A program made the position numbers and the translations under genes. This document shows positions 1-64,000 of a stretch of DNA of 64,000 nucleotides, piece by piece (within the stretch, counting starts at the first letter, position 1; each line of letters opens with the position of its first letter). This stretch comes from Sulfurimonas denitrificans DSM 1251 (GTDB lineage: Bacteria; Campylobacterota; Campylobacteria; Campylobacterales; Sulfurimonadaceae): assembly GCF_000012965.1 (NCBI RefSeq), contig NC_007575.1, forward strand, positions 620,001 to 684,000. The letters are read 5' to 3'. The notes under the pieces are model-generated. The model was not told the DNA's origin. It worked only from the letters and a program-made list of their open reading frames with translations, and did no database searches.

Positions 1-1
1 T

Positions 2-361
2 ATGATTTCAGCACTAAAGAACAAATTTAGCAAAGATGTAGATGCAAAAATTAATAAAACATTGGGCGAGAAGAGTTTTAAAATATTTCCACTCTCTCTT
101 TTAGTTATAGTTTTAACTGGTGGCATGATGATGTCAAGATATATAAACTCAAATGCTGGATTTTTTGAGACAGATTTGCAAAAACTTCTTGTAATAAAAA
201 TAATATTAGCGCTTATCATCGTTCTTGGTGTTTTATACAATCTCTATACAAAGTTTGCAAAAAAACCAAAACACCCATTTATGCAAAATCATTTTCATAA
301 AGTGGTAATAGTTTTAGGTTTTTTTATAGTCCTTCTTGCAAAAATGATGTTTGAAGTATAA
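2..361 (+). CDS. Integral membrane protein, probable 3' part of a CopD-like gene (5' end outside window)
   Basis: The frame is open from the window edge and encodes about 119 residues. Three hydrophobic segments are visible near residues 30-50, 62-82 and 97-117, separated by short charged loops. The first Met lies at base 2, so it may be internal and the gene may begin upstream. The TM spacing recalls the C-terminal half of CopD-like small membrane proteins, but there is no diagnostic motif, so the family is a guess. A diguanylate cyclase gene follows after 29 bases in the same direction and may be co-transcribed. Confidence 0.55.
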   Translation: MISALKNKFSKDVDAKINKTLGEKSFKIFPLSLLVIVLTGGMMMSRYINSNAGFFETDLQKLLVIKIILALIIVLGVLYNLYTKFAKKPKHPFMQNHFHKVVIVLGFFIVLLAKMMFEV

Positions 362-390
362 AGTTATAAACTTTACAAAGGGTTTGAATT

Positions 391-2226
391 TTGTCTAAAT
401 ATAATTTTTATAAATTTTTTACACTCTATTTCATACTCTTTGGTATAGCCATCTCTGTTCTTGGCTCTTTTGTAAGTTATGCCTTGCAAGTAAAGGATAT
501 TAACTTTGATATGGCAAAAAAAGCCAATGAAATATTTGAAATAAAAACAGATTCTATCTTGAAACCATTTATAGAAAATATGGACAACACAGTTATCTCT
601 CTTGTTTCAAACAACACCATAAAAGAGTTTCTAAAAACAAGAGATGAACATGCAAAAAATGAACTAGAGCAGATTTTTTTAGCTGTTTCTTCTTCGCAAA
701 GCATAATTACGCAAGCTAGATTAATATGCAAAGATGGTAAAGAACTCATAAGAGTTGAAAAAGATAACAATAATGATACAAATATTATAGTTGAGAAATC
801 AAAACTTCAAGATAAAAGTGATACTTACTATTTTCAAAAAGTCTCTCAAATGAAAGAGGAGAGACTCTGGCACTCAAAAATAGACTTAAATATTGAGCAT
901 GGCAAGATAGAGATTCCATATAAACCAACCATTAGACTTGCTATGCCAATTATAACTAATGGCGAATTTAGTGGAATGGTAATAGTTAATGTTCTAGTAG
1001 AGAATCTTTTTTTAGCAATTGGAAAATCCTCAGCATTTGAACATTACATAGTAGATAAAGAGAACAACTACATACTCCACGCAAATGATAAATTCTCATT
1101 TAATAAGTATAAAAATATAAAAAGAAGTTTAAATGAAGATTTTGAAAATGGGCTTGAAGCAAAAGGAGTCTATACTTTTGCATTAGATAATATTTTAAAA
1201 AATGAAGACAAAGCAACTTTAGTTTTTAAAACAAAAAAAAGTTATGAAAATTCTCTATTTAAAAAAGAGTTAAACACAATAATTATCATACTTATAGCAA
1301 ATATAATATTGAGCTTTATTGTAGCAATATACATATCTAAAACACCTACAAATCTTCAAGCAGCACTTGTTAAGGCGCATGAGAAGTTAAATGAATTTGC
1401 TTCAATAGTTGATAAATATGTCATAACTGCTACTACCAAGCCAGACAGTACGATTTTAAGTGTAAGCTCTGCTTTTGAGTCTTCAAGTGGTTACACAAAA
1501 AGCGAGTTAATAGGTAAAAAAATGAATATCATAAATAATCCTCAGCAGGATAAGAAAATATTCCTTGAGCTATGGAGTACAATTTTAAAGGGTGAAGTTT
1601 GGTCTGGAATTATGAAAAACAGAACAAAAAAAGGTGATATTTACTGGCTTGAACAAAATGTAGTACCGACACTTGATAAGGATAAAAAAATAGAATCATT
1701 TGTATCTGTTGGAGTCGATATTACTGCCAAGGTAGAGTTAGAGAGATTGGCTTCCATAGATAAACTTACGGGTGCTTACAACAGACGCATGATAGATGAG
1801 TTTATGAAAAAAGAGATTTTTTTACATGTAAGAGATTCTAAAAATCTTTCATTGATTATGGCAGATATTGATCACTTTAAATTAGTTAACGATACCTATG
1901 GGCACCAAGCGGGTGATGCCGTTTTGAGTGATGTTGGAAGAATCATCTCTTCAACCATAAGAAAATCAGATATTTTTGGAAGATATGGCGGAGAAGAGTT
2001 TATAGTAATCTGCCCTAACACATCAAGCCAGCAAGCTTTAATCCTAGCACAAAAGATAAGAGAAGAAATAGAGAATTTTCATTTTGCAGAAGTAGGACAT
2101 AAAACAATAAGTCTAGGAGTAGCTACTCTAATTGCTAATGATGAAGTTGAAAATATAATAAAAAGAGCTGATGATGCGCTATACATAGCAAAAAAAGAAG
2201 GAAGAAATAGAGTAGTCCTCGGGTAG
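391..2226 (+). CDS. Membrane-anchored PAS-GGDEF diguanylate cyclase
   Basis: This should make cyclic di-GMP from two GTP. Transmembrane segments near residues 6-32 and 295-316 enclose a roughly 260-residue periplasmic sensor region of the Cache type (inferred from layout). A PAS domain follows (about 335-448), then a GGDEF domain from about 455 with the active-site motif GGEEF near 533-537. The RKSD placed five residues before GGEEF fits the RxxD inhibitory site, so product inhibition is likely. The start is TTG, chosen because AAAGGG lies about eight bases upstream and the protein begins directly with the first membrane segment. The ligand is unknown. Confidence 0.9.
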   Translation: MSKYNFYKFFTLYFILFGIAISVLGSFVSYALQVKDINFDMAKKANEIFEIKTDSILKPFIENMDNTVISLVSNNTIKEFLKTRDEHAKNELEQIFLAVSSSQSIITQARLICKDGKELIRVEKDNNNDTNIIVEKSKLQDKSDTYYFQKVSQMKEERLWHSKIDLNIEHGKIEIPYKPTIRLAMPIITNGEFSGMVIVNVLVENLFLAIGKSSAFEHYIVDKENNYILHANDKFSFNKYKNIKRSLNEDFENGLEAKGVYTFALDNILKNEDKATLVFKTKKSYENSLFKKELNTIIIILIANIILSFIVAIYISKTPTNLQAALVKAHEKLNEFASIVDKYVITATTKPDSTILSVSSAFESSSGYTKSELIGKKMNIINNPQQDKKIFLELWSTILKGEVWSGIMKNRTKKGDIYWLEQNVVPTLDKDKKIESFVSVGVDITAKVELERLASIDKLTGAYNRRMIDEFMKKEIFLHVRDSKNLSLIMADIDHFKLVNDTYGHQAGDAVLSDVGRIISSTIRKSDIFGRYGGEEFIVICPNTSSQQALILAQKIREEIENFHFAEVGHKTISLGVATLIANDEVENIIKRADDALYIAKKEGRNRVVLG

Positions 2227-2559
2227 ATAGATGTGATTCTTCACCTTAAGGTTAAAAAATTCATAATATCTCTTACGAAAAACTACAGAATATAACTCCG
2301 CAGTTGAGATTCTATCACTATATGTAGATTCACAAAGATTATTAAAGCCGCTTTCAAGAGATACTTTTTTGATAAATCATAAAACAGATTTGATGGCTGC
2401 TTCTGCTTTTTAAAACTTTTAAAAAATACTCAAGAGTAATTTAAGTTATTTTAGTATGAAGAAGTGTATGTTAAAATTTAAAGTGGAGTTATTTATAAAA
2501 ATTTGAGGAAAATAAAATTTTACAATGGAAGTTAAATCCATTGTAAAAATAGCTCTTAT
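2227..2559. other. 333-base gap between converging genes; possible decayed reading frame plus a terminator
   Basis: No intact gene is visible. On the minus strand one frame stays open from about 2370 into the end of the diguanylate cyclase gene at about 2175, roughly 65 codons with plausible composition, but it has no start codon and is preceded by an in-frame TGA. It may be a gene remnant or chance. The right-hand end carries a strong hairpin, listed separately. Confidence 0.4.
2518..2548 (-). terminator. Intrinsic terminator of the small membrane protein gene at 2560-3015
   Basis: An 11-base perfect inverted repeat (TTTTACAATGG / CCATTGTAAAA) with a 9-base loop lies 11 bases beyond the stop codon. 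On the minus strand it is followed by a T-rich stretch, as expected for a Rho-independent terminator. The run of A/T pairs may let it also stop readthrough from the plus strand. Confidence 0.75.
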
Positions 2560-3015
2560 TTATGGCTCTGTTGTAGCAGCTGTCGTAGCAGATTGAATAG
2601 TCATAGCATCTTGAAGAGTTTGCATCTGTGTGTTGTATTTTTGTGTTATTGTGTTTAATCTCTCTTCTACTATAGTCTCAGTTTTACTTCTTATATCTCT
2701 AAGAGAGTTCCAGCCAGCAAAAATAAGGATAGATGTAGCAGCAGCAATTAAATAAAAAACATTGGCAATCGTATCTGTCATATATCTTGCTGCACGGTCT
2801 GTTTGCTCAACTTCGGTTCTTGAGATTCTTCTCTCAACCTCATTTCTCAGTCGCATGTTCTCAACACGCAAATCCTTTAACTCATCTAAAACATATCTCT
2901 CAACAAGTGGCTTATCTAACAACTGCTTTACGCCTTGAGCATCTTCTACATCAGCAGATAAAGTACTACATGTAAAGAGCATTATTAGAACAAGGTATTT
3001 AAAAAAAAGATTCAT
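2560..3015 (-). CDS. Small exported/membrane protein with coiled coil, function unknown
   Basis: The 151-residue protein has an N-terminal hydrophobic signal (about residues 4-20, ending near CSTLSA), a charged helical stretch at about 35-75 (heptad-like, rich in Arg, Glu, Leu), one strong transmembrane helix at about 85-105, and a C-terminal helix rich in Gln and Thr. I recognise no family. The layout (signal, coiled coil, TM, coiled coil) suggests an inner-membrane structural or scaffold protein. It is a single-gene unit with its own terminator; upstream is a spacer of about 70 bases to the nitrilase gene in the same direction. Confidence 0.75.
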   Translation of the reverse strand: MNLFFKYLVLIMLFTCSTLSADVEDAQGVKQLLDKPLVERYVLDELKDLRVENMRLRNEVERRISRTEVEQTDRAARYMTDTIANVFYLIAAATSILIFAGWNSLRDIRSKTETIVEERLNTITQKYNTQMQTLQDAMTIQSATTAATTEP

Positions 3016-3083
3016 ATATAGCCTTTATTATTAAAATCAACTTTCATTATAACAAAGGGGACTTCAATAGAATTTAAATATAT

Positions 3084-4631
3084 TTATCTACTTTCCTCAA
3101 ATAAGACTTTTTTCTTTAAATCAAATAAATCTTTTCTTCTATCTCTTAAGTTTTTCACACTTCCAAATTGGTTTAATTCTCTTAATAAATCTATATCTAC
3201 ATCAGCTATTAGTGTCATTTCACTGTTTGCTATGGCTTCTGCTTTTATCCCATTTGTAGGAAATGCAAAATCACAAGGAGTAAATACTACAGATTGTGCA
3301 AATTGAATATCCATATTGTGAACATTTGGCAAGTTGCCAACACTCCCAGCGATTGCCACATAACACTCATTCTCAATTGCTCTAGCTTGTGAGCAGTGTC
3401 TAACTCTTGAGTATCCATTTTGTGTATCTGTTAAAAAAGGAACAAAAAGTATATCCATTCCATCATCAGCCAATAATCTGCTAAGTTCAGGAAATTCTGA
3501 ATCATAGCAGATAAGAACCCCTATTTTACCGCAGTCGGTATCAAAGGTTTCTATTTTGTTTCCACCCTGCATACCCCATACTCTTACTTCATCTGGAGTT
3601 ACATGTATCTTTTCATATCTCTCAACTGTTCCATCTCTCCTACATAAGTATCCAACGTTGTAGAGATTTCCATCTTTAAGCTCTGGCATACTTCCTGTGA
3701 TAATGTTGATGTTATATGAGATAGAAAATTCAGAAAACTTCTCGACTATACTCTTCGTATGTCCAGCCAACTCTCTAATAGCCGCAGCTTCTGATAGATG
3801 GTTGTTTTCCGCCATCAATGGAGCATTAAAAAATTCTGGAAAAAGAGCAAAATCAGATCTATATCCTGAGACTGCATCAATAAAATACTCTGCTTGTTGC
3901 AGCAACTCGCCTAAATCTTTGTAAGGTCGCATCTGCCACTGAATAAGACCAAGACGAACTATTTTTTTCTTTGTTGCTGCCTTTTTGTTTGGCTTCTCAT
4001 AGTAAATATTATTCCACTCCAGCAAAACAGCAAATTCACCAGAGGCAGCGTCTCCTTGAAGATAACCTTTTATAATTTTAGATGGATGAAAATCATTTGA
4101 GATTTGAAAATTTAAAACTGGGTCATTTATCTCTTTTCTCTTTACTTTTTCTATATACTCTTTTGGAGATAGCTCATGAGAGTACTTATGATAGTTTGGT
4201 ATTCTTCCCCCAAAGGCGATACCTTTTAAGTTTAATCTCTCACACAACTCTTTTCTATAATCATATAATCGTCTCCCAAGTCTTAAACCACGAAACTTTG
4301 GTTTTACAAAAACATCTATCCCATATAGCATGTCTCCATTATCTGAGTGAGAGTTAAAGGTGTAGTTATGCGTTACTTCTCTATAAGTATGTTTATCTGA
4401 GAACTCCTCATAATTTACGATAATAGACAAAGCACAAGCTGCTATTTCACCATCAACTTTGATAACAACTTGCCCCTCATAAAACTTCTCAATCAAAGCT
4501 CTAATCTGATGCTCCTTCCAGTATGATTCAGGCATAGTTTCATAAACTACAACCATAATCTCTTTTAGTTCATCATAATCTTGCATTGTTAAAAATGCCA
4601 ACTCTATATTTTCTACTTCTTGTGTATTCAT
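3084..4631 (-). CDS. GNAT acetyltransferase-carbon-nitrogen hydrolase (nitrilase superfamily) fusion
   Basis: The N-terminal ~190 residues are GNAT-like, with the acetyl-CoA loop region around FRGLRLGRRLYDYR. From about residue 224 a complete nitrilase/amidase domain follows. Its catalytic triad is readable: Glu in FPEFFNAP, Lys in YEKIHVTPDE, Cys in LICYDSEFPE (about residue 373). Such fusions are a known nitrilase-superfamily branch, but the natural substrate is not known to me; an amide or nitrile hydrolysis with acyl transfer is the family expectation. I chose the ATG at 4631 because GGA lies just upstream and the product starts with MNTQEVENIELAF. A longer frame to 4691 would add 20 residues without a ribosome site. 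Confidence 0.88.
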   Translation of the reverse strand: MNTQEVENIELAFLTMQDYDELKEIMVVVYETMPESYWKEHQIRALIEKFYEGQVVIKVDGEIAACALSIIVNYEEFSDKHTYREVTHNYTFNSHSDNGDMLYGIDVFVKPKFRGLRLGRRLYDYRKELCERLNLKGIAFGGRIPNYHKYSHELSPKEYIEKVKRKEINDPVLNFQISNDFHPSKIIKGYLQGDAASGEFAVLLEWNNIYYEKPNKKAATKKKIVRLGLIQWQMRPYKDLGELLQQAEYFIDAVSGYRSDFALFPEFFNAPLMAENNHLSEAAAIRELAGHTKSIVEKFSEFSISYNINIITGSMPELKDGNLYNVGYLCRRDGTVERYEKIHVTPDEVRVWGMQGGNKIETFDTDCGKIGVLICYDSEFPELSRLLADDGMDILFVPFLTDTQNGYSRVRHCSQARAIENECYVAIAGSVGNLPNVHNMDIQFAQSVVFTPCDFAFPTNGIKAEAIANSEMTLIADVDIDLLRELNQFGSVKNLRDRRKDLFDLKKKVLFEESR

Positions 4632-4753
4632 AATATTCCAGCTAATAATTTTAAATATAAGATTATAACTAACTAATTTAGGTAATATCAAAAAAATATT
4701 TATAGAGTTTTTTATTAATTTAAAAAAAAATTTAAAAACACGTGTAATATTGT

Positions 4754-4783
4754 AACAATTTTATCACAATTATCACAATTGTT
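4754..4783. promoter_or_regulatory. Candidate operator: inverted repeat enclosing a tandem ATCACAATT repeat
   Basis: In the 225-base divergent region AACAATT (4754-4760) and AATTGTT (4777-4783) form an inverted repeat. Between them the unit TTATCACAA occurs twice in tandem. It lies about 30 bases upstream of the extended -10 site of the response regulator gene, a position suited to an activator. No protein can be assigned. Confidence 0.35.
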
Positions 4784-4812
4784 TTTTTTAATAAAATAAA
4801 CTTATATTGTTA

Positions 4813-4821
4813 TGCTAGAAT
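4813..4821 (+). promoter_or_regulatory. Extended -10 promoter of the response regulator gene
   Basis: TGCTAGAAT is an extended -10 element (TG, one base, then TAGAAT) about 36 bases before the ATG at 4857. There is no good -35, which is common for extended -10 promoters in this phylum. Confidence 0.5.
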
Positions 4822-4856
4822 TACGACATTATTTTGTTATATAATCAGAGAAAATT

Positions 4857-5606
4857 ATGGAAAAACATACAATTATCATTGTTGAAGACGATGAAATAAC
4901 CGCATTAAATCTAAAACTTTCTTTACAAAAGCAAGACTATAAAATTTTAGCAATTTGCGACAACGCTGCAGATGCAATAGAAAAAATTAAAGAGCATAAA
5001 CCTCATATAATAATTATTGACATATCACTTCAAGAAGGAAGCGATGGCATAACTCTAGGAAGAAAAATTAGACAAAATTACTCTATTCCTTTTATATACC
5101 TTACGTCTTACAGTGATGATGATATTATCACAGAAGCTATCAAAACAGAGCCTTATGGCTACATTGTAAAACCCTTTGACCCATCTTCACTTCATGCGAC
5201 AATCCAAATGGCTGTTTTTAAATATGAGATGGAGTGTAAGAGATTTGAAGAGATGAGCGCTTCTAAAATAGATGAAAAAAGCGTCGAAAAACTTCTTTAT
5301 AGCAAGAGTGAACTAGATAGCGGAACTGTTTTATTTGGCAGTTTATACTCAATTGATATAGCAAAAAAAGAGATTTTTTACAACAATCAAAAACTAAAAC
5401 TTACAAAAAAAGAGAGTGCTATACTTCTTCTGCTTGTTGCTAAGCTAGGAAATGTAATCAATTTTGATCAAGCAATTAATTATGTGTGGAAAGAGAGCGG
5501 GGCAACAGAAAACAGCATACGGACTCTTGTTTGGAGACTAAGAAGCAAACTCCCAACAGATATTATAAAAAATGCTTCTGGAATTGGCTACTACATAGAG
5601 AAGTAA
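4857..5606 (+). CDS. OmpR-family response regulator (REC + winged helix)
   Basis: The receiver domain (about 1-125) has the acidic pair E10/D11-D12, phospho-acceptor D55 in IIIIDIS, the Thr/Ser switch in YLTSYSD and conserved K105 in VKPFDP. A linker of about 25 residues leads to a winged-helix DNA-binding domain (about 150-249) ending in ASGIGYYIEK, typical of OmpR/PhoB proteins. It lies tail to tail with a hybrid histidine kinase, with only 11 bases between the stops, making that kinase a plausible partner (inference). Targets are unknown. Confidence 0.9.
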   Translation: MEKHTIIIVEDDEITALNLKLSLQKQDYKILAICDNAADAIEKIKEHKPHIIIIDISLQEGSDGITLGRKIRQNYSIPFIYLTSYSDDDIITEAIKTEPYGYIVKPFDPSSLHATIQMAVFKYEMECKRFEEMSASKIDEKSVEKLLYSKSELDSGTVLFGSLYSIDIAKKEIFYNNQKLKLTKKESAILLLLVAKLGNVINFDQAINYVWKESGATENSIRTLVWRLRSKLPTDIIKNASGIGYYIEK

Positions 5607-5617
5607 CCTCAAAATTT

Positions 5618-8272
5618 TTATACAATTTTTATCTCAAGAAGTCTCTTTTTTATCTTTTCAAATGCTTCTTCATAGTTGTAGTTGCTATCTTCTTTTTTAG
5701 CCATTTTTTCAAATTCAGTGCTATCTTCTTGTACTTCTTCTAACCTAAAATTGCCACTTGAGCCTTTTATGCTGTGTGCTATAAGTACCATTTTTTGGTA
5801 ATCTCTTGTTAAAATCGCTTCTTGCATTTCAGGTATCTGCTTAGACATTTTCTTGATAAATAGTGTAGCAAGCATAAGTAACTCACTCTCACTAAGCATC
5901 AACTCTTGAGTTAGTTTCTGTAAATCAAGCCCTTTTATACTACTATTTTGAACTGCTGTTTTTTTATTTAAAACAACTGATTTTGAAGATCTTAGATAGT
6001 TTGAAAAAACTCTCTCTAACTCTTTAATAACTATAGGTTTACCCAAAAATGAGTCATATCCGCTCGACAAACCTCTCTCTTTAGCGCCTTTTATTACATT
6101 TGCAGTAAGTGCTGAAATTGGTGTATGTCTTAACTTATTCTCATCTTCATAAGCTAAAATCGCTTTTATTGCCTCATTTCCATCCATAATTGGCATCTGC
6201 TCATCCATTAAAATCAAATCATAGTTATTTGCTTTATAAAGATTAAATGCTTCTAGCCCATTTGCCGCCAAATCGTAAGTCAGTCCATATTTTATAAGTA
6301 AAATTTTAATAAGTTCTTGATTTGCTTCATTGTCTTCTGCTATTAAAACATGCCCTCTAAACTTTTTCCCTTTCTCTTTTCTATGTTGAGGAGTTTCATC
6401 TGGATAGATTAACTCATCAAAAGCTGTTTTTATTTTTGAACAATAAAGAGGAAAACATATTGTCGATACATGCGGGTATGTCTCATATATATCGCTTGGT
6501 CTATTTGTTAAGGCGATATACTTCTTGTTGGAGTTTGCAATTTTGTCTTTAAACTCTTTATCTACATCCTCTTCCAAAAATATTACCAAATCATGCTCAC
6601 ATTGAGTATTATCTACAACTTCTATATCCATTCCAAAAATATTTGAGTATTGTAAAAATGACGCTGATCTGTAATCATGTTTCATATTTTTTGCATAAAA
6701 AACTTTCTTATATTTTTTTATCTCTTCTAAATCATTAAATATTTGACAAGAGTTGTCATGAATCTCAACTGGAAGCTGAACCCAAAATGTGCTTCCTTGC
6801 CCAAGTTCAGACACTACATGTACACTTCCATTCATATGCTTAGACAACTGATTGCAGATGGATAGTCCAAGACCTGTTCCAACCATATGCTCAACTTCAG
6901 CGCCTCCTGCTTGAGTAAAAGCAGTAAAAATATTTGAAATATCGCCTGCGGCTATTCCAATTCCATTATCTTGAACACTTACTCTAAGTGTTCTATTCTT
7001 ACAGGTTGCCTCTACATGTATATGTCCGCCAACTCTTGTAAACTTAATTGCATTACTCAAAAAATTTGATAATATCTGTTTTATTCTAAGCGAGTCTGCA
7101 TATAACTCTTTTGGTATTACTGGGTCTATAAAAGATGTGATTGTTATCTCTTTTAAGTTAGCAGAAGCAACAAAAAGTTCTAATGTATGACTAATCTCGT
7201 TATGTATTGAGAAAATTCTAGGTTCGATTGTAAACTCACCACTTCTTAATTTTGAAAAATCCAAAATATCGTTGATGATACTCAAGAGGTTCTCTCCACT
7301 ATTTAAAATAATTTCTAGATATTTTCTATGCTGTTTTGAGAGATCTTGATCAATTAAAAGATTTACAAATCCCAAAATCGCATTTAGTGGAGTTCTTATC
7401 TCATGCGACATATTGGATAAAAAATACTCTTTTGCTTGCGAAGCTTTTTGTGCTTCAAGTCTCGCATCTATAAGAGTAGTAACATCATTTGCTATAGAGA
7501 TATATTCTGTTGTATTATCATATGGATCAGTGATTTTAACAATAGTTACATCAATATAAAAGTAATCTCCATTTTTTTTATTATTTTTTATAGTGCCTCT
7601 AAAAATCCCCATATTTTCAAGCTGAAACCATAAATCTTTAAAATACTCATCTGGCATATCTTGATGTTTTACAATACTATGATAACTGCCAATTAAACTC
7701 TCTGCGCTATATCCGCTTATCTTTACATATTTATCATTTACGTAAGTTATCTTTCCATTTTTGTCTGTCTTGGAGATAATTGCACTCTCATCAAGTGCTT
7801 TTTGATACTCGCTAAGAAGCTTTACATGTCTATCTATCTCTTGCTCTTTTTTATAGATAGTGTCTGTATAATATTTCAAAATTCCTTGAAAATTTTGATC
7901 GAACATAAAAGATATCTCTTCAAAAATATTTTTGGAGTTAATATTTGCGTCATAAGTAAAGTCAATCATTGAGCGGCGGAAATGGCTGCAAAGGTCAAAA
8001 AGCTCTTCGGCCTTTATCTCTTTATCTTTTAAATATATGATAAATTCCCTCATAATAGGGCAATCCCCTATATGCACAGTACCAGCTACCACATCCATAA
8101 AGTAGTCAAAAACACCATTTGCATAATTATTTACAAATTTTTTTGTATCAATGTCATGAAGGGTAAGTATCCGCTGAGGAGAGTCATAAGATATCCACTG
8201 TTTTAAAATAATATCTTTTGACTCTTTTAAAATATCTAAATTTTTTACTAGATTTGGTATCTTTTTTTCCAT
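5618..8272 (-). CDS. Hybrid histidine kinase: N-terminal sensor, PAS, HisKA/HATPase, degenerate receiver, receiver, Hpt
   Basis: This 884-residue protein has no clear membrane segment and is probably cytoplasmic. The order is an all-helical N-terminal region (1-155), PAS (157-275), dimerisation domain with H290 in SHEIRTPL, ATPase domain with N box near 405-412 and GTGLGLSIC near 466-473, a receiver-sized stretch at about 520-625 without a clear phospho-acceptor, a true receiver with D690 in LILMDEQMP, and an Hpt domain with H833 in IAHSIKGSSGN. It therefore holds a full His-Asp-His relay. The terminal partner is likely a separate receiver, perhaps the convergent regulator at 4857-5606. Confidence 0.92.
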   Translation of the reverse strand: MEKKIPNLVKNLDILKESKDIILKQWISYDSPQRILTLHDIDTKKFVNNYANGVFDYFMDVVAGTVHIGDCPIMREFIIYLKDKEIKAEELFDLCSHFRRSMIDFTYDANINSKNIFEEISFMFDQNFQGILKYYTDTIYKKEQEIDRHVKLLSEYQKALDESAIISKTDKNGKITYVNDKYVKISGYSAESLIGSYHSIVKHQDMPDEYFKDLWFQLENMGIFRGTIKNNKKNGDYFYIDVTIVKITDPYDNTTEYISIANDVTTLIDARLEAQKASQAKEYFLSNMSHEIRTPLNAILGFVNLLIDQDLSKQHRKYLEIILNSGENLLSIINDILDFSKLRSGEFTIEPRIFSIHNEISHTLELFVASANLKEITITSFIDPVIPKELYADSLRIKQILSNFLSNAIKFTRVGGHIHVEATCKNRTLRVSVQDNGIGIAAGDISNIFTAFTQAGGAEVEHMVGTGLGLSICNQLSKHMNGSVHVVSELGQGSTFWVQLPVEIHDNSCQIFNDLEEIKKYKKVFYAKNMKHDYRSASFLQYSNIFGMDIEVVDNTQCEHDLVIFLEEDVDKEFKDKIANSNKKYIALTNRPSDIYETYPHVSTICFPLYCSKIKTAFDELIYPDETPQHRKEKGKKFRGHVLIAEDNEANQELIKILLIKYGLTYDLAANGLEAFNLYKANNYDLILMDEQMPIMDGNEAIKAILAYEDENKLRHTPISALTANVIKGAKERGLSSGYDSFLGKPIVIKELERVFSNYLRSSKSVVLNKKTAVQNSSIKGLDLQKLTQELMLSESELLMLATLFIKKMSKQIPEMQEAILTRDYQKMVLIAHSIKGSSGNFRLEEVQEDSTEFEKMAKKEDSNYNYEEAFEKIKKRLLEIKIV

Positions 8273-8287
8273 AATTTATAAAATCTA

Positions 8288-9082
8288 CTACATTATAAAA
8301 TATGATAACAGTGTAATGAGTGAGAGCTTTATCAATGAAATTACTGCCGTACCTATAATATTTCCAATCTGGCAACTTGTACATGAAGTAAATCGTTTTC
8401 CTTCATACTGCGCATAAAAAAAGTAAACTATATTTAATCCAAACGCACTAAGAGCTAAATAACCTTGATAGCTCCACAACTCTTTATCTACAAAGAGTGA
8501 TGATAAGAGCAATACAACCATTACAATCATTATTATATTTATTACTTTAATAATATAGTCTCTTTTAAATGTTGTAGGACAAACTTCAGAGATGGCAAGA
8601 TCACTTCCAAACTCTAGTTTTTTTTGAAAGAGCTTTTTTTCTACTTTGTTTAGTTTATTTAAAAAAGTTGAACCAAAAGTATAATCAACCTTTCTTTGGA
8701 GCAAAATACTAAAGGCTCCATCTGCTTTTAGCGAGTGTTGCTGTAATTCTCTATCTTGATAGACTAAAGAGATAGTTTCATATCTCGTTACCTCTGCACT
8801 TAAATTTGGAAAATAAGCAGTTTTTTCAATAGTTGTAACTCTGCCATGAGGGTTTATAATCCTTGGATTTATAAGCTCTAAAAATTCTCCGCCATCTTGT
8901 GCAACTACAACTATGTTGAAATAACTTCCAATCTGAAAAGCTGCTAAAGCTTCTAGTGAATTGGCTTTTATCGTATCTTTTAAGTCCTCAATAAGAGATT
9001 CTATCTCCTCATTAAAAACTCTGACATCTGTTGCATATTGTACGCTTGGCGGGGTTGGGTAGGTAACTATCTCTTTAATCAT
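8288..9082 (-). CDS. Membrane-anchored peptide deformylase-like protein lacking the metal ligands
   Basis: The first ~165 residues align by eye with peptide deformylase: MIKEIVTYP start, then LAAFQIGSYFNIVVV where the enzyme has GLAAxQVG, then INPRIINP. The Cys motif (EGCLS) is replaced by KTAYFPNLS and the HExxH motif by LQRKVDYTFG, so all three metal ligands are gone and deformylase activity is not expected. About 100 residues follow with three or four membrane helices and a CTSCQIGN loop. I start at 9082 because deformylases begin MI(K/R)EI and GAGAG precedes the ATG; a frame reaching 9139 adds 19 unrelated residues. Role unknown, perhaps binding formylated peptides at the membrane. Confidence 0.75.
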   Translation of the reverse strand: MIKEIVTYPTPPSVQYATDVRVFNEEIESLIEDLKDTIKANSLEALAAFQIGSYFNIVVVAQDGGEFLELINPRIINPHGRVTTIEKTAYFPNLSAEVTRYETISLVYQDRELQQHSLKADGAFSILLQRKVDYTFGSTFLNKLNKVEKKLFQKKLEFGSDLAISEVCPTTFKRDYIIKVINIIMIVMVVLLLSSLFVDKELWSYQGYLALSAFGLNIVYFFYAQYEGKRFTSCTSCQIGNIIGTAVISLIKLSLITLLSYFIM

Positions 9083-9145
9083 CACTCTCTCTATTTTTTG
9101 GAATTTAGCAAAGATTTCAACATGTGAAATCTTTGCCATTTAAAT

Positions 9146-9310
9146 TTAGTGGCTTTTTCTTACCACTACAAGCATTTTTATATTGATTACAATAAATCTT
9201 ATAAACTGCCAAATCTTACATGTTCTTAGCTTGATAGCAAAAGGTCCAGGTGTCATTGTAGTAAAATTGTTTCCGTAAGCTTTTATGTTGTGTTCTGGTT
9301 TTTTTTCCAT
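9146..9310 (-). CDS. Small 54-residue protein directly downstream of sqr
   Basis: An ATG at 9310 is preceded by AAGGAAAA at good spacing and opens a frame of 54 codons ending in TAA at 9146. The product starts MEKKPEHNIKAYGNNF, contains TMTPGPFAIKLRTCK, and ends in a hydrophobic helix (about residues 36-51) followed by RKSH. It sits 27 bases behind the sqr stop, in the same direction. The clear ribosome site, location and single helix support a real small membrane-associated gene, perhaps an accessory of the quinone reductase. No family is recognised. Confidence 0.65.
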   Translation of the reverse strand: MEKKPEHNIKAYGNNFTTMTPGPFAIKLRTCKIWQFIRFIVINIKMLVVVRKSH

Positions 9311-9337
9311 TTTTTTTCCTTTATTATTATTGTTTTT

Positions 9338-10807
9338 TTATTCTGGAATTAGCGTCCAGCCAGCTTTTAGCTTAGCTTTCCATAGGAATAGATGGTGAAG
9401 GATATGTTTAATCCAGTGACCTGCAAGACCAATTTCACCAAAAGTATAATCCGTATCACGACCAGTTCCTGGATACTTATCAAAATCTGGAATAACAGGA
9501 TAAATTGTCATGGCAGCAGCAGTCCCAGTAAATACACCTTTACCAGCACTAGCAACACAAGCCGCTCCCATGTGAGCCATTGAAGCCTCATGTAGAGGAG
9601 CATTTTCACCTTTTAAGATTCTATCGCAAATACTGTGTGCAACAGCTTTTCCAATAATTCCTGATGGCATACCAGTACGTGGAGGCGTAGGATTGATTGG
9701 CGTTCCATTTGGAGAACTCATTGGTTTAGAAATTGGATGTGGAGGTGCAAATGCAATACCACAAGCAAACAGATTACCGTATGTAGGGTTTTGGTAAGTT
9801 GATGGCCAGTCACTTGCCTTCCAGTTTTCATAAGCACCAGCAGAGTAGTTTGCATCTACTTTCATAAAGCCATTTGGAGCAAAAACAGTTGATGTAATGT
9901 CTGAGCCATCTTTTGCAAATGCTTTTAAGCCAACACCTGCAAAAGGAGGAATTAGCATAGAGAAGTCAAACTCCTCTTCACCCATTGAGCCATCAAGTAG
10001 TTCATAATGAACCTTACCTTTTTCAACTTTGTTTACATGTGCACCGATAATCCAATCTACATTTCTCTCAGTAAAGAGTGATTCTGCAAAGATTTTTGAA
10101 CTAACAGCAAATCCCATGCTCTTCATATGTAATCCGCCAACTCCAAAGTCGCCTAAGAAAGACTCATTTGAAATCCACTTTACATCAGCCATATCACGAA
10201 CACCAGCTTTTTTAAGCTCATGCTCAATGTTAAAGATATACTCAAATGCAGCGCCTTGACATGTACATAAACCATGTCCTGTTCCTATTAGAAACTTTTG
10301 ACGCTCACCTTTTTTCATCTTTTGGATTGTTTTTTGAAACTCCTCATTGGCGTGAGAAGCATGGTCTGCAGTACAAACAGAAACAGTAAACTCGCCAAGT
10401 TCAGAACCCTCTCCAAGCCCTGGAGTCGCACCAAAGTTTAATTTAGGTCCTGTTGCATTGATTAGGTAATCATACTCTATGTTCTCTGTTTTGCCTTCAT
10501 TGCCCTTAGATGTAAATTCTATAGTTACAAAAGGTTTACCACTTGACTCAGAGCCCTCTGGATTAATTGAGAGCGCTTTTGCTTGTTTAAAATTAATACC
10601 AGCTTTTGAATATACAGGAGCTAAGTCAAAGGTAACATCCTCTTTACTCATCTCACCAACACCAACCCAAATGTTTGATGGAATCCAATTCCATTTTGAG
10701 TTTGGAGTAACAACAACTACTTCGTGAGCCGAACCAAGCCATTTTGCCGCAAATGTTGCAGCTGTATGACCAGAGACTCCTCCACCAAGAACAACTAATC
10801 TTGCCAT
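9338..10807 (-). CDS. sqr: Sulfide:quinone oxidoreductase family flavoprotein
   Basis: The enzyme family oxidises sulfide to polysulfide/sulfur and passes electrons to the quinone pool at the membrane. The FAD-binding start VVLGGGVSGHTAA is at about residues 5-17. Candidate redox cysteines are C145 (VSVCTADHA), C181 and C183 (GLCTCQGAAFE) and C349 (NLFACGIAF), giving the multiple Cys pattern of sqr-type reductases. The C-terminal 30 residues are amphipathic (HWIKHILHHLFLWK), suited to membrane attachment. With 489 residues it is longer than the classical type, so it is one of the more divergent sqr classes; the exact type is not certain. AAGGATG precedes the ATG. Confidence 0.85.
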   Translation of the reverse strand: MARLVVLGGGVSGHTAATFAAKWLGSAHEVVVVTPNSKWNWIPSNIWVGVGEMSKEDVTFDLAPVYSKAGINFKQAKALSINPEGSESSGKPFVTIEFTSKGNEGKTENIEYDYLINATGPKLNFGATPGLGEGSELGEFTVSVCTADHASHANEEFQKTIQKMKKGERQKFLIGTGHGLCTCQGAAFEYIFNIEHELKKAGVRDMADVKWISNESFLGDFGVGGLHMKSMGFAVSSKIFAESLFTERNVDWIIGAHVNKVEKGKVHYELLDGSMGEEEFDFSMLIPPFAGVGLKAFAKDGSDITSTVFAPNGFMKVDANYSAGAYENWKASDWPSTYQNPTYGNLFACGIAFAPPHPISKPMSSPNGTPINPTPPRTGMPSGIIGKAVAHSICDRILKGENAPLHEASMAHMGAACVASAGKGVFTGTAAAMTIYPVIPDFDKYPGTGRDTDYTFGEIGLAGHWIKHILHHLFLWKAKLKAGWTLIPE

Positions 10808-10923
10808 TTAACATCCTTATTGTTAATTAAGTCTAAAAAAAACTTACTACAATAGTATCTTAAAAATTTAAAAAAAAACTTTGTAAAAATTTTTACCTAT
10901 TATGAATGCTTATAAATAAAAAA

Positions 10924-13482
10924 TTAAATTTTCAATATTTTGCTAATAATTTCATATACATTCTTAGAGAGAGAGTGCTCATTTAGGACTCTTTGGAGCT
11001 CTATCTTCATAACGCTCTTGTTCTGCTCATTTAATTTCTCATATATTTTAAATGCACCAGCCAAGCCTGAAGCAATTTGCGGATTTATCTTATCAATATC
11101 TATAATTTTATCTGCGATAAACTTATATCCTAAGCCATCCTTTGCATGAAAATATTTGTAATTTCTAGCAAAAACTCCTATAAGTGAACGAACAAAATTT
11201 GGTATAAGTTCATTGTAGGCATCATCATTTTGAAGAGCTATAACCCTATCTAGCGTGCCTTCTCTATTTGAAGCTGCTAAGATTGAAAAGAACTTTTGCA
11301 TTACTAAAGTATCATTTTTGTATCTCTTATAAAAATCATCAAGTCCAGTTGCAGAAAGCTCGGCTGAGATATTTTCTAAAATATCAAGAGCGACTACTCT
11401 ATCCGTCATGGTAAGTGACATATTGTATTGCTCATTTGCTAAAGTCGCAATCTCATCACTCTCTAAAGATGAGAGCAGTTTTAAGGCGCGGTTTTTTAGA
11501 CTTCTCTCTGCTATACTTTTTGCATCAAGCTTTTTCGATTGTGGTTTATGATTTTGTCTATAAAGTTCTAAGAGTTTCTCTTTACATGTAGAAGCAAGAT
11601 GTTTTTGAAGCTTCTCTTTTGCCTCATAAATTATCTCAAAATCAATTACTTTAGCTCTTTGCATAATGGCAGAGACGCTTGGAAGCTCTAGAAGCAGAGC
11701 TTTGTATGACATCTCAAGTTCCTCTTCTAAAATATGCTCATAAGCTTTAACATACTCTTCATCAATTCCCTCACCTCTCATTAGAGCTTCAATCGTCTCT
11801 AGGGCAAATGACTGCGCTGACTCATACTTTACAAAGCTGTTTTTATCATGTTTCATTAAAAAAGCGTAATTACTCTCTTTATGTTCTATGATTATCGGAG
11901 CTGAAAAATCTCTGTTGATGGAGAGTATTGGTTTTGATTTGGCTTCAAAAACAAACTCTTGGCTCTCTTTTGAGACTATTAAAACTTTTTCTAAAATCTC
12001 TTTGCCACTACTCTCTAAAAGAGCAATTTTAAGAGGATAATAGTAAGGTTTTTGTGCGCTGCCATCAACTGCATCTGGAACTATTTGAGTTAGAGTAACT
12101 ATAAATTTGCCACTCTCAAATCTCTCATCTATCTTCAATTTCGGAGTTCTTGATTGATGATACCATCTCTTAAACTGCTCCAAGTCAACGCCACCAGCCT
12201 TACTCATAGCCCATAAAAAGTCATCTGTTCTCACCGCTTGTCCATCAAACGTATCAAAGTACAGATCCATAGCCTTGCGGTACTTCTTCTCTCCCAAAAG
12301 AGTATGAAGCATACGTATAACTTCAGCGCCCTTTTCATACACTGTAGCTGTGTAGAAGTTATTGATAGCCATGTAAGAATCTGGTTGAATTGGGTGCGCT
12401 GTTGGAGAAGCATCTTCTACAAACTGTCTCTCACGAAGCGCTTTTACATCTTCTATGCGTCCAACCTCTTTTGAGTTCATATCTGCTGAGAAGCACTGAT
12501 CACGAAAAACCGTAAGCCCCTCTTTTAGTGTAAGCTGAAACCAATCTCTGCATGTAATACGATTTCCAGTCCAGTTGTGAAAATACTCATGTGCGATAAC
12601 ACTCTCAATCGCCATAAAGTTGGCATCAGTCGCACTCTCTTCATCCGCTAAAACATAAGCTGAATTGAAGATGTTTAAACCTTTGTTCTCCATCGCACCC
12701 ATGTTAAAACTATCAACTGCCACAATACTGTAAATGCTTAAATCATACTCTCTGCCATAAACATCTTCATCCCATTTCATCGCATCTTTGAGTGACTTCA
12801 TGGCATGTTTGCACTTAGACTCATTTCCTCTGTCTGTGTAGATATATAGCCTTACATATTTGTTGCTTTTTGTTATGAACTTATCCTCTATAACGCCCAA
12901 ATCTCCAGCAACAATAGCAAAAAGATAAGATGGTTTTGGATGTGGGTCAAACCAAGTTATTCCATGTCTGCCATCATCAAGCTTGAAGTTTGACTCTCTG
13001 TTTCCATTGCTAAGTAAAACTGGATAACGCTCTTTGTCCGCTACTAACGTTACTTTAAAAATAGCCATAACATCAGGACGGTCTATATAAGGGGTAATTC
13101 GTCTAAAACCCTCAGGCTCGTTTTGTGTACAAAAAATGTTTCCTGATTTATAAAGCCCTTCAAGCTCAGAGTTTAAGTGTGGATATATTTTATTGATAAT
13201 TATAACTTTGAAGATATCTCCAACATCCAGAATTTTTAAACTCTCTTTTTCCATAACATATCTACTCTCATCGAGTTTTTCATCATCAAGATATATCTCA
13301 AGAAGTTCCAAATCAACAGCGTTAAGAGTCAAGTCTTTAGCATTTTTGTCCTCTTTTGTTATCTGCATCAAGTTTGTAACTTGCGTATGCTCTTCAAACA
13401 ACTCAAACACCAAATCACACGTCTTAATAATAAACTGAGGCGCTTTATAATCTTTTAGGTAAATAGTCTCTACTTTGCTCAT
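10924..13482 (-). CDS. pepN: Aminopeptidase N (M1 family zinc metallopeptidase)
   Basis: Cytoplasmic aminopeptidase that trims N-terminal residues in peptide turnover. The substrate-binding GAMEN motif is seen near residue 260 (NMGAMENKGLNIF) and the zinc site as HEYFH near 295 with the third ligand Glu 18 residues later (LTLKEGLTVF). The length of 852 fits bacterial PepN (about 870). The C-terminal half is the usual helical domain. It appears to be its own transcription unit, 116 bases upstream of sqr and in the same direction. Confidence 0.96.
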   Translation of the reverse strand: MSKVETIYLKDYKAPQFIIKTCDLVFELFEEHTQVTNLMQITKEDKNAKDLTLNAVDLELLEIYLDDEKLDESRYVMEKESLKILDVGDIFKVIIINKIYPHLNSELEGLYKSGNIFCTQNEPEGFRRITPYIDRPDVMAIFKVTLVADKERYPVLLSNGNRESNFKLDDGRHGITWFDPHPKPSYLFAIVAGDLGVIEDKFITKSNKYVRLYIYTDRGNESKCKHAMKSLKDAMKWDEDVYGREYDLSIYSIVAVDSFNMGAMENKGLNIFNSAYVLADEESATDANFMAIESVIAHEYFHNWTGNRITCRDWFQLTLKEGLTVFRDQCFSADMNSKEVGRIEDVKALRERQFVEDASPTAHPIQPDSYMAINNFYTATVYEKGAEVIRMLHTLLGEKKYRKAMDLYFDTFDGQAVRTDDFLWAMSKAGGVDLEQFKRWYHQSRTPKLKIDERFESGKFIVTLTQIVPDAVDGSAQKPYYYPLKIALLESSGKEILEKVLIVSKESQEFVFEAKSKPILSINRDFSAPIIIEHKESNYAFLMKHDKNSFVKYESAQSFALETIEALMRGEGIDEEYVKAYEHILEEELEMSYKALLLELPSVSAIMQRAKVIDFEIIYEAKEKLQKHLASTCKEKLLELYRQNHKPQSKKLDAKSIAERSLKNRALKLLSSLESDEIATLANEQYNMSLTMTDRVVALDILENISAELSATGLDDFYKRYKNDTLVMQKFFSILAASNREGTLDRVIALQNDDAYNELIPNFVRSLIGVFARNYKYFHAKDGLGYKFIADKIIDIDKINPQIASGLAGAFKIYEKLNEQNKSVMKIELQRVLNEHSLSKNVYEIISKILKI

Positions 13483-13530
13483 AATAATCTCTTTAATTTT
13501 TTTATAATAATAGCATAAGTGCTATTTCTA

Positions 13531-14406
13531 TTAAAACTTTATAGAGAGATAAAAACTTATGTCAAATCTGCTGTCTTCTGAGAGATAGTTGTTTTTTTTA
13601 TATATAACATAGGGTGGTTTTGTGGTGGTTTCGTACTCGCTCTTTGGTAGCCACTCGTGATAGAGCCACTGGATAAATTTTAACATGTCACCTTGTTCTG
13701 CGATTAAATCAAACTTTGCGTAGATTCCCTCGGCGATATTAAACTTTGGTAACCTGTCACTCTTTACTTTAACGCCTTTATCAACGACTATACATGCAAC
13801 ATATTGACACTCATTAAGCGGCGTTATCGTTGGGTTGTCATGAAAAAGAGCTATCTGTTTATATTCTGTTATATTGTTGCTAAAAACCCATGTTTGAAGC
13901 TTTTGCCATGTACTCTTAATTAGCGCATTATAACCGCTGTGTCTTATGTAGTAACTCTCCATTTGTGGCATTTTTACTATCGTTGGCTCTAGGTGGTCAA
14001 ATTTTGCAGTTGATTTTTTTGCTTTTGGAGATTGTTCAATTATACGCTGTGAAAACTTCTTATATCCGCCACTTTTCCACTCTTTTGGAGTCATACTAAA
14101 ACGCTCTTTAAATACACGCAAAAATGATGTTTGAGAGCTGTACCCGCAGATATTTGCCACATCGCTGATTGTTGAGTATTTGTTTGTTAAAAGAAGATTT
14201 GAGGCTTTTTGAAGTCTGATAGATTTTATGCTCTCATATATATTTTTTCCAAATACATCTTTAAAGATTCTGTGCATATAAAACTTACTGATTTTTAAGT
14301 CCTCACTTAGCTCATCCATCGCTATATTTGTATCTATATGCGTATATATATAGTACATTATAGCATTGGCGATTTGTACTCTTTTTTGTAATGTCTCTTT
14401 TTTCAT
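13531..14406 (-). CDS. AraC-family regulator with C-terminal GyrI-like effector-binding domain
   Basis: Unlike most AraC proteins, the double helix-turn-helix is N-terminal (about residues 10-105; second helix pair around ISDVANICGYSSQTSFLRVFKERF). Residues about 125-290 resemble the GyrI/BacA-like effector-binding fold (IVKMPQMESYYIRHSGY, then CQYVACIVVDKGV). This is the Rob/SoxS-like layout that senses small amphipathic ligands or toxic compounds (family knowledge). The gene is divergent from the biotin carboxylase gene at 14558 and may control it or a distant target. The ligand is unknown. Confidence 0.88.
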   Translation of the reverse strand: MKKETLQKRVQIANAIMYYIYTHIDTNIAMDELSEDLKISKFYMHRIFKDVFGKNIYESIKSIRLQKASNLLLTNKYSTISDVANICGYSSQTSFLRVFKERFSMTPKEWKSGGYKKFSQRIIEQSPKAKKSTAKFDHLEPTIVKMPQMESYYIRHSGYNALIKSTWQKLQTWVFSNNITEYKQIALFHDNPTITPLNECQYVACIVVDKGVKVKSDRLPKFNIAEGIYAKFDLIAEQGDMLKFIQWLYHEWLPKSEYETTTKPPYVIYKKNNYLSEDSRFDISFYLSIKF

Positions 14407-14557
14407 GGTTAAAATTGTAGCAAAAAATAAATATTTTTAAAACACAAATTAACTATATATTTAGCAATAACAGATAGTTTTATAAGCATTAATAGTGAAG
14501 AATTAATTTTTATAAAGTTATAGAATTTCGTCAAAATTTATTTACAAGGCAATGAAG

Positions 14558-16009
14558 ATGAAAAAAATTTCTAAAATATTAGTTGCAAACAGAGGCGAGA
14601 TAGCTCTAAGAATTATTAGAGCATGTAAAGAGCTAGAGATTAAAAGTGTAGCTATCTTCTCAGAGGTAGATGTTGAGGGTATCTGGGTAAAAAAAGCAGA
14701 TGAATGTTACCCGATAACAGGAGATGCACTTCAAGCTTACCTTGACTATGACAGAATCATCACACTTGCCCTAAAAGCTGGTTGTGACGCTATTCATCCA
14801 GGATATGGATTTTTATCTGAGAACGCAGAGTTTGCACAATCATGTGAAGACAGAGGGATCATTTTCATAGGTCCAAAACCTGCTCACATCGCACTATTTG
14901 GCGATAAAATGGCTTCAAAAGTAGCTATGAGAGAGATTGGTGTTCCTGTTTTAGAAGGAACAGATGAGCCGATAGTAGATAAAGCTGAAGGCGGAAAAAT
15001 CGCTGCAAAAATCGGTTTTCCGATTATTATCAAAGCGGCATTTGGCGGCGGTGGACGAGGTATGAGGATAGTTAAGAGTGCAAAACTCTTTGATGAGATG
15101 TTCGACTCTGCTACAAATGAAGCTAAAAAATATTTTGGAAAAGGCGACGTATTTATAGAAAAATATGTTGAAAATCCAAGACATATCGAGATTCAAGTCG
15201 TAGCCGACAAATACGGCAATGTAGTACATTTAGGCGAGAGAGATTGCTCGATTCAAAGACGTCATCAAAAAGTGATAGAGATTGCGCCATCACCTAGACT
15301 TAACCCTGCGGCAAGAAAAGAGCTTTACAGAATCTCTACAAAAGCGATGTTAAAACTGGGCTATGAGAGTGTGGGAACAGTAGAGTACTTACTTGATGAG
15401 AACGACAACATCTACTTTATTGAGATGAATACAAGGGTTCAAGTTGAACATCCTGTAACTGAAATTATCTCGGGAATTGACATTATTCAGCGAATGATAG
15501 AGATTGCAGAGGGCGATAAACTTAAATATCTTCAAGAGGAGATTAACTTTAGAGGATATGCGATAGAGTTTAGAATAAACGCAGAAAACCCGCAAAACAA
15601 CTTTATGCCTTCAATAGGTACGATTACAAACTATATAACACCTGGAGGTCCAGGAGTTAGACTTGATTCAAGTGTTTATACAGGTTACACAATTCCACCA
15701 AACTATGACTCAATGGTAGGAAAGCTTATTGTTTGGGCGCTTGATTGGGAGGGTGCGGTAAAAAAAGCTTCAAGAGCATTAGATGAGTTTTATATAGATG
15801 GCGTAATTACAAACCTCTCGCTTCATAGAGAAATAGTTAAAGATGCGGATTTTATAGCTGGAAATTTAAATACAAGCTATCTTGATAAAAAAATGGAACT
15901 CTTCAACTTAAAAGCTACAAAATCTATAGCTGAAGAGGAGAAAAAAACATCATTTATAGCTAACTTGATAAACAAAATTAAAGAGCATAAGTTGATTATT
16001 AGACATTAA
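14558..16009 (+). CDS. Biotin carboxylase subunit (pyruvate or acyl-CoA carboxylase type)
   Basis: ATP-dependent carboxylation of biotin: ATP-grasp enzyme with ILVANRGEIALRIIRAC at the start, HPGYGFLSEN, the glycine loop FGGGGRGMRIV, HQKVIEIAPS and EMNTRVQVEHPVTE. The variable N-terminal stretch (VDVEGIWVKKADECYPI) looks more like the A subunit of two-part pyruvate carboxylase than AccC of fatty acid synthesis, but this is judgement. No biotin carrier or carboxyltransferase gene is adjacent. I prefer the ATG at 14558 (AAGG eight bases upstream) over the ATG at 14552, which lies too close to that site. Confidence 0.85.
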   Translation: MKKISKILVANRGEIALRIIRACKELEIKSVAIFSEVDVEGIWVKKADECYPITGDALQAYLDYDRIITLALKAGCDAIHPGYGFLSENAEFAQSCEDRGIIFIGPKPAHIALFGDKMASKVAMREIGVPVLEGTDEPIVDKAEGGKIAAKIGFPIIIKAAFGGGGRGMRIVKSAKLFDEMFDSATNEAKKYFGKGDVFIEKYVENPRHIEIQVVADKYGNVVHLGERDCSIQRRHQKVIEIAPSPRLNPAARKELYRISTKAMLKLGYESVGTVEYLLDENDNIYFIEMNTRVQVEHPVTEIISGIDIIQRMIEIAEGDKLKYLQEEINFRGYAIEFRINAENPQNNFMPSIGTITNYITPGGPGVRLDSSVYTGYTIPPNYDSMVGKLIVWALDWEGAVKKASRALDEFYIDGVITNLSLHREIVKDADFIAGNLNTSYLDKKMELFNLKATKSIAEEEKKTSFIANLINKIKEHKLIIRH

Positions 16010-16016
16010 AGAAATT

Positions 16017-16044
16017 TCCCTTTTCGTTGCTAAATAAAAAGGGA
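16017..16044 (+). terminator. Possible hairpin after the biotin carboxylase gene
   Basis: TCCCTTTT (16017-16024) and AAAAGGGA (16037-16044) can pair around a 12-base loop shortly after the stop codon. No U-run follows on the plus strand, so termination is uncertain. Confidence 0.35.
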
Positions 16045-16088
16045 GTTGTAGTAAAATTGCACTTATAAAACTATTATAAGGCAGCGCA

Positions 16089-17447
16089 GTGAGCATTTAC
16101 AGAGAGTATGATATTAGAGGAATTTATGAGCAAGAGTTAAATGAGCAGAGCGTTACTCGCATTGGGTACGCTTTAGCTTCAAAAATCAAAGGTGAGTATG
16201 TTGCTGTTGGCTACGACGCAAGAGACCACTCTCCTATTCTTTTTGAGTATCTTGTTCACGGGCTTAATGCTGGTGGGAAAAAAGTTTTAGATATAGGAAT
16301 GGTTCCAACTCCAGTTAACTACTTCTGCAACTACAACGAATTTGATGGCATCTTAGCTTCTGCTTCAGTGATGATTACAGGTTCACACAACCCAAGCGAA
16401 TATAACGGCTTTAAAATAACAATAGACAAAGCTCCTTTTTTTGGTGAAGATATTTATGCACTAGGACGTGAGTGCGAAACTATTAAAAGCATACCAAAAG
16501 TAAAAAGAGAAGTTACAAAAATAGATGCACTATCTCGTTATGTTGATTTTTTAGTTAGCGAGTTTCAACATCTAAAAGGTATGCCGACTCGCATAGTTTA
16601 TGATTGCGGAAACGGCGTTGCTGGAATTGTTACTGAGAGAATCTTCTCTGCGTTAGAGTTACATGTAAAAGGTCTTTATGTAAATCCAGATGGAACTTTT
16701 CCAAACCACCATCCAGACCCTTCAGATGAGCATAACTTAGAGGATATTAAAAAGCTTCTAGCAACTGAGGGCGATATCGCTTTTGCTTATGATGGGGATG
16801 CCGACCGCATAGCTGTTTTAACTCATAAAAACAATATTAAGGGCGATATGATGGCTCTTTTGTACTCTTTGAAGATGGATAAACCTACAGTTGTTGGAGA
16901 GGTAAAATGTTCTCAAGTTATGTATGATGAGTTAGAGAAGCGAGGTGCAAAAGCTATCATGTACAAAACTGGACACTCAAATTTAAAAGTAAAAATGCAA
17001 GAGATAAATGCCGACCTTGCGTGTGAAGTAAGCGGACATGTATTTTTCAAAAATCGCTACTTTGGTTATGATGATGCTATTTATGCAACTCTTCGTATGT
17101 TAGAGCTTGTTCATGATGGAATTGACTTAGATGCAGAACTTGCAAAACTTCCTCAAGTTTTCTCAACTGAAGAGATAAAAGTAAAAACCACAGAGAGTGA
17201 AAAATTTAAAATCATAGATAGAGTAAAAGAGCTTTTAAAAACTCCTCCAGCACATTTTCCAAAAATTAAAAATATTATAGATGTTGATGGCGTTCGAATA
17301 AACTTTGAACATGGATGGGGACTTGTACGTGCTTCAAACACAACTCCTGTGTTGGTAACTCGTTTTGAATCAACTTCACAAGCAGAAGCAAAACTCTATG
17401 AAGACTCTATGAACAAGCTTATCTTAGAGGCAAAAAACTCTCTTTAA
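16089..17447 (+). CDS. Phosphomannomutase/phosphoglucomutase
   Basis: Interconverts hexose 1- and 6-phosphates for surface polysaccharide and nucleotide-sugar synthesis. The phosphoserine loop is MITGSHNPSEYNGFKI (near residue 100), the Mg-binding loop AYDGDADRIAVL (near 240), the sugar-binding loop EVSGHVFFKNRYFGYDD and the phosphate-binding RASNTTPVLVTRFE near the C-terminus. The length of 452 is normal for the AlgC/ManB type. The start is GTG, supported by AAGG eight bases upstream and the family-typical IYREYDIRG start. Confidence 0.93.
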   Translation: MSIYREYDIRGIYEQELNEQSVTRIGYALASKIKGEYVAVGYDARDHSPILFEYLVHGLNAGGKKVLDIGMVPTPVNYFCNYNEFDGILASASVMITGSHNPSEYNGFKITIDKAPFFGEDIYALGRECETIKSIPKVKREVTKIDALSRYVDFLVSEFQHLKGMPTRIVYDCGNGVAGIVTERIFSALELHVKGLYVNPDGTFPNHHPDPSDEHNLEDIKKLLATEGDIAFAYDGDADRIAVLTHKNNIKGDMMALLYSLKMDKPTVVGEVKCSQVMYDELEKRGAKAIMYKTGHSNLKVKMQEINADLACEVSGHVFFKNRYFGYDDAIYATLRMLELVHDGIDLDAELAKLPQVFSTEEIKVKTTESEKFKIIDRVKELLKTPPAHFPKIKNIIDVDGVRINFEHGWGLVRASNTTPVLVTRFESTSQAEAKLYEDSMNKLILEAKNSL

Positions 17448-17467
17448 AAGAGAGGTAAAATATATTT

Positions 17468-17476
17468 TGCTATAAT
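17468..17476 (+). promoter_or_regulatory. Extended -10 promoter before pyrC
   Basis: TGCTATAAT is a perfect extended -10 element 33 bases before the pyrC ATG. It probably drives pyrC and the overlapping genes through exbD. No convincing -35 is visible. Confidence 0.6.
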
Positions 17477-17508
17477 CTTGACAATTTTTACGCAATTTAA
17501 GGATATTT

Positions 17509-18516
17509 ATGAAAACTCATACACTTTTAATGCCACTAGATATGCACCTTCATCTTCGTGATGGAGTTATGCTTGAGAACATCGCTCCACTTAGTGCTTA
17601 CAGCTTTAGCGGTGCACTTATCATGCCAAATCTTGTTCCTCCAGTTGAAACATTAGAGGATGTGAAAGCATATAAAGAGCGGATAATGGCGACTGTTCCA
17701 AACGATTTTTTTGAACCATATATGACACTTTTTTATAAAAACTATGATAAAAAATTCCTAGCTACTATTGTTGATCACGTTACAGCGATAAAACTCTATC
17801 CAGCTGGGATAACTACAAACTCTGAGGGTGGCTTATCTTCTTTTAATATTGAAGAGATGCGCGAAACTCTAGAAGCTATGAGTATTTTAGGAATTCCACT
17901 TTGTGTTCATGGAGAGAGTGATGGTTTTGTGATGGATAGAGAAGAAGAATTTATGAGCATCTATGAGCTATTAGCGACAAATTTTCCAGATTTAAAGATA
18001 GTTATGGAGCATATTACAACAAAAGCAGCAGTTGATATGCTAGATAAGCATAAAAATCTATACGCAACTATTACAGTTCATCATCTTCTCTTTACCCTCG
18101 ATGATGTTGTTGGTGGTATGATGATGCCTCATAATTTCTGCAAGCCAATTGCAAAACGTCCTGAGGATTTAGATGCGCTTCTTAGCGTTGCCCTTGAAGC
18201 ACATCCAAAAGTTATGTTTGGCTCAGACTCAGCACCTCACTCAAAAGAGAAAAAAGAGTGTTCTGGCTGTGCAGCTGGCGTTTTCAGTGCGCCTATTGCG
18301 CTTCAGCTTCTGTGTGAAATATTCGAACAGTATGACAAACTAGATAATCTTCAAGCATTCATAAGCGATAATGCTCAAAGTATCTATAAAATTTGCCCTG
18401 AATTTAAGGAAGTTATCTTAGAAAAACGTCCATTCATCGTACCTGCATCTTACAGCAATGTAGTTCCAATGTATGCCTCTAGAGCAATAAACTGGGCGAT
18501 AAGAAGCGTTGAGTAA
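17509..18516 (+). CDS. pyrC: Dihydroorotase
   Basis: Third step of pyrimidine synthesis: reversible cyclisation of carbamoyl-aspartate to dihydroorotate. Metal-binding HLHLRDG lies near residue 14, the carboxylated Lys in TAIKLYPAGIT near 98, metal His residues in VHGES and MEHITT, and the catalytic Asp in FGSDSAPHSKEKK near 245. The 335-residue length fits the class II (E. coli PyrC) enzyme. AAGGA precedes the ATG. The 3' end overlaps the following regulator gene by eight bases. Confidence 0.96.
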   Translation: MKTHTLLMPLDMHLHLRDGVMLENIAPLSAYSFSGALIMPNLVPPVETLEDVKAYKERIMATVPNDFFEPYMTLFYKNYDKKFLATIVDHVTAIKLYPAGITTNSEGGLSSFNIEEMRETLEAMSILGIPLCVHGESDGFVMDREEEFMSIYELLATNFPDLKIVMEHITTKAAVDMLDKHKNLYATITVHHLLFTLDDVVGGMMMPHNFCKPIAKRPEDLDALLSVALEAHPKVMFGSDSAPHSKEKKECSGCAAGVFSAPIALQLLCEIFEQYDKLDNLQAFISDNAQSIYKICPEFKEVILEKRPFIVPASYSNVVPMYASRAINWAIRSVE

Positions 18517-19162
18517 GATTTTATTCTTAGAAGATGATCTGCTTTTTGCAGAGACTCTGATTGATCTACTTGAAGAGAACAACATGGAAGTTGTTCACGT
18601 TCCAAATGGTCAAGCCGCACTAGATAGAACCTTTAAAGAGAAGTTCAATCTCTATCTTCTTGATATTAATGTGCCTCTCGTTGATGGCGTAACTCTGCTT
18701 AGAGAGTTAAGAGAGTCTGATGATGATACTCCAGCAATTTTTTTGACTTCTCACAAAGAAAAAGAGGTGTTAAAAAAAGGTTTTCTCTGCGGTGCAGATG
18801 ACTTTATAACAAAGCCATTTGACGCTGATGAACTTATTTTGCGTATATTGGCAATAATTAAGAGAGCAAAAAAAGAGGATGTTACATGTATAGGATTACT
18901 TTGTAATGATGATACACATAAACGTTTTTTATATGATAATAAAGAGATAGAACTCTCAAAAAAAGAGTATCAGCTACTGCGTCTGCTTATAAAACATGCA
19001 AACAACACTGTGCCAAAAGAGATGATAATAGACACACTTTGGAGTAGCAGTGAAGGCGGAAGTGATGGAGCGCTGAGGGTTTATATCAACCGCATTAAAC
19101 AACTTGTTCCGCAAATAAATATAGAAAATATCAGAGGCGTTGGATATAAACTTGTTTCGTAA
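18509..19162 (+). CDS. OmpR-family response regulator
   Basis: The receiver domain has the acidic pocket near residues 8-10, D52 in LLDINVPLVDG, and Lys in ITKPFDADE near 101. A winged-helix domain (about 125-217) ends RGVGYKLVS, the usual OmpR/PhoB finish. The start is TTG inside the last codons of pyrC, so translation is probably coupled. The partner kinase overlaps its 3' end. Co-transcription with exbB/exbD makes TonB-dependent transport a possible target (inference). Confidence 0.88.
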   Translation: MSKILFLEDDLLFAETLIDLLEENNMEVVHVPNGQAALDRTFKEKFNLYLLDINVPLVDGVTLLRELRESDDDTPAIFLTSHKEKEVLKKGFLCGADDFITKPFDADELILRILAIIKRAKKEDVTCIGLLCNDDTHKRFLYDNKEIELSKKEYQLLRLLIKHANNTVPKEMIIDTLWSSSEGGSDGALRVYINRIKQLVPQINIENIRGVGYKLVS

Positions 19163-19982
19163 CCTACGCATAACAATTTTTATCTACTACGTTTTAACAG
19201 TTCTCTCCTTAATGGGAATTTTATATTACTTCGTCTCTATAATTGAGACACAAAATCTATTTTTACTATTTTTCATTCTATTTTTGCTAACTATTTTCAC
19301 TGCAATTATAATTGCAAAACTCTCGATTGACCCTCTGTTTGAACATGTAAGAAATCTTCAAAATCTCTCAACAGAAACACTTCATGAGCTAAATCTGCCA
19401 ATAAGTACAATTAGAACAAACATAAGTATGTTAAAAAAAAATCTCTCAAATGAGAAAGATTTAAAAAGAGCTTCAAGAGTTGAGAGTGCTTGTATTATGC
19501 TTCAAGAGCGATATAATGAACTAGACTACATGATAAAACTTCAAAGTGCAAATATAAAGCATGAGACTATCTCGCTAGATGAACTGCTTAAAAAAAGAGT
19601 CGATTTTTTAAAACAGATATATCCACATGTAGAGTTTACTTTATCGCTTGAGCCGCTGCAGATAACAAATGACACCATCGGTTTATCCAAGGTCATTGAC
19701 AATCTTTTGGACAATGCTGTAAAATATTCACTAAATATTCACAAAGTAGATATAAGATTGCACAACCAAACGCTTTACATAAAAGACTATGGTTGTGGCA
19801 TAGATGAAGTAGAGCTTTTAAAAATTTTTGATAGATATTATCAAAGCAATGAAAATATGCGTGGTTTTGGGATTGGGCTTAGCATGGTAAAGCGTTTTTG
19901 CGATGCTAATCATATCGCCTTAAATTTTAAATCTAAGCTAAATATGGGTACAACAGTTATATTAAAATTCAAGGAAAATTAG
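19140..19982 (+). CDS. Sensor histidine kinase with minimal periplasmic part
   Basis: Two adjacent membrane helices (about 11-33 and 38-60) leave a loop of only a few residues outside, so sensing is probably within the membrane or through a partner. H82 in LHELNLPISTIRTN is the phosphorylation site. The ATPase domain shows the N box NLLDNAVKYS, DYGCGID and the FGIGLSMVKRF loop. No HAMP domain is clear. The TTG start overlaps the regulator gene by 23 bases; TTG at 19152 is an alternative, and neither has a clear ribosome site. Cognate partner: the regulator at 18509-19162. Confidence 0.87.
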   Translation: MDINLFRNLRITIFIYYVLTVLSLMGILYYFVSIIETQNLFLLFFILFLLTIFTAIIIAKLSIDPLFEHVRNLQNLSTETLHELNLPISTIRTNISMLKKNLSNEKDLKRASRVESACIMLQERYNELDYMIKLQSANIKHETISLDELLKKRVDFLKQIYPHVEFTLSLEPLQITNDTIGLSKVIDNLLDNAVKYSLNIHKVDIRLHNQTLYIKDYGCGIDEVELLKIFDRYYQSNENMRGFGIGLSMVKRFCDANHIALNFKSKLNMGTTVILKFKEN

Positions 19983-20431
19983 TGGAAAAAAACATCTTAG
20001 CATACGCAGAGGCAGCGTTGGATTATGGAGTTATTGGACTTCTTATACTTATGAGCGTTATTACTCTTTGGTTATTTATTGAGAGAATGATGTTTTATAG
20101 CTCTTTGCGTCTAAGTGATTATGAGAATCGGGATGAGCTTGAGATTGATTTAACAGACAACTTAAGCATCATCAGTGTTATAGGTTCAAACGCTCCTTAT
20201 GTTGGGCTTTTAGGAACAGTTATAGGGATAATGCTTACATTTTACACAATGGGTGAAGTTGGAACTATTGATGCAAAAAAAATCATGGTTGGCTTAGCTC
20301 TTGCACTAAAAGCAACTGCAATGGGACTTATCGTTGCAATGCCTGCTATTGTGTTTTACACCTTGCTTTTGCGCAAAGTAGAAAAGATATTGACACTCTT
20401 TGATATTGCACAAGACAAAAAGAACAAGTAA
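19982..20431 (+). CDS. exbB: ExbB/TolQ-family proton channel subunit
   Basis: Inner-membrane subunit that with ExbD uses proton flow to energise TonB. There are three membrane helices (about 15-35, 75-97 and 108-130), with the conserved GSNAPYVGLLGTVIGIMLTF and LALKATAMGLIVAMPAIVFY stretches. At 149 residues it is the short ExbB form common in this phylum. The GTG start shares a base with the kinase stop codon and has AAGG upstream. exbD follows after six bases. Confidence 0.93.
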   Translation: MEKNILAYAEAALDYGVIGLLILMSVITLWLFIERMMFYSSLRLSDYENRDELEIDLTDNLSIISVIGSNAPYVGLLGTVIGIMLTFYTMGEVGTIDAKKIMVGLALALKATAMGLIVAMPAIVFYTLLLRKVEKILTLFDIAQDKKNK

Positions 20432-20437
20432 CTAAAT

Positions 20438-20830
20438 ATGGCAAAATTAAAAAAAGTAAGAAAGCGTTTTGATGAGATAAATGTTATACCTTTTATCGAC
20501 ATTATGCTTGTTCTTTTGGTTATGGTTTTAACAACTGCTACATTTGTAAATCAAGGGATTATCCCAATCGAGCTTCCAGAGGCAAAAGCAGCTAAAAAAG
20601 AGGATAATAAAAAAGAGGTTACTATCTATATAGATGCAAAAGGTGACATCTTTTTTGAAAAAGAGAGAGTTGATTTAAAAACACTCGAAGCCAAACTCTC
20701 ATCTGTAGAAAAAGAGCAAGCAGTCCTTCTAAGAAGTGACAAAGAGTCTAAATTTCAAGATTTTGTTAGCGTTATGGATATCTTAAAACGCCTAAACCAT
20801 GAGCAGCTCTTTATAATCACAAAAGAGTAG
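20438..20830 (+). CDS. exbD: ExbD/TolR-family energy-transducing protein
   Basis: Partner of ExbB: one N-terminal membrane helix (about 15-37) carrying the essential Asp in PFIDIMLVLLVM, then a periplasmic domain with the typical VTIYIDAKGDIFFEKERV pattern. The length of 130 is normal. The tonB gene is not here but at 35887. The gene ends against the stop of a convergent small gene with no spacer. Confidence 0.93.
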   Translation: MAKLKKVRKRFDEINVIPFIDIMLVLLVMVLTTATFVNQGIIPIELPEAKAAKKEDNKKEVTIYIDAKGDIFFEKERVDLKTLEAKLSSVEKEQAVLLRSDKESKFQDFVSVMDILKRLNHEQLFIITKE

Positions 20831-21070
20831 TTAGTAACTTCTCTCCAAGAGCCTAAATCTTTTCTCTGAAGAGTTTTGCTCAATATTTGTTTCTCTCTTA
20901 TCTACATGTAGAGTGTTTTTATCTTCACTAAATATTTTTTTATCAACATTTGAAATATCATGAAAAAGCGTAGTTGCTATAAAAAAAAGTATCATAATTA
21001 CGACAACACTAGCATAGAGTAAAATATAATTTTTTATATGACCATCTTCAAAGGGATTTTGGATTTTCAT
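20831..21070 (-). CDS. Small single-pass membrane protein, function unknown
   Basis: The 79-residue protein has one membrane helix (about 15-37) followed by a charged tail of 40 residues rich in Lys, Glu, Asp and Ser. The stop codon directly abuts the exbD stop on the other strand. No family is recognised. Upstream it faces away from tpx. Confidence 0.55.
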   Translation of the reverse strand: MKIQNPFEDGHIKNYILLYASVVVIMILFFIATTLFHDISNVDKKIFSEDKNTLHVDKRETNIEQNSSEKRFRLLERSY

Positions 21071-21181
21071 TTAACTCACTTATAGATATATTTTCTGAGA
21101 TTATAGTTAAAAAGTAGGTAATAAAAGATTAATTACAATTTCTTTATGATAATATAATTAAAAAAAAATTAAGGGGATTTT

Positions 21182-21691
21182 ATGCAATCAACAAAATTTC
21201 GCGGAACAAAAGTCACACTTGTTGGCGATCAGATAGGAGTGGGTGATAGTGCTCCAATAGCTACTGCAATCGGCACAGATTTAAACAGTGTAACAATAGG
21301 CGGTGCTAGAGACAAGATACAGTTAATCGTTACAGTTCCCTCACTAGACACTGATACATGTGCTGCTGAAACAAGAAGATTTAACGAAGATGTCAATAAT
21401 CTTGATATTTGTGAGACAACAGTTGTATCTATGGATTTACCATTTGCATCTGAGCGTTTTTGCACAACTTCTGGAATTGAGAATCTAACTGTTGTAAGTG
21501 ACTATTTAGATAAAAGCGTAAGTCTAGCTTATGGAGTTTTGATGGATGACAACAAACTTCAAGGACTAAGTGCCAGAGCCGTTTTTGTAGTTGATAGAAG
21601 CGGAATAATAGTCTATAAAGAGATTGTTGAAGAGGTAACTTCTGAGCCAAACTATGAAGCAGCTCTAGAAGCTATAAAACTCGCTAGATAA
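21182..21691 (+). CDS. tpx: Thiol peroxidase (atypical 2-Cys peroxiredoxin)
   Basis: Reduces hydrogen peroxide and organic peroxides using thioredoxin. The peroxidatic Cys is in PSLDTDTCAAETRRFN (about residue 60) and the resolving Cys in PFASERFCTTSGIEN (about 95), the Tpx arrangement. The length of 169 is usual. AAGGGG lies five bases before the ATG and a TATAAT box lies at 21153-21158, so it is a single-gene unit ending at a strong terminator. Confidence 0.96.
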   Translation: MQSTKFRGTKVTLVGDQIGVGDSAPIATAIGTDLNSVTIGGARDKIQLIVTVPSLDTDTCAAETRRFNEDVNNLDICETTVVSMDLPFASERFCTTSGIENLTVVSDYLDKSVSLAYGVLMDDNKLQGLSARAVFVVDRSGIIVYKEIVEEVTSEPNYEAALEAIKLAR

Positions 21692-21692
21692 A

Positions 21693-21724
21693 ATTTAAAC
21701 CACCAAAAAAGTGGTGGTTTAAAT
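21693..21724. terminator. Bidirectional terminator between tpx and groEL
   Basis: A 12-base perfect inverted repeat (ATTTAAACCACC / GGTGGTTTAAAT) with an 8-base loop lies directly after tpx and 18 bases beyond the groEL stop on the other strand. The A/T ends of the stem give U-rich 3' sides in both directions. Confidence 0.8.
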
Positions 21725-21741
21725 ATCTACATGTGGAATGA

Positions 21742-23370
21742 TTACATCATCCCTGGCATTCCACCCATACCGCTCATATCTGGCATTGAAGATTTCTCTT
21801 CAGGAAGCTCATAAATCGCAGCTTCTGTTGTAAGAAGCAGGCTAGCAATTGAAGTAGCATTTGTAAGTGCCACACGACCAACTTTAAATGGATCTATAAT
21901 TCCAGCTTCAAACATATCTACATATTCACCTGTTGCCGCATTAAAGCCTATGTTTTCATTGGTTGCACCTTCAACTGCGTTTACAACTACACCAGCGTCA
22001 TATCCAGCGTTTGTTGCTATTTGTTTAAGTGGTGCTTTTATAGCTCTAAGGATTATTTCACAACCAATTTTTTGGTCTCCGCTAAGATCAAGTTTTACTT
22101 TTGCACCAGCACGAACAAGAGCAGCTCCTCCACCTATAACGATTCCCTCTTCAACAGCAGCTTTTGTAGCAGAGAGTGCGTCATCCACACGATCTTTTTT
22201 CTCTTTCATCTCAGTCTCACTAGCAGCTCCAACTTTTATAACAGCAACGCCACCGCTTAGTTTTGCTAAACGCTCTTGAAGCTTCTCTTTGTCATATTCG
22301 CTAGTTGTAGTATTCATTTGAACTTTGATAGCATCTACCCTTGCTTGTACAGCTTCAGACGTTCCTGCACCATTTACAATTACAGTATTGTCTTTATCTA
22401 TAACTATACGAGAAGCTTGTCCTAGATGTTGGATTGTAGCTCCGCTTAGTGTATGTCCCGTCTCCTCAGAGATAACAGTTCCAGCGGTAAGCACCGCAAT
22501 ATCTTGCAACATCGCTTTTCTTCTATCACCAAATCCTGGAGCCTTAACTGCAGAGATATTTAAAACACCACGAAGTTTGTTTACAACTAAAGTTGAAAGT
22601 GCCTCGCCCTCTACATCTTCAGCTATTATAAGAAGTGGACGAGAAGTTTTTTGAACCTGCTCTAAAACTGGAAGCAAATCTTTAAGTGATGCAATTTTGC
22701 TATCGGCTAGTAAAATCCAAGGATTTTCAATCTCAGCAGTCATCTTCTCTGTATTTGTAATAAAGTACGGGCTTAAGTAGCCACGATCAAACTGCATACC
22801 CTCAACAACATCGAGTTCATCAACAATTCCCTTAGCTTCTTCAACAGTTATAACACCATCTTGGCCAACTTTTTCCATAGCTTCAGCAATCATATCGCCA
22901 ATAGCAGTATCAGAGTTTGCAGAGATAGTTGCAACTTGTGCTATATCTTTTTTACCGTTAATTACTTTGCTTGATGCTTTTAAATGTTTTAAAATCTCTT
23001 CACAAGCCTTATCCATCCCTCTTTTTACTTCGATAGGGTTAGCTCCAGCTGTGATATTTCTTAAACCTTCAGAAAAAATTGCATTTGCTAAAACTGTAGC
23101 TGTCGTTGTACCATCACCTGCTTCATCAGCTGTTCTTGAAGCAACATCTTTTACAAGAGTAGCACCCATATTTTCCAGTTTGTCTTGTAGTTCTATCTCT
23201 CTAGCAACAGATACACCATCTTTTGTGATTATAGGATTACCATAACTTTTTTGAATCAAAACATTGCGACCACGAGGCCCCATTGTAACCTTTACTGCGT
23301 CTGTAAGTTTTGCAACACCACGAGCCAGTGCATTTCTTGCGTTATCTGAAAAAATTATCTCTTTTGCCAT
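21742..23370 (-). CDS. groEL: 60-kDa chaperonin GroEL
   Basis: Barrel-shaped folding chaperone working with GroES. Recognised from [18 protein letters not shown], the ATP site around [10 protein letters not shown], and the Gly-Met tail [14 protein letters not shown]. The length of 542 is normal. It follows groES by 33 bases with AAGGAG before the ATG, so both are made from one transcript. Confidence 0.98.
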
Positions 23371-23403
23371 TTCATACTCCTTTAATTTTGCTTATTTTAT
23401 TTA

Positions 23404-23664
23404 TTATTTGATGATTCCAAAAATATCTTCACTATCTATGATAAGAAATTTCTCTCCATCTAGCGTAACTTCACTACCTGAAAACTTTCCAAAAAGAACT
23501 TTGTCCCCACATAACATCTCTTTAACTTCCGAACTAACTGCTACAACCTCACCACGCGAAGGCTTCTCTTGCGCATTATCAGGAATAATAATACCACTTG
23601 CTGTAGTATTTGCCTCTTCTACTCTTTTTACTAGGACTCTTTTGCCTAATGGTTGAAAATTCAT
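23404..23664 (-). CDS. groES: 10-kDa co-chaperonin GroES
   Basis: Lid of the GroEL chamber. It starts [13 protein letters not shown], contains the mobile loop [22 protein letters not shown], and ends with [18 protein letters not shown]. The length of 86 is shorter than the E. coli protein by about ten residues, as usual in this phylum. AAGGAG lies seven bases upstream of the ATG. It is the first gene of the groES-groEL unit behind a strong sigma-70 promoter. Confidence 0.97.
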
Positions 23665-23699
23665 ATAAAACTCCTTAAATAATATTGTTTATGAGCGCA

Positions 23700-23728
23700 A
23701 TTTTACAGAAAAAAGGTAACAAAGTCAA
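23700..23728 (-). promoter_or_regulatory. Sigma-70 promoter of groES-groEL
   Basis: On the minus strand TTGACT (23723-23728) and TAAAAT (23700-23705) are separated by exactly 17 bases. Transcription should start near 23693, leaving a leader of about 28 bases. Confidence 0.75.
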
Positions 23729-23734
23729 TACATA

Positions 23735-23753
23735 TTTAGTCACATAGACTAAA
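23735..23753. promoter_or_regulatory. Palindrome TTTAGTC-N5-GACTAAA upstream of the groES promoter
   Basis: A perfect 7-base inverted repeat with a 5-base centre lies a few bases upstream of the -35 box. It does not match CIRCE (TTAGCACTC-N9-GAGTGCTAA). The position suits a heat-shock regulator of the HspR kind, but this is inference. Confidence 0.45.
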
Positions 23754-23781
23754 GTTTTTTTATTAAATTAACTAAAGATAC

Positions 23782-23810
23782 TTGACATTAATTGTATTTA
23801 TCTATATATT
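23782..23810 (+). promoter_or_regulatory. Sigma-70 promoter reading toward tRNA-Met/tRNA-Asn
   Basis: TTGACA (23782-23787) and TATATT (23805-23810) are spaced by 17 bases. A second TATAAT box at 23876-23881, 18 bases before the tRNA, may be a closer start. Divergent from the groES promoter. Confidence 0.5.
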
Positions 23811-23898
23811 TTCAATTTTATTTTATTTAACACTCTATATTTCGTAATCTTAGGTTATTTAAAGTTTCAAGTAAGTATAATTCTGCCTCTTAAAAGAT

Positions 23899-23975
23899 GT
23901 CAGGGTAGCTCAGCTGGTTAGAGCACTGGTCTCATAAGCCGGGGGTCGGGGGTTCGAGTCCCCCCTCTGACACCA
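23899..23975 (+). tRNA. tRNA-Met (CAT anticodon)
   Basis: A 77-base cloverleaf: acceptor GTCAGGG pairs with CTCTGAC, the D arm has GCTC/GAGC, the anticodon loop is CTCATAA, the T arm GGGGG/CCCCC around TTCGAGT, and CCA is encoded. The first pair is G-C, so it is probably an elongator Met or an isoleucine tRNA with modified CAT rather than the initiator; sequence alone cannot separate those two. Confidence 0.93.
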
Positions 23976-23989
23976 TATTTTTTTAAGAT

Positions 23990-24064
23990 TCCGAATTAGC
24001 TCAGCGGTAGAGTAGGTGACTGTTAATCACTTGGCCACTGGTTCGAATCCAGTATTCGGAGCCA
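23990..24064 (+). tRNA. tRNA-Asn (GTT), copy 1
   Basis: A 75-base cloverleaf: TCCGAAT acceptor with ATTCGGA, anticodon loop CTGTTAA, T loop TTCGAAT, encoded CCA. It follows tRNA-Met by 14 bases and is probably co-transcribed. An identical gene lies on the other strand at 24314-24388. Confidence 0.96.
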
Positions 24065-24313
24065 CAACAACATAGAACCCCTTAATATAGGGACTTCTTA
24101 CTCCTCATAAATCATTCGATGACAATTTAAGTGCCATTGGATTTCAAATAAATCCCTATCTAAACCACCGTTTTATAAGCTAATAAATAACATTTCAGAG
24201 GTGTTTGTACAATAACAATTAAGTATTTTGTTAAGGGTAATTATTTGAAATAAAATAGCACTGAATTTTTAAAAATTGATTAAGATGCCCAAGATAAGGC
24301 TTAAATGAAGATA
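24065..24313. other. 249-base gene-free segment between two facing tRNA-Asn genes
   Basis: No gene with a start and ribosome site is visible on either strand. The segment is AT-rich with a weak CCC/GGG hairpin near 24077-24092 just behind tRNA-Asn copy 1, which may help end transcription. The flanks form a perfect 75-base inverted repeat. Confidence 0.6.
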
Positions 24314-24388
24314 TGGCTCCGAATACTGGATTCGAACCAGTGGCCAAGTGATTAACAGTCACCTACTCTACCGCTGAGCTAATTCGGA
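24314..24388 (-). tRNA. tRNA-Asn (GTT), copy 2, inverted
   Basis: The reverse complement is identical base for base to tRNA-Asn copy 1 at 23990-24064, including CCA. It has its own strong promoter on the minus strand. The two genes point toward each other. Confidence 0.96.
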
Positions 24389-24405
24389 ACATTTGATAGG
24401 GCGGA

Positions 24406-24434
24406 ATTATACTTTAAGAGCCATAAAAAGTCAA
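24406..24434 (-). promoter_or_regulatory. Sigma-70 promoter of tRNA-Asn copy 2
   Basis: Minus strand TTGACT (24429-24434), 17 bases, TATAAT (24406-24411). The start would be some ten bases before the tRNA. Confidence 0.75.
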
Positions 24435-24444
24435 GGTTTTGGCA

Positions 24445-25377
24445 TTATTTTATTCGTTTTCTTTTTTCATTTTCATGAAGAATAAAAAACTCTAAATTAC
24501 CTATTTTTTTAATGACTACTATTTTTTTGGACATTAGATTTTTAAGGCGAATTTTACTCTCTTCATCAAAGAGTAAATCTATATCTTCCATGGTTAGTGG
24601 TCTTTTGTCAAGCGTGTTTAAAATCTCTTCATCATCGTAAGTAGCGTTGTTTGGTTCTGCATGGATTCTTGAGGCTACATGTACAGGAAGTGAGCTATCA
24701 AAAAGAAGCGATACCTCATAGAGCTCTTTATAGCTAAGTCCTTCAACAGGATAGGCGGGTGGTCTATCTATCGTGCCTAAATCAATTCTAGTGGCATTTA
24801 TTTTTAATAAAACTTCATTTAGTTTATATATTTCTTCTTTTGTATCATTTAATCCATGAACAAAGAGTATCTCTATAAATAGCTTTCCTCTATATACATG
24901 TGAAAACTCTTCTACCTTTTGAACTATTTTAGCTATATCTATATTTTTATGAGGTCTATCTATTCTTTTAAAGACATTATCACTTACAGCGTCAAGAGAT
25001 AATTTTACTTGATCTAGTTTTAGGAGTAATGAGAAAATTCTATCATCAACAAGTGTTGCGCTGTTTGTTAGTATAAGTGTTTGCGTGGAGTTTTTTATCT
25101 TATCTATCTCTTCTATTAGTTTATCAAGATGCGGGTAGAGAGTTGGTTCGCCATTTGCAGTTAGTGTGATAACGTCTATTTTGTCATGTAGATGAGTTTT
25201 TAGCTCATCTATTATGGTAGATACTTCAACTACTTCTATCTGTTTATCGGTTGTAGCACTTGGAGCTAGTTCACAGTAAAGGCAGTCAAAATTACACTGT
25301 TTTAGAGCAGGGGAGAGATCTACACCCAAAGAAGAGCCAAATCTTCTTGAGTTTATCGGACCAAAGATAGTTTTCAC
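24445..25377 (-). CDS. Radical SAM protein
   Basis: The 4Fe-4S cluster motif CNFDCLYCE (C28, C32, C35) is preceded by FGPINSRRFGSSLGVDLSP, the signature of a small group of radical SAM proteins widespread in this phylum whose reaction is not known to me. LTANGEPTLYPHL and the LSLDAV strand follow as in other radical SAM barrels. The C-terminal ~60 residues (RPLTMEDIDLLFDEES...) may be a small winged-helix region. The GTG start follows the hemE TAA directly, so it is translationally coupled to hemE. Confidence 0.88.
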   Translation of the reverse strand: MKTIFGPINSRRFGSSLGVDLSPALKQCNFDCLYCELAPSATTDKQIEVVEVSTIIDELKTHLHDKIDVITLTANGEPTLYPHLDKLIEEIDKIKNSTQTLILTNSATLVDDRIFSLLLKLDQVKLSLDAVSDNVFKRIDRPHKNIDIAKIVQKVEEFSHVYRGKLFIEILFVHGLNDTKEEIYKLNEVLLKINATRIDLGTIDRPPAYPVEGLSYKELYEVSLLFDSSLPVHVASRIHAEPNNATYDDEEILNTLDKRPLTMEDIDLLFDEESKIRLKNLMSKKIVVIKKIGNLEFFILHENEKRKRIK

Positions 25378-26409
25378 TTATTTTTTACTAACCCTATGAC
25401 ACTCTTTGATGAAGTGTTTTGCATTCTCTACTGGGACGTCGGGGAGTATTCCATGTCCAAGGTTAAAGATATGTCTTTTTCCACCCATTATTTTTTGAAT
25501 AGACTCTACAGACTCAGTAGTTTCCTCTTTTGAGTAGAGTCTGCATGGCTCCATATTTCCTTGAAGAACATAGCGCTCTCCAAGCTTCTCTTTTGCTAAA
25601 TCCATAGGTGTTGACCAATCAACTCCAAAGACTTCAAAATTTCCATACACTTTATCTAAAAATGCAGGTATTCCTTTTGGGAACATGATAATTGGAATAT
25701 GCGGATATTTTGCTTTTAGATAATCTGCAATCTCTACCATATATTTCCATGAAAACTCATCATATTTTGAAGGTTCAATTGCTGCCGCCCATGAGTCAAA
25801 AATCTGAACAACATCAATACCAGCCTCTATTTGCTTCTCCATGTAAAACTTTACAACCTCAGTTACTTTAGAGAGAATTTTATGAAGAAGTTTTGGGTTT
25901 GAGTACATCATTTTTTTGCAAATATTGTAAGTTTTTGTTCCCTCGCCCTCTATCATATATGTAGCAAGCGTCCATGGAGCTCCTGTAAAGCCTATTAAAG
26001 CCTTATCTTCTGCTAATTGCTCTTTAATAAGTTTGATAGTATCATAGACATAAGTTAATTTAGAAGCTGCCTCATCTCCACCAAAGAGTCTATCTAAGTC
26101 TGCTTCATTCTTTATAGGATCATCAAACTTTGGACCTTCTCCTGTTACAAACTTTAAATCCATTCCCATCTCAAGAGGGACTACTAAAATATCACTAAAG
26201 AGTATTGCTGCATCAACTCCTACAATATCAACTGGCTGAAGAGTTACTTCACAAGCTTTTTTAGGGTCATGACAGAGGTTTAGAAAATTTCCAGCCTCAG
26301 CTCTAACCCTCATGTACTCTGGGAGGTAGCGACCAGCTTGGCGCATCATCCAAACAGGCGTATATGGTGTCTCTTTGCCAAAGCATGCATCTACAAATAT
26401 TTTACTCAT
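25378..26409 (-). CDS. hemE: Uroporphyrinogen decarboxylase
   Basis: Removes four carboxyl groups from uroporphyrinogen III to form coproporphyrinogen III in haem synthesis. Recognised from [20 protein letters not shown] near the start, [31 protein letters not shown] and [16 protein letters not shown]. The length of 343 is normal. It is followed without a gap by the radical SAM gene and preceded by the YqhA-type gene after 20 bases. Confidence 0.97.
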
Positions 26410-26429
26410 TTTAATCCTTAATATTATGT

Positions 26430-26948
26430 TTAGTGACTTTTTCCGACTTTACTTAAAAAATAGAGCCCAACTGCAACAGCAGTGATAGAGAGTGCCAAAT
26501 ATAGTAAATCTAATGCGCCGTTATAAGTTGTATGTCCAACTTTTTGGAAAAAACCAACAACTAAAACCATAACGATAACTTTAGATATTTTATCTTTTAA
26601 CTGATCTAGTGAATGGACTGCTAATAGTTGATTTTCACACCCATCTTTATCTTTTGCTGGATCTATATCTGAGATAAAAAGTTCGTAAAGACCAAAAGAG
26701 AAGATAATCATTACAACACCAATAAGATATAAATCAACCGCACCGATGATTCCACCAACAACTTCTTCGTGAAAGTGTTCTGGATGTGAATGTGTTATGT
26801 AGGTGCTTATGACATATTTTGCTGTTTCATAAATATCAAAACTCGCAACTACAAAAAGTAAAATAGCCCCAATAAGTCCAAAAAAAACGGCAAGCAAGAT
26901 TATAAATCTTGAATGCCACAACCCGTTTTCAAAAACTTTCTCTAGCAT
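26430..26948 (-). CDS. YqhA-family (UPF0114) membrane protein
   Basis: The 172-residue protein has four membrane helices (about 15-38, 63-85, 118-137 and 143-165) with [21 protein letters not shown] and the [28 protein letters not shown] stretch typical of the UPF0114 family. The function of the family is unknown. It lies three bases behind asd and ahead of hemE, suggesting one operon asd-yqhA-hemE-radical SAM. Confidence 0.88.
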
Positions 26949-26951
26949 TAG

Positions 26952-27986
26952 TTATTTTCCCTCTTCTATTTCTATCCATTTTTGAGCTATACGAACAGCA
27001 TTGGTTGCAGCACCAACTCTCAAGTTGTCAGCTACTATAAAGAGGTGAAGAACTGTTTTGTCAAAATTATCTACTCTTATACGACCAACAAAAGTCTCAT
27101 TTTTTTCTAGAGCGATTGAAGGCATCGGATAGATTGACTTTTCTGGATTATCAAGAACAATAATATTTGGCGCTTTTTCTAAAAGTTCTCTTACTTTATC
27201 TGCATTAACTTCACAAGCAAATTTTATACTCACTGCTTCTGCATGTCCACGAAGAGTTGGAACTCTAACGCATGTAGCACTCAGTGGAATCTCTCTGTGC
27301 ATAATTTTGGTTGTTTCATTTACCATTTTCATCTCTTCTTTTGTGTAGCCGTTATCTAAAAATTTATCTATTTGAGGGATAACATTTAGGGCAATCCTAT
27401 GAGCAAAAGCTTTTACTTCTGCCTCATCAAGCTTAAATGCAAAGAACGATTGCATCTGCGTTACAAGCTCTTCCATAGCGCTTTTTCCAGCACCTGAAGT
27501 TGCTTGGTAAGTGCTTACATCTACTCTTTGAATATTGTATGCTTCATCAAGAGGTTTTAGCGCTTGAACCATTTGAATTGTTGAGCAGTTTGGATTGGCA
27601 ATAATTCCAGTTTTTTTCCACTTTGCAATATCTTGCGGGTTTACTTCAGGTACAACAAGAGGAACGTTTTCATCCATTCTAAAGTGAGATGTGTTGTCAA
27701 TTACAACAGCTCCCGCTCTAACTGCAGACGCAGCAAACTGTGCACTAACACTTCCACCAGCAGAAAATAGTGCTATCTCAATATCTTCTTCTTCAAAAAC
27801 AGTGTCTGTTAACTCTTTGATAGCAACTTCTCTGCCAGCATACATGACTGTTTTTCCAATACTTCTTGAACTTGCAAGTGGAATGAGCTTATTTATTGGA
27901 AATTTAACCTCTTGTAAAATTGTTAATATCTCTTCTCCAACTGCTCCATTTGCACCTACTACTGCTACATTATACTTTTTTAACAT
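26952..27986 (-). CDS. asd: Aspartate-semialdehyde dehydrogenase
   Basis: NADPH-dependent reduction of aspartyl phosphate in lysine, methionine, threonine and diaminopimelate synthesis. NADP loop VAVVGANGAVGEEIL at the start, catalytic Cys in ANPNCSTIQM near residue 130, and the substrate His in RGHAEAVS near 248. The length of 344 is usual. Position next to flgR matches the order I recall from Campylobacter jejuni. Confidence 0.97.
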   Translation of the reverse strand: MLKKYNVAVVGANGAVGEEILTILQEVKFPINKLIPLASSRSIGKTVMYAGREVAIKELTDTVFEEEDIEIALFSAGGSVSAQFAASAVRAGAVVIDNTSHFRMDENVPLVVPEVNPQDIAKWKKTGIIANPNCSTIQMVQALKPLDEAYNIQRVDVSTYQATSGAGKSAMEELVTQMQSFFAFKLDEAEVKAFAHRIALNVIPQIDKFLDNGYTKEEMKMVNETTKIMHREIPLSATCVRVPTLRGHAEAVSIKFACEVNADKVRELLEKAPNIIVLDNPEKSIYPMPSIALEKNETFVGRIRVDNFDKTVLHLFIVADNLRVGAATNAVRIAQKWIEIEEGK

Positions 27987-28013
27987 GTTTCGTTCCTTAT
28001 AAATTTATACATT

Positions 28014-29168
28014 TTATTTTGTAAACCTTCTTGAGCTTAAAAAAAGTCCCTCAGGAGCAATTTCATTCGCATCACTAAGTATAACAGCTCTCTCAACAAC
28101 AGAGATTAACTCTCTTATGTTTCCTGGCCAATTATAAGCAAGGAGCTGTTTCTTTGACTCATCTGAAAAGCTTTTTAATTCAAAACCATATTTTACACAA
28201 TTTTGCTCTAAAATCTTTTGAGCTATCGCTAAAATCTCCTCTTTTCTCTCTGCAAGAGGTGCGATTATTATTGGAATTGTATTTAAGCGATAATATAAAT
28301 CCTCTCTAAAAGTGCCATTATGAATTTTTTGCTCTAAATCTGCATTCGTTGCTGCAATAACTCTTATATCTATTTTTATACTTTTAGAAGACCCAAGACG
28401 CCTCACCTCTTTTTCTTGCAGGGCGCGAAGAAGTTTTGCTTGAACGCCATAAGGCATCTCTGCTATCTCATCTAAAAAAAGAGTTCCGCCATTTGCTAGT
28501 TCAAACTGCCCAGCTTTTGCTTCACTTGCATCGGTAAATGCACCTTTTTCAAAACCAAATAGCTCGCTCTCTATTAAATTATCTGGAATTGCTGCCATAT
28601 TTATGGCTATAAAAGGTTTTTTAGATCTAGGGGAGTGTTCATGAATGAAAGAGGCAAACACCTCTTTGCCAACACCGCTTTGACCTAAAAGTAAAATAGT
28701 TGCATCAGTTTTAGCAGCTTTTGAGGCAATATGTAGAGCTGATTCAAGTGCTTTTGAAGTTCCATAAAAACCACTGTTGTTAACATTTTTTTGCTCTGCA
28801 TGTACTATTTTTTTAACTTTTTGTATTTTATCTTCTCTTTTTATAGCAGCTATTAAAGTATCTACATCAAAAGGTTTTAATAAAAAATCCTTAACTCCAA
28901 GATGAATTGATTCTATAGCTCTTTGAAGAGTCGCATTTCCAGTCATGATTATGACTTCAAACTTTCCATCAAGTTCCTTTACAAACTCTATGCCATCCAT
29001 TCCCGGCATATTTATATCTGTAATTACAAGATGAAAACTCTCATTAATGCCCTTTAGTGCATCCTTAGCATTTTTAAATGTTATTATTTCAAACTCTTTA
29101 TAATCGCTCATCGCAATTTCAAGAGATTTTCTCATATTTATATCATCTTCAACTATTGCAATTTTCAC
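28014..29168 (-). CDS. flgR: Sigma-54 activator FlgR (flagellar response regulator without DNA-binding domain)
   Basis: The receiver domain has D51 in LVITDINMPGMDG; the AAA+ domain (about 140-365) has Walker A LGQSGVGKE, the sigma-54 contact loop GAFTDA (variant of GAFTGA) and Walker B GGTLFLDEI. The chain stops about 20 residues after the AAA+ lid and lacks the Fis-type helix-turn-helix, exactly like FlgR of Helicobacter and Campylobacter, which acts from solution with the FlgS kinase. It overlaps flgQ by one base and sits in asd-flgR-flgQ-flgP-gyrA order. Confidence 0.93.
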   Translation of the reverse strand: MKIAIVEDDINMRKSLEIAMSDYKEFEIITFKNAKDALKGINESFHLVITDINMPGMDGIEFVKELDGKFEVIIMTGNATLQRAIESIHLGVKDFLLKPFDVDTLIAAIKREDKIQKVKKIVHAEQKNVNNSGFYGTSKALESALHIASKAAKTDATILLLGQSGVGKEVFASFIHEHSPRSKKPFIAINMAAIPDNLIESELFGFEKGAFTDASEAKAGQFELANGGTLFLDEIAEMPYGVQAKLLRALQEKEVRRLGSSKSIKIDIRVIAATNADLEQKIHNGTFREDLYYRLNTIPIIIAPLAERKEEILAIAQKILEQNCVKYGFELKSFSDESKKQLLAYNWPGNIRELISVVERAVILSDANEIAPEGLFLSSRRFTK

Positions 29169-29590
29169 TAAATTTCACCTTTTCCTAAAGGAGTGATTCT
29201 AGCGAAACTATCATTAAGATCGACTTTGAAGCAAGTTGTTCTAAGTGTGAGAGTTGTAGTTGAGCTATTTTGTAGATTAATGTTTGTCTCTTTATGCTCT
29301 ACATGTAGTCCAAGTTTGTGAATGTAATCTATAAATTCAGAAGAGTTTAGGGCGATTATTTTTTTTAAGTCATTTTGATTGTTGCTAGCCAAGAGGAGTT
29401 CTGAGTATGGCTTGCCACTACACTTTTTCATACTCTTTGAAACAAGAAGCGTTTCATTGTATAAAATGGCATCTTTGACTATGTATTTGTATGATATAAG
29501 ATATTCACTCGCACAAAGTGAGAGTGAACATAGAACTATTGTTGAGCAAAATCTGAGTGTGAAATTAATATTTCCATCTCTACTTCGCAT
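29168..29590 (-). CDS. flgQ: Flagellar motility protein FlgQ
   Basis: The identification rests on position between flgP and flgR. The 140-residue protein has an N-terminal hydrophobic export signal (about residues 11-28) and a mainly beta/alpha periplasmic part with two late Cys (TTCFKVDL near 124). The ATG at 29590 lies within flgP, an overlap of 55 bases; no later start preserves the signal, so coupled translation is likely. In Campylobacter FlgP and FlgQ are both needed for a working flagellar motor. Confidence 0.75.
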   Translation of the reverse strand: MRSRDGNINFTLRFCSTIVLCSLSLCASEYLISYKYIVKDAILYNETLLVSKSMKKCSGKPYSELLLASNNQNDLKKIIALNSSEFIDYIHKLGLHVEHKETNINLQNSSTTTLTLRTTCFKVDLNDSFARITPLGKGEI

Positions 29591-30114
29591 AATCCCTCTT
29601 TAAAAGTTGTCTCAACTATATCTGCATTTCTTACTATTGCTTGAACGTATGTGCGGATTGTTGATTTTTGAACCATCATATTTTTGATAGTGTCTTGCCC
29701 ATCAACACGAACACCTTTTACTTTTTCAGCTATTGCTCTATATGCATCAGCAATAGCAGCTCGCTTAGCAAGTGCGTAAGCTTGAGCAGGAGAAGATGTG
29801 TTCATAGGTGCAACACCTTGACCAACGACAGAGATATGCATAGATCTATTTTGTTTTAGAATTTCTTCTTGAGTCGCCATAGTAGCTAACTCTTCTTCTC
29901 TTTGAGCTCTAACTTGAGAGAGTTTATCCATTGTTTTTTGGCTCTCTTCTTTTGCTTGAGCCGCCTGCATTTTAGCAATTGCAGCCTCTTCACGAACTGC
30001 TGCTAACTCAGCATTTGTTTGCTCTACAACAGTAGTATCAACTACGAGAACTTTATCAGCTCCAAAAAGTGATGAAACACTTAAAAGCATCGCAAGTAGT
30101 ATAGAATATCTCAT
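29536..30114 (-). CDS. flgP: LPP20-family flagellar protein FlgP
   Basis: The 192-residue protein has a signal peptide (about 1-19), a long charged helix rich in Ala, Glu and Gln (about 25-85), then an LPP20-like domain (MHISVVGQGVAPMNTSSPAQAYAL followed by ADAYRAIAEKVKGVRV). FlgP forms the basal disk of Campylobacter motors. Oddly the signal ends LFGADKV with no lipobox Cys, so this version would be soluble or membrane-bound by other means. The sigma-54 promoter is upstream; AAGGGA precedes the ATG. Confidence 0.85.
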   Translation of the reverse strand: MRYSILLAMLLSVSSLFGADKVLVVDTTVVEQTNAELAAVREEAAIAKMQAAQAKEESQKTMDKLSQVRAQREEELATMATQEEILKQNRSMHISVVGQGVAPMNTSSPAQAYALAKRAAIADAYRAIAEKVKGVRVDGQDTIKNMMVQKSTIRTYVQAIVRNADIVETTFKEGLCEVEMEILISHSDFAQQ

Positions 30115-30151
30115 TGTTTGTCCCTTGGCATGGTTTTATAAATTTTTCTTA

Positions 30152-30168
30152 AGCAACTACTATTCCAA
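30152..30168 (-). promoter_or_regulatory. Sigma-54 promoter for flgP-flgQ-flgR
   Basis: Minus strand TTGGAATAGTAGTTGCT has the invariant GG and GC elements with exactly ten bases between them and the -12 TTGCT box. It overlaps the last codons of gyrA. The start would be near 30141, about 27 bases before the flgP ATG. Confidence 0.75.
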
Positions 30169-32643
30169 TTCATTTGACTCAAAAAGAGAGTCATCTTCTT
30201 CATCATCTTCAATAGGTTGTTTTGGACAGCGAGAAACACTTGCAACATCATCACCTTTTACAATATAGACACCACTTGTGTTTCTACTTGATTTTGAGAT
30301 TGTTTGCATATCAACTCTAATCATCTTTCCAGCTTTAGTAAGAGCCATCATATCCATCTCTTCATCTACCATCAGACAGCCAACAACATATTTTCCAGTT
30401 TTTGCAGTCATCTTCATAGCTATAACGCCGCTTCCACCACGATTTGTTAAACGATATTCTCCAGCATCTGTACGTTTTCCGATACCTTTTTCACTTACAA
30501 CTAAAATCTCTTGCTCATCATTGGCAATAATATTTGCATCAACTACTTCATCCTCTGCATGTTTAAACTTAATACCTCTAACACCTCTGGTATTTCTACC
30601 TTGATCACGAGTTTTTTCCATATCAAATTTAATACATTGAGACATTTTAGTCATAATAAATAGATATTTAATGCTCTTGTCTGCAATTTTTGCAGTTATA
30701 ATAGAGTCATCATCATCAAGTAAAATAGCTTTTACACCATTGCTTCTGATGTTTGAGAACTCACTTAAGTTTGTTCTCTTTACAACACCTTTTTTAGTGA
30801 AAAATACTAGAGATTTCTCTTCGCTAAAATCTGTTGTAGGGTTTATAGACTGAATCTGCTCATCGGCAACAAGATTTAGAAGATTTACAACTGCTTTACC
30901 TTTTGCTGTTCTGCTTCCTTCTGGGATTTTATAAACTTTGAGCCAGTGAAGCTGCCCGCGGTCAGTTACAAAAAGAAGAGTGTCATGAGTGTTACATGTA
31001 AAGAACCTCTCTATAAAGTCATCCTCATAAGTAGTAACGGCAATCTTGCCTTTTCCGCCTCTTTTTTGCTTCTCATATTGTGCTAAAGGAACTCTTTTAA
31101 TATAGCCTCTGTGTGTGATTGTTACAACCATAGGCTCATTTGGAATAAGGTCTTCAACGTCAATGTCATCATAATCATCTTCTACGTCTGTTCTTCTTAC
31201 GTCAGTATAAATTGTTAAAAGTTCATCAAACTCTTGATCTATAATGCCATGTAGAACCTCTTCGCTTTTTAAGATAGATTCTAGGTAAGTGATAAGTTTA
31301 AGAAGCTCAAGAAGTTCATTTTCAATTTTTTCACGCTCTAGTCCTGTCAATCTTCCAAGGCGCATATCCACGATGCTTTGTGCTTGAATGACACTGAAGT
31401 CAAATTCTGAAACAAGGTTGTCTCTTGCCTCTTCTATGTTTTTGCTTGATTTTATAACTCTGATAATCTCATCAATAATATCAAGAGCTTTTTTAAGACC
31501 TTCTAAGATGTGTGCTCTTGCTTTTGCTTTTTCAAGATCAAAAATTGTGCGACGAATTATAATTGTTTTGCGGTGATTTATAAAATGTTTTAGAATGTCA
31601 ATTATTCCAAATATGCGAGGCTCTTGGTTTAATATTGAGAGCATGATGATTCCAAATGTTACTTGCATGCTTGTCTGTTTAAATAGATTGTTTAGGACTA
31701 TCTCACTCATCGCATCTTTTTTTAACTCTATAACAACACGGATACCTTCACGGTCAGATTCATCTCTAATCTCTGAGACACCATCTATCATCTTATCTTT
31801 TACAAGATTTGCAATGTTCTCAATTAGACGAGCTTTGTTAACTTGATAAGGAAGTTCATCAATGATGATAATATCTTTGTTACCCTTTTTCTCGATATGA
31901 GTTTTAGCACGAACTTTTATGCGACCACGGCCAGTTGCATAAGCGTCCATTATCCCTTTTTTACCAAATATAGTTCCGCCTGTTGGAAAATCTGGTGCTT
32001 TTATATGCTCCATTAGCTCATATAGTTCAATATTTGGATTTGCAAGAAGTGCTTTTAATCCCATCATAATCTCTTGTGGATTATGTGGAGGAATATTTGT
32101 TGCCATACCAACAGCGATTCCAGATGAGCCATTGATTAATAGGTTTGGAACACGGGTAGGCATAACATCGGGCTCTTTTGTAGTGCCATCATAGTTATCT
32201 ATCATATTTACTGTATTTTTTTCTAAATCTTTTAATAACTCACCTGCATACTTTGTCATTCTAGCTTCAGTGTAACGCATAGCAGCAGCGTTGTCGCCAT
32301 CTACTGAGCCAAAGTTTCCTTGACCATCAACTAACTGCATTCTCATAGAGAAGTGTTGAGCCATACGAACAAGTGCATCATAAACTGCTGTGTCACCATG
32401 TGGGTGATACTGACCAATAACGTCACCGACGATACGTGCTGACTTTTTAAACTTTGCTCCATGTGAGAGGCTCAGTTTATCCATTGCATAAAGGATTCTT
32501 CTGTGAACAGGTTTAAGTCCATCACGAACATCTGGAAGTGCACGACCTACAATTACGCTCATGGAGTAATCAAGATAGCTACTTTGAAGTGTTTCTTCAA
32601 TGTTTATGGTTTGTATATTATCGTTGTGTAACAAGTTGCTCAT
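30160..32643 (-). CDS. gyrA: DNA gyrase subunit A
   Basis: Breaks and rejoins DNA for negative supercoiling with GyrB. Catalytic Tyr124 is in [11 protein letters not shown], the quinolone-resistance region reads [14 protein letters not shown] (Thr85 and Asp89, wild type for this phylum), and the C-terminal wrapping domain has the GyrA box as QKRGGKG. The tail is acidic ([11 protein letters not shown]). I start at the ATG at 32643 (MSNLLHNDN), with AGGTG well spaced upstream; a GTG three codons earlier overlaps that site. Length 827. Confidence 0.97.
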
Positions 32644-32779
32644 ATAAAACACCTAATCTTTTTAATATTGAAAAATTAATTCTTTGAATGGTATCCCAAT
32701 ATCGCTTAAGAGTTATGTAAAGATAGCAAAAAAAGTAATAAGTTTATAGGAAAAAAGAGAGTAGAAGAAAAATAGTAAT

Positions 32780-32820
32780 TGATTAAAAAATAATCATATT
32801 TTTGATTAATTTAATAATCT
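32780..32820. promoter_or_regulatory. Two palindromes of the TGATTA-TAATCA type before amt1
   Basis: Site 1 is TGATTA (32780-32785), five A, TAATCA (32791-32796). Site 2 is GATTA (32804-32808), six bases, TAATC (32815-32819). The left halves are 23 bases apart, about two helical turns. TATAAT follows at 32828-32833, so site 2 covers the -35 region and site 1 is centred about 50 bases before the start. The same palindrome occurs before amt2. Confidence 0.6.
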
Positions 32821-32865
32821 AAGTGTATATAATTTTAGCAAGAAAGTTATATAAAGGATTAGAAA

Positions 32866-34116
32866 ATGAAATGGTATCTCTTAAGTCTATTTTTACCATC
32901 TTTTGTGTTTGCACAAGATGTATTAAATAGTGGTGATACAGCTTGGATGTTGGTAGCAACTGCTTTTGTAATGCTTATGACACCAGCTGGGTTGGCATTA
33001 TTTTATGGTGGTTTGACCCGTTCAAAAAATGTATTAAACACAATGAGTATGAGCTTAGGTGCTTATGCAGTAGGAACAGTTGTGTGGGTTGTAGTAGGAT
33101 ACTCCATTGCATTTGGAGATGGTGATATTATTGGAAGCGGTAAAATAATGCTACATGATATTAGTTCTAACTCTTTGCGCGGAACGATTCCAGAGCTTCT
33201 TTTTGTTGCATTTCAGGGAACTTTTGCAGCAATTGCCGTAGCAATAGCTAACAGTTCTATGATAGAGCGTGTAAAATTTTCTACATATATAGTTTTTGCT
33301 GCTCTTTGGGTTGCCCTAGTTTATGCACCTGTTACTCACTGGGCATGGGGTGGAGGAGAGACTCTTAACTTTGGTGAGATGGATTTTGCGGGAGGAACAG
33401 TTGTTCACTTAAATGCAGGTATCGCTGGTTTTGTTGTTGCTATGATACTTGGGCGCAGAAGAGATTATGGCAAAGTTGCTATTAAGCCCTTTTCTCCACT
33501 ACTTGTAGTTCTTGGCGCATCGCTCTTATGGTTTGGATGGTTTGGTTTCAATGCAGGTTCACAACTCTCCTCTGATGGTGTGGCGGCTTCTGCATTTTTA
33601 GTTACAAATGTTGCAGCATCTCTTGGTGTTATTGGCTGGATTATTGCAGAGTGGTTAGTTTATAAAAAAGCAACTTTAATAGGGGGAGCTTCAGGTGCGG
33701 TTGCAGGACTTGTTGCTATTACTCCAGCTTCTGGAAGTGCAGGAGTTGATGGTGCTATTATTATAGGTTTAGTAGGCGGAGTTATAGGCTTTTTGGGTGT
33801 GACAAAACTTAAAAATATGTTTAAAGTAGATGATGCTCTTGATGCATTTTGGATTCATGGTTTGGTTGGTATCTGGGGTTCTATTGCAACTGCTATATTT
33901 ATAGCTCCCTATGCTATAAGTGAGGATTACAATATGGCTTCTCAGCTTTTAAGCCAGTTTAAAACTATTGGTTTGACTATACTCTACAGTGCCCTTGCAA
34001 CAACAGCAGTTTATTTTATAGCATCTGTACTCACAGGCGGTGGAAGAGTAGATGATGAGAGTGAGAGCAGAGGTTTGGATGAGATGCTACATGGAGAAAA
34101 GGTTATAAATCTTTAG
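32866..34116 (+). CDS. amt: Ammonium transporter Amt (AmtB subfamily)
   Basis: Trimeric inner-membrane channel for ammonium. The N-terminal signal (about 1-16, ending VFA) is followed by eleven membrane helices. Conserved features are visible: FQGTFAAIAVAIAN, YAPVTHWAWGGG, MDFAGGTVVHLNAG with the first pore His, and FWIHGLVGIWGSI with the second. The length of 416 is usual. AAGGA precedes the ATG. glnK follows after 128 bases; GlnK normally plugs Amt when nitrogen is plentiful. Confidence 0.95.
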   Translation: MKWYLLSLFLPSFVFAQDVLNSGDTAWMLVATAFVMLMTPAGLALFYGGLTRSKNVLNTMSMSLGAYAVGTVVWVVVGYSIAFGDGDIIGSGKIMLHDISSNSLRGTIPELLFVAFQGTFAAIAVAIANSSMIERVKFSTYIVFAALWVALVYAPVTHWAWGGGETLNFGEMDFAGGTVVHLNAGIAGFVVAMILGRRRDYGKVAIKPFSPLLVVLGASLLWFGWFGFNAGSQLSSDGVAASAFLVTNVAASLGVIGWIIAEWLVYKKATLIGGASGAVAGLVAITPASGSAGVDGAIIIGLVGGVIGFLGVTKLKNMFKVDDALDAFWIHGLVGIWGSIATAIFIAPYAISEDYNMASQLLSQFKTIGLTILYSALATTAVYFIASVLTGGGRVDDESESRGLDEMLHGEKVINL

Positions 34117-34196
34117 ACATCGATATAGCAAAATTGGTGGGTATATCATCTTTTTTAGGTATTGCTCATTTTGCATTAAAATAGATGGTTTGCCTA

Positions 34197-34220
34197 AAAT
34201 GGTAAAAATGGTTACAATTT
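34197..34220. promoter_or_regulatory. Near-palindrome AAATGGTAA-N6-TTACAATTT before glnK
   Basis: The two 9-base halves match as an inverted repeat at eight of nine positions. The left half is identical to that of a perfect palindrome before tonB at 35854-35882. It lies 25 bases before the glnK ATG. Confidence 0.4.
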
Positions 34221-34223
34221 TAA

Positions 34224-34583
<360 letters not shown>

Positions 34584-34585
34584 AA

Positions 34586-34604
34586 TTGATTAAAAATTAA
34601 TCAA
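34586..34604. promoter_or_regulatory. Perfect palindrome TTGATTA-N5-TAATCAA before amt2
   Basis: Seven-base arms around AAAAT directly after the glnK stop. No T-run follows, so it is a poor terminator. TATAAT lies at 34634-34639, placing the palindrome about 50 bases before the expected start, the same position as site 1 before amt1. Confidence 0.6.
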
Positions 34605-34668
34605 TAAAAAAAATCCTCTACAATCTTATAAGCTATAATTTTCTTCAATGAACATTGAAGGATTTTAT

Positions 34669-35844
34669 ATGCTAGAAACAGATTTTAAATACATCATAGA
34701 CACTTTCTTTACACTCTTTGCTATGACACTCATTATCTTTATGGTTCCAGGTTTTGCAATGCTTGAGGCTGGTTTGGTTAGAACAAAGAATGTTTCAGCC
34801 GTTTTGACAACAAATGTAATGATTTATGCAGTAGCTTCTTTAGCATTTTTGCTCTTTGGTTATAAGGTGGCTTTTGGAAGTTTTGATAGTTCAACAAGTA
34901 GTATTTGGGCTATTGTAATGTTTCAGATGGCATTTGTTGGCAAGAGTATTAACATCGTAAGTGGTGGTGTGAGTGAGAGAGTTAGAATCATCCCTTTAGC
35001 TATTTTTACTATTATCATGGGGTCTGTGATTTATCCAATGGTTGTTAATATTAGCTGGGGTGCTGATATGTTAAGGGATACATTTTTAGACTTGAGCATG
35101 TATGATTTGGCTGGATCTACTGTAATACACTCAACAGGCGGCTGGGCGCTTTTAGCGGCACTTTTTATAGTTGGCTCAAGAAGAGGGCGATATCAAGAGG
35201 GCAGAGTAAAAGTTATCCCAGCTTCAAATATTCCGCTAGTTGTTCTTGGAGCTTTTTTGCTTTGGATAGGCTGGTTTGGTTTTAATGGCGGAAGTGTTGG
35301 CTCTATCTCAAGTGTTGAGAGTGCTAATCTTGTTGCAAAAACTATTATGAATACAAATACGGCGGGACTCTGCGGTGCGATAATCGCTGGAGTTATTATG
35401 TATATTAGATATAAACTTTTTGATATTACAATGATTTTAAACGGTGCACTAGGAGGGCTTGTTGCAGTTACGGCGGCAGCTGATTTGTATGACATGTACA
35501 CACCCATTCTTATTGGGCTAATCGGAGGTGCTTTAGTTGTATTTGCTGTACCTCTTTTTGATAAGTTAAAATTAGATGACCCAGTTGGAGCGCTATCTGT
35601 TCACTTAATAAATGGTATATGGGGAACTCTCGCAGTTGGAATTTTTATACAAAATATCTCTTTTATGGCGCAGTTAAAAGGTGTTTTTTTGATAGGTATG
35701 TTTGTATTTAGCATCTCTTATACTGTTTTATTTATCATTAACAAATTCTTCAAGTTTAGAGCAGATAATGAAGCACAACTTATGGGTATGGATATTAATG
35801 AGTGTGGTGTTGAGGCATATCCAGAGTTTAGAAGAGCTATATAG
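34669..35844 (+). CDS. Ammonium transporter, second and divergent Amt
   Basis: An Amt/Rh-fold channel without a cleavable signal. Pore residues are kept: DLAGSTVIHSTGGWALL holds the first His and GALSVHLINGIWGTL the second. The wording STVIHSTGG and SWGADM differs from the AmtB-type neighbour, so this is a distinct subfamily and not a recent tandem copy. The ATG at 34669 is preferred because AAGGA lies seven bases upstream; an earlier ATG at 34648 would add seven residues. Length 391. A shared palindrome suggests co-regulation with amt1. Confidence 0.92.
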   Translation: MLETDFKYIIDTFFTLFAMTLIIFMVPGFAMLEAGLVRTKNVSAVLTTNVMIYAVASLAFLLFGYKVAFGSFDSSTSSIWAIVMFQMAFVGKSINIVSGGVSERVRIIPLAIFTIIMGSVIYPMVVNISWGADMLRDTFLDLSMYDLAGSTVIHSTGGWALLAALFIVGSRRGRYQEGRVKVIPASNIPLVVLGAFLLWIGWFGFNGGSVGSISSVESANLVAKTIMNTNTAGLCGAIIAGVIMYIRYKLFDITMILNGALGGLVAVTAAADLYDMYTPILIGLIGGALVVFAVPLFDKLKLDDPVGALSVHLINGIWGTLAVGIFIQNISFMAQLKGVFLIGMFVFSISYTVLFIINKFFKFRADNEAQLMGMDINECGVEAYPEFRRAI

Positions 35845-35853
35845 TTTTTAATT

Positions 35854-35882
35854 AAATGGTAATTATAATTTAGTTACCATTT
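35854..35882. promoter_or_regulatory. Perfect 9-base inverted repeat AAATGGTAA-N11-TTACCATTT between amt2 and tonB
   Basis: The loop contains TATAAT (35864-35869), a possible tonB -10 box, so the repeat could be an operator bracketing it. Because it begins ten bases after the amt2 stop it could equally be an AT-rich terminator hairpin. The same half-site occurs before glnK. Confidence 0.5.
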
Positions 35883-35886
35883 CAAT

Positions 35887-36588
35887 ATGATTAGACATAG
35901 CAACTCATTTTTTATCTCACTTTTTATACATGCACTTTTAATAATTTTTATTTTCTTTATGTCAAAGAGTTATATTGAAGTTAAAGAAGAGGAGCAAAAA
36001 ATAGCTCTAAATATTTCAATGATAGAGTTCCAAGAAAAAACCCAAGAGATAGAGACCCCTAAAGAGGAAGTTTGTCTGCCAAAAGAGAGCCCAAAAAAAA
36101 TAAAAGAGATTAAAAAAGAGAGAAAAGTAGTTGAAAAAAAAGCAAAAGAAGAGATAGTACAAGAGAAAAAAGTAGAGAATATTGTAGAAGTAAAAAAAGA
36201 GCAAATAACACAAAATAGAGATATTGTTCCAGTAAAACAATTAGATGAAACTCCAAAACAAATCCAAAAAACAGCTCCATCAGAGCCTCTAAAGCAACCA
36301 AGCCCACAAGAAGAGTACAGTGAGATAAATAGTCAAAAAATATTAGAACTTCTAAGAGAGAATCTCTACTACCCAATTAGTGCAAGAAAAAGAAATATCA
36401 CAGGTGTGGTGAAGGTTAGCTTTACATTAGATACAAACGCAAAGGTATGCAATATACATGTAGTAGATTCTGGGAGTGATATATTAAGCAGAGCAGCTAT
36501 AACAACGATAGAAGAACTTTCTGAAAAATTTCCAAAGCCAAACAGAGAGATAACATTAACCATTCCTATAAACTACAAGCTAAAGTAA
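35887..36588 (+). CDS. tonB: Energy transducer TonB
   Basis: Links the ExbB-ExbD proton motor to outer-membrane receptors. One N-terminal membrane anchor (about 9-27) is followed by a long Lys/Glu-rich spacer (about 45-145) instead of the usual Pro-rich one, and a C-terminal TonB domain (about 150-233) with YYPISARKRNITGVVKVSF and the closing LTIPINYKL. The length of 233 is typical. There is no clear ribosome site before the ATG, so the transcript may have a very short leader. exbB/exbD are 15 kb away. Confidence 0.9.
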   Translation: MIRHSNSFFISLFIHALLIIFIFFMSKSYIEVKEEEQKIALNISMIEFQEKTQEIETPKEEVCLPKESPKKIKEIKKERKVVEKKAKEEIVQEKKVENIVEVKKEQITQNRDIVPVKQLDETPKQIQKTAPSEPLKQPSPQEEYSEINSQKILELLRENLYYPISARKRNITGVVKVSFTLDTNAKVCNIHVVDSGSDILSRAAITTIEELSEKFPKPNREITLTIPINYKLK

Positions 36589-36676
36589 AAAAACTGACAT
36601 AAATCAAAATATCTATTAAAATAAGATGATATACTCAAACAGTAGCAGTAACAATATTTAATCATTGGAGGGATAT

Positions 36677-38656
36677 TTGAAGAACAAATATAACAATAGT
36701 ATATCACTCAAAAAAATTAATTTTTTAATAATTTTTTTTGTAACAACTCTTCTCTTTTTGATTGTTTTCCTTGGCTATAGCGCAACGAAAGAGCATTTTA
36801 AAACTCAAGACATAGAGCGTATAAAAGTCAATATTTTAAATCTTGGATACCTTGTAGTTCCTGTAATAGAAAAAGGCGGCATGGAAACGCTATTGCCAAT
36901 GCTTAAAAAAAGTGTAGAACTGCATAAAGAGTATGATGCAATTCATGTGAGCGTTGATGATAAAATAGTTCTCTCGACATCTCAAAATGGTAGTGTAAAA
37001 GAGTCTGTTTATGTAAATAGTGCGGACATAAGTAGAGTTAAAGAAGATGTCTCTTTTTATGCAAATTTTAGCTATTTTGATAAAGAAAAAAATATAGAGC
37101 TAAAATTGATTGTTGATTTAGATGCCAAATATCTGCTAAATAGTGAAAAAAATGTTCAATCTCTTATAGTTAAATATATGCTATATTTTATTTTTGTAGC
37201 TCTTCTTCTCTTTTTAATTTTATATTTTTTAAATGTCTATCCTCTTATGAAATTAAACAACAACATCAAAAATCATAAATTAAAGAAGTTAAGATTTTTT
37301 GTAAAAGAGCACTCCTTTTTGTATAACCATTTTATGGAAAAATATAACGAGATTGCAGATTTAAATAAGAATCTAGAGGAGCAGGTAGCCATTCGAACAG
37401 AACAGCTCTCAAAAACAAATAGACTTCTCAAAGAGGCACAAGAGCTTACTCGTATAGGTAGTTGGGATTATGATTTAGAGGATGGTTCTATTCTATGGTC
37501 TGATGAGCTGTTCAATATATTTGAAGTTGATTCAGATGAGTTTACTCCTACTTATGAAACTATTATGAACTTTATTCATCCTGAAGATAGGCAGTCATTT
37601 CAAGAAATGTTCCAAAATGCTATAAAACAGAAGTGTGATTACTCTTTGAGTTATAGAGTTGTATTGGGTAATAATATAGAAAAAATAATCTATCAAAAGG
37701 GAAGAGTTGAGTACGATATGCTTGGAAATGTTAAGAGAATTACAGGAACCGCACAAGATATTACTCAGAGGTACAAAACAAGTAAAGAGTTAGAGTTCCA
37801 ATCAAAACTTTTAAACTCCGTAACTGAGTCAATTTTTGTTCATGATTTAGATGGAAATTTTATATATTTAAATGAAGCATCATACATAACAAGAGGATAC
37901 ACAAAAAGTGAGATGCTTGGCATGAAAGTCCAAGAACTTGATTATAGTGATGAAAAAAATAGTGCTGAAATTTATGAAGAGAATTTAGCAAACTTGCAAG
38001 AGCAGCTTAGTAAAAAAGAAAAAGCAGTTCTTGAAGTTAGCCATAGAACAAAAGACGGAAAAATATTGCCTATAGAGATTACATGTAAGCTTATAAAAGA
38101 GAAAGACAAGAGTTATATAATCAGCATTGCTAGGGATATTAGCGAACTCAAAGCTATGAATAAAACTCTTGAAAAAATGGCAAATACAGACAATTTAACA
38201 GGCATCTATAATAGACGTAAATTTGAAGAGATTATTAAAATAGAGATGGAGCGTTCAGCTAGATATAATAGCAATCTATCTCTTATTATGATTGATATAG
38301 ACCATTTTAAAAGAATAAATGATACATATGGACATGATGAAGGGGATAATGTAATCAGAAAAACAGTAGAGATTGTTAGTAAAAATATTAGGCATTTAGA
38401 TGTTTTTGTTAGATGGGGCGGAGAAGAGTTTATAGTTTTATGTCCCCAAACAGAGTCTAAAAATGCTTCAATACTTGCAGAGAAGCTAAGAGTCGCCATA
38501 GAGAGTGTTAATTATGAGACTCTTGGAAAGATTACATGTAGTTTTGGAGTAACCTCATACATAAAAGATGAGGATAAGAGCAGTTTTATCAAGCGCTTAG
38601 ATACAGCTTTGTACAGTGCAAAAGATGAGGGTAGAAACAGAGTTGTAGCTCTTTAA
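36677..38656 (+). CDS. Membrane diguanylate cyclase with two PAS domains
   Basis: Membrane helices at about 14-36 and 165-187 frame a 125-residue periplasmic sensor. Two PAS domains follow (about 255-365, containing IGSWDYDLEDGSILWSDEL, and about 375-495), then GGDEF (about 500-659) with active-site GGEEF. RHLD five residues earlier fits the RxxD inhibitory site. I choose TTG at 36677 (MKNKYNN) because GGAGGG lies four bases upstream; a TTG at 36665 would overlap that site. This is the second such enzyme in the window. Signal unknown. Confidence 0.9.
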   Translation: MKNKYNNSISLKKINFLIIFFVTTLLFLIVFLGYSATKEHFKTQDIERIKVNILNLGYLVVPVIEKGGMETLLPMLKKSVELHKEYDAIHVSVDDKIVLSTSQNGSVKESVYVNSADISRVKEDVSFYANFSYFDKEKNIELKLIVDLDAKYLLNSEKNVQSLIVKYMLYFIFVALLLFLILYFLNVYPLMKLNNNIKNHKLKKLRFFVKEHSFLYNHFMEKYNEIADLNKNLEEQVAIRTEQLSKTNRLLKEAQELTRIGSWDYDLEDGSILWSDELFNIFEVDSDEFTPTYETIMNFIHPEDRQSFQEMFQNAIKQKCDYSLSYRVVLGNNIEKIIYQKGRVEYDMLGNVKRITGTAQDITQRYKTSKELEFQSKLLNSVTESIFVHDLDGNFIYLNEASYITRGYTKSEMLGMKVQELDYSDEKNSAEIYEENLANLQEQLSKKEKAVLEVSHRTKDGKILPIEITCKLIKEKDKSYIISIARDISELKAMNKTLEKMANTDNLTGIYNRRKFEEIIKIEMERSARYNSNLSLIMIDIDHFKRINDTYGHDEGDNVIRKTVEIVSKNIRHLDVFVRWGGEEFIVLCPQTESKNASILAEKLRVAIESVNYETLGKITCSFGVTSYIKDEDKSSFIKRLDTALYSAKDEGRNRVVAL

Positions 38657-38672
38657 ATCTGGGGTATTTAAG

Positions 38673-39428
38673 ATGATTCATATAATTGATATTGAGACTG
38701 TAAAAAAGATAGCGCAAGAAGCTGGTGATGCCATCATGAAAATTTATACAAAAGATTTTCATATAGAATATAAAGATGACTCCTCTCCCCTCACTGAGGC
38801 AGATATAAAAGCAAATGAAATCATCTGTAGCTCTCTGTTTAAACTATATCCAAACATCCCAATTCTCTCAGAAGAGAATAAAATCCCAGAATATAAAACT
38901 AGAAAAAATTGGGAATATTACTGGTGCATTGACCCGATTGATGGAACTAAAGAGTTCATAAAGAAAAATGGTGAGTTCACTGTAAATATTGCCCTTATCC
39001 ACAAAAACTCTCCCATCCTTGGAGTTGTATATGCTCCTGCATTAAATGGCATGTACTGGGCTTTGCAAGGTAAAGGCGCATTTTTTAATGGAGAAAAACT
39101 GCCTTTAAAAATAAATTCTAATAAAAAAGAGAAGCTCTTAGTAGTAGTTTCAAAATCTCATCTATCGCCTCAAACTCAAGTATTTATAGATAATCTTGAT
39201 ACAAAAGAGGTAGAACAACTCTCGGTCGGAAGTTCACTAAAACTTTGTATGGTAGCAGAGGGAAGTGCTGACATCTACCCACGATTAGCTCCAACTACAG
39301 AGTGGGATACTGCCGCTGCTGATGCAATAGTTAGAGAGAGTGGAAAAATGAGTTATCAGTTTGATACCGAGATACCGCTAGTTTATAATAAAGAAAATTT
39401 ATTAAATCCTTGGTTTGTGGTAAAGTAA
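38673..39428 (+). CDS. cysQ: 3'(2'),5'-bisphosphate nucleotidase CysQ
   Basis: Hydrolyses adenosine 3',5'-bisphosphate left by sulfate activation; belongs to the Li+-sensitive inositol monophosphatase family. Metal motifs are SPLTEADIKAN, SEEN, DPIDGTKEFIKKNGEF and EWDTAAADAIVRESG. The length of 251 fits. It follows the diguanylate cyclase after 16 bases and may share its transcript. Confidence 0.93.
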   Translation: MIHIIDIETVKKIAQEAGDAIMKIYTKDFHIEYKDDSSPLTEADIKANEIICSSLFKLYPNIPILSEENKIPEYKTRKNWEYYWCIDPIDGTKEFIKKNGEFTVNIALIHKNSPILGVVYAPALNGMYWALQGKGAFFNGEKLPLKINSNKKEKLLVVVSKSHLSPQTQVFIDNLDTKEVEQLSVGSSLKLCMVAEGSADIYPRLAPTTEWDTAAADAIVRESGKMSYQFDTEIPLVYNKENLLNPWFVVK

Positions 39429-39517
39429 AGTGCAAATTTGAGTTTAATGCTCAAGAGATTAAAAGTTTATAAAGCGAGTAAAAATATAAAAATTTGTTAT
39501 TTTAGGGAGTTTGTGAG

Positions 39518-39592
39518 TGGTGACCCCGAGGAGAATCGAACTCCTGTAACATGGATGAAAACCATGGATCCTGACCGCTAGACGACGGGGCC
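39518..39592 (-). tRNA. tRNA-Glu (TTC)
   Basis: A 75-base cloverleaf on the minus strand: acceptor GGCCCCG with CGGGGTC, anticodon loop with TTC (GGTTTTCATCC region), T loop TTCGATT, encoded CCA. It lies 22 bases downstream of tRNA-Lys. Confidence 0.96.
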
Positions 39593-39614
39593 ACTCTTTA
39601 GCGTTTTGTAAAAA

Positions 39615-39690
39615 TGGTGTCCTGTGATGGATTCGAACCATCGGCCACCTCATTAAAAGTGAGATGCTCTACCAGCTGAGCTAACAAGAC
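39615..39690 (-). tRNA. tRNA-Lys (TTT)
   Basis: A 76-base cloverleaf on the minus strand: acceptor GTCTTGT with ACAGGAC, anticodon loop CTTTTAA, T loop TTCGAAT, encoded CCA. It is the first of a two-tRNA unit with tRNA-Glu. Confidence 0.96.
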
Positions 39691-39719
39691 ATAAACAAAC
39701 ATAGTGTTTGTGGATGGGA

Positions 39720-39748
39720 ATTATAGACAAATAGGTTTTTTAAGTCAA
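39720..39748 (-). promoter_or_regulatory. Sigma-70 promoter of tRNA-Lys/tRNA-Glu
   Basis: Minus strand TTGACT (39743-39748), 17 bases, TATAAT (39720-39725), followed by a C-rich start region. The start should lie near 39713. Confidence 0.8.
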
Positions 39749-39936
39749 GAAAAAATAGTAAGAATTTCAAATTTTTTTATTTTACGTTTAAAAGATGAAG
39801 ATTCAGATAAAAATCAAAAAAAATTATGTTACTAGAAGAAACAAATAAGTTATTTAAAAATAAAATAAAATATTTAACTATTTATTTTATGTTTTTTTAG
39901 TATCTTTTTATTGTTATTTAAAAACAAAGGATATTT

Positions 39937-40695
39937 ATGAAGAATAAATTAAGAGTAGCAACTCTAATTTTAACAGGAAGCTTTTTAGCGATGGGTCTTG
40001 GTTTTAGCGGATGTAGTGCTATGAATACTGCGATTAAGAAGAAAGATTTAGATGTGCAGACAAAAATGTCCGAAACTATATTTTTAGAGCCTGTGGCACC
40101 TGAAGAGAGAATTGTCTATCTTGATATTAGAAATACTTCAGATAAAGAAGTTAATGTAAAACAAGGTGTAGAAGCAGCTTTTTTAAACAGAGGGTATAAA
40201 ATAACTCAAAACCCAAAAGAGGCTACTTATATGCTTCAAGGAAATATTTTAAAAGTTGGAAAATCTGACCTTAGAGAGACACAATCATTCTTAGGTTCTG
40301 GATTTGGTGCAGGAGTTACTGGTGCAGCAGCTGGTGTAGCAACAGCAGCTGCACTTGGCGGTGGAAATAAAACTATGGCAGGCGTTGGCTTAGCTGGAGC
40401 TGCTTTAGGATTTTTGGGCGATGCGTTAGTTGAAGATACAATGTTTGTTATGGTAACGGACTTGCAAATAAGAGAGAGACCATTAGAGGGTGAAGTTGTA
40501 ACTCAAACTCAAAAAGCAAATCTTGCTCAAGGAAGCTCAACTACTACAAAACAAGATATCCAAGGCGGTAAAGTTGAGTGGAAAACTTACCGCACTCGTA
40601 TTGTTAGTACTGCAAATAAAATGAATTTAAAATTTGAAGAGGCTCAGCCAGTTCTAGAATCTGCACTTGCTAAGTCTATGTCTGGAATATTTTAA
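39937..40695 (+). CDS. traT: TraT-family outer-membrane lipoprotein
   Basis: The signal peptide ends in a lipobox (FSGC, Cys near 26), followed by SAMNTAIKKKDLDVQTKMSETIFLEPV, the TraT signature. A Gly/Ala-rich hydrophobic middle (about 125-165) fits the oligomerising segment of TraT. TraT was first known from conjugative plasmids (surface exclusion, complement resistance), but chromosomal copies are common in this phylum and no conjugation genes are nearby. The length of 252 is normal. Monocistronic, closed by a strong hairpin. Confidence 0.92.
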   Translation: MKNKLRVATLILTGSFLAMGLGFSGCSAMNTAIKKKDLDVQTKMSETIFLEPVAPEERIVYLDIRNTSDKEVNVKQGVEAAFLNRGYKITQNPKEATYMLQGNILKVGKSDLRETQSFLGSGFGAGVTGAAAGVATAAALGGGNKTMAGVGLAGAALGFLGDALVEDTMFVMVTDLQIRERPLEGEVVTQTQKANLAQGSSTTTKQDIQGGKVEWKTYRTRIVSTANKMNLKFEEAQPVLESALAKSMSGIF

Positions 40696-40700
40696 TCTAA

Positions 40701-40724
40701 TTTGATGGCATTTTTGCCATCAAA
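40701..40724 (+). terminator. Hairpin after traT
   Basis: TTTGATGGC / GCCATCAAA, 9 perfect pairs around a 6-base loop, five bases after the stop. No long U-run follows, but the stem ends in A-T pairs. It separates traT from the bat genes. Confidence 0.6.
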
Positions 40725-40790
40725 TATGTAATAGAATAATTAAAACTATTTAGCTAAAATAGCTCTTTTAAAAAATATCTTGGAGTGTAA

Positions 40791-41714
40791 GTGAACTATT
40801 TTAGTTTTGAGTACCCTTTCCTTATACTCCTACTTCTCCCAATACTATACTGTTTGTACAGATGCAAAGAGTATTTAAAACCTATATACTTTGTACATCT
40901 TCATTTTTTATCCCCAAAGAAGAGTTTTTATAAGCCTGAGTGGATACTCAAAATAGCAATTTTTGTACTTTTATCTATCGCTCTTTCTTCGCCAATTTTA
41001 GTTGATAGAGTAGATCCGCTAAATAGAAATGGAAAAGATATAGTTTTGGCAATTGACGCGAGTGGCTCCATGAACAGTACAGGATTTGATTTTGAGGGTG
41101 AAGCAGCCTTACCACAAAAGCTTAGTAGGTTTGAGATAGCTAAGATAGTAGCATCTGAGTTTATCCAAAAAAGATTAAGTGATAATGTTGGGATAGTTTT
41201 ATATGGAGATTTTGCTTTTATAGCCTCTCCAATTACTTATGAGAAAAATATAATTATTGAGATGCTAAGTTATCTAAACCAAGGAATGGCTGGACAAAAT
41301 ACAGCAATTGGGGAAGCGATTGCTATGAGTTTAAGAGCATTTAAACACTCAAAGGCAAAGAGCAAGATAGTTGTTTTACTAACCGATGGAGAGCATAACA
41401 GCGGAGATATCTCTCCAAAAGATGCTCTTGTTTTGGCAAAAGAAGAAAATATAAAGATTTATACAATCGGCATGGGCAACAGAGGCGAGGCTGATGAAGC
41501 ACTCCTAAAAAAGATAGCCGATGAGAGTGGAGGAGAGTTTTTTTATGCAACAAATGCAAAAGAGCTAAAAGAGATTTATGAACATATTGATGAGCTAGAA
41601 TCTTCAAAGATAAAGAGCAGAGATTATCTTCTAAAAGAGTACAACTACTATCTATTTTTGCTTATTGCACTTCTTCTTTTGCTCTATTTGCTTAAAAGAG
41701 AGATGAGCAGATGA
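40791..41714 (+). CDS. batA: BatA-type von Willebrand factor A membrane protein (set 1)
   Basis: Two N-terminal membrane helices, a periplasmic VWA domain (about 80-265) with an intact metal site D89-S91-S93 (DASGSM), LLTDGEHNSGD later, and a C-terminal membrane helix (about 280-302). GTG start with GGAG upstream. Its stop overlaps batB by four bases. Bat proteins were first linked to aerotolerance in Bacteroides; the molecular role is not settled. Confidence 0.88.
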   Translation: MNYFSFEYPFLILLLLPILYCLYRCKEYLKPIYFVHLHFLSPKKSFYKPEWILKIAIFVLLSIALSSPILVDRVDPLNRNGKDIVLAIDASGSMNSTGFDFEGEAALPQKLSRFEIAKIVASEFIQKRLSDNVGIVLYGDFAFIASPITYEKNIIIEMLSYLNQGMAGQNTAIGEAIAMSLRAFKHSKAKSKIVVLLTDGEHNSGDISPKDALVLAKEENIKIYTIGMGNRGEADEALLKKIADESGGEFFYATNAKELKEIYEHIDELESSKIKSRDYLLKEYNYYLFLLIALLLLLYLLKREMSR

Positions 41715-43126
41715 CACTTCTTTATCCAAGCTACCTCTGGCTAGTGCTCATTTTAGCTCTTTTCTTTGTCAAAAGAGATTTTAGAGAGTACAGAGTTACT
41801 TTTTATGGTTACATGTTAACTTTTATCTTTATAGTTTTAGCTCTTAGCAGACCAGTTATAGAGCAAGAACCAATAAAGAGTGAGCAGTTTTTGAGTGATG
41901 TGATTATTGCTCAAGATTTATCTTTTTCAATGTATGCTCAAGATATAGAACCCTCAAGATTAGCATACTCAAAACAGATGTTAAAAAAACTGCTTTATGA
42001 AAAACAAAAGAGTAGATTTGCGGTTTTGGGATTTACTACAAACGCCATTATTCTCTCTCCATTAACAGAAGATAGAGAGCTTTTGGAACATCTCTTTGAC
42101 TCACTTGATGAGAAATTTATAATAACTAAAGGGAGTGATGTTATGTCTGCTCTTAAGCTCGCAAGAGAGATATCATCTTCAAAGAGAGCTAGAGTTGTTA
42201 TCTTTAGTGATGGAGCTGATAAACTTGAGTATAGCGCAGAGGCCACTTTTGCAAAAAAGAGTAATTTAGTTGTAAATATTTTTATGATTGCTTCAGAGAT
42301 AGGCGGAGTTCTAAGAGTTGATGGCGGAGAACTTCTAAAAGATGAGAGTGGAGATATAGTCATAAGCCGTCAAAATAGCTCTATAAAAGCTATAGCCCAA
42401 GCAACAGGCGGAGTTTATACAAAAGATTTTGATGAACTTCTTAACGCTTTGAATGATATGGATAGAGATGAGTACAAAAGTGAAGTAAAAATTATGAGAA
42501 ATATTGAGCTTTTTTACTACTTTATAGCATTAGCTATTATCACATTTCTACTAAGTGTTACCACTTTAAAGAGGTTTTTGATAATGTTTTTGCTACTTTT
42601 TGGAGTTGAGTTAAATGCAGATAAAAACTTTAATAAAGCTGTAGAGTTTTATAAAGCAGGAGAGTATGAGAGTGCTTTGGAAAATTTTGAGATGACAAAG
42701 TCCAACGATAGCGAGACAAAGTCCATAATTTACTACAATATAGGCAACTCGCTCGTAAGATTAAAAGAGTTTGCAAAAGCAAGAGAGGCGTACTTAAAAT
42801 CATTGACACTAAACTACTCTTTAGAGGCTGATGAAAACTTGGAGCATATTATTGATGCTGATGAGGAGAAAAAGATGAGCAGAGGCAAAGAGAAAAGCAG
42901 TGACAAATCATCATTGGCTAAAAAACAGAGCAGTGAAGAGAAACAAAAAGAGGGCGGTGGCTCAAATATGCAAGTAAGTGCAGCTTCAAGTGGCGCAGCA
43001 GAAAACAAGGGTAAAAAAACAGAGATGCAAAACAGTATAAACTTAAATAGTGGTAAAGCAAAACTAAGCTCAAAGCAGTATGAGCTTATAAATAAGAGGA
43101 GTGTTGATGAAAAAAAACCTTGGTAA
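41711..43126 (+). CDS. batB: BatB/BatC fusion: VWA domain plus TPR region (set 1)
   Basis: Membrane helices near the N-terminus, a VWA domain with D69-S71-S73 (DLSFSM), a membrane helix near 265-285, then two or three TPR-like repeats (about 300-375: AVEFYKAGEYESALENFEM, YYNIGNSLVRLKEFAKAREAY) and a low-complexity Ser/Lys/Glu tail. The last residues VDEKKPW echo the set 2 protein. In many bacteria BatB and BatC are separate; here one chain covers both. A 20-base overlap with batD suggests coupling. Confidence 0.87.
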   Translation: MTLLYPSYLWLVLILALFFVKRDFREYRVTFYGYMLTFIFIVLALSRPVIEQEPIKSEQFLSDVIIAQDLSFSMYAQDIEPSRLAYSKQMLKKLLYEKQKSRFAVLGFTTNAIILSPLTEDRELLEHLFDSLDEKFIITKGSDVMSALKLAREISSSKRARVVIFSDGADKLEYSAEATFAKKSNLVVNIFMIASEIGGVLRVDGGELLKDESGDIVISRQNSSIKAIAQATGGVYTKDFDELLNALNDMDRDEYKSEVKIMRNIELFYYFIALAIITFLLSVTTLKRFLIMFLLLFGVELNADKNFNKAVEFYKAGEYESALENFEMTKSNDSETKSIIYYNIGNSLVRLKEFAKAREAYLKSLTLNYSLEADENLEHIIDADEEKKMSRGKEKSSDKSSLAKKQSSEEKQKEGGGSNMQVSAASSGAAENKGKKTEMQNSINLNSGKAKLSSKQYELINKRSVDEKKPW

Positions 43127-44222
43127 AATATTTTTAATCGCAACTCTGTTTTTACAAGTCTCTCTCTTTGCTTCAACTTATGAGTGGAGCAGTTTTATTA
43201 GTAAAAAAAGCGCTTATGTCAATGAGGCAATATACATGAAATATGAGTGTGTATTTAGTGACAAAGCAGAACTCTATAGTATAGAGTTTAATCCCAGAGG
43301 GGATTATGAGGGATATAGAGTAGAGATTTTAAGAGAAAACTCAACCATAATAGATGGAAAAAAGATAAACAGTTATGAGTTGGTTCTTTTTGCAAAAAAG
43401 GCAGCAGAGATAGATATCTCTTTTGAAGCTTTTATGAAAAAAACAACAAGAGAATCTATTGAAGAGACTGTAATAGGAAGAGACAATTTTAAAAAAGAGC
43501 AAGTCGTTAAAGAGCGTATAAAACAGCAAAGTTTTAAAGTTGAGATAAAAGAGACGCAGACACAACTTGTAGGAGATTTTACTCTTGAGGTAAAAAAGAG
43601 AGAGCCACATGTAAAGGCACATGAGCCATATCATCTAAGCATTACCATAAAAGGTTTGGGTGATTTTGAAGTAATAGAGCCTTTAGTTTTTGAGATAGCT
43701 GGTGTGAGAGTTTTTGCGGGAGAAGTGGCTCTAAAAAAAGAGTTAAGCAAGGATGGAATTAAAGGAGAGTTGAGTCAAAAATTTGCCTTTGTTGCTGATA
43801 AAGATTTTACAATTCCAAAGCTAGAGATAACTTACTTTAGCCTCAAAGATGAGAAAGAGCAAAAACTAGTCATTGAGGCTATTGATGTAAAAGTTGAGAG
43901 CGGTTTTGTAAAAGAGGAGCTTTTAGATAAAGTTGATGAGAAGAAGTGGCATTTTGAGATATCTTACCTCTACTATCTGCTTACATTTTTAGCTGGCTTT
44001 TTAGTCTCAAAGGTAAAGATAAAAAGAGAGCCAAATATGGATAATAAAGATGAGATTTTTTATAAAAAAATAGATAATGTAAACTCTTTAGATGAGTTGA
44101 TGGTTCTCTTAGTGCTAGAGAATCCTAAAAAATATGACTCTCTCATTAAAGATATAGAGGCCGCTAGGGTTACTACTCTTAAAGAGGCAAAAGCAATCTG
44201 TAGAGAGTTTAAGAGATTTTGA
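43107..44222 (+). CDS. batD: BatD-like periplasmic protein (set 1)
   Basis: Signal peptide (about 1-20), then beta-rich repeats typical of BatD (YEWSSFISKKSAYVNEAIYMKYEC, and FTLEVKKREPHVKAHEPYHLSITIKGLGDFE), a membrane helix near 290-308 and a short cytoplasmic helical tail. The ATG at 43107 is chosen because GAGGAG lies five bases upstream. At 371 residues it is shorter than the set 2 BatD (473). It probably binds BatA/BatB in the periplasm. Confidence 0.83.
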   Translation: MKKNLGKIFLIATLFLQVSLFASTYEWSSFISKKSAYVNEAIYMKYECVFSDKAELYSIEFNPRGDYEGYRVEILRENSTIIDGKKINSYELVLFAKKAAEIDISFEAFMKKTTRESIEETVIGRDNFKKEQVVKERIKQQSFKVEIKETQTQLVGDFTLEVKKREPHVKAHEPYHLSITIKGLGDFEVIEPLVFEIAGVRVFAGEVALKKELSKDGIKGELSQKFAFVADKDFTIPKLEITYFSLKDEKEQKLVIEAIDVKVESGFVKEELLDKVDEKKWHFEISYLYYLLTFLAGFLVSKVKIKREPNMDNKDEIFYKKIDNVNSLDELMVLLVLENPKKYDSLIKDIEAARVTTLKEAKAICREFKRF

Positions 44223-44259
44223 TTAAAATAGTGATAAAAGAGATAAACATTATGGTGGT

Positions 44260-45273
44260 ATGTTAATTATGCAAGTTTTAAAATGGCTAATCTTAGCGTT
44301 TTTACTTACAGTTTTTCTGGCTGGATGTTCGCATAGAGTAGCTATAAGAGCGCTTGAGCCTGCCGAAATTGACCGTGCAACACTTACCAGAAAAATCAGT
44401 GTTACAAACTTTGAAAATGACTCAGTTGGACTTTCAAATAAGATAGAGACAAAAATCATCTCTAAAAAAATAGATGATAAAAGTTACTTTACGCTCATCT
44501 CTAGAAAAGATTTTGATAAGATAATTAGTGAGCAAAAGATACAAAACAGCGGTTTAGTCGATATCTCAACAGCAGTTGAGGTCGGAAATATATTAGGTGC
44601 GGAGGCTATTATATCTGGTGGAGTAGGGAGAGTTGCATTTAATGATACTACTTATTATGAGAGACGCATTAGATGTAACGATAAGAAATGCAAGAGTGTA
44701 TCGGAGTACAGCGTAAGATGCATAAAAAGAAACATAGGACTCTCGGCTGATTTGCGCATGATAGATATTGCAAAAGGGGATATTATATATGCAAACACTT
44801 TTAATAAATCTGGCGAGTGGAGTCACTGCGTTGATGATTCACGCTCGCTTCCATCAGTTGAGATAGTCGCACAAAACTTAGCAAATATAATCGCAGATGA
44901 GTTTACTTCCAAACTAACTCCTCACTATCGCTACTTTGAAGTCACCCTTCTTGATACTCCAGATATCAAATATACATCTAAAGATAAAGAGCTCCTTGAG
45001 GTTTCGATAGAGTATATAAAACAAGATAGATATGATAAAGCGCAGAAATTTTTGATAGATCTCATAGACTCAACAAATAAAAAAAGTTATGTAGCTTTTT
45101 ATAATTTAGGAGTAGTAAAAGAGGCTGAGGGGAACTACCAAGAGGCTAAAGAGTATTACAAAATGGCGGATGATTTGATGATAAAACCAGTAGAAGAGAT
45201 AAGCAGCGCAACTCTTAGAATTGAAGAGCTAATAAAAAAACATAACAGAGCTACACAGCAGTTGAATCAATAA
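44260..45273 (+). CDS. CsgG-like lipoprotein with C-terminal TPR
   Basis: Signal with lipobox LAGC, then ISVTNFENDSVGLSNKIETKI and a GNILGAEAIISGGVG segment that resemble the CsgG/penicillin-binding-protein-activator fold; three Cys-containing loops (RIRCNDKKCKS, RCIKRN) are unusual. Residues about 265-320 form one or two TPR-like repeats. An ATG at 44269 with GGTGG ten bases upstream is an equally good start. It follows batD of set 1 after 37 bases and overlaps the next lipoprotein gene by one base. Function unknown. Confidence 0.7.
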   Translation: MLIMQVLKWLILAFLLTVFLAGCSHRVAIRALEPAEIDRATLTRKISVTNFENDSVGLSNKIETKIISKKIDDKSYFTLISRKDFDKIISEQKIQNSGLVDISTAVEVGNILGAEAIISGGVGRVAFNDTTYYERRIRCNDKKCKSVSEYSVRCIKRNIGLSADLRMIDIAKGDIIYANTFNKSGEWSHCVDDSRSLPSVEIVAQNLANIIADEFTSKLTPHYRYFEVTLLDTPDIKYTSKDKELLEVSIEYIKQDRYDKAQKFLIDLIDSTNKKSYVAFYNLGVVKEAEGNYQEAKEYYKMADDLMIKPVEEISSATLRIEELIKKHNRATQQLNQ

Positions 45274-46271
45274 TGAAACAAATAATCATCTTTTTTATAA
45301 CCATATTTTTTCTCTTTGGATGCAGCGCAAAAGATGAGATAAATCTCTCTTTAAAAAAAACTCTTCCGCTGTGGTATGTAAATCCTCCGCAAAGCTCACA
45401 AACAAAGCTCTACAGCGTAGGTGAGGGTGAGAGCAAAGAGGTGGCTCTAAAAAATGCTCTAAATATGATGGCCTCAACTCTAAGTGTCTCTATAGAGTCA
45501 AGTTACAACTCTAAAAAATTTGTTCAAGAGGGGATGATAAACATAAATCAACTTGATGTACAAAACATAGTCTCAAGCAGCGTAAGGAAGATTCGCATCA
45601 GCAGTTATGAGCTATTAGAGTATGAAGAGGTTGGTTTTAGAAACCATATACTTTTAATACAAGCAGATAAGGAGAAGCTTTTTGTAAGCCTAAAACAGGA
45701 GCTGGAGCAGGAGTTTTCTATGGCTGATGCAGAGTTAAAATCACTCTTGTCATTTAACGCATTAGAGCAGATAAGCAGATACAAAAAGATAAAAGCAAAA
45801 TTAGAAGATATGCCAGATACAATGGCTGTTATGAGCGTTTTAAATAACAGTTTTGCTTCTGAGAAATATATAAAAAAATTGCAAAAAATCAACACTGCTT
45901 ATGATGAACTGCTCTCATCCATAACCTTTGAGATAAAAACAGATAGTGCTTCAACAAACTTAGAAGCACCGCTTAGAGCTGCGCTAAATGCAAAAAAATT
46001 AGAATCTTCACAAAAGAGCAGAGATAGACACTTTAAGATTTTTATAAAATCAGATATTCAAAGGGCAACATCTTTAGGCTTTACTCTTGCGCGCTCTGCC
46101 ATAGAGATTAGTGTAGAGGATGACAAAGGTTCGATAGTCGCTGGAAACAAATTAAACCTCATAGGGCACTCAACGCAAGGCTATGAGATAGCAAAGCAGA
46201 GTCTCTCACTGAAGTTTAGTGATATGATAAAAAAAGAGGGAATTGAGAAAATTATAGGGCTTGATTTTTGA
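45273..46271 (+). CDS. LPP20-family lipoprotein
   Basis: Signal with lipobox LFGC, then LPLWYVNPPQSSQTKLYSVGEGESKEVALKNALNMMA, a clear LPP20 domain (about 25-145). The C-terminal half (about 200-332) is beta/alpha without a known family. ATG overlaps the previous stop by one base, so the two lipoproteins are made together and may form a complex. LPP20 proteins are outer-membrane lipoproteins in Helicobacter; this paralogue is distinct from flgP at 29536. Confidence 0.8.
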   Translation: MKQIIIFFITIFFLFGCSAKDEINLSLKKTLPLWYVNPPQSSQTKLYSVGEGESKEVALKNALNMMASTLSVSIESSYNSKKFVQEGMININQLDVQNIVSSSVRKIRISSYELLEYEEVGFRNHILLIQADKEKLFVSLKQELEQEFSMADAELKSLLSFNALEQISRYKKIKAKLEDMPDTMAVMSVLNNSFASEKYIKKLQKINTAYDELLSSITFEIKTDSASTNLEAPLRAALNAKKLESSQKSRDRHFKIFIKSDIQRATSLGFTLARSAIEISVEDDKGSIVAGNKLNLIGHSTQGYEIAKQSLSLKFSDMIKKEGIEKIIGLDF

Positions 46272-46335
46272 TTTTATTGTCATTTATTATTAACTGCAAT
46301 TTGTTATACTTCTTTATAAATGTTTTGTGAACAAA

Positions 46336-46404
46336 GCCAATAAAATGGCAGGGATAGATTTCCCTACAACTCGCTAAAGCTACATGTATTTCTGGATGCG
46401 TGAG
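46336..46404 (+). promoter_or_regulatory. Structured leader candidate before moxR
   Basis: Three small hairpins lie in a row in the 161-base gap: GCCA-N6-TGGC (46336-46349), AGGGA-N6-TCCCT (46350-46365) and CTCGC (46370-46374) with GTGAG (46400-46404, one G-U pair). They may form a leader RNA or an operon boundary. No riboswitch family matches. Confidence 0.35.
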
Positions 46405-46432
46405 AGAAAATATTAAATAGGATAAATAACTT

Positions 46433-47380
46433 ATGATTTCAAAGATTGAGTCTATTAAAAAAGAGGTTTCTAAGGTAGTTGTTGGGCAGGAGAAGATGAT
46501 TGATTCTCTTCTTATCGCTCTGTTATGTGAAGGTCATATCCTCATAGAGGGTGTCCCTGGACTTGCAAAGACAACAACTGTAAATGCACTCTCAAAGAGT
46601 TTGGGTGTCAATTTTAAACGTGCACAATTTACTCCAGACCTGCTTCCTTCAGATATTTTGGGTGCTGAGATTTATGATCCACAAAGCAACAGCTTTAAGA
46701 TTAAAAAAGGTCCGATTTTTACAAATCTTCTCCTAGCCGATGAGATTAATCGCTCTCCCGCAAAAGTACAATCTGCTCTTTTAGAAGTTATGCAAGAGAG
46801 ACAAGTAACCATCGGCGATACAACTTTTAAACTAGACTCTCCATTTTTTGTTATGGCTACACAAAATCCACTTGAGCAAGAGGGCGTTTACCAGCTCCCA
46901 GAAGCACAATTAGATAGATTTATGTTAAAACTAGTAGTCAGTTATAACACTAAAGAAGAGGAGCTAGAGATTGCAAGAAGAGTCTCTAGCGGAAAATTTG
47001 AAGAGATTAAGAGTGTTGTGACTCATGAGGATTTAGAAGCGCTAAGAGAAGTTGTTAAAAACATTCACATTGATGCTGAGGTTGAGGAGTATATGATAGA
47101 GCTTGTAAATGCTACAAGAAATCCAAAAGAGTATGGTCTTGATGAGATAGCTTCTTACATACAGTTTGGGGCCTCTCCTCGTGTAAGTATTGATATGTTT
47201 AAAGCTGTAAAAGCGATGGCATTTTTAAGAGGCAAAGATTTTGTAACTCCTGTTGATGTGGCTTATATTGCAAAAGAGCTTATGCGTCATCGCATAGTTT
47301 TGAGTTATGAGGCAGAAGCAGAGGGCATTACAACGGATGAGATTATCCAAAAAGTGCTCCAAACTGTAGCAATTCCATAA
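46433..47380 (+). CDS. moxR: MoxR-type AAA+ ATPase
   Basis: Chaperone-like ATPase that acts with VWA proteins. Walker A GVPGLAKTTT near 42, Walker B LLADEINRSPAKVQSALLEVMQE near 105, sensor 1 MATQNPLEQEGVYQLPEAQLDRF. The C-terminal lid follows. The length of 315 is typical. It starts the second bat operon: moxR, DUF58, a small membrane protein, batA, batB/C, batD, all spaced tightly or overlapping. Confidence 0.95.
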   Translation: MISKIESIKKEVSKVVVGQEKMIDSLLIALLCEGHILIEGVPGLAKTTTVNALSKSLGVNFKRAQFTPDLLPSDILGAEIYDPQSNSFKIKKGPIFTNLLLADEINRSPAKVQSALLEVMQERQVTIGDTTFKLDSPFFVMATQNPLEQEGVYQLPEAQLDRFMLKLVVSYNTKEEELEIARRVSSGKFEEIKSVVTHEDLEALREVVKNIHIDAEVEEYMIELVNATRNPKEYGLDEIASYIQFGASPRVSIDMFKAVKAMAFLRGKDFVTPVDVAYIAKELMRHRIVLSYEAEAEGITTDEIIQKVLQTVAIP

Positions 47381-47387
47381 GTTAATC

Positions 47388-48218
47388 ATGAGCAAATTAC
47401 AAAAAATCTTAGTTCGTGCCAAACGTCAAGTCTTTAGTGAAATGGTTGGAAACAACCCATCTATTTTTCAAGGCGAGGGTTACGATTTTATAGAGCTTAG
47501 AGAGTATATGGCTGGAGATGATATTCGCTTCATTGATTGGAATATCACAGCAAAGATGCAGACTCCCTATATTAAGATATTTAGGCAAGAGAGAGAGTTA
47601 CATGTAGTGGTGGTGAATGTTCTAAATGGAAGTGTACATTTTGGTTCCAAAAAATTCAAGCAAGAGAGTATTGCAGAGATTTCAGCTGTTTTGGGCTTTT
47701 CAACTATAAAAAATGGAGATATTCTAAGCTCATATATCTTTACAGACAAGATGCACTCTTACACAAAACCGAGTAAAAAACTACATCAAATTCACAAAAG
47801 TACTGATGATATTTTAAATTTTAATGCGATAAATGAAAAAGTAGATTTCAAATTTATAGCAGATACGCTCTATAAAAGATTGAAAAAAAGGTCTCTTATT
47901 ATTATAGTAGGGGATTATTTTGAGATACCAGATTTTAGATTATTGGCTAAAAAACATGAGGTTTTATCTGTAATAGTTAGAGACACCTTGGAAGAAAAAC
48001 CTCCTCCTATGGGTTTTGCTTCTCTCTTAGATCCACAGAGCGCTACTATGCTTGAGGGTGATTTTAGCCATAAAAGTGTTGAAGCTTACGCAAAAAAAGT
48101 AAGCGAACATGACCATAAACTATTTGAGGTTTTAAGAAAAGATGGCATTAGGTTTAGAAAAATATATACTCACTCAATTCCAAGTGTAGAGTTACGCAGA
48201 CTTTTTGAGGGAAGATAA
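47388..48218 (+). CDS. DUF58 protein with degenerate VWA metal site
   Basis: The DUF58 core is YDFIELREYMAGDDIRFIDWNITAKMQTPYIKIFRQERELHV (about 30-70). The following strand, where related proteins carry an Asp-x-Ser-x-Ser metal site, reads VVVNVLNGSVHFG, so the site looks lost. There is no membrane segment, so it is cytoplasmic. It lies seven bases after moxR; MoxR-DUF58 pairs are a standard module, with DUF58 thought to bridge the ATPase and the membrane VWA proteins. Its stop overlaps the next start. Confidence 0.88.
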   Translation: MSKLQKILVRAKRQVFSEMVGNNPSIFQGEGYDFIELREYMAGDDIRFIDWNITAKMQTPYIKIFRQERELHVVVVNVLNGSVHFGSKKFKQESIAEISAVLGFSTIKNGDILSSYIFTDKMHSYTKPSKKLHQIHKSTDDILNFNAINEKVDFKFIADTLYKRLKKRSLIIIVGDYFEIPDFRLLAKKHEVLSVIVRDTLEEKPPPMGFASLLDPQSATMLEGDFSHKSVEAYAKKVSEHDHKLFEVLRKDGIRFRKIYTHSIPSVELRRLFEGR

Positions 48219-48625
48219 TGGAAGCACACCAAAGTTTTGATATACCACTGCATGATATAAAAAATATTGTTGATGTAGAAGAGTATTCACTTTATTATCT
48301 CTTGGGAGCCTCTGCATTTGCGCTTCTTGTGCTTCTTGTAGTTGCATATTTTTTCTACATGTGGTTTGGGAAAAAAGACAAATTTAATCTACGCAAAGAG
48401 AACTACAAAGCGCTTGGTAGTCTTGATATGAGTGATGCTAAAAAAGCTGCTTACGCTTTAACTTTTTATGGGGCAACCTTTAAAGATGACAGCCCACGCC
48501 ATTATGAGATGTATCTAAATCTAACTAAGAGACTTGAAGTTTATAAGTACAAAAAAGAGGTTAGCGCATTTGATGATGAGACTAAAGGCTATATTGAACT
48601 ATACAGAGGTATGATTGATGTTTGA
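48218..48625 (+). CDS. Small single-pass membrane protein of the Bat operon (DUF4381-like position)
   Basis: The 135-residue protein has IPLHDIKNIVDVEEYSLYY before one strong membrane helix (about 30-52) and a helical cytoplasmic tail. Gene order, topology and the LHDI motif recall the small DUF4381 proteins often placed between DUF58 and batA, but I rate this only as likely. It overlaps the DUF58 stop by one base and batA by eight. Confidence 0.65.
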   Translation: MEAHQSFDIPLHDIKNIVDVEEYSLYYLLGASAFALLVLLVVAYFFYMWFGKKDKFNLRKENYKALGSLDMSDAKKAAYALTFYGATFKDDSPRHYEMYLNLTKRLEVYKYKKEVSAFDDETKGYIELYRGMIDV

Positions 48626-49547
48626 TGGAATTTATTTTGAATTTCCTCAAGTTTTTATTATTTTTTTTATCTTTATAGTATGTGCCTTTTTTTGTAAATT
48701 AAGGCTTACTTCTATCTATTTTCCTCATGTAGCACAGTTTTTAAAGGGCACAGTTTCATCTTCAAAGAGACTTCTTTTTTTGAAATGGCTTGGAATTTTT
48801 ATGATGATTGTAGCTCTCATGTCGCCTATAAAAGATGAACCTTACGAGTTAGAGCCAAAAGATGGGTATGAGATAGCTCTGATTTTAGATGCTTCGGAGT
48901 CTATGAAAGCGCAAGGTTTTGATGTGCAAAATCAACACTTAAGCAGATTTGATGTCGTAAAAGAGATAGTTAGTGATTTTATCTCACAAAGAAAAAATGA
49001 CAATATGGGTTTGGTTGTTTTTGGAGCATACTCTTTTATTGCTTCTCCACTAACTTATGATGTAAATATTTTAAATAAAATCCTCTCACAGCTACAAATT
49101 GGGATGGCTGGAAAATATACAGCGCTAAATACATCTTTAGCTCAAGGTGCAAATCTTCTAAAGCAGAGTAAATCAAAAACAAAAATAGCGATTTTACTCA
49201 CAGATGGTTACAGCACCCCGCAAGTCGATACCATTACTCTTGATATCGCTCTAGATATGATAAAAAAAGAGGGGATAAAAGTCTATCCTATTGGGATTGG
49301 AATGCCTCATGAATATAATACAGAGGCACTTTTGAAAATTGCAAATGAGAGTGGCGGAGTTGCATTTGGAGCTTCAAGTGCCGCAGAACTTCAAGAAGTC
49401 TATAAAAAAATTGATTCCCTTGAGAAGTCAAAGATAAAAAGAGAGAGCTATTCAAACATAAACTATTATTATCAGTTTCCGCTATTTGTGGCGCTTATTG
49501 CTCTAATGTTGTATGTATATATAAGAAACAAGAAGGGATACGCATGA
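48618..49547 (+). CDS. batA: BatA-type VWA membrane protein (set 2)
   Basis: Same architecture as the set 1 BatA: N-terminal helices, VWA with metal site D91-S93-S95 (DASESM), LLTDGYSTPQVD, GGVAFGASSAAELQEVYKKIDSLEKSKI, and a C-terminal helix. ATG at 48618 is preferred, with AGAGG eight bases upstream; a TTG just before adds one residue. The set 1 and set 2 proteins share the LSQLQIGMAGKYTALN / LSYLNQGMAGQNTAIG block, showing they are paralogues. Confidence 0.88.
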   Translation: MFDGIYFEFPQVFIIFFIFIVCAFFCKLRLTSIYFPHVAQFLKGTVSSSKRLLFLKWLGIFMMIVALMSPIKDEPYELEPKDGYEIALILDASESMKAQGFDVQNQHLSRFDVVKEIVSDFISQRKNDNMGLVVFGAYSFIASPLTYDVNILNKILSQLQIGMAGKYTALNTSLAQGANLLKQSKSKTKIAILLTDGYSTPQVDTITLDIALDMIKKEGIKVYPIGIGMPHEYNTEALLKIANESGGVAFGASSAAELQEVYKKIDSLEKSKIKRESYSNINYYYQFPLFVALIALMLYVYIRNKKGYA

Positions 49548-51331
49548 GCTTTTTGCATCCAGAGTTTTTGTACTACATGTTACCTCCGCTCTTTATACTA
49601 TTTGCACTTTTACTTACTCAAAAAGAGGTTTCTGAGCAGTTTTTTAGCCAAGAGGTTATGGATAGACTTAGAGTGCATTCAAACACTTTGACGCCAAAGG
49701 CTAGAAATGCTCTTTTTTTTCTTATAGGATTTTTGATAATTATAGCTTTAGCACAACCAGTTATAAAAGAGGCTAAGACTCTGATAAAAGCAAAAAGTGC
49801 TGATATTATGATAGCTTTAGATATCTCAGATTCTATGTTAGCTGAGGATGTATATCCAAAGCGCTTAGAATCTGCAAAAAGAAAAGCTTTGGCATTTTTA
49901 AAAGAGGCCAAAGATGAGAGAGTTGGAGTAGTTGCTTTTGCAAAAGATTCCTACCTAGTCTCTCCTCTTAGTTTTGATAAACACTCTGTCTCTTTTTTGC
50001 TAGAGCAGCTTGACACTACCTCCATAACAGAACAGGGAAGTGATTTTTTATCGGTAATTGGAGCGGTTGAAAAGATACAAAAAGATGAGAAAAAAAAAGT
50101 GTTGCTAATACTAAGTGACGGCGGAGATAAGAGTGATTTCTCAGAGGAGATAGCTTTAGCAAAAAAGAGTGGCATCACAATTTTTATCTTAGGCATAGCA
50201 ACAAAACAGGGCGCACCAATAAAGAGAGAAGATGGAACTTTTATAAAATACAATGATGAGATAATCATCTCAAAATTAAACGAAAACATAGCCTCTCTTG
50301 CTACAAAAACGGGTGGAGTTTATATAGAATCAACAACCTCTTTAGAAGATATAAAAAGAGTGATAAAGGAGATAGAGCGAGTAGGTGAGAAAAAAGAGTT
50401 AAAGAGCCAAGAGATACAAAAGAGCGAACCTCTCTTTTATTATCCGCTCTCTCTTGCACTCCTTTTGCTTCTTATAGCAATGAGCTCTTTTGGTAGAAAA
50501 AATAGCTTACATGTAAGCGTTTTTCTTCTTTTGGCTCTCTCTTTGCATCAAGATGCACAAGCAGGTATTTTTGACTTTATGGATTTAAAAAAGGCAAAAG
50601 AAGCTTATAATGGTGCTAACTATGAGGAGTCCGCAAAACTTTATGATGAGTATGCACAAAAGAGTAAAAGCCCTCAGAGTTACTACAACAGCGCTAATGC
50701 TTATTATAAACAACAGAAGTATAAAGAGGCAATCGAAGCTTATAACAAAGCTACTTTTGATGATGAATCACAAAGAGCAAAAAAACTCTCAAATCTTGGA
50801 AATGCTTATGCAAAAGATGGCGATTTGCAAAAAGCAATAGACTCCTACAAAGAGTCACTAAAGATAGAAGATGACAAAGAGACAAGAGAAAATCTAAGTG
50901 AAGTTGAGAAGTTTTTAAAAGAGCAAGAGCAGAAAAAAGAGCAAGAGAATCAACAGAATAAAGATAAAAACAGAGAAGAGAAAGATAAACAAGAGGAAAA
51001 AGAGGATAAACAAAAAGAGAGTAGTAAAGAGAAAAATCAAGATAAAGATCAAAGCAAAGAAGAGAAAAAAGATTCTAAAGAGCAGAGCGATAAAGAGCAA
51101 GAAGAGAATGATAAAAAAGCCAAAGAGCAAGAAGCAAAAGAGTCTCAAAAAGGCGAGAGTAAAGATGATTTAAAAGATAAAGACTCACATGTAAGTGATA
51201 AAAAAGAGTCTCAGATGAGTGAGGCAGAAGAGCAGAAATGGATAAACCAGCTCAAGCAAAACTCAAGCAGTTATCTCTATAAATTAAGTGATGATGAGAA
51301 AAAATTATCTAAGGATGAAAAGCCTTGGTAG
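49544..51331 (+). CDS. batB: BatB/BatC fusion: VWA, TPR and charged linker (set 2)
   Basis: VWA domain with D93-S95-S97 (DISDSM, MLAEDVYPKRLESAKRKALAF), membrane helix near 300-320, hydrophobic stretch near 325-340, TPR repeats (about 345-455: AKEAYNGANYEESAKLYDEYAQ, YYNSANAYYKQQKYKEAIEAYN, LGNAYAKDGDLQKAIDSYKESL), then more than 100 residues almost wholly of Lys, Glu, Gln, Asp and Ser. The C-terminus KDEKPW matches set 1. Overlaps batA by four bases. The linker is longer than in set 1. Confidence 0.9.
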   Translation: MSFLHPEFLYYMLPPLFILFALLLTQKEVSEQFFSQEVMDRLRVHSNTLTPKARNALFFLIGFLIIIALAQPVIKEAKTLIKAKSADIMIALDISDSMLAEDVYPKRLESAKRKALAFLKEAKDERVGVVAFAKDSYLVSPLSFDKHSVSFLLEQLDTTSITEQGSDFLSVIGAVEKIQKDEKKKVLLILSDGGDKSDFSEEIALAKKSGITIFILGIATKQGAPIKREDGTFIKYNDEIIISKLNENIASLATKTGGVYIESTTSLEDIKRVIKEIERVGEKKELKSQEIQKSEPLFYYPLSLALLLLLIAMSSFGRKNSLHVSVFLLLALSLHQDAQAGIFDFMDLKKAKEAYNGANYEESAKLYDEYAQKSKSPQSYYNSANAYYKQQKYKEAIEAYNKATFDDESQRAKKLSNLGNAYAKDGDLQKAIDSYKESLKIEDDKETRENLSEVEKFLKEQEQKKEQENQQNKDKNREEKDKQEEKEDKQKESSKEKNQDKDQSKEEKKDSKEQSDKEQEENDKKAKEQEAKESQKGESKDDLKDKDSHVSDKKESQMSEAEEQKWINQLKQNSSSYLYKLSDDEKKLSKDEKPW

Positions 51332-51353
51332 AAGTTATTTTAAGGAAGAAAAT

Positions 51354-52775
51354 TTGAAAACTATTACAAAAATCATACTGCTATTTTTAATAACAATACA
51401 TCCGCTCTTTGGCTCACTCTCTTCAAGAGTAGATACAAAAAGCGTTGAACTTGGAGAGGTAGTTACCTTTTCGCTCGATATTTCTGGAGATAAGATACAA
51501 AAGAGAGATATTACAAGCATTTGCAACAGCGATGTAATATCTACATCTTCACAAACAAATATGCAGATTATAAATGGAGTTGTTAGCAAAAACTACACAC
51601 TAAACTATAAGTTTATGCCTCAAAAGAGCTGCCAAATAGAGCCTCTTCAAATAGAGATAGATGGCAAAGTAGAGTTTTCACAAGCGATTGATATAGAGGT
51701 AAAAGCTCCAAGACAGAGTAAAGATGCAAATTTTATGCTCTCTTTGAGCACAAATAAAGAAGAACTTTATGTTGGAGAGACATTTGAGTTAACCTTAACA
51801 TTTAAGCAAAAAAATGGTGCAAACGCACTCGATAGTAAGTTTACACCGCCAGAGTTTAATGGTTTTTGGGTAAGAAGTGAATCACAAGCGCAAAAGACAC
51901 AAGATGAAAATTACATAACTACAACTATGATTTATACTCTACTTCCTCAAAGAGTTGGGGATTTGAAAATTTCAAGAGCCAAGATGGAGATTGCTTTAAG
52001 AGATAATAAAATAGATGCTTGGGGCGGATTTATGCCAACCATCAGATGGAAGAGCTATTTCTCAAATGAGTTATCCGTTAGTGTAAAACCACTCCCAATG
52101 GGAGTTACTTTAGTTGGAGATTTTACAATAAATCTTTTGCTTGAAAAAGATGAAATAAATGCAAATGAAGCTTTAAATGCGCTCATTGAGATAAGTGGAG
52201 ATGGAAACTTTGAAGATATTAAAAGTTTTAAACCATATATAGATTCCGTTGGTGTTTTTGAAGAAAAAGCAGAGATAGGAGAGTCTAAGCTCTCTCAAAA
52301 AATTACTTTCGTAGCACAGAATGATTTTACAATCCCGCCATTTGAGATTAAATATTTTGATATAAACACAAAAGAGATAAAAAGTATATCTACAAAAGAG
52401 GTACATGTAAGAGTAAAAAATGCGAAGCCACAAAAGGAGTTAATTGTAAAAACTGATGATGAGCAAATCATTAAAAACAGTGACGTTTCTATAAATGATG
52501 GTTATGACAAAATTTCTATTTTTATAGCTTTGATAGCAGGAGCACTCTTAGGTGCAATGCTTATGTTGCTCAAGCCGTTAATAAGTTTTAAAAGAGCAAA
52601 AAAAAGCTCCATAAAAGAGCCAAGAGTGGTTTTAGCAAAGCTCCTGCAACATAAAGATGATGAAGAGGCAAGGAGAATTATAGATAAATTGGAGCAAAAT
52701 ATCTACAAAAACAAAAGCATAGAGATAGATAAAAAAGCTCTAAGAGAGCTCCTTAAAAGGCTAAAGATAGATTAG
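51354..52775 (+). CDS. batD: BatD-like periplasmic protein (set 2)
   Basis: Signal peptide (about 1-21), two or three beta-sandwich repeats (SSRVDTKSVELGEVVTFSLDI; FMLSLSTNKEELYVGETFELTL; FTINLLLEKDEINANEALNA), a membrane helix near 393-413 and a cytoplasmic helical tail. The TTG at 51354 has AAGGA at seven bases and gives a clean signal peptide; an earlier ATG would put 22 charged residues in front and overlap batB. At 473 residues it is longer than the set 1 BatD. Its stop overlaps tyrA, on the other strand, by four bases. Confidence 0.85.
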   Translation: MKTITKIILLFLITIHPLFGSLSSRVDTKSVELGEVVTFSLDISGDKIQKRDITSICNSDVISTSSQTNMQIINGVVSKNYTLNYKFMPQKSCQIEPLQIEIDGKVEFSQAIDIEVKAPRQSKDANFMLSLSTNKEELYVGETFELTLTFKQKNGANALDSKFTPPEFNGFWVRSESQAQKTQDENYITTTMIYTLLPQRVGDLKISRAKMEIALRDNKIDAWGGFMPTIRWKSYFSNELSVSVKPLPMGVTLVGDFTINLLLEKDEINANEALNALIEISGDGNFEDIKSFKPYIDSVGVFEEKAEIGESKLSQKITFVAQNDFTIPPFEIKYFDINTKEIKSISTKEVHVRVKNAKPQKELIVKTDDEQIIKNSDVSINDGYDKISIFIALIAGALLGAMLMLLKPLISFKRAKKSSIKEPRVVLAKLLQHKDDEEARRIIDKLEQNIYKNKSIEIDKKALRELLKRLKID

Positions 52776-53602
52776 TCTAAAATATCATGGAGTCTGTTGC
52801 CAGCCTCTATGTTTTTGTGAACTTCATCCCACTCATCATTTTTTATATGCTCTTTTAAGATGCTTAACTCCTTTTCAAAAAGCTCGATTGCTTCGAGCAG
52901 ATTTGTTTTGTTTTGTCTAAAAATATCTTCCCACATATTTGCAGAACTTTTAGCAAGGCGGCTCATTGAGCGAAATCCACCAGCAGCTAGAGCTAAGATA
53001 TTGCGCTTATTTTCTTGATTCATTACAGTATTTGCAAGAGAGTATGAGATAGCATGAGGCATATGAGAAATAAAAGCCGCATGGCGATCATGCTGATGCG
53101 CTGACATTGAATGTAACTTCATGTTAAGGGCTTTAAATATTTTTTTTGCAATATTCGCTTGAAGTTCTCCACTATTTTCAATGTCACATAAAACTACAAC
53201 TTGCCCATTGTATAAGTTATCAATTGCAGCACGTGGACCAAAATTTTCTGTTCCAGTCATCGGATGTGCTGCTACAAAGTTCTTTCTGATTTTGCTAGAA
53301 ATTGAGTCTATAATCTTTGCTTTTGTACTTCCCAAATCTATGATTGTTGTACTCTCTCTCACATCTAAGAGATTCTCAAATGCCGAAATTACGCCATCAA
53401 CTGGTATTGCTAAGAAGATAACATCATAATTTTTAACTTCATCAAACTCTACAATCTTATCAACAAGACCAAGCTCTAACGCCTCTTTTTGATGATTTAT
53501 ATTGTGATCACTTCCTACAATATTTTCTATAAAATCTATATTTTTGAGGCTCTTAGCGAGTGATCCACCCATAAGCCCTAACCCTACAATTGCTATATTC
53601 AT
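52772..53602 (-). CDS. tyrA: Prephenate dehydrogenase
   Basis: Tyrosine synthesis, oxidative decarboxylation of prephenate with NAD(P). NAD loop VGLGLMGGSLAKSL at the start, the family motif HPMTGTENFGPRAA (about 115-128), HDRHAAFISHMPHAISYSLA (His pair) near 175-195. The length of 276 is the monofunctional type. The spacer to bamA, which is divergent, is 99 bases. Confidence 0.93.
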   Translation of the reverse strand: MNIAIVGLGLMGGSLAKSLKNIDFIENIVGSDHNINHQKEALELGLVDKIVEFDEVKNYDVIFLAIPVDGVISAFENLLDVRESTTIIDLGSTKAKIIDSISSKIRKNFVAAHPMTGTENFGPRAAIDNLYNGQVVVLCDIENSGELQANIAKKIFKALNMKLHSMSAHQHDRHAAFISHMPHAISYSLANTVMNQENKRNILALAAGGFRSMSRLAKSSANMWEDIFRQNKTNLLEAIELFEKELSILKEHIKNDEWDEVHKNIEAGNRLHDILD

Positions 53603-53701
53603 CTGTTTTCTTCTTTTTTATTTGCCAAATTATACAAAATTTACTTAACATTAACCTCATAAAAGGTAGAATCTTCTCTTATTTTACAATTTGGAAAATC
53701 A

Positions 53702-55969
53702 ATGAGAATATTCTTAGCAATAGTTCTAACCCTCTTAGCGATAAACTCTTTCGCACAAACAATCAAATCAATCAAATATAACGGTATGGTTCAAATATCA
53801 GAATCAGTGGCACTTAGGATGTTAAAGTTTGAAGTAGGCGATAACGTAAGTGATGAAAAAATTGATGAATCAATAAAGGCATATCATAAACAGGGATATT
53901 TTGAAGATATTTGGGTTGATGTAGATAAAGATGGAGTGTTGACATTTCACTTTAAAGAGAAACCTCTTATCTCAAAGATTGAGTTAAAAGGGTGGAAAGA
54001 GAATGATGCTGAGATTATAGATAGTGTAATTCAGATTAAAACAGGTGCTCTTTATGATGAGAAGAAGATAGAAGCTGCAAAGAAAAGAATTATTGAAGCA
54101 ATCAATCAAGAGGCGAAAATTGACAGCGTTGTGGAGATTTCCAAAGAGCTTTTAGATAACGGAAGCTACAAAGTCACCTTTTTAGTAAATGAGGGTGAAG
54201 AGATTATTATAGAAGAGTTACTCTACAGTGGAGTAATTGGAGTAGATAGTGATGATTTTGATAGCATGATTGCTAACAAAGAGAGAGAGTTTATGGGTTG
54301 GTTTTGGGGTAGAAATGATGGGAAGATGAAAGTTGCTGATTTAGCTTACGACCCACTGCGAATTCGTGATTTTTATATGCAACATGGTTATTTGGATGCT
54401 GAAATCAAGGAGCCATTTGTAAGAGTAAACTTTGATAATTATAAAGCAGATATGAGCTATCAGATAAAAGAGGGTGAAGTTTACTCAATCAGTGCAATTA
54501 CAATTGAACAAGATAAAGAAGTTATAGATAATGCTAAGATAAAAGAGCTGTTAAATTTAAAAGTTGGTGATGTATTTAATATAGAGACTTTCCGCAACGA
54601 TTCACAAAAAATTAAAACACTTATAGCTGACCTTAGCTACGCATTTGTTCAGGTTGTACCAGATCTTAAAAAAGACAAAGACAAAAGAGAAGTAGAAGTT
54701 GTATTTAAAGTTTCTCCAGGAGACAAGGTAAAGATAAGAAATGTAGTTATCTCAGGAAACAGCAGAACATTAGATAGAATCATAAGAAGAGAGTTGTATC
54801 TAGGGCCTGGCGATATGTACTCTCTTACCGACCTCTCTGATTCCAGAAATGCACTTGGACGATTAGGTTTCTTTGATGGAAATACAATAGAAGAGAAGAG
54901 AGTTGACAACTCAACTATGGATTTGGTTGTTAAAGTAAAAGAAGCTCCTACTGGAAATATTCAATTAGGTGGTGGATATGGAAGTTATGGCGGACTTTTA
55001 GTCAGCGTTGCTGTTGATGATAGAAATGTTTGGGGATCAGGAATTGATGTGGGAGTAAAAGCGGAACGCTCGTCACTCTCATCTAATTACTCTTTTTCTA
55101 TCTCTAACCAAAGATTAAATGATAGTGATTTTAGCGGAAATTTCTCAATCTATACATCTAGTTTTGAATATCAAGATTATACTATTATGTCTGATGGATT
55201 AAGTGCTGGTTTGGGATATAGATTTACAAGGTATATAAGCGGACATTTGGGCTATAACTACTCTAAAAATAAGTATGATATAGAAGAGGATGCAAACTTA
55301 ACTTATATTAATGATTACATGTTTCAAGACTATACAAAAAGCTCTGTAGTGGCAAGTGTAAAGTATGATGATACTGATGATTTTTATCTTCCAAGAAAAG
55401 GTGTTATGCTCTCACAAAGTGTTGAGAATGCAGGTATTGGTGGTGAAGCAAAATTTATGAAAACAAGAACAACTTTTGGTGCTTATAAAGGGCTTGAAGA
55501 GTATGTTGGATTTGATTTAATCTCAAGATATAAAGCTAAGATAAGCTATGTTAAAGATATGGGCTTTTTACCAATTGCAGAGAAGTTTTACTTGGGTGGA
55601 ATAGGAAGCGTTAGAGGATATGAATCCTACTCTTTATCTCCAACAACAAAAAAGGATGCCACTGCATCTGATGGTATAAGAAGATACGGAGGAGAGTATA
55701 GTGCTACAAACAGCTTTGAGTTGAGCTTTCCTCTTGTTCCAAAAGCAAAGATGCGTTTAGTTACTTATCTTGACTGGGGCTATATCGGAACGAGTGAGAA
55801 GAGTAATAATACATATTTAGTTGAAAACCTCTCAAGAGGCGGTTTTGGTGCTGGACTTGAGTGGTTCTCTCCAGTTGGACCGATTCAGTTGATGTTCTCA
55901 AAACCTTTAGGAAGCAAAGATGGAGACAAAACTTCAGTATTTGAATTTACTATGGGACAAAGATTTTAA
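53702..55969 (+). CDS. bamA: Outer-membrane assembly factor BamA
   Basis: Inserts beta-barrel proteins in the outer membrane. Signal peptide (about 1-19), five POTRA domains (about 20-400), then a 16-strand barrel with LGGIGSVRGYE (the conserved lid-loop VRG[FY] motif, about 632-642) and a C-terminal Phe in FTMGQRF. The length of 755 is normal. GGAA precedes the ATG and TAGAAT at 53667-53672 may be the -10 box. Confidence 0.97.
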   Translation: MRIFLAIVLTLLAINSFAQTIKSIKYNGMVQISESVALRMLKFEVGDNVSDEKIDESIKAYHKQGYFEDIWVDVDKDGVLTFHFKEKPLISKIELKGWKENDAEIIDSVIQIKTGALYDEKKIEAAKKRIIEAINQEAKIDSVVEISKELLDNGSYKVTFLVNEGEEIIIEELLYSGVIGVDSDDFDSMIANKEREFMGWFWGRNDGKMKVADLAYDPLRIRDFYMQHGYLDAEIKEPFVRVNFDNYKADMSYQIKEGEVYSISAITIEQDKEVIDNAKIKELLNLKVGDVFNIETFRNDSQKIKTLIADLSYAFVQVVPDLKKDKDKREVEVVFKVSPGDKVKIRNVVISGNSRTLDRIIRRELYLGPGDMYSLTDLSDSRNALGRLGFFDGNTIEEKRVDNSTMDLVVKVKEAPTGNIQLGGGYGSYGGLLVSVAVDDRNVWGSGIDVGVKAERSSLSSNYSFSISNQRLNDSDFSGNFSIYTSSFEYQDYTIMSDGLSAGLGYRFTRYISGHLGYNYSKNKYDIEEDANLTYINDYMFQDYTKSSVVASVKYDDTDDFYLPRKGVMLSQSVENAGIGGEAKFMKTRTTFGAYKGLEEYVGFDLISRYKAKISYVKDMGFLPIAEKFYLGGIGSVRGYESYSLSPTTKKDATASDGIRRYGGEYSATNSFELSFPLVPKAKMRLVTYLDWGYIGTSEKSNNTYLVENLSRGGFGAGLEWFSPVGPIQLMFSKPLGSKDGDKTSVFEFTMGQRF

Positions 55970-55981
55970 AATATAATACAG

Positions 55982-55998
55982 AGCGCTTTTTTTGCGCT
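55982..55998. terminator. Terminator between bamA and ppx
   Basis: AGCGC / GCGCT around a 7-base T loop, 13 bases after the bamA stop. Short stem but GC-rich; on the minus strand an AT-rich run follows. A second hairpin (AGAGAGA / TCTCTCT) near 56012-56033 may serve ppx on the other strand. Confidence 0.5.
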
Positions 55999-56067
55999 TT
56001 GCTGCTCATAAAGCAAGAGAGATATTTCTCTCTGCAAACCTCACAGATACCAACTAAAAGAAAATAC

Positions 56068-57537
56068 TTATAGAAATTTCACCATAAGAGGGCTGTTTTT
56101 TAATGGTTCTAACTTCTCTACACACTCTCTTGCTAGATAGAGAGAATTTTTTGATTCAACCTCAATCGTATCATCTCTAAGTGTTAGTTTAAAATCAATG
56201 TTTCTTGGCATATGAGAAAGCAGTGCAACACTCAAAGAAAGAATATAGCTCAACGCATTTAATTGCTCGTTATGAGGAAGAAGGGAACTAAATTTATCCA
56301 CATGTGAAGCAGATGGTAGTTTTCTTTTTGAAAATCTTGCAAGTGTCGCAATAAGAGCAATCTGCTCATGAGTAAATCCAAATTCTAGCGCATCTTGTAT
56401 AAGTTCATAACTATGCTTATTAGAAGAATAGAAGTGAATAGAATTTCCGCTCATACATAATTTTGAAGCGATAGATAACTCATGGCGATATTTTTTATCC
56501 ATATTTAATCTATCAGCAACTAAGTCAAATAACTCTTTTGAAACTCTGCTTATCTGATTTGCGTATGAAATATTTTCAATATAAGCATCAAGAATATAGC
56601 GAACTGAAGTGTTGTAGTTAAGTGGAAATCTATCATTTGATGTTCTAAGCAAGTCTGCTAAAAAAACCCCTTCTCTGACACCTACGCCACTAGTTAAGAG
56701 CTCTTTTATATTAAATTTCTTAAAAACTCTAAGAAGGATAAGTGCACCAGATTTGATAACATCAAATCTTGAACTTTTAATGCCTAGTTTTTTTAAATTT
56801 TCATCATCACTAGATAATATTTTTTCTAAAAACTCTTCAAAATCATCATAAGATGGTTTGTATGCATGTAGTTTATCCATTGGATAGTTGCTATTTGTCA
56901 GTATGGCAGAAGAGATTGCTCTAAATGTTCCACCTATCCCAATTATAGTTGAAGCGTCCATTTCGTCTAAGAGTGCTAACTCTTTATCGATATACTCTTT
57001 TGCACCATCTATATTATTAAAATCAAAGAAAAGCTCTTTTAGACGCACTGTTCCAAGGTTTAGTGATACGCTTTTTAAAATATTTTTTTTACTTATTAGA
57101 GCGAACTCTGTTGAGCCCCCGCCAATATCTATACTAAGGGCGCTTTGTTGCTCTGGAAGAAGATTTGCACAGGCAATGGCTCCAAGGTAGGCTTCTCTTT
57201 GCCCATCAATTACTTTGATGTTTAATCCAAGGCAATTTTTGACTCTATTTAAAAACTCTTTTTTATTGGGTGCATCTCTAAGTGCAGAGGTTGCAACACA
57301 AAGAGTTTTTCTTGCTTTAAAAGATGCAATTATTGGGATAAAATTACTTAGTGCATCAAAAGCTCTCTGCATTGGAATTTCTTGAAGATTTCCACCGTTT
57401 TGATATGCATTTTGGGATATTCTTACTCTGCTTTTTGCTTCATAAAGGATATGAAAAGCAAAGCGAGAGGTTTTTTCATAGATAACCATTCTAAGCGAAT
57501 TAGAACCTATATCTATGACTGCTACACGTTTCGCCAT
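56068..57537 (-). CDS. ppx: Exopolyphosphatase / guanosine pentaphosphatase (Ppx/GppA family)
   Basis: Hydrolyses polyphosphate or pppGpp. Actin-fold motifs: VAVIDIGSNSLRMVIYE at the start, ALSIDIGGGSTEFALI near 138, GIGGTFRAISS near 200. The C-terminal ~180 residues form the HD-like helical domain of long Ppx/GppA proteins. The length of 489 fits. Eight bases separate it from the ferredoxin gene upstream. Which substrate dominates cannot be told from sequence. Confidence 0.92.
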   Translation of the reverse strand: MAKRVAVIDIGSNSLRMVIYEKTSRFAFHILYEAKSRVRISQNAYQNGGNLQEIPMQRAFDALSNFIPIIASFKARKTLCVATSALRDAPNKKEFLNRVKNCLGLNIKVIDGQREAYLGAIACANLLPEQQSALSIDIGGGSTEFALISKKNILKSVSLNLGTVRLKELFFDFNNIDGAKEYIDKELALLDEMDASTIIGIGGTFRAISSAILTNSNYPMDKLHAYKPSYDDFEEFLEKILSSDDENLKKLGIKSSRFDVIKSGALILLRVFKKFNIKELLTSGVGVREGVFLADLLRTSNDRFPLNYNTSVRYILDAYIENISYANQISRVSKELFDLVADRLNMDKKYRHELSIASKLCMSGNSIHFYSSNKHSYELIQDALEFGFTHEQIALIATLARFSKRKLPSASHVDKFSSLLPHNEQLNALSYILSLSVALLSHMPRNIDFKLTLRDDTIEVESKNSLYLARECVEKLEPLKNSPLMVKFL

Positions 57538-57545
57538 AAAGAAGC

Positions 57546-57800
57546 TTAAAGCTCCTCTTCTTGTAGATGCTTATATTTAAATTGAAGTTCAGCAATTGAT
57601 TCAACATTGTCTTTATCTGGAATAATACAATCAACAGGACAGACAGATATACATGCTGGTTCATCATAAACGCCAACACATTCAGTACAGCGATCTGGAT
57701 CTATAAAGTAGATCGGGTCGCCCTCTTCAATAGCGATAGTAGGGCACTCTTCACGGCATGCATCGCATGCAATACACTCATCATTTATTATTAAAGCCAT
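57546..57800 (-). CDS. 2[4Fe-4S] ferredoxin
   Basis: Small electron carrier. Cluster motifs: CIACDACREECP and CTECVGVYDEPACISVCPVDC, the second with the eight-residue insertion of the Alvin-type (long) ferredoxins, and a C-terminal extension to 84 residues. Likely a donor for CO2-fixing or biosynthetic ferredoxin enzymes. Adjacent to ppx as I recall for fdxB in Campylobacter jejuni. Confidence 0.95.
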   Translation of the reverse strand: MALIINDECIACDACREECPTIAIEEGDPIYFIDPDRCTECVGVYDEPACISVCPVDCIIPDKDNVESIAELQFKYKHLQEEEL

Positions 57801-57912
57801 TAAAATACCTCATAGTTGTTATCCAATTTAAATATATTATTTAGTATATATTTTAATCTGCACGATTTATAGCTAAATATAGCTTTATTGTTTTTTAAAC
57901 AGAGTTATTTGT

Positions 57913-59211
57913 CTATTTGCTTGGTAGAATACATGATAGTTTGGAGTTAAGATTTAATGAGGCAACTGTTCCGCTAACCCCATCAGTTCTATTTTTTATA
58001 TTTATTTTTGCACCTAGCGCATCAGCGCCGCTCTTAGCTAAAAATAGTCCAAGCCCAACGCCTGGTTTATTTCCCTCTCTTTTAAAAGGGGCATACAAAT
58101 CAGAACTCTCATCTATACCGCACCCTTCATCAATAACTTCAATAAGAAGACCATAGCTATTTAAAGAACTTTGTAGCAAAACTTTTTTATTTTTTTGGGT
58201 AAATTTAAGAGCATTTTGAAGAAAGTTTTGTACTATCTGATTTAAAAGTCCAACCTGTAAAATCGCCATAAAACCGTTCGGTTGGAAATTCATCTCAAGA
58301 GTTTTGCCCTCATTTGCTGCAAGAAGGTTAAAATCATCAGCTTTTTGCTTCAAAATAGCAATTACATCAACCTCTTGAGGTTTCTCCAGTTGCATGCCCT
58401 CTTGACGACCTATGTTTAAGATATTTGAGACGATTATATTCATCTCATCTACTGTTTTGTTTGTGACTTTTAGAGCCTCAATATACTCTTCAGGAGTTCG
58501 TTTTTTGATAAGAGTTACTTGGTTTTTTAGCTTTATTACAGCAAGAGGTGTTTTTAGCTCATGTGCTGTTCCGATGAAGAGCTCTTTTTGGTATTTTACA
58601 AAGTTTTGAATTCTTAAAATAAGATGGTTTATGGTGGCTCCAAGTGGCTCAAACTCCTCTGGTAACTCCTCAACAATAATAGGACGCATAAGATGCTCAT
58701 TCATGTTGGAGAGTTTGTTACTAAGAGTTTTTACAGGAGAAACCAGCATTTTGGATAAACCTATTGCATATATAATAACAAGTAAAAATCCAGCAACATT
58801 GATAACTAAAAGATAGTTAAAAATTTTATTTAAAAGAGTTCGCGTTTGAGTTATATCTTTTGTTATTTTAAGATAGCTAAGATCATCAAAATTAAAAGGG
58901 TGGATAAGTGTCAAAAAAGATTTTTTATTTTTTGTAGTTTCGTAAAAATCAAGAGTTAAATGTTGAGTATTTAGGTACATAATCTCAATATTAAGACCTA
59001 AATACTCCTCTGCAGTAGGTACATCTGAGCCATAAATAGACTCATTACTAGAGGCATTTTTAGCATAAACCGAAAGCTCTTCATGTTTTTCATCTATAAT
59101 TGATTTTTCAATATAAAAGTATAATAGAGATGAAAAAATAATAATCAAAGAAGCAGAAGCAATGATAAGTTGTATTAAAAAACTTTGTCTAATGCTTCTT
59201 TGAGAGAACAT
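57913..59211 (-). CDS. Sensor histidine kinase beside the HsrA/CosR-like regulator
   Basis: Membrane helices near 10-30 and 128-150 enclose a ~95-residue periplasmic sensor. A HAMP-like linker (about 150-200) precedes H-box AHELKTPLAVIKL (His near 217), N box VQNFLQNALKFTQ, DEGCGIDES, and the G loop GVGLGLFLAKSG. The length of 432 is standard. AGGTGG precedes the ATG. It lies 177 bases downstream of the regulator and is separated from it by a hairpin. Signal unknown; the regulator at 59389-60063 is the obvious partner. Confidence 0.9.
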   Translation of the reverse strand: MFSQRSIRQSFLIQLIIASASLIIIFSSLLYFYIEKSIIDEKHEELSVYAKNASSNESIYGSDVPTAEEYLGLNIEIMYLNTQHLTLDFYETTKNKKSFLTLIHPFNFDDLSYLKITKDITQTRTLLNKIFNYLLVINVAGFLLVIIYAIGLSKMLVSPVKTLSNKLSNMNEHLMRPIIVEELPEEFEPLGATINHLILRIQNFVKYQKELFIGTAHELKTPLAVIKLKNQVTLIKKRTPEEYIEALKVTNKTVDEMNIIVSNILNIGRQEGMQLEKPQEVDVIAILKQKADDFNLLAANEGKTLEMNFQPNGFMAILQVGLLNQIVQNFLQNALKFTQKNKKVLLQSSLNSYGLLIEVIDEGCGIDESSDLYAPFKREGNKPGVGLGLFLAKSGADALGAKINIKNRTDGVSGTVASLNLNSKLSCILPSK

Positions 59212-59345
59212 GTATCCACCTATATTTAAGGAAAAAAGTCCATAATTGTAACCAATACTTTAAAATAAGAACTTAAATCTTACTGCTTATATAATAGCTC
59301 TACTCTTTATAGATAGCATTGGAAAATAAAAGTGATTAAAAGATG

Positions 59346-59378
59346 AAGAGTAAAAAGGAGAAGCTCTTTTTTACTCTT
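59346..59378 (-). terminator. Hairpin between regulator and sensor kinase, terminator or attenuator
   Basis: AAGAGTAAAAA / TTTTTACTCTT, 11 perfect pairs around an 11-base loop that can itself pair in part. It lies ten bases after the regulator stop, on the path to the kinase. It could lower kinase expression relative to the regulator. Confidence 0.55.
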
Positions 59379-59388
59379 TAGTAGAAGT

Positions 59389-60063
59389 TTAGTTTATCTC
59401 TTTTGGAAAACAGAAACGGTAACCACGACGACGAACAGTCTCAATTGTTGTAATCCCTAAAGGTTTGTCCATTTTTTGTCTGATTTGATTGATTGCAACT
59501 TCAATTACGTTTGGAGTAACAAGTTCTGGCTCTTCCCAGATAGCGTCAAGTAGTTGTTCTTTTGAAACTATTTGATCACGGTGACGAGCTAGGTGAGTTA
59601 AAACTTCAAAAGGTTTTCCTTTTAACTCTATTTCAACTTCTTTATAAGTGATTTTTTCTTCTTCAGGGTTGATTATTAAATCTTGAATTTCAATTATATT
59701 GCTACCACCAAAACGAAGACGTGCTTCAAGACGTGCAACTAAAACATCAAAATCAAATGGTTTTCTGATATAGTCATCAGCGCCGCTTTTTAGTGCTTCA
59801 ATTTCGCTCTCATTATCGTCTCTAGCCGATAAAACAACAACAACAGTTTTTGGAGTTTTTGTTTTAATGTCTCCTATGATATCAATACTATTTCCATCTG
59901 GAAGCATCCAATCCATTAGAACTAAATCATAATTACGAATGTCAAGATAGTACTCTCCATCTTTTAGAGTCTCTACAACGTCACTTTGGTAGCCAAACTC
60001 TTTTAGCCCCTCTGCTAGCATTTTATTTAATGTAACTTCATCTTCTATTATAAGAATGCGCAT
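59389..60063 (-). CDS. HsrA/CosR-like OmpR-family response regulator with intact phospho-acceptor
   Basis: The C-terminal domain (about 120-224: KGKPFEVLTHLARHRDQIVS..., NVIEVAINQIRQKMDKPLG, TVRRRGYRFCFPK) is close to what I remember of Helicobacter pylori HP1043 (HsrA) and Campylobacter CosR, essential regulators of growth and oxidative stress. Those are atypical or orphan; here the receiver is canonical, with E7-D8, D51 in LVLMDWMLPDGN, LSARDD and K100-ish in IRKPFDFD. ATG at 60063 is chosen (MRILIIEDE, AGGA upstream); an ATG at 60102 would add 13 residues. ppx, ferredoxin and folB nearby match the Campylobacter order. Confidence 0.9.
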   Translation of the reverse strand: MRILIIEDEVTLNKMLAEGLKEFGYQSDVVETLKDGEYYLDIRNYDLVLMDWMLPDGNSIDIIGDIKTKTPKTVVVVLSARDDNESEIEALKSGADDYIRKPFDFDVLVARLEARLRFGGSNIIEIQDLIINPEEEKITYKEVEIELKGKPFEVLTHLARHRDQIVSKEQLLDAIWEEPELVTPNVIEVAINQIRQKMDKPLGITTIETVRRRGYRFCFPKEIN

Positions 60064-60165
60064 AAATTTATGTCCTATGAGTGAATATTTTGGCGAAATC
60101 ATATCATAATTTTAGGTTAACTTAAAGATAATTTCAATTATTTTTAATAAATCTTTAACTTAGAA

Positions 60166-60495
60166 TTAAGATTCAAAAATAACAAAATCACTTACACTTA
60201 CCATACACTCGGGTAAAATTGATGGTTTTGTTATTTTTAAATTTATGCTTTTAATGCCGTTGAATTTTTTATTTAACTTTAAATTTATCTCTTTTAAAGC
60301 ATCTTCTATAAGAAAAAATTCATTTTTTATCATAATTTCTTTGATAAAATCAACAACTTTTGCATAATCTATAAAGTGTTTAATATGCTCATAATCAATA
60401 TTAAGATTTATAATAACCTCTTGAGGAGTCACTCTCTCAAAATCCAAAATTCCAATGATACATTTAAACTTTAGATTTTCTACATGTATTGTCAT
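60166..60495 (-). CDS. folB: Dihydroneopterin aldolase
   Basis: Folate synthesis, cleavage of dihydroneopterin. The start MTIHVENLKFKCIIGILDFERVTPQEVIINLNI is the FolB signature, with the second motif ALKEINLKLNKKFNGIKSINLKITKP near 68-95. The length of 109 fits. It overlaps plsY by four bases (ATGA type), so they are co-translated. Confidence 0.9.
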   Translation of the reverse strand: MTIHVENLKFKCIIGILDFERVTPQEVIINLNIDYEHIKHFIDYAKVVDFIKEIMIKNEFFLIEDALKEINLKLNKKFNGIKSINLKITKPSILPECMVSVSDFVIFES

Positions 60496-61106
60496 ACAAC
60501 TCGTTTTTCTTCACCCTTGAATAGGCGAATGATATTTGGTATATGTTTATATAAAAGTACAAAACCGATGATAATTACTGGAGCATGAGCCATGTCTGGG
60601 TGGAGTATGAAACTAGCTACTATTAGTGCGCCAAGAGCTGTGAGTGAAGATAGTGAAGAGATGCGGATAAATTTAGCACCTAACGCCCAAACAACAAGAG
60701 CTATAATTGTCTCTAGCGGAAGCATAAACATCATAACACCCATGCCTGTTGCAACGCCTTTTCCGCCTTCAAAACCTAGATAAGGAGAGTAGCAATGACC
60801 CAAGACTGCTAAAACAGAGATGCCCCAAAGTGTTGCTTCACTTACTCCATAAAAATATGCAAATAGTAAAACTAAAACACCTTTGAGCGCATCAAGTAGA
60901 AGAGTTGCTGCTCCTAATTTTTTTGCCAATGCTGGGTTGCTCTGTTTTACAACTCTTAAAACATTTGTTGCTCCAATGCTTCCAGAGCCGCTTGATTTTA
61001 CATCTACACCCGCATACTTTTTAGCTAAAAGAAGACCAAATGGAATAGCACCTATGAGATAGGCTGCTATAAAAAACTGAGCATTTGTGTTGAATAAAAA
61101 ATCCAT
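60492..61106 (-). CDS. plsY: Glycerol-3-phosphate acyltransferase PlsY
   Basis: First acylation in phospholipid synthesis, using acyl-phosphate. Five membrane helices and the three PlsY motifs: SGSIGATNVLR (about 36-47), HCYSPYLGFEGGKGVATGMG (about 104-124) and PDMAHAP / HIPNIIRLFKGEE near the end. The length of 204 is exact for the family. Confidence 0.96.
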   Translation of the reverse strand: MDFLFNTNAQFFIAAYLIGAIPFGLLLAKKYAGVDVKSSGSGSIGATNVLRVVKQSNPALAKKLGAATLLLDALKGVLVLLFAYFYGVSEATLWGISVLAVLGHCYSPYLGFEGGKGVATGMGVMMFMLPLETIIALVVWALGAKFIRISSLSSLTALGALIVASFILHPDMAHAPVIIIGFVLLYKHIPNIIRLFKGEEKRVV

Positions 61107-61186
61107 TAAAAACCTTAAGAAAAAATTTGAGTAATTGTACTTTAGATATGATTATAGAGATATAAAATATCTGTAATACTCTTTTT

Positions 61187-61195
61187 TGCTATAAT
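61187..61195 (+). promoter_or_regulatory. Extended -10 promoter of nadA-nadC
   Basis: TGCTATAAT, an exact extended -10 element and the same 9-mer as before pyrC, 27 bases ahead of the nadA start codon. Confidence 0.6.
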
Positions 61196-61222
61196 GGCGC
61201 AATACAAAAATAAGGAATTATT

Positions 61223-62221
61223 TTGGAATTAACAACACAACAGTTAAAAGAAAAAATTAACGAATATAAAAAGAAATTAAGCGTAACGGTCGTTGCTCAC
61301 TTTTATCAAAGAGATGAAGTTTTTGAGATGGGTGACATTACAGGGGATTCTCTTGAGCTTGCGCAAAAGACAATGGCTGATAATTCAGAGTTTGTAGTCT
61401 TTTGCGGTGTCGGATTTATGGGGCAGAGTGTTAAGGTTTTATCTCCAAACAAGAGAGTAGTTATGCCAAAAGCAGCTTGTTGCGCTATGGCTACTATGAT
61501 TGATGGGATGCAGTTTGATGCTTCAATAAAGGCGCTCAATGAAGCTGGAATCCAAAATGAAAACATCTTACCAATTACATATATCAACTCAAATGCTGAT
61601 GTAAAAGCAAAAGTAGGTGAGATGGGCGGTATGGTTTGCACTAGCTCAAATGCAAAAAAAATTATTACAACTGCCCTAATGGAGGGCAAAAAGATACTAT
61701 TTGTTCCAGATAGATGTTTGGGGCAAAATATTGCAAACCAGATGGGATTAAAATCTTGTGTTATTGGAGATGGAAGTAATGTAGCAGATGCAGATATAAT
61801 CTGTTTTAACGGTTTTTGCTCAGTTCATCAGCTATTTTCGGTTGATGATATTAAGTTTTATCGTAAAAAATATCCAGGAATCTTAATAGCTGTTCACCCA
61901 GAGTGTGACCCAGCAATTTGTAATGCAGCAGATTTCGTTGGTTCTACTTCCCAACTTATAAAATATATAAAAGATTTAGATGAGAACCAAAAAGTAGCAG
62001 TTGGAACAGAGTTTAACCTAGTGAACCGTTTGCGTTCAAAAAATACTTACGTTCTCTCATCCACAAAGCCTGAGTGTCCAACTATGAATGAGACAACACT
62101 AAGAGATGTTTACGATGTTTTAAAATCTATTGATGATGGCGCACCTTTAAATGAGATTCATATCGATGAAAACACTCAAAAATGGGCAAAAATTGCATTA
62201 GATAGAATGATGGCATTATGA
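61223..62221 (+). CDS. nadA: Quinolinate synthase
   Basis: 4Fe-4S enzyme joining iminoaspartate and dihydroxyacetone phosphate in NAD synthesis. Cluster Cys are in GGMVCTSSNA, VHPECDPAI and KPECPTMNET; VAHFYQRDEVFEMGDITGDSLEL and FVVFCGVGFMGQSVKVLSP are family blocks. The length of 332 is usual. TTG start with AAGGA seven bases upstream. It overlaps nadC by four bases. Confidence 0.97.
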   Translation: MELTTQQLKEKINEYKKKLSVTVVAHFYQRDEVFEMGDITGDSLELAQKTMADNSEFVVFCGVGFMGQSVKVLSPNKRVVMPKAACCAMATMIDGMQFDASIKALNEAGIQNENILPITYINSNADVKAKVGEMGGMVCTSSNAKKIITTALMEGKKILFVPDRCLGQNIANQMGLKSCVIGDGSNVADADIICFNGFCSVHQLFSVDDIKFYRKKYPGILIAVHPECDPAICNAADFVGSTSQLIKYIKDLDENQKVAVGTEFNLVNRLRSKNTYVLSSTKPECPTMNETTLRDVYDVLKSIDDGAPLNEIHIDENTQKWAKIALDRMMAL

Positions 62222-63033
62222 TAGAAGATTTTGTAAAAGAGACATTAGCACAAGATGTTGGACGAGGTGATTTGTACGCACTTGTTGAGCCGAGTGTAGA
62301 AGCCTCCGCTAAAATAGTTGCAAAAAGTGATGGTGTTATGGCAGGAGTTACATATTGTAATGTTTTGGCAAAGTTAGAGAATTTTAGAGTAGTTTGGAAT
62401 AAAAATGATTCAGAGAGTTTTGTAAAAGGAGATGTTTTAGCCACATTAAGTGCAACATCACATGTACTTCTTAGAGTTGAGAGAACATTTCTAAATATGC
62501 TTCTTCATGCAAGCTCTATAGCAACACTTACTAAAAAATATGCAGACATTATCGAGCCATACGGCGTAAAACTCTTAGATACAAGAAAAACAAGACCTAT
62601 GCTTAGAGTTTTTGAAAAATACGCAACAAGATGTGGTGGTGCGGTAAATCATAGAATGGGCTTAGATGACTCTTTAATGATAAAAGATACTCATTTAAAA
62701 ACAATAAAAGATTTGAAAAGTTACATACAAAAAGCTAGACAAAAGATTCCATTTACTGCAAAAATAGAGGTAGAAGCTGAAACACTAGAGATTGCAAAAG
62801 AGGCGTTTAAAGCGGGTGCTGATATAGTTATGTGCGATAATATGACACCCTCTCAAGTTCAAGAGATTGTAAAATATAGAGATGCAAATTTTTCACATGT
62901 ACTTCTTGAAGCAAGTGGAAATATCTCACTTCAAACTATAGAGAACTATGCTAAAGTTGGAGTTGATGCGATAAGCAGCGGCTCATTAATTCATCAAGCA
63001 AACTGGATAGATTTATCCATGAAAGTAGATTAA
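62218..63033 (+). CDS. nadC: Nicotinate-nucleotide pyrophosphorylase (quinolinate phosphoribosyltransferase)
   Basis: Converts quinolinate and PRPP to nicotinate mononucleotide. Recognised from DVGRGDLYALVEP at the start, LLDTRKTRPMLRVFEKYATRCGGAVNHRMGLDDSLMIKDTHL (about 117-158), EVEAETLEIA and LEASGNISLQTIENYAKVGVDAISSGSL. The length of 271 is normal. Coupled to nadA by ATGA overlap. Confidence 0.97.
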   Translation: MIEDFVKETLAQDVGRGDLYALVEPSVEASAKIVAKSDGVMAGVTYCNVLAKLENFRVVWNKNDSESFVKGDVLATLSATSHVLLRVERTFLNMLLHASSIATLTKKYADIIEPYGVKLLDTRKTRPMLRVFEKYATRCGGAVNHRMGLDDSLMIKDTHLKTIKDLKSYIQKARQKIPFTAKIEVEAETLEIAKEAFKAGADIVMCDNMTPSQVQEIVKYRDANFSHVLLEASGNISLQTIENYAKVGVDAISSGSLIHQANWIDLSMKVD

Positions 63034-63041
63034 GTTAATTT

Positions 63042-64000
63042 ATGGCGGATGATGCAGAAAAAACGGAAGAACCCACCTCCAAAAAGATAGAGGATGCCCG
63101 AAAAGAGGGGAATGTTCCAAAATCACAAGATGCTTCTGGTGTTATGACGCTCTTTGTGGCAATATTGGCTTTTTTGATGCTCTTTCCATATATGCTTTCG
63201 CATATACTCTCAATATTTAAATACTACTTTTCTCTCATTGGCATGACAATTGATAGAGCACTAATGCTAGATATCGCAATAGTAACTATTAAAGAGATAT
63301 TTCTTATCATTATGCCTCTCTCTATTGCAGTTGCAATTGCAGGTGTCATAGCGGCTATTTCTCAGTTTGGATTTTTATTTACTACAAAATCAATCACTCC
63401 TGATCTTAAAAAACTAGATCCAATCAAGGGGATGAAAAATCTCTTCTCCATGAAAAAATTGATAGATGGAATCAAGATAACTTTTAAATCTTTTACAACT
63501 TTGGGCATTGGATTTGTTTTTTTCTTTTTATTTATCATGGAACTTCCCACAGTTGCCCTTTTTGGATTTACTGATCAGATGATTTGGCTTAGAGACAAGG
63601 CGATAATCATTGCTTTTGTTATGTTATTAATTATTTTTATTTTTGCGGTTATTGATATTGTAATTGTTAGAAAACAGTACTTCGATGGGCTTAAGATGAG
63701 CAAGCAAGAGATTAAAGATGAGATGAAAAATATGGATGGAGATCCACTTATAAAAGGAAAAATAAGACAAATTCAGATGGAAGCTTCAAGAAAAAGAATG
63801 ATGTCAGCAGTCCCAGAAGCAGACGTGGTTATAACAAATCCAACACACTATGCAGTCGCAATAAAGTATGATGAACAAAAATCACATGCACCGATTGTTG
63901 TGGCAAAAGGCATGGATAATATAGCGCAACAGATTAAAAAAATTGCTAGAGAAAATGGTGTTCATATAGTACAAAATCCACCATTAGCAAGAAGCCTTTA
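63042..64000 (+). CDS. flhB: Flagellar type III export protein FlhB (3' end beyond window)
   Basis: Export-gate component that switches substrate class. The frame starts at ATG 63042 (ADDAEKTEEPTSKKIEDARKEGNVPKSQD, the FlhB signature) and runs open to the window edge: about 319 codons, missing roughly the last 30-40. Four membrane helices are visible, and the autocleavage site NPTH (VVITNPTHYAVAIKY, about residue 266). It follows nadC by eight bases. Confidence 0.95.
   Translation, partial: MADDAEKTEEPTSKKIEDARKEGNVPKSQDASGVMTLFVAILAFLMLFPYMLSHILSIFKYYFSLIGMTIDRALMLDIAIVTIKEIFLIIMPLSIAVAIAGVIAAISQFGFLFTTKSITPDLKKLDPIKGMKNLFSMKKLIDGIKITFKSFTTLGIGFVFFFLFIMELPTVALFGFTDQMIWLRDKAIIIAFVMLLIIFIFAVIDIVIVRKQYFDGLKMSKQEIKDEMKNMDGDPLIKGKIRQIQMEASRKRMMSAVPEADVVITNPTHYAVAIKYDEQKSHAPIVVAKGMDNIAQQIKKIARENGVHIVQNPPLARSL

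Follow-up and report, generated by a model that had tools for sequence, protein, structure and literature searches.

Among the peptide deformylases (PDFs), type 3 comprises archaeal and protist proteins and the accessory copies of S. aureus and S. pneumoniae, whose motifs are altered and which are described, in the available part of PMC12690207, as weak or inactive, with some active members. The sulfide:quinone oxidoreductases (SQRs) of Sulfurimonas denitrificans are of types II, III and IV, type I being absent from Sulfurimonas (available parts of PMC4584964 and PMC7952632); types I and IV form one clade (available part of PMC4584964), type IV is conserved in all sequenced Sulfurimonas, and the roles of the different types are still regarded as enigmatic (available parts of PMC4584964 and PMC7952632). 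In these same parts of PMC4584964 and PMC7952632 the type IV SQR is handled as a single gene and partner proteins are unmentioned, whereas the SQR considered here, probably of this type, lies in a gene cassette together with a protein of 54 residues and a deformylase relative with predicted membrane helices, hereafter the pseudo-deformylase. An SQR cassette containing such a protein was not found in the PMC literature, a scope outside which most subscription papers lie.

The cassette was studied in a window of 64,000 nucleotides, the whole stretch of DNA that was analysed (S. denitrificans DSM 1251, contig NC_007575.1, positions 620,001 to 684,000), and coordinates refer to this window unless another locus or record is named. 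The pseudo-deformylase is encoded on the minus strand at 8288..9082 (264 residues and a stop codon), an ORF for which 140 distinct homologues were collected. A start at 9139, 19 codons upstream, is an alternative; the start at 9082 is preceded by GAGAGAG and fits the homologues. Purifying selection acts on the deformylase part, with a dN/dS of 0.13 at a dS of 0.57, a figure which is that of the pair with locus L033, synonymous sites being near or beyond saturation in the four other pairs tried. Between the 54-residue small ORF and the pseudo-deformylase there is an inverted repeat (9108-9136; 12 pairs, 5-base loop), perhaps an mRNA stability hairpin. Signals for an operon were uninformative, since six promoter-like sites were found against 10.3 expected by chance.

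Residues 1-160 (8603..9082, minus strand) make up the deformylase-fold domain. The Pfam profile PF01327 (Pep_deformylase) matched residues 2-149 over profile positions 1-155 of 156, at E 7.4e-33 and 113.8 bits, and a score of this size, set against the cut-off of 22.8, excludes a chance match. A search of PDB sequences returned 59 matches at E up to 10, and all of those at E < 0.1 were named deformylases except chain 3uwa, which is a RIIA-RIIB membrane-associated protein in one listing and a probable phage deformylase in another. The AlphaFold model, obtained with 45 homologues, had a mean pLDDT of 83.5 and a pTM of 0.55, residues 1-16 being poor; its best VIA-align row was the Def of H. pylori (2ew5), with Z 19.2 and rmsd 2.6 over 152 residues lying within residues 2-159, and its best Foldseek row was 1icj (E 2.4e-12). 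As judged from the profile match and the predicted fold, the product of the ORF is a true peptide-deformylase homologue. An ordinary def is present elsewhere in the genome as the single other deformylase match, with EGCLS and QHEIDH intact.

The alignment with E. coli Def and with the genome's own Def showed that the former motif II (residues 86-90, 8813..8827, minus strand) reads EKTAY for EGCLS and the former motif III (residues 129-134, 8681..8698, minus strand) reads QRKVDY for QHExDH, with the exchanges Cys to Thr88, His to Arg130, Glu to Lys131 and His to Tyr134. The first-pass annotation had taken the protein for a deformylase relative with all three metal ligands replaced, which these residues and the profile match bear out; it had also given both motifs as replaced, and here the Glu of EGCLS has to be excepted, as it is kept (Glu86, 140/140 homologues). 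Motif I is LEALAAFQ, compared to GIGLAATQ in E. coli Def, so that both glycines are gone and Gln50 is kept. Among the first 89 distinct homologues Thr88, Arg130, Lys131 and Tyr134 were all invariant. With more distant groups added, the family alignment held 140 distinct sequences from 172 matches, each of which was required to reach model position 230, so that module-less forms are left out by construction. In this set position 88 is Thr in 120, Ser in 10 and Asp in 10 members (Cys 0/140); position 130 is Arg in 131, Gln in 6 and His in 3; position 131 is Lys in 129, Gln in 8, Met in 2 and Thr in 1 (Glu 0/140); and position 134 is Tyr in 121, Met in 10, Phe in 7 and Ile and Leu in 1 each (His 0/140). 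Since Cys at 88 and His at 134 are found in no member and His at 130 in 3, any member keeps at most one of the three ligands. The glycines of motif I are also mostly lost, position 43 being Leu in 123/140 and position 45 Ala in 83 and Gly in 53. By these residue counts, the metal ligands and the catalytic Glu are gone throughout the pseudo-deformylase family.

Substitute metal ligands within residues 1-160 were considered and rejected, conserved His or Cys columns being absent among the 140 homologues: the best His columns were position 116 (55/140) and one near position 78 (28/140), and this part of the protein is free of Cys in 100/140. The pocket region has kept other residues, namely Gln50 in 134 members and Glu86, Arg100 and Asp133 in all 140, and the conservation of columns 86, 129, 133 and 137 is 99-100%. 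The invariance of Glu86, Arg100 and Asp133 indicates a pocket region that is maintained rather than decaying. The profile search, the structure prediction and the ordinary def in the genome, all of them answering checks named by the first-pass annotation, agree, together with the replaced residues of motifs II and III, with its proposal of a non-catalytic deformylase fold at the membrane, the membrane part by prediction; the relation to deformylase is clear.

Compared to the type 1 PDFs, such as those of E. coli and H. pylori, the pseudo-deformylase is alike in its PF01327 match and predicted fold (28% identity with E. coli Def) and differs in the replaced metal ligands and catalytic Glu, the lost glycines of motif I and an added membrane module. 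With the type 3 PDFs, as they are presented in the available part of PMC12690207, it shares the condition of a deformylase relative with changed motifs; there, substitutions are given for motifs I and II, whereas in the pseudo-deformylase motif III is lost too, a comparison that is by description only. The CxxC membrane module and the SQR neighbourhood are additions relative to type 3 as described in that part of the source. By their titles, the PDB entries 4al2 and 4az4 contain E. coli deformylase solved with hydrosulfide; sulfide may thus bind the very site that the pseudo-deformylase has lost, possibly a coincidence.

The gene upstream, at 9338..10807 on the minus strand, encodes an SQR of 489 residues, which matched the SQR of Aquifex aeolicus (3hyv) by phmmer at E 7e-42. 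Its residues C145, C183 and C417, which we take to be the catalytic cysteines of the active site, align with cysteines of 3hyv and are present in 90/90 SQR rows, the window's own being counted twice; with the three cysteines intact, the SQR looks active. A search of the genome for a second copy of this SQR gave none at E up to 1e-5. The likeness to 3hyv, the published lists of SQR types and the single copy led to an assignment by elimination, and on this comparison the SQR is probably type IV. Han and Perner have reportedly studied three SQRs of S. denitrificans.

Between the SQR and the pseudo-deformylase lies the small ORF (9146..9310, minus strand), whose product of 54 residues ends in KSH. 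The window's copy gave zero Pfam or NCBIfam matches and no match to PDB sequences; when 40 members were searched against Pfam, two had one match each, the best at E 0.015. All 82 distinct copies share Pro, Arg, Gln, Arg-Phe, Asn and Lys-Met, and 12 residues are invariant among 40 aligned copies. The search of the gaps for small ORFs demanded the letters KSH, which are there partly by selection; among 20 further loci found with a profile, KSH is missing in L186, L187, L189 and L193. A helix is predicted at residues 32-53, the model being a modest one (mean pLDDT 67.3). The idea that the small ORF duplicates the C-terminal tail of the SQR was rejected, as hhalign gave no match.

The conservation of this arrangement was followed in 119 homologues, a non-random sample made up of the 80 closest relatives of the window protein, 40 hand-picked across groups and the window itself, L149 and L165 of these 121 stretches having dropped out at gene calling; genes were called as longest ORFs, without a trained gene finder. 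In 87 of the 119 the SQR precedes the pseudo-deformylase gene on the same strand. It is then the first or second upstream gene call; where it is the second, the intervening call is usually a short overlapping ORF. The SQR is not upstream in 32, or in 26 if 6 homologues without an upstream gene in the stretch are excluded. In 86 of the 87 cases a small ORF with KSH lies in the gap between SQR and pseudo-deformylase, and in the 87th (L172, genome G062) the small ORF was recovered next to the gene by profile search. The outer neighbours differ: the window's group has pepN on the upstream side and a histidine kinase on the downstream side, another group has the ribosomal pair rplM-rpsI, and a third has a polyphosphate kinase-like gene with a carbonic-anhydrase-like gene (by eye).

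A tree was obtained by a quick method, the 93 rows whose gene context was known having been reduced to 75 at 80% identity, with one long branch (L162) among them. A branch with an SH-aLRT of 100 separates the pseudo-deformylases from 15 canonical Campylobacterota PDFs. The SQR is adjacent both on the branch that splits first (group f8) and on most of the remaining ones, at least four changes being needed on the tree. A sub-clade of Sulfurimonas (L080-L111) is mostly away from the SQR, often beside genes that by eye are AhpD-like, DsrE-like and MerR-like.

A survey of the distribution across Campylobacterota, which the first-pass annotation had also suggested, found the membrane module in 80 of 397 genomes, in six of the family-level groups sampled (f1, f4, f7, f8, f9 and f11). 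The small ORF was found in 111 genomes, 31 of which lack the module; both occur together in 80, and no genome has the module without the small ORF. The Fisher value for module and small ORF, 1e-58, is inflated by relatedness, and it is taken to show no more than that one presence is nested in the other. For seven or eight of the 111 small-ORF genomes the match is partial or weak (E 1e-9 to 1e-12, in most cases over model positions 10-46), and the absences are soft, because in many genomes only part of the first candidates was scored, for example 24(11). The wider scan of genome contigs used the single window protein as query and was thereby limited to close relatives; it gave 219 stretches and 90 relatives, of which 80 were kept. 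All 20 further loci have the SQR directly upstream of the small ORF; 17 of them are from module-free genomes, the others being L181 and the loci L192 and L193, whose genomes carry the module elsewhere. Since the small ORF extends beyond the genomes with the module and always stands behind the SQR in these loci, SQR and small ORF form a wider pair, and the pseudo-deformylase is a third part added to it. The locus L193 (genome G218) is a second, divergent SQR-small ORF pair, followed by a gene start that by eye resembles a membrane cytochrome b.

Records outside these genomes were also searched. A viral origin was rejected, as none of 28 pattern matches in viral contigs (query A1) was a relative by tblastn. 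Matches were present in 87 plasmid records, of which only NZ_CP087125.1 of Sulfurovum mangrovi matched over at least 80% of the protein. In that record the stretch 120194-121009 (L195) is annotated as two 'peptide deformylase' genes and is one piece in the tblastn match; its small ORF is annotated as 'hypothetical' and its SQR as 'FAD-dependent oxidoreductase'.

The part that follows the deformylase domain is the membrane module. Helix 1 (residues 174-195, 8498..8563) and helix 3 (residues 239-263, 8294..8368) are membrane helices by both model and hydropathy, and helix 2 (residues 203-230, 8393..8476), found in the model, has a Kyte-Doolittle mean below 1.6 and is a probable membrane helix, all three on the minus strand. 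The first-pass annotation had counted three or four helices and a CTSC loop; the loop stands, and of the helices two are clear and a third is likely. CTSC (residues 234-237, 8372..8383, minus strand) lies in a loop predicted to be cytosolic from charge counts. Both of its cysteines, C234 and C237, are present in 140/140 homologues, and residues 231-241 are the most conserved block of the protein (mean 0.80, compared to 0.63 for residues 1-160). A further cysteine, Cys168 (8579..8581, minus strand), lies just N-terminal of helix 1 and is found in 138/140 homologues. It is missing in the other two and in locus L181, and confidence in the model is low around it (mean pLDDT 53 for residues 161-170); a three-cysteine site composed of CxxC and Cys168 is unproven.

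The excess of Lys and Arg in the CxxC loop, 2.02 per member against 0.56 in the other loop, favours a topology with both the deformylase domain and CxxC on the cytosolic side. Against this, residues 160-173 before helix 1 are net acidic (acid 1.68, base 0.88), and helix 2 is moderately hydrophobic, so that CxxC would be outside if this helix fails to cross. An SQR of Nautilia is given in the available part of PMC10092268 as predicted cytoplasmic and away from other known sulfur genes. A cytosolic CxxC side would fit that SQR, possibly a different gene, as described in this part of PMC10092268.

A search of PDB sequences for a known fold of the module gave one match, at E 0.9. The small Cys-rich proteins of the FeoB_associated family (PF12669) have a membrane helix and, after it, a Cys-rich tail, and 13 of 41 module members matched this family at E up to 0.1, the best at 1.2e-4. 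For the window's own module PF12669 was not listed at E up to 0.1, the sole match being DUF5684 at 0.023. The likeness to PF12669 is a lead rather than a relation and may reflect composition alone.

From the gene order and the residues conserved, it is probable that the pseudo-deformylase is a partner of the SQR. With the case slightly better than even, we propose that it is a non-catalytic pseudo-enzyme serving, together with the 54-residue protein, as a dedicated membrane partner of the adjacent SQR, with CxxC, rather than the former active site, as the working part. By gene order the pseudo-deformylase belongs to the SQR cassette, and it would belong to it by function as well; neither gene order nor co-occurrence amounts to a physical interaction. 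The membrane helices would keep the deformylase domain at the cytosolic face, next to the membrane-bound SQR, where the deformylase fold could offer a docking surface for the SQR or the small protein. CxxC, perhaps with Cys168, would be the working site, which is the least sure step; its most likely role would be to take sulfane sulfur from the SQR product or to sense it, and metal binding seems less likely. That the cysteines accept or sense sulfane sulfur is put forward tentatively and is more doubtful than the partnership. It is tempting to speculate further that the SQR oxidizes sulfide through a membrane complex of three parts, in which the flavoprotein and a helical subunit of 54 residues would be joined by a dead deformylase passing sulfane sulfur inward by its cytosolic cysteines, an arrangement we consider improbable. 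Because SQR and small ORF are found without the module in 31 of 111 genomes, the pseudo-deformylase is dispensable for their task.

The conserved pocket also allows the pseudo-deformylase to be regarded as a biogenesis factor outside the working enzyme, which at the membrane would receive the nascent or new SQR, or else the small protein, and make use of the old peptide cleft and of the ribosome-facing C-terminal helix of deformylases. The deformylase fold with its peptide cleft, the retention of Gln50, Glu86 and Arg100 and the predicted membrane attachment are in keeping with this role; the loss of most motif I glycines is not. At 4166-4459 of locus L181 (genome G351) there is a membrane module of 98 residues with CTGC and without the deformylase domain, matching the profile at E 6e-8 / 1.0e-7; the order there is SQR, small ORF and then the module ORF, which opens right after the stop codon of the small ORF. 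The CxxC module thus stays with the SQR in the absence of the deformylase domain, which favours the proposed partnership and speaks against a biogenesis role. The 31 genomes with the small ORF and no module also speak against that role, the SQR being present in all 17 of them that were looked at. This role is therefore rather unlikely. The binding of formyl-Met peptides or nascent chains, which had been suggested in the first-pass annotation, received nothing in its support. That annotation had overlooked the neighbourhood with SQR and small ORF, the strong constraint on the CxxC loop and the module of L181 that lacks the domain.

The next gene downstream, at 5618..8272 on the minus strand, encodes a hybrid histidine kinase, which in the window starts 15 bases after the pseudo-deformylase. 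The invariant CxxC might then be a switch in a sulfide or redox sensor that reports the output of the SQR to this kinase or to the SQR itself, and in 53 of 119 homologues a member of the kinase cluster follows as the next same-strand gene call. Outside one part of the family, however, the cassette is without the kinase while SQR and small ORF stay, and the order SQR-small ORF-kinase is also met with no pseudo-deformylase between (L178, L179 and L192, the genome of L192 having a module gene about 7 kb away). As a gene retained solely in part of the family, the kinase lies outside the core and was rejected as a core partner; the sensor is a distinctly unlikely reading. The weakest of the alternatives, that the protein is still a deformylase or another amide hydrolase acting through replacement ligands or metal-free, could appeal to the conserved pocket columns and to those type 3 PDFs that are active with altered motifs (available part of PMC12690207), but with residues 1-160 devoid of conserved Cys and His, the catalytic Glu absent from all 140 homologues and a canonical def in the genome, residual enzyme activity appears very unlikely.

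The pseudo-deformylase shows the fold of an essential bacterial enzyme stripped of its chemistry and, on the preferred reading as a partner of the SQR, reused at the membrane. The cassette also places a pair of undescribed proteins beside an SQR reported in all sequenced Sulfurimonas in the available parts of PMC4584964 and PMC7952632. Among proteins annotated as 'peptide deformylase', and hence among the accessory deformylases that are counted, there can be one that lacks the catalytic metal site, and the pseudo-deformylase ought not to be classed under that name. What makes the protein of interest is the SQR cassette.
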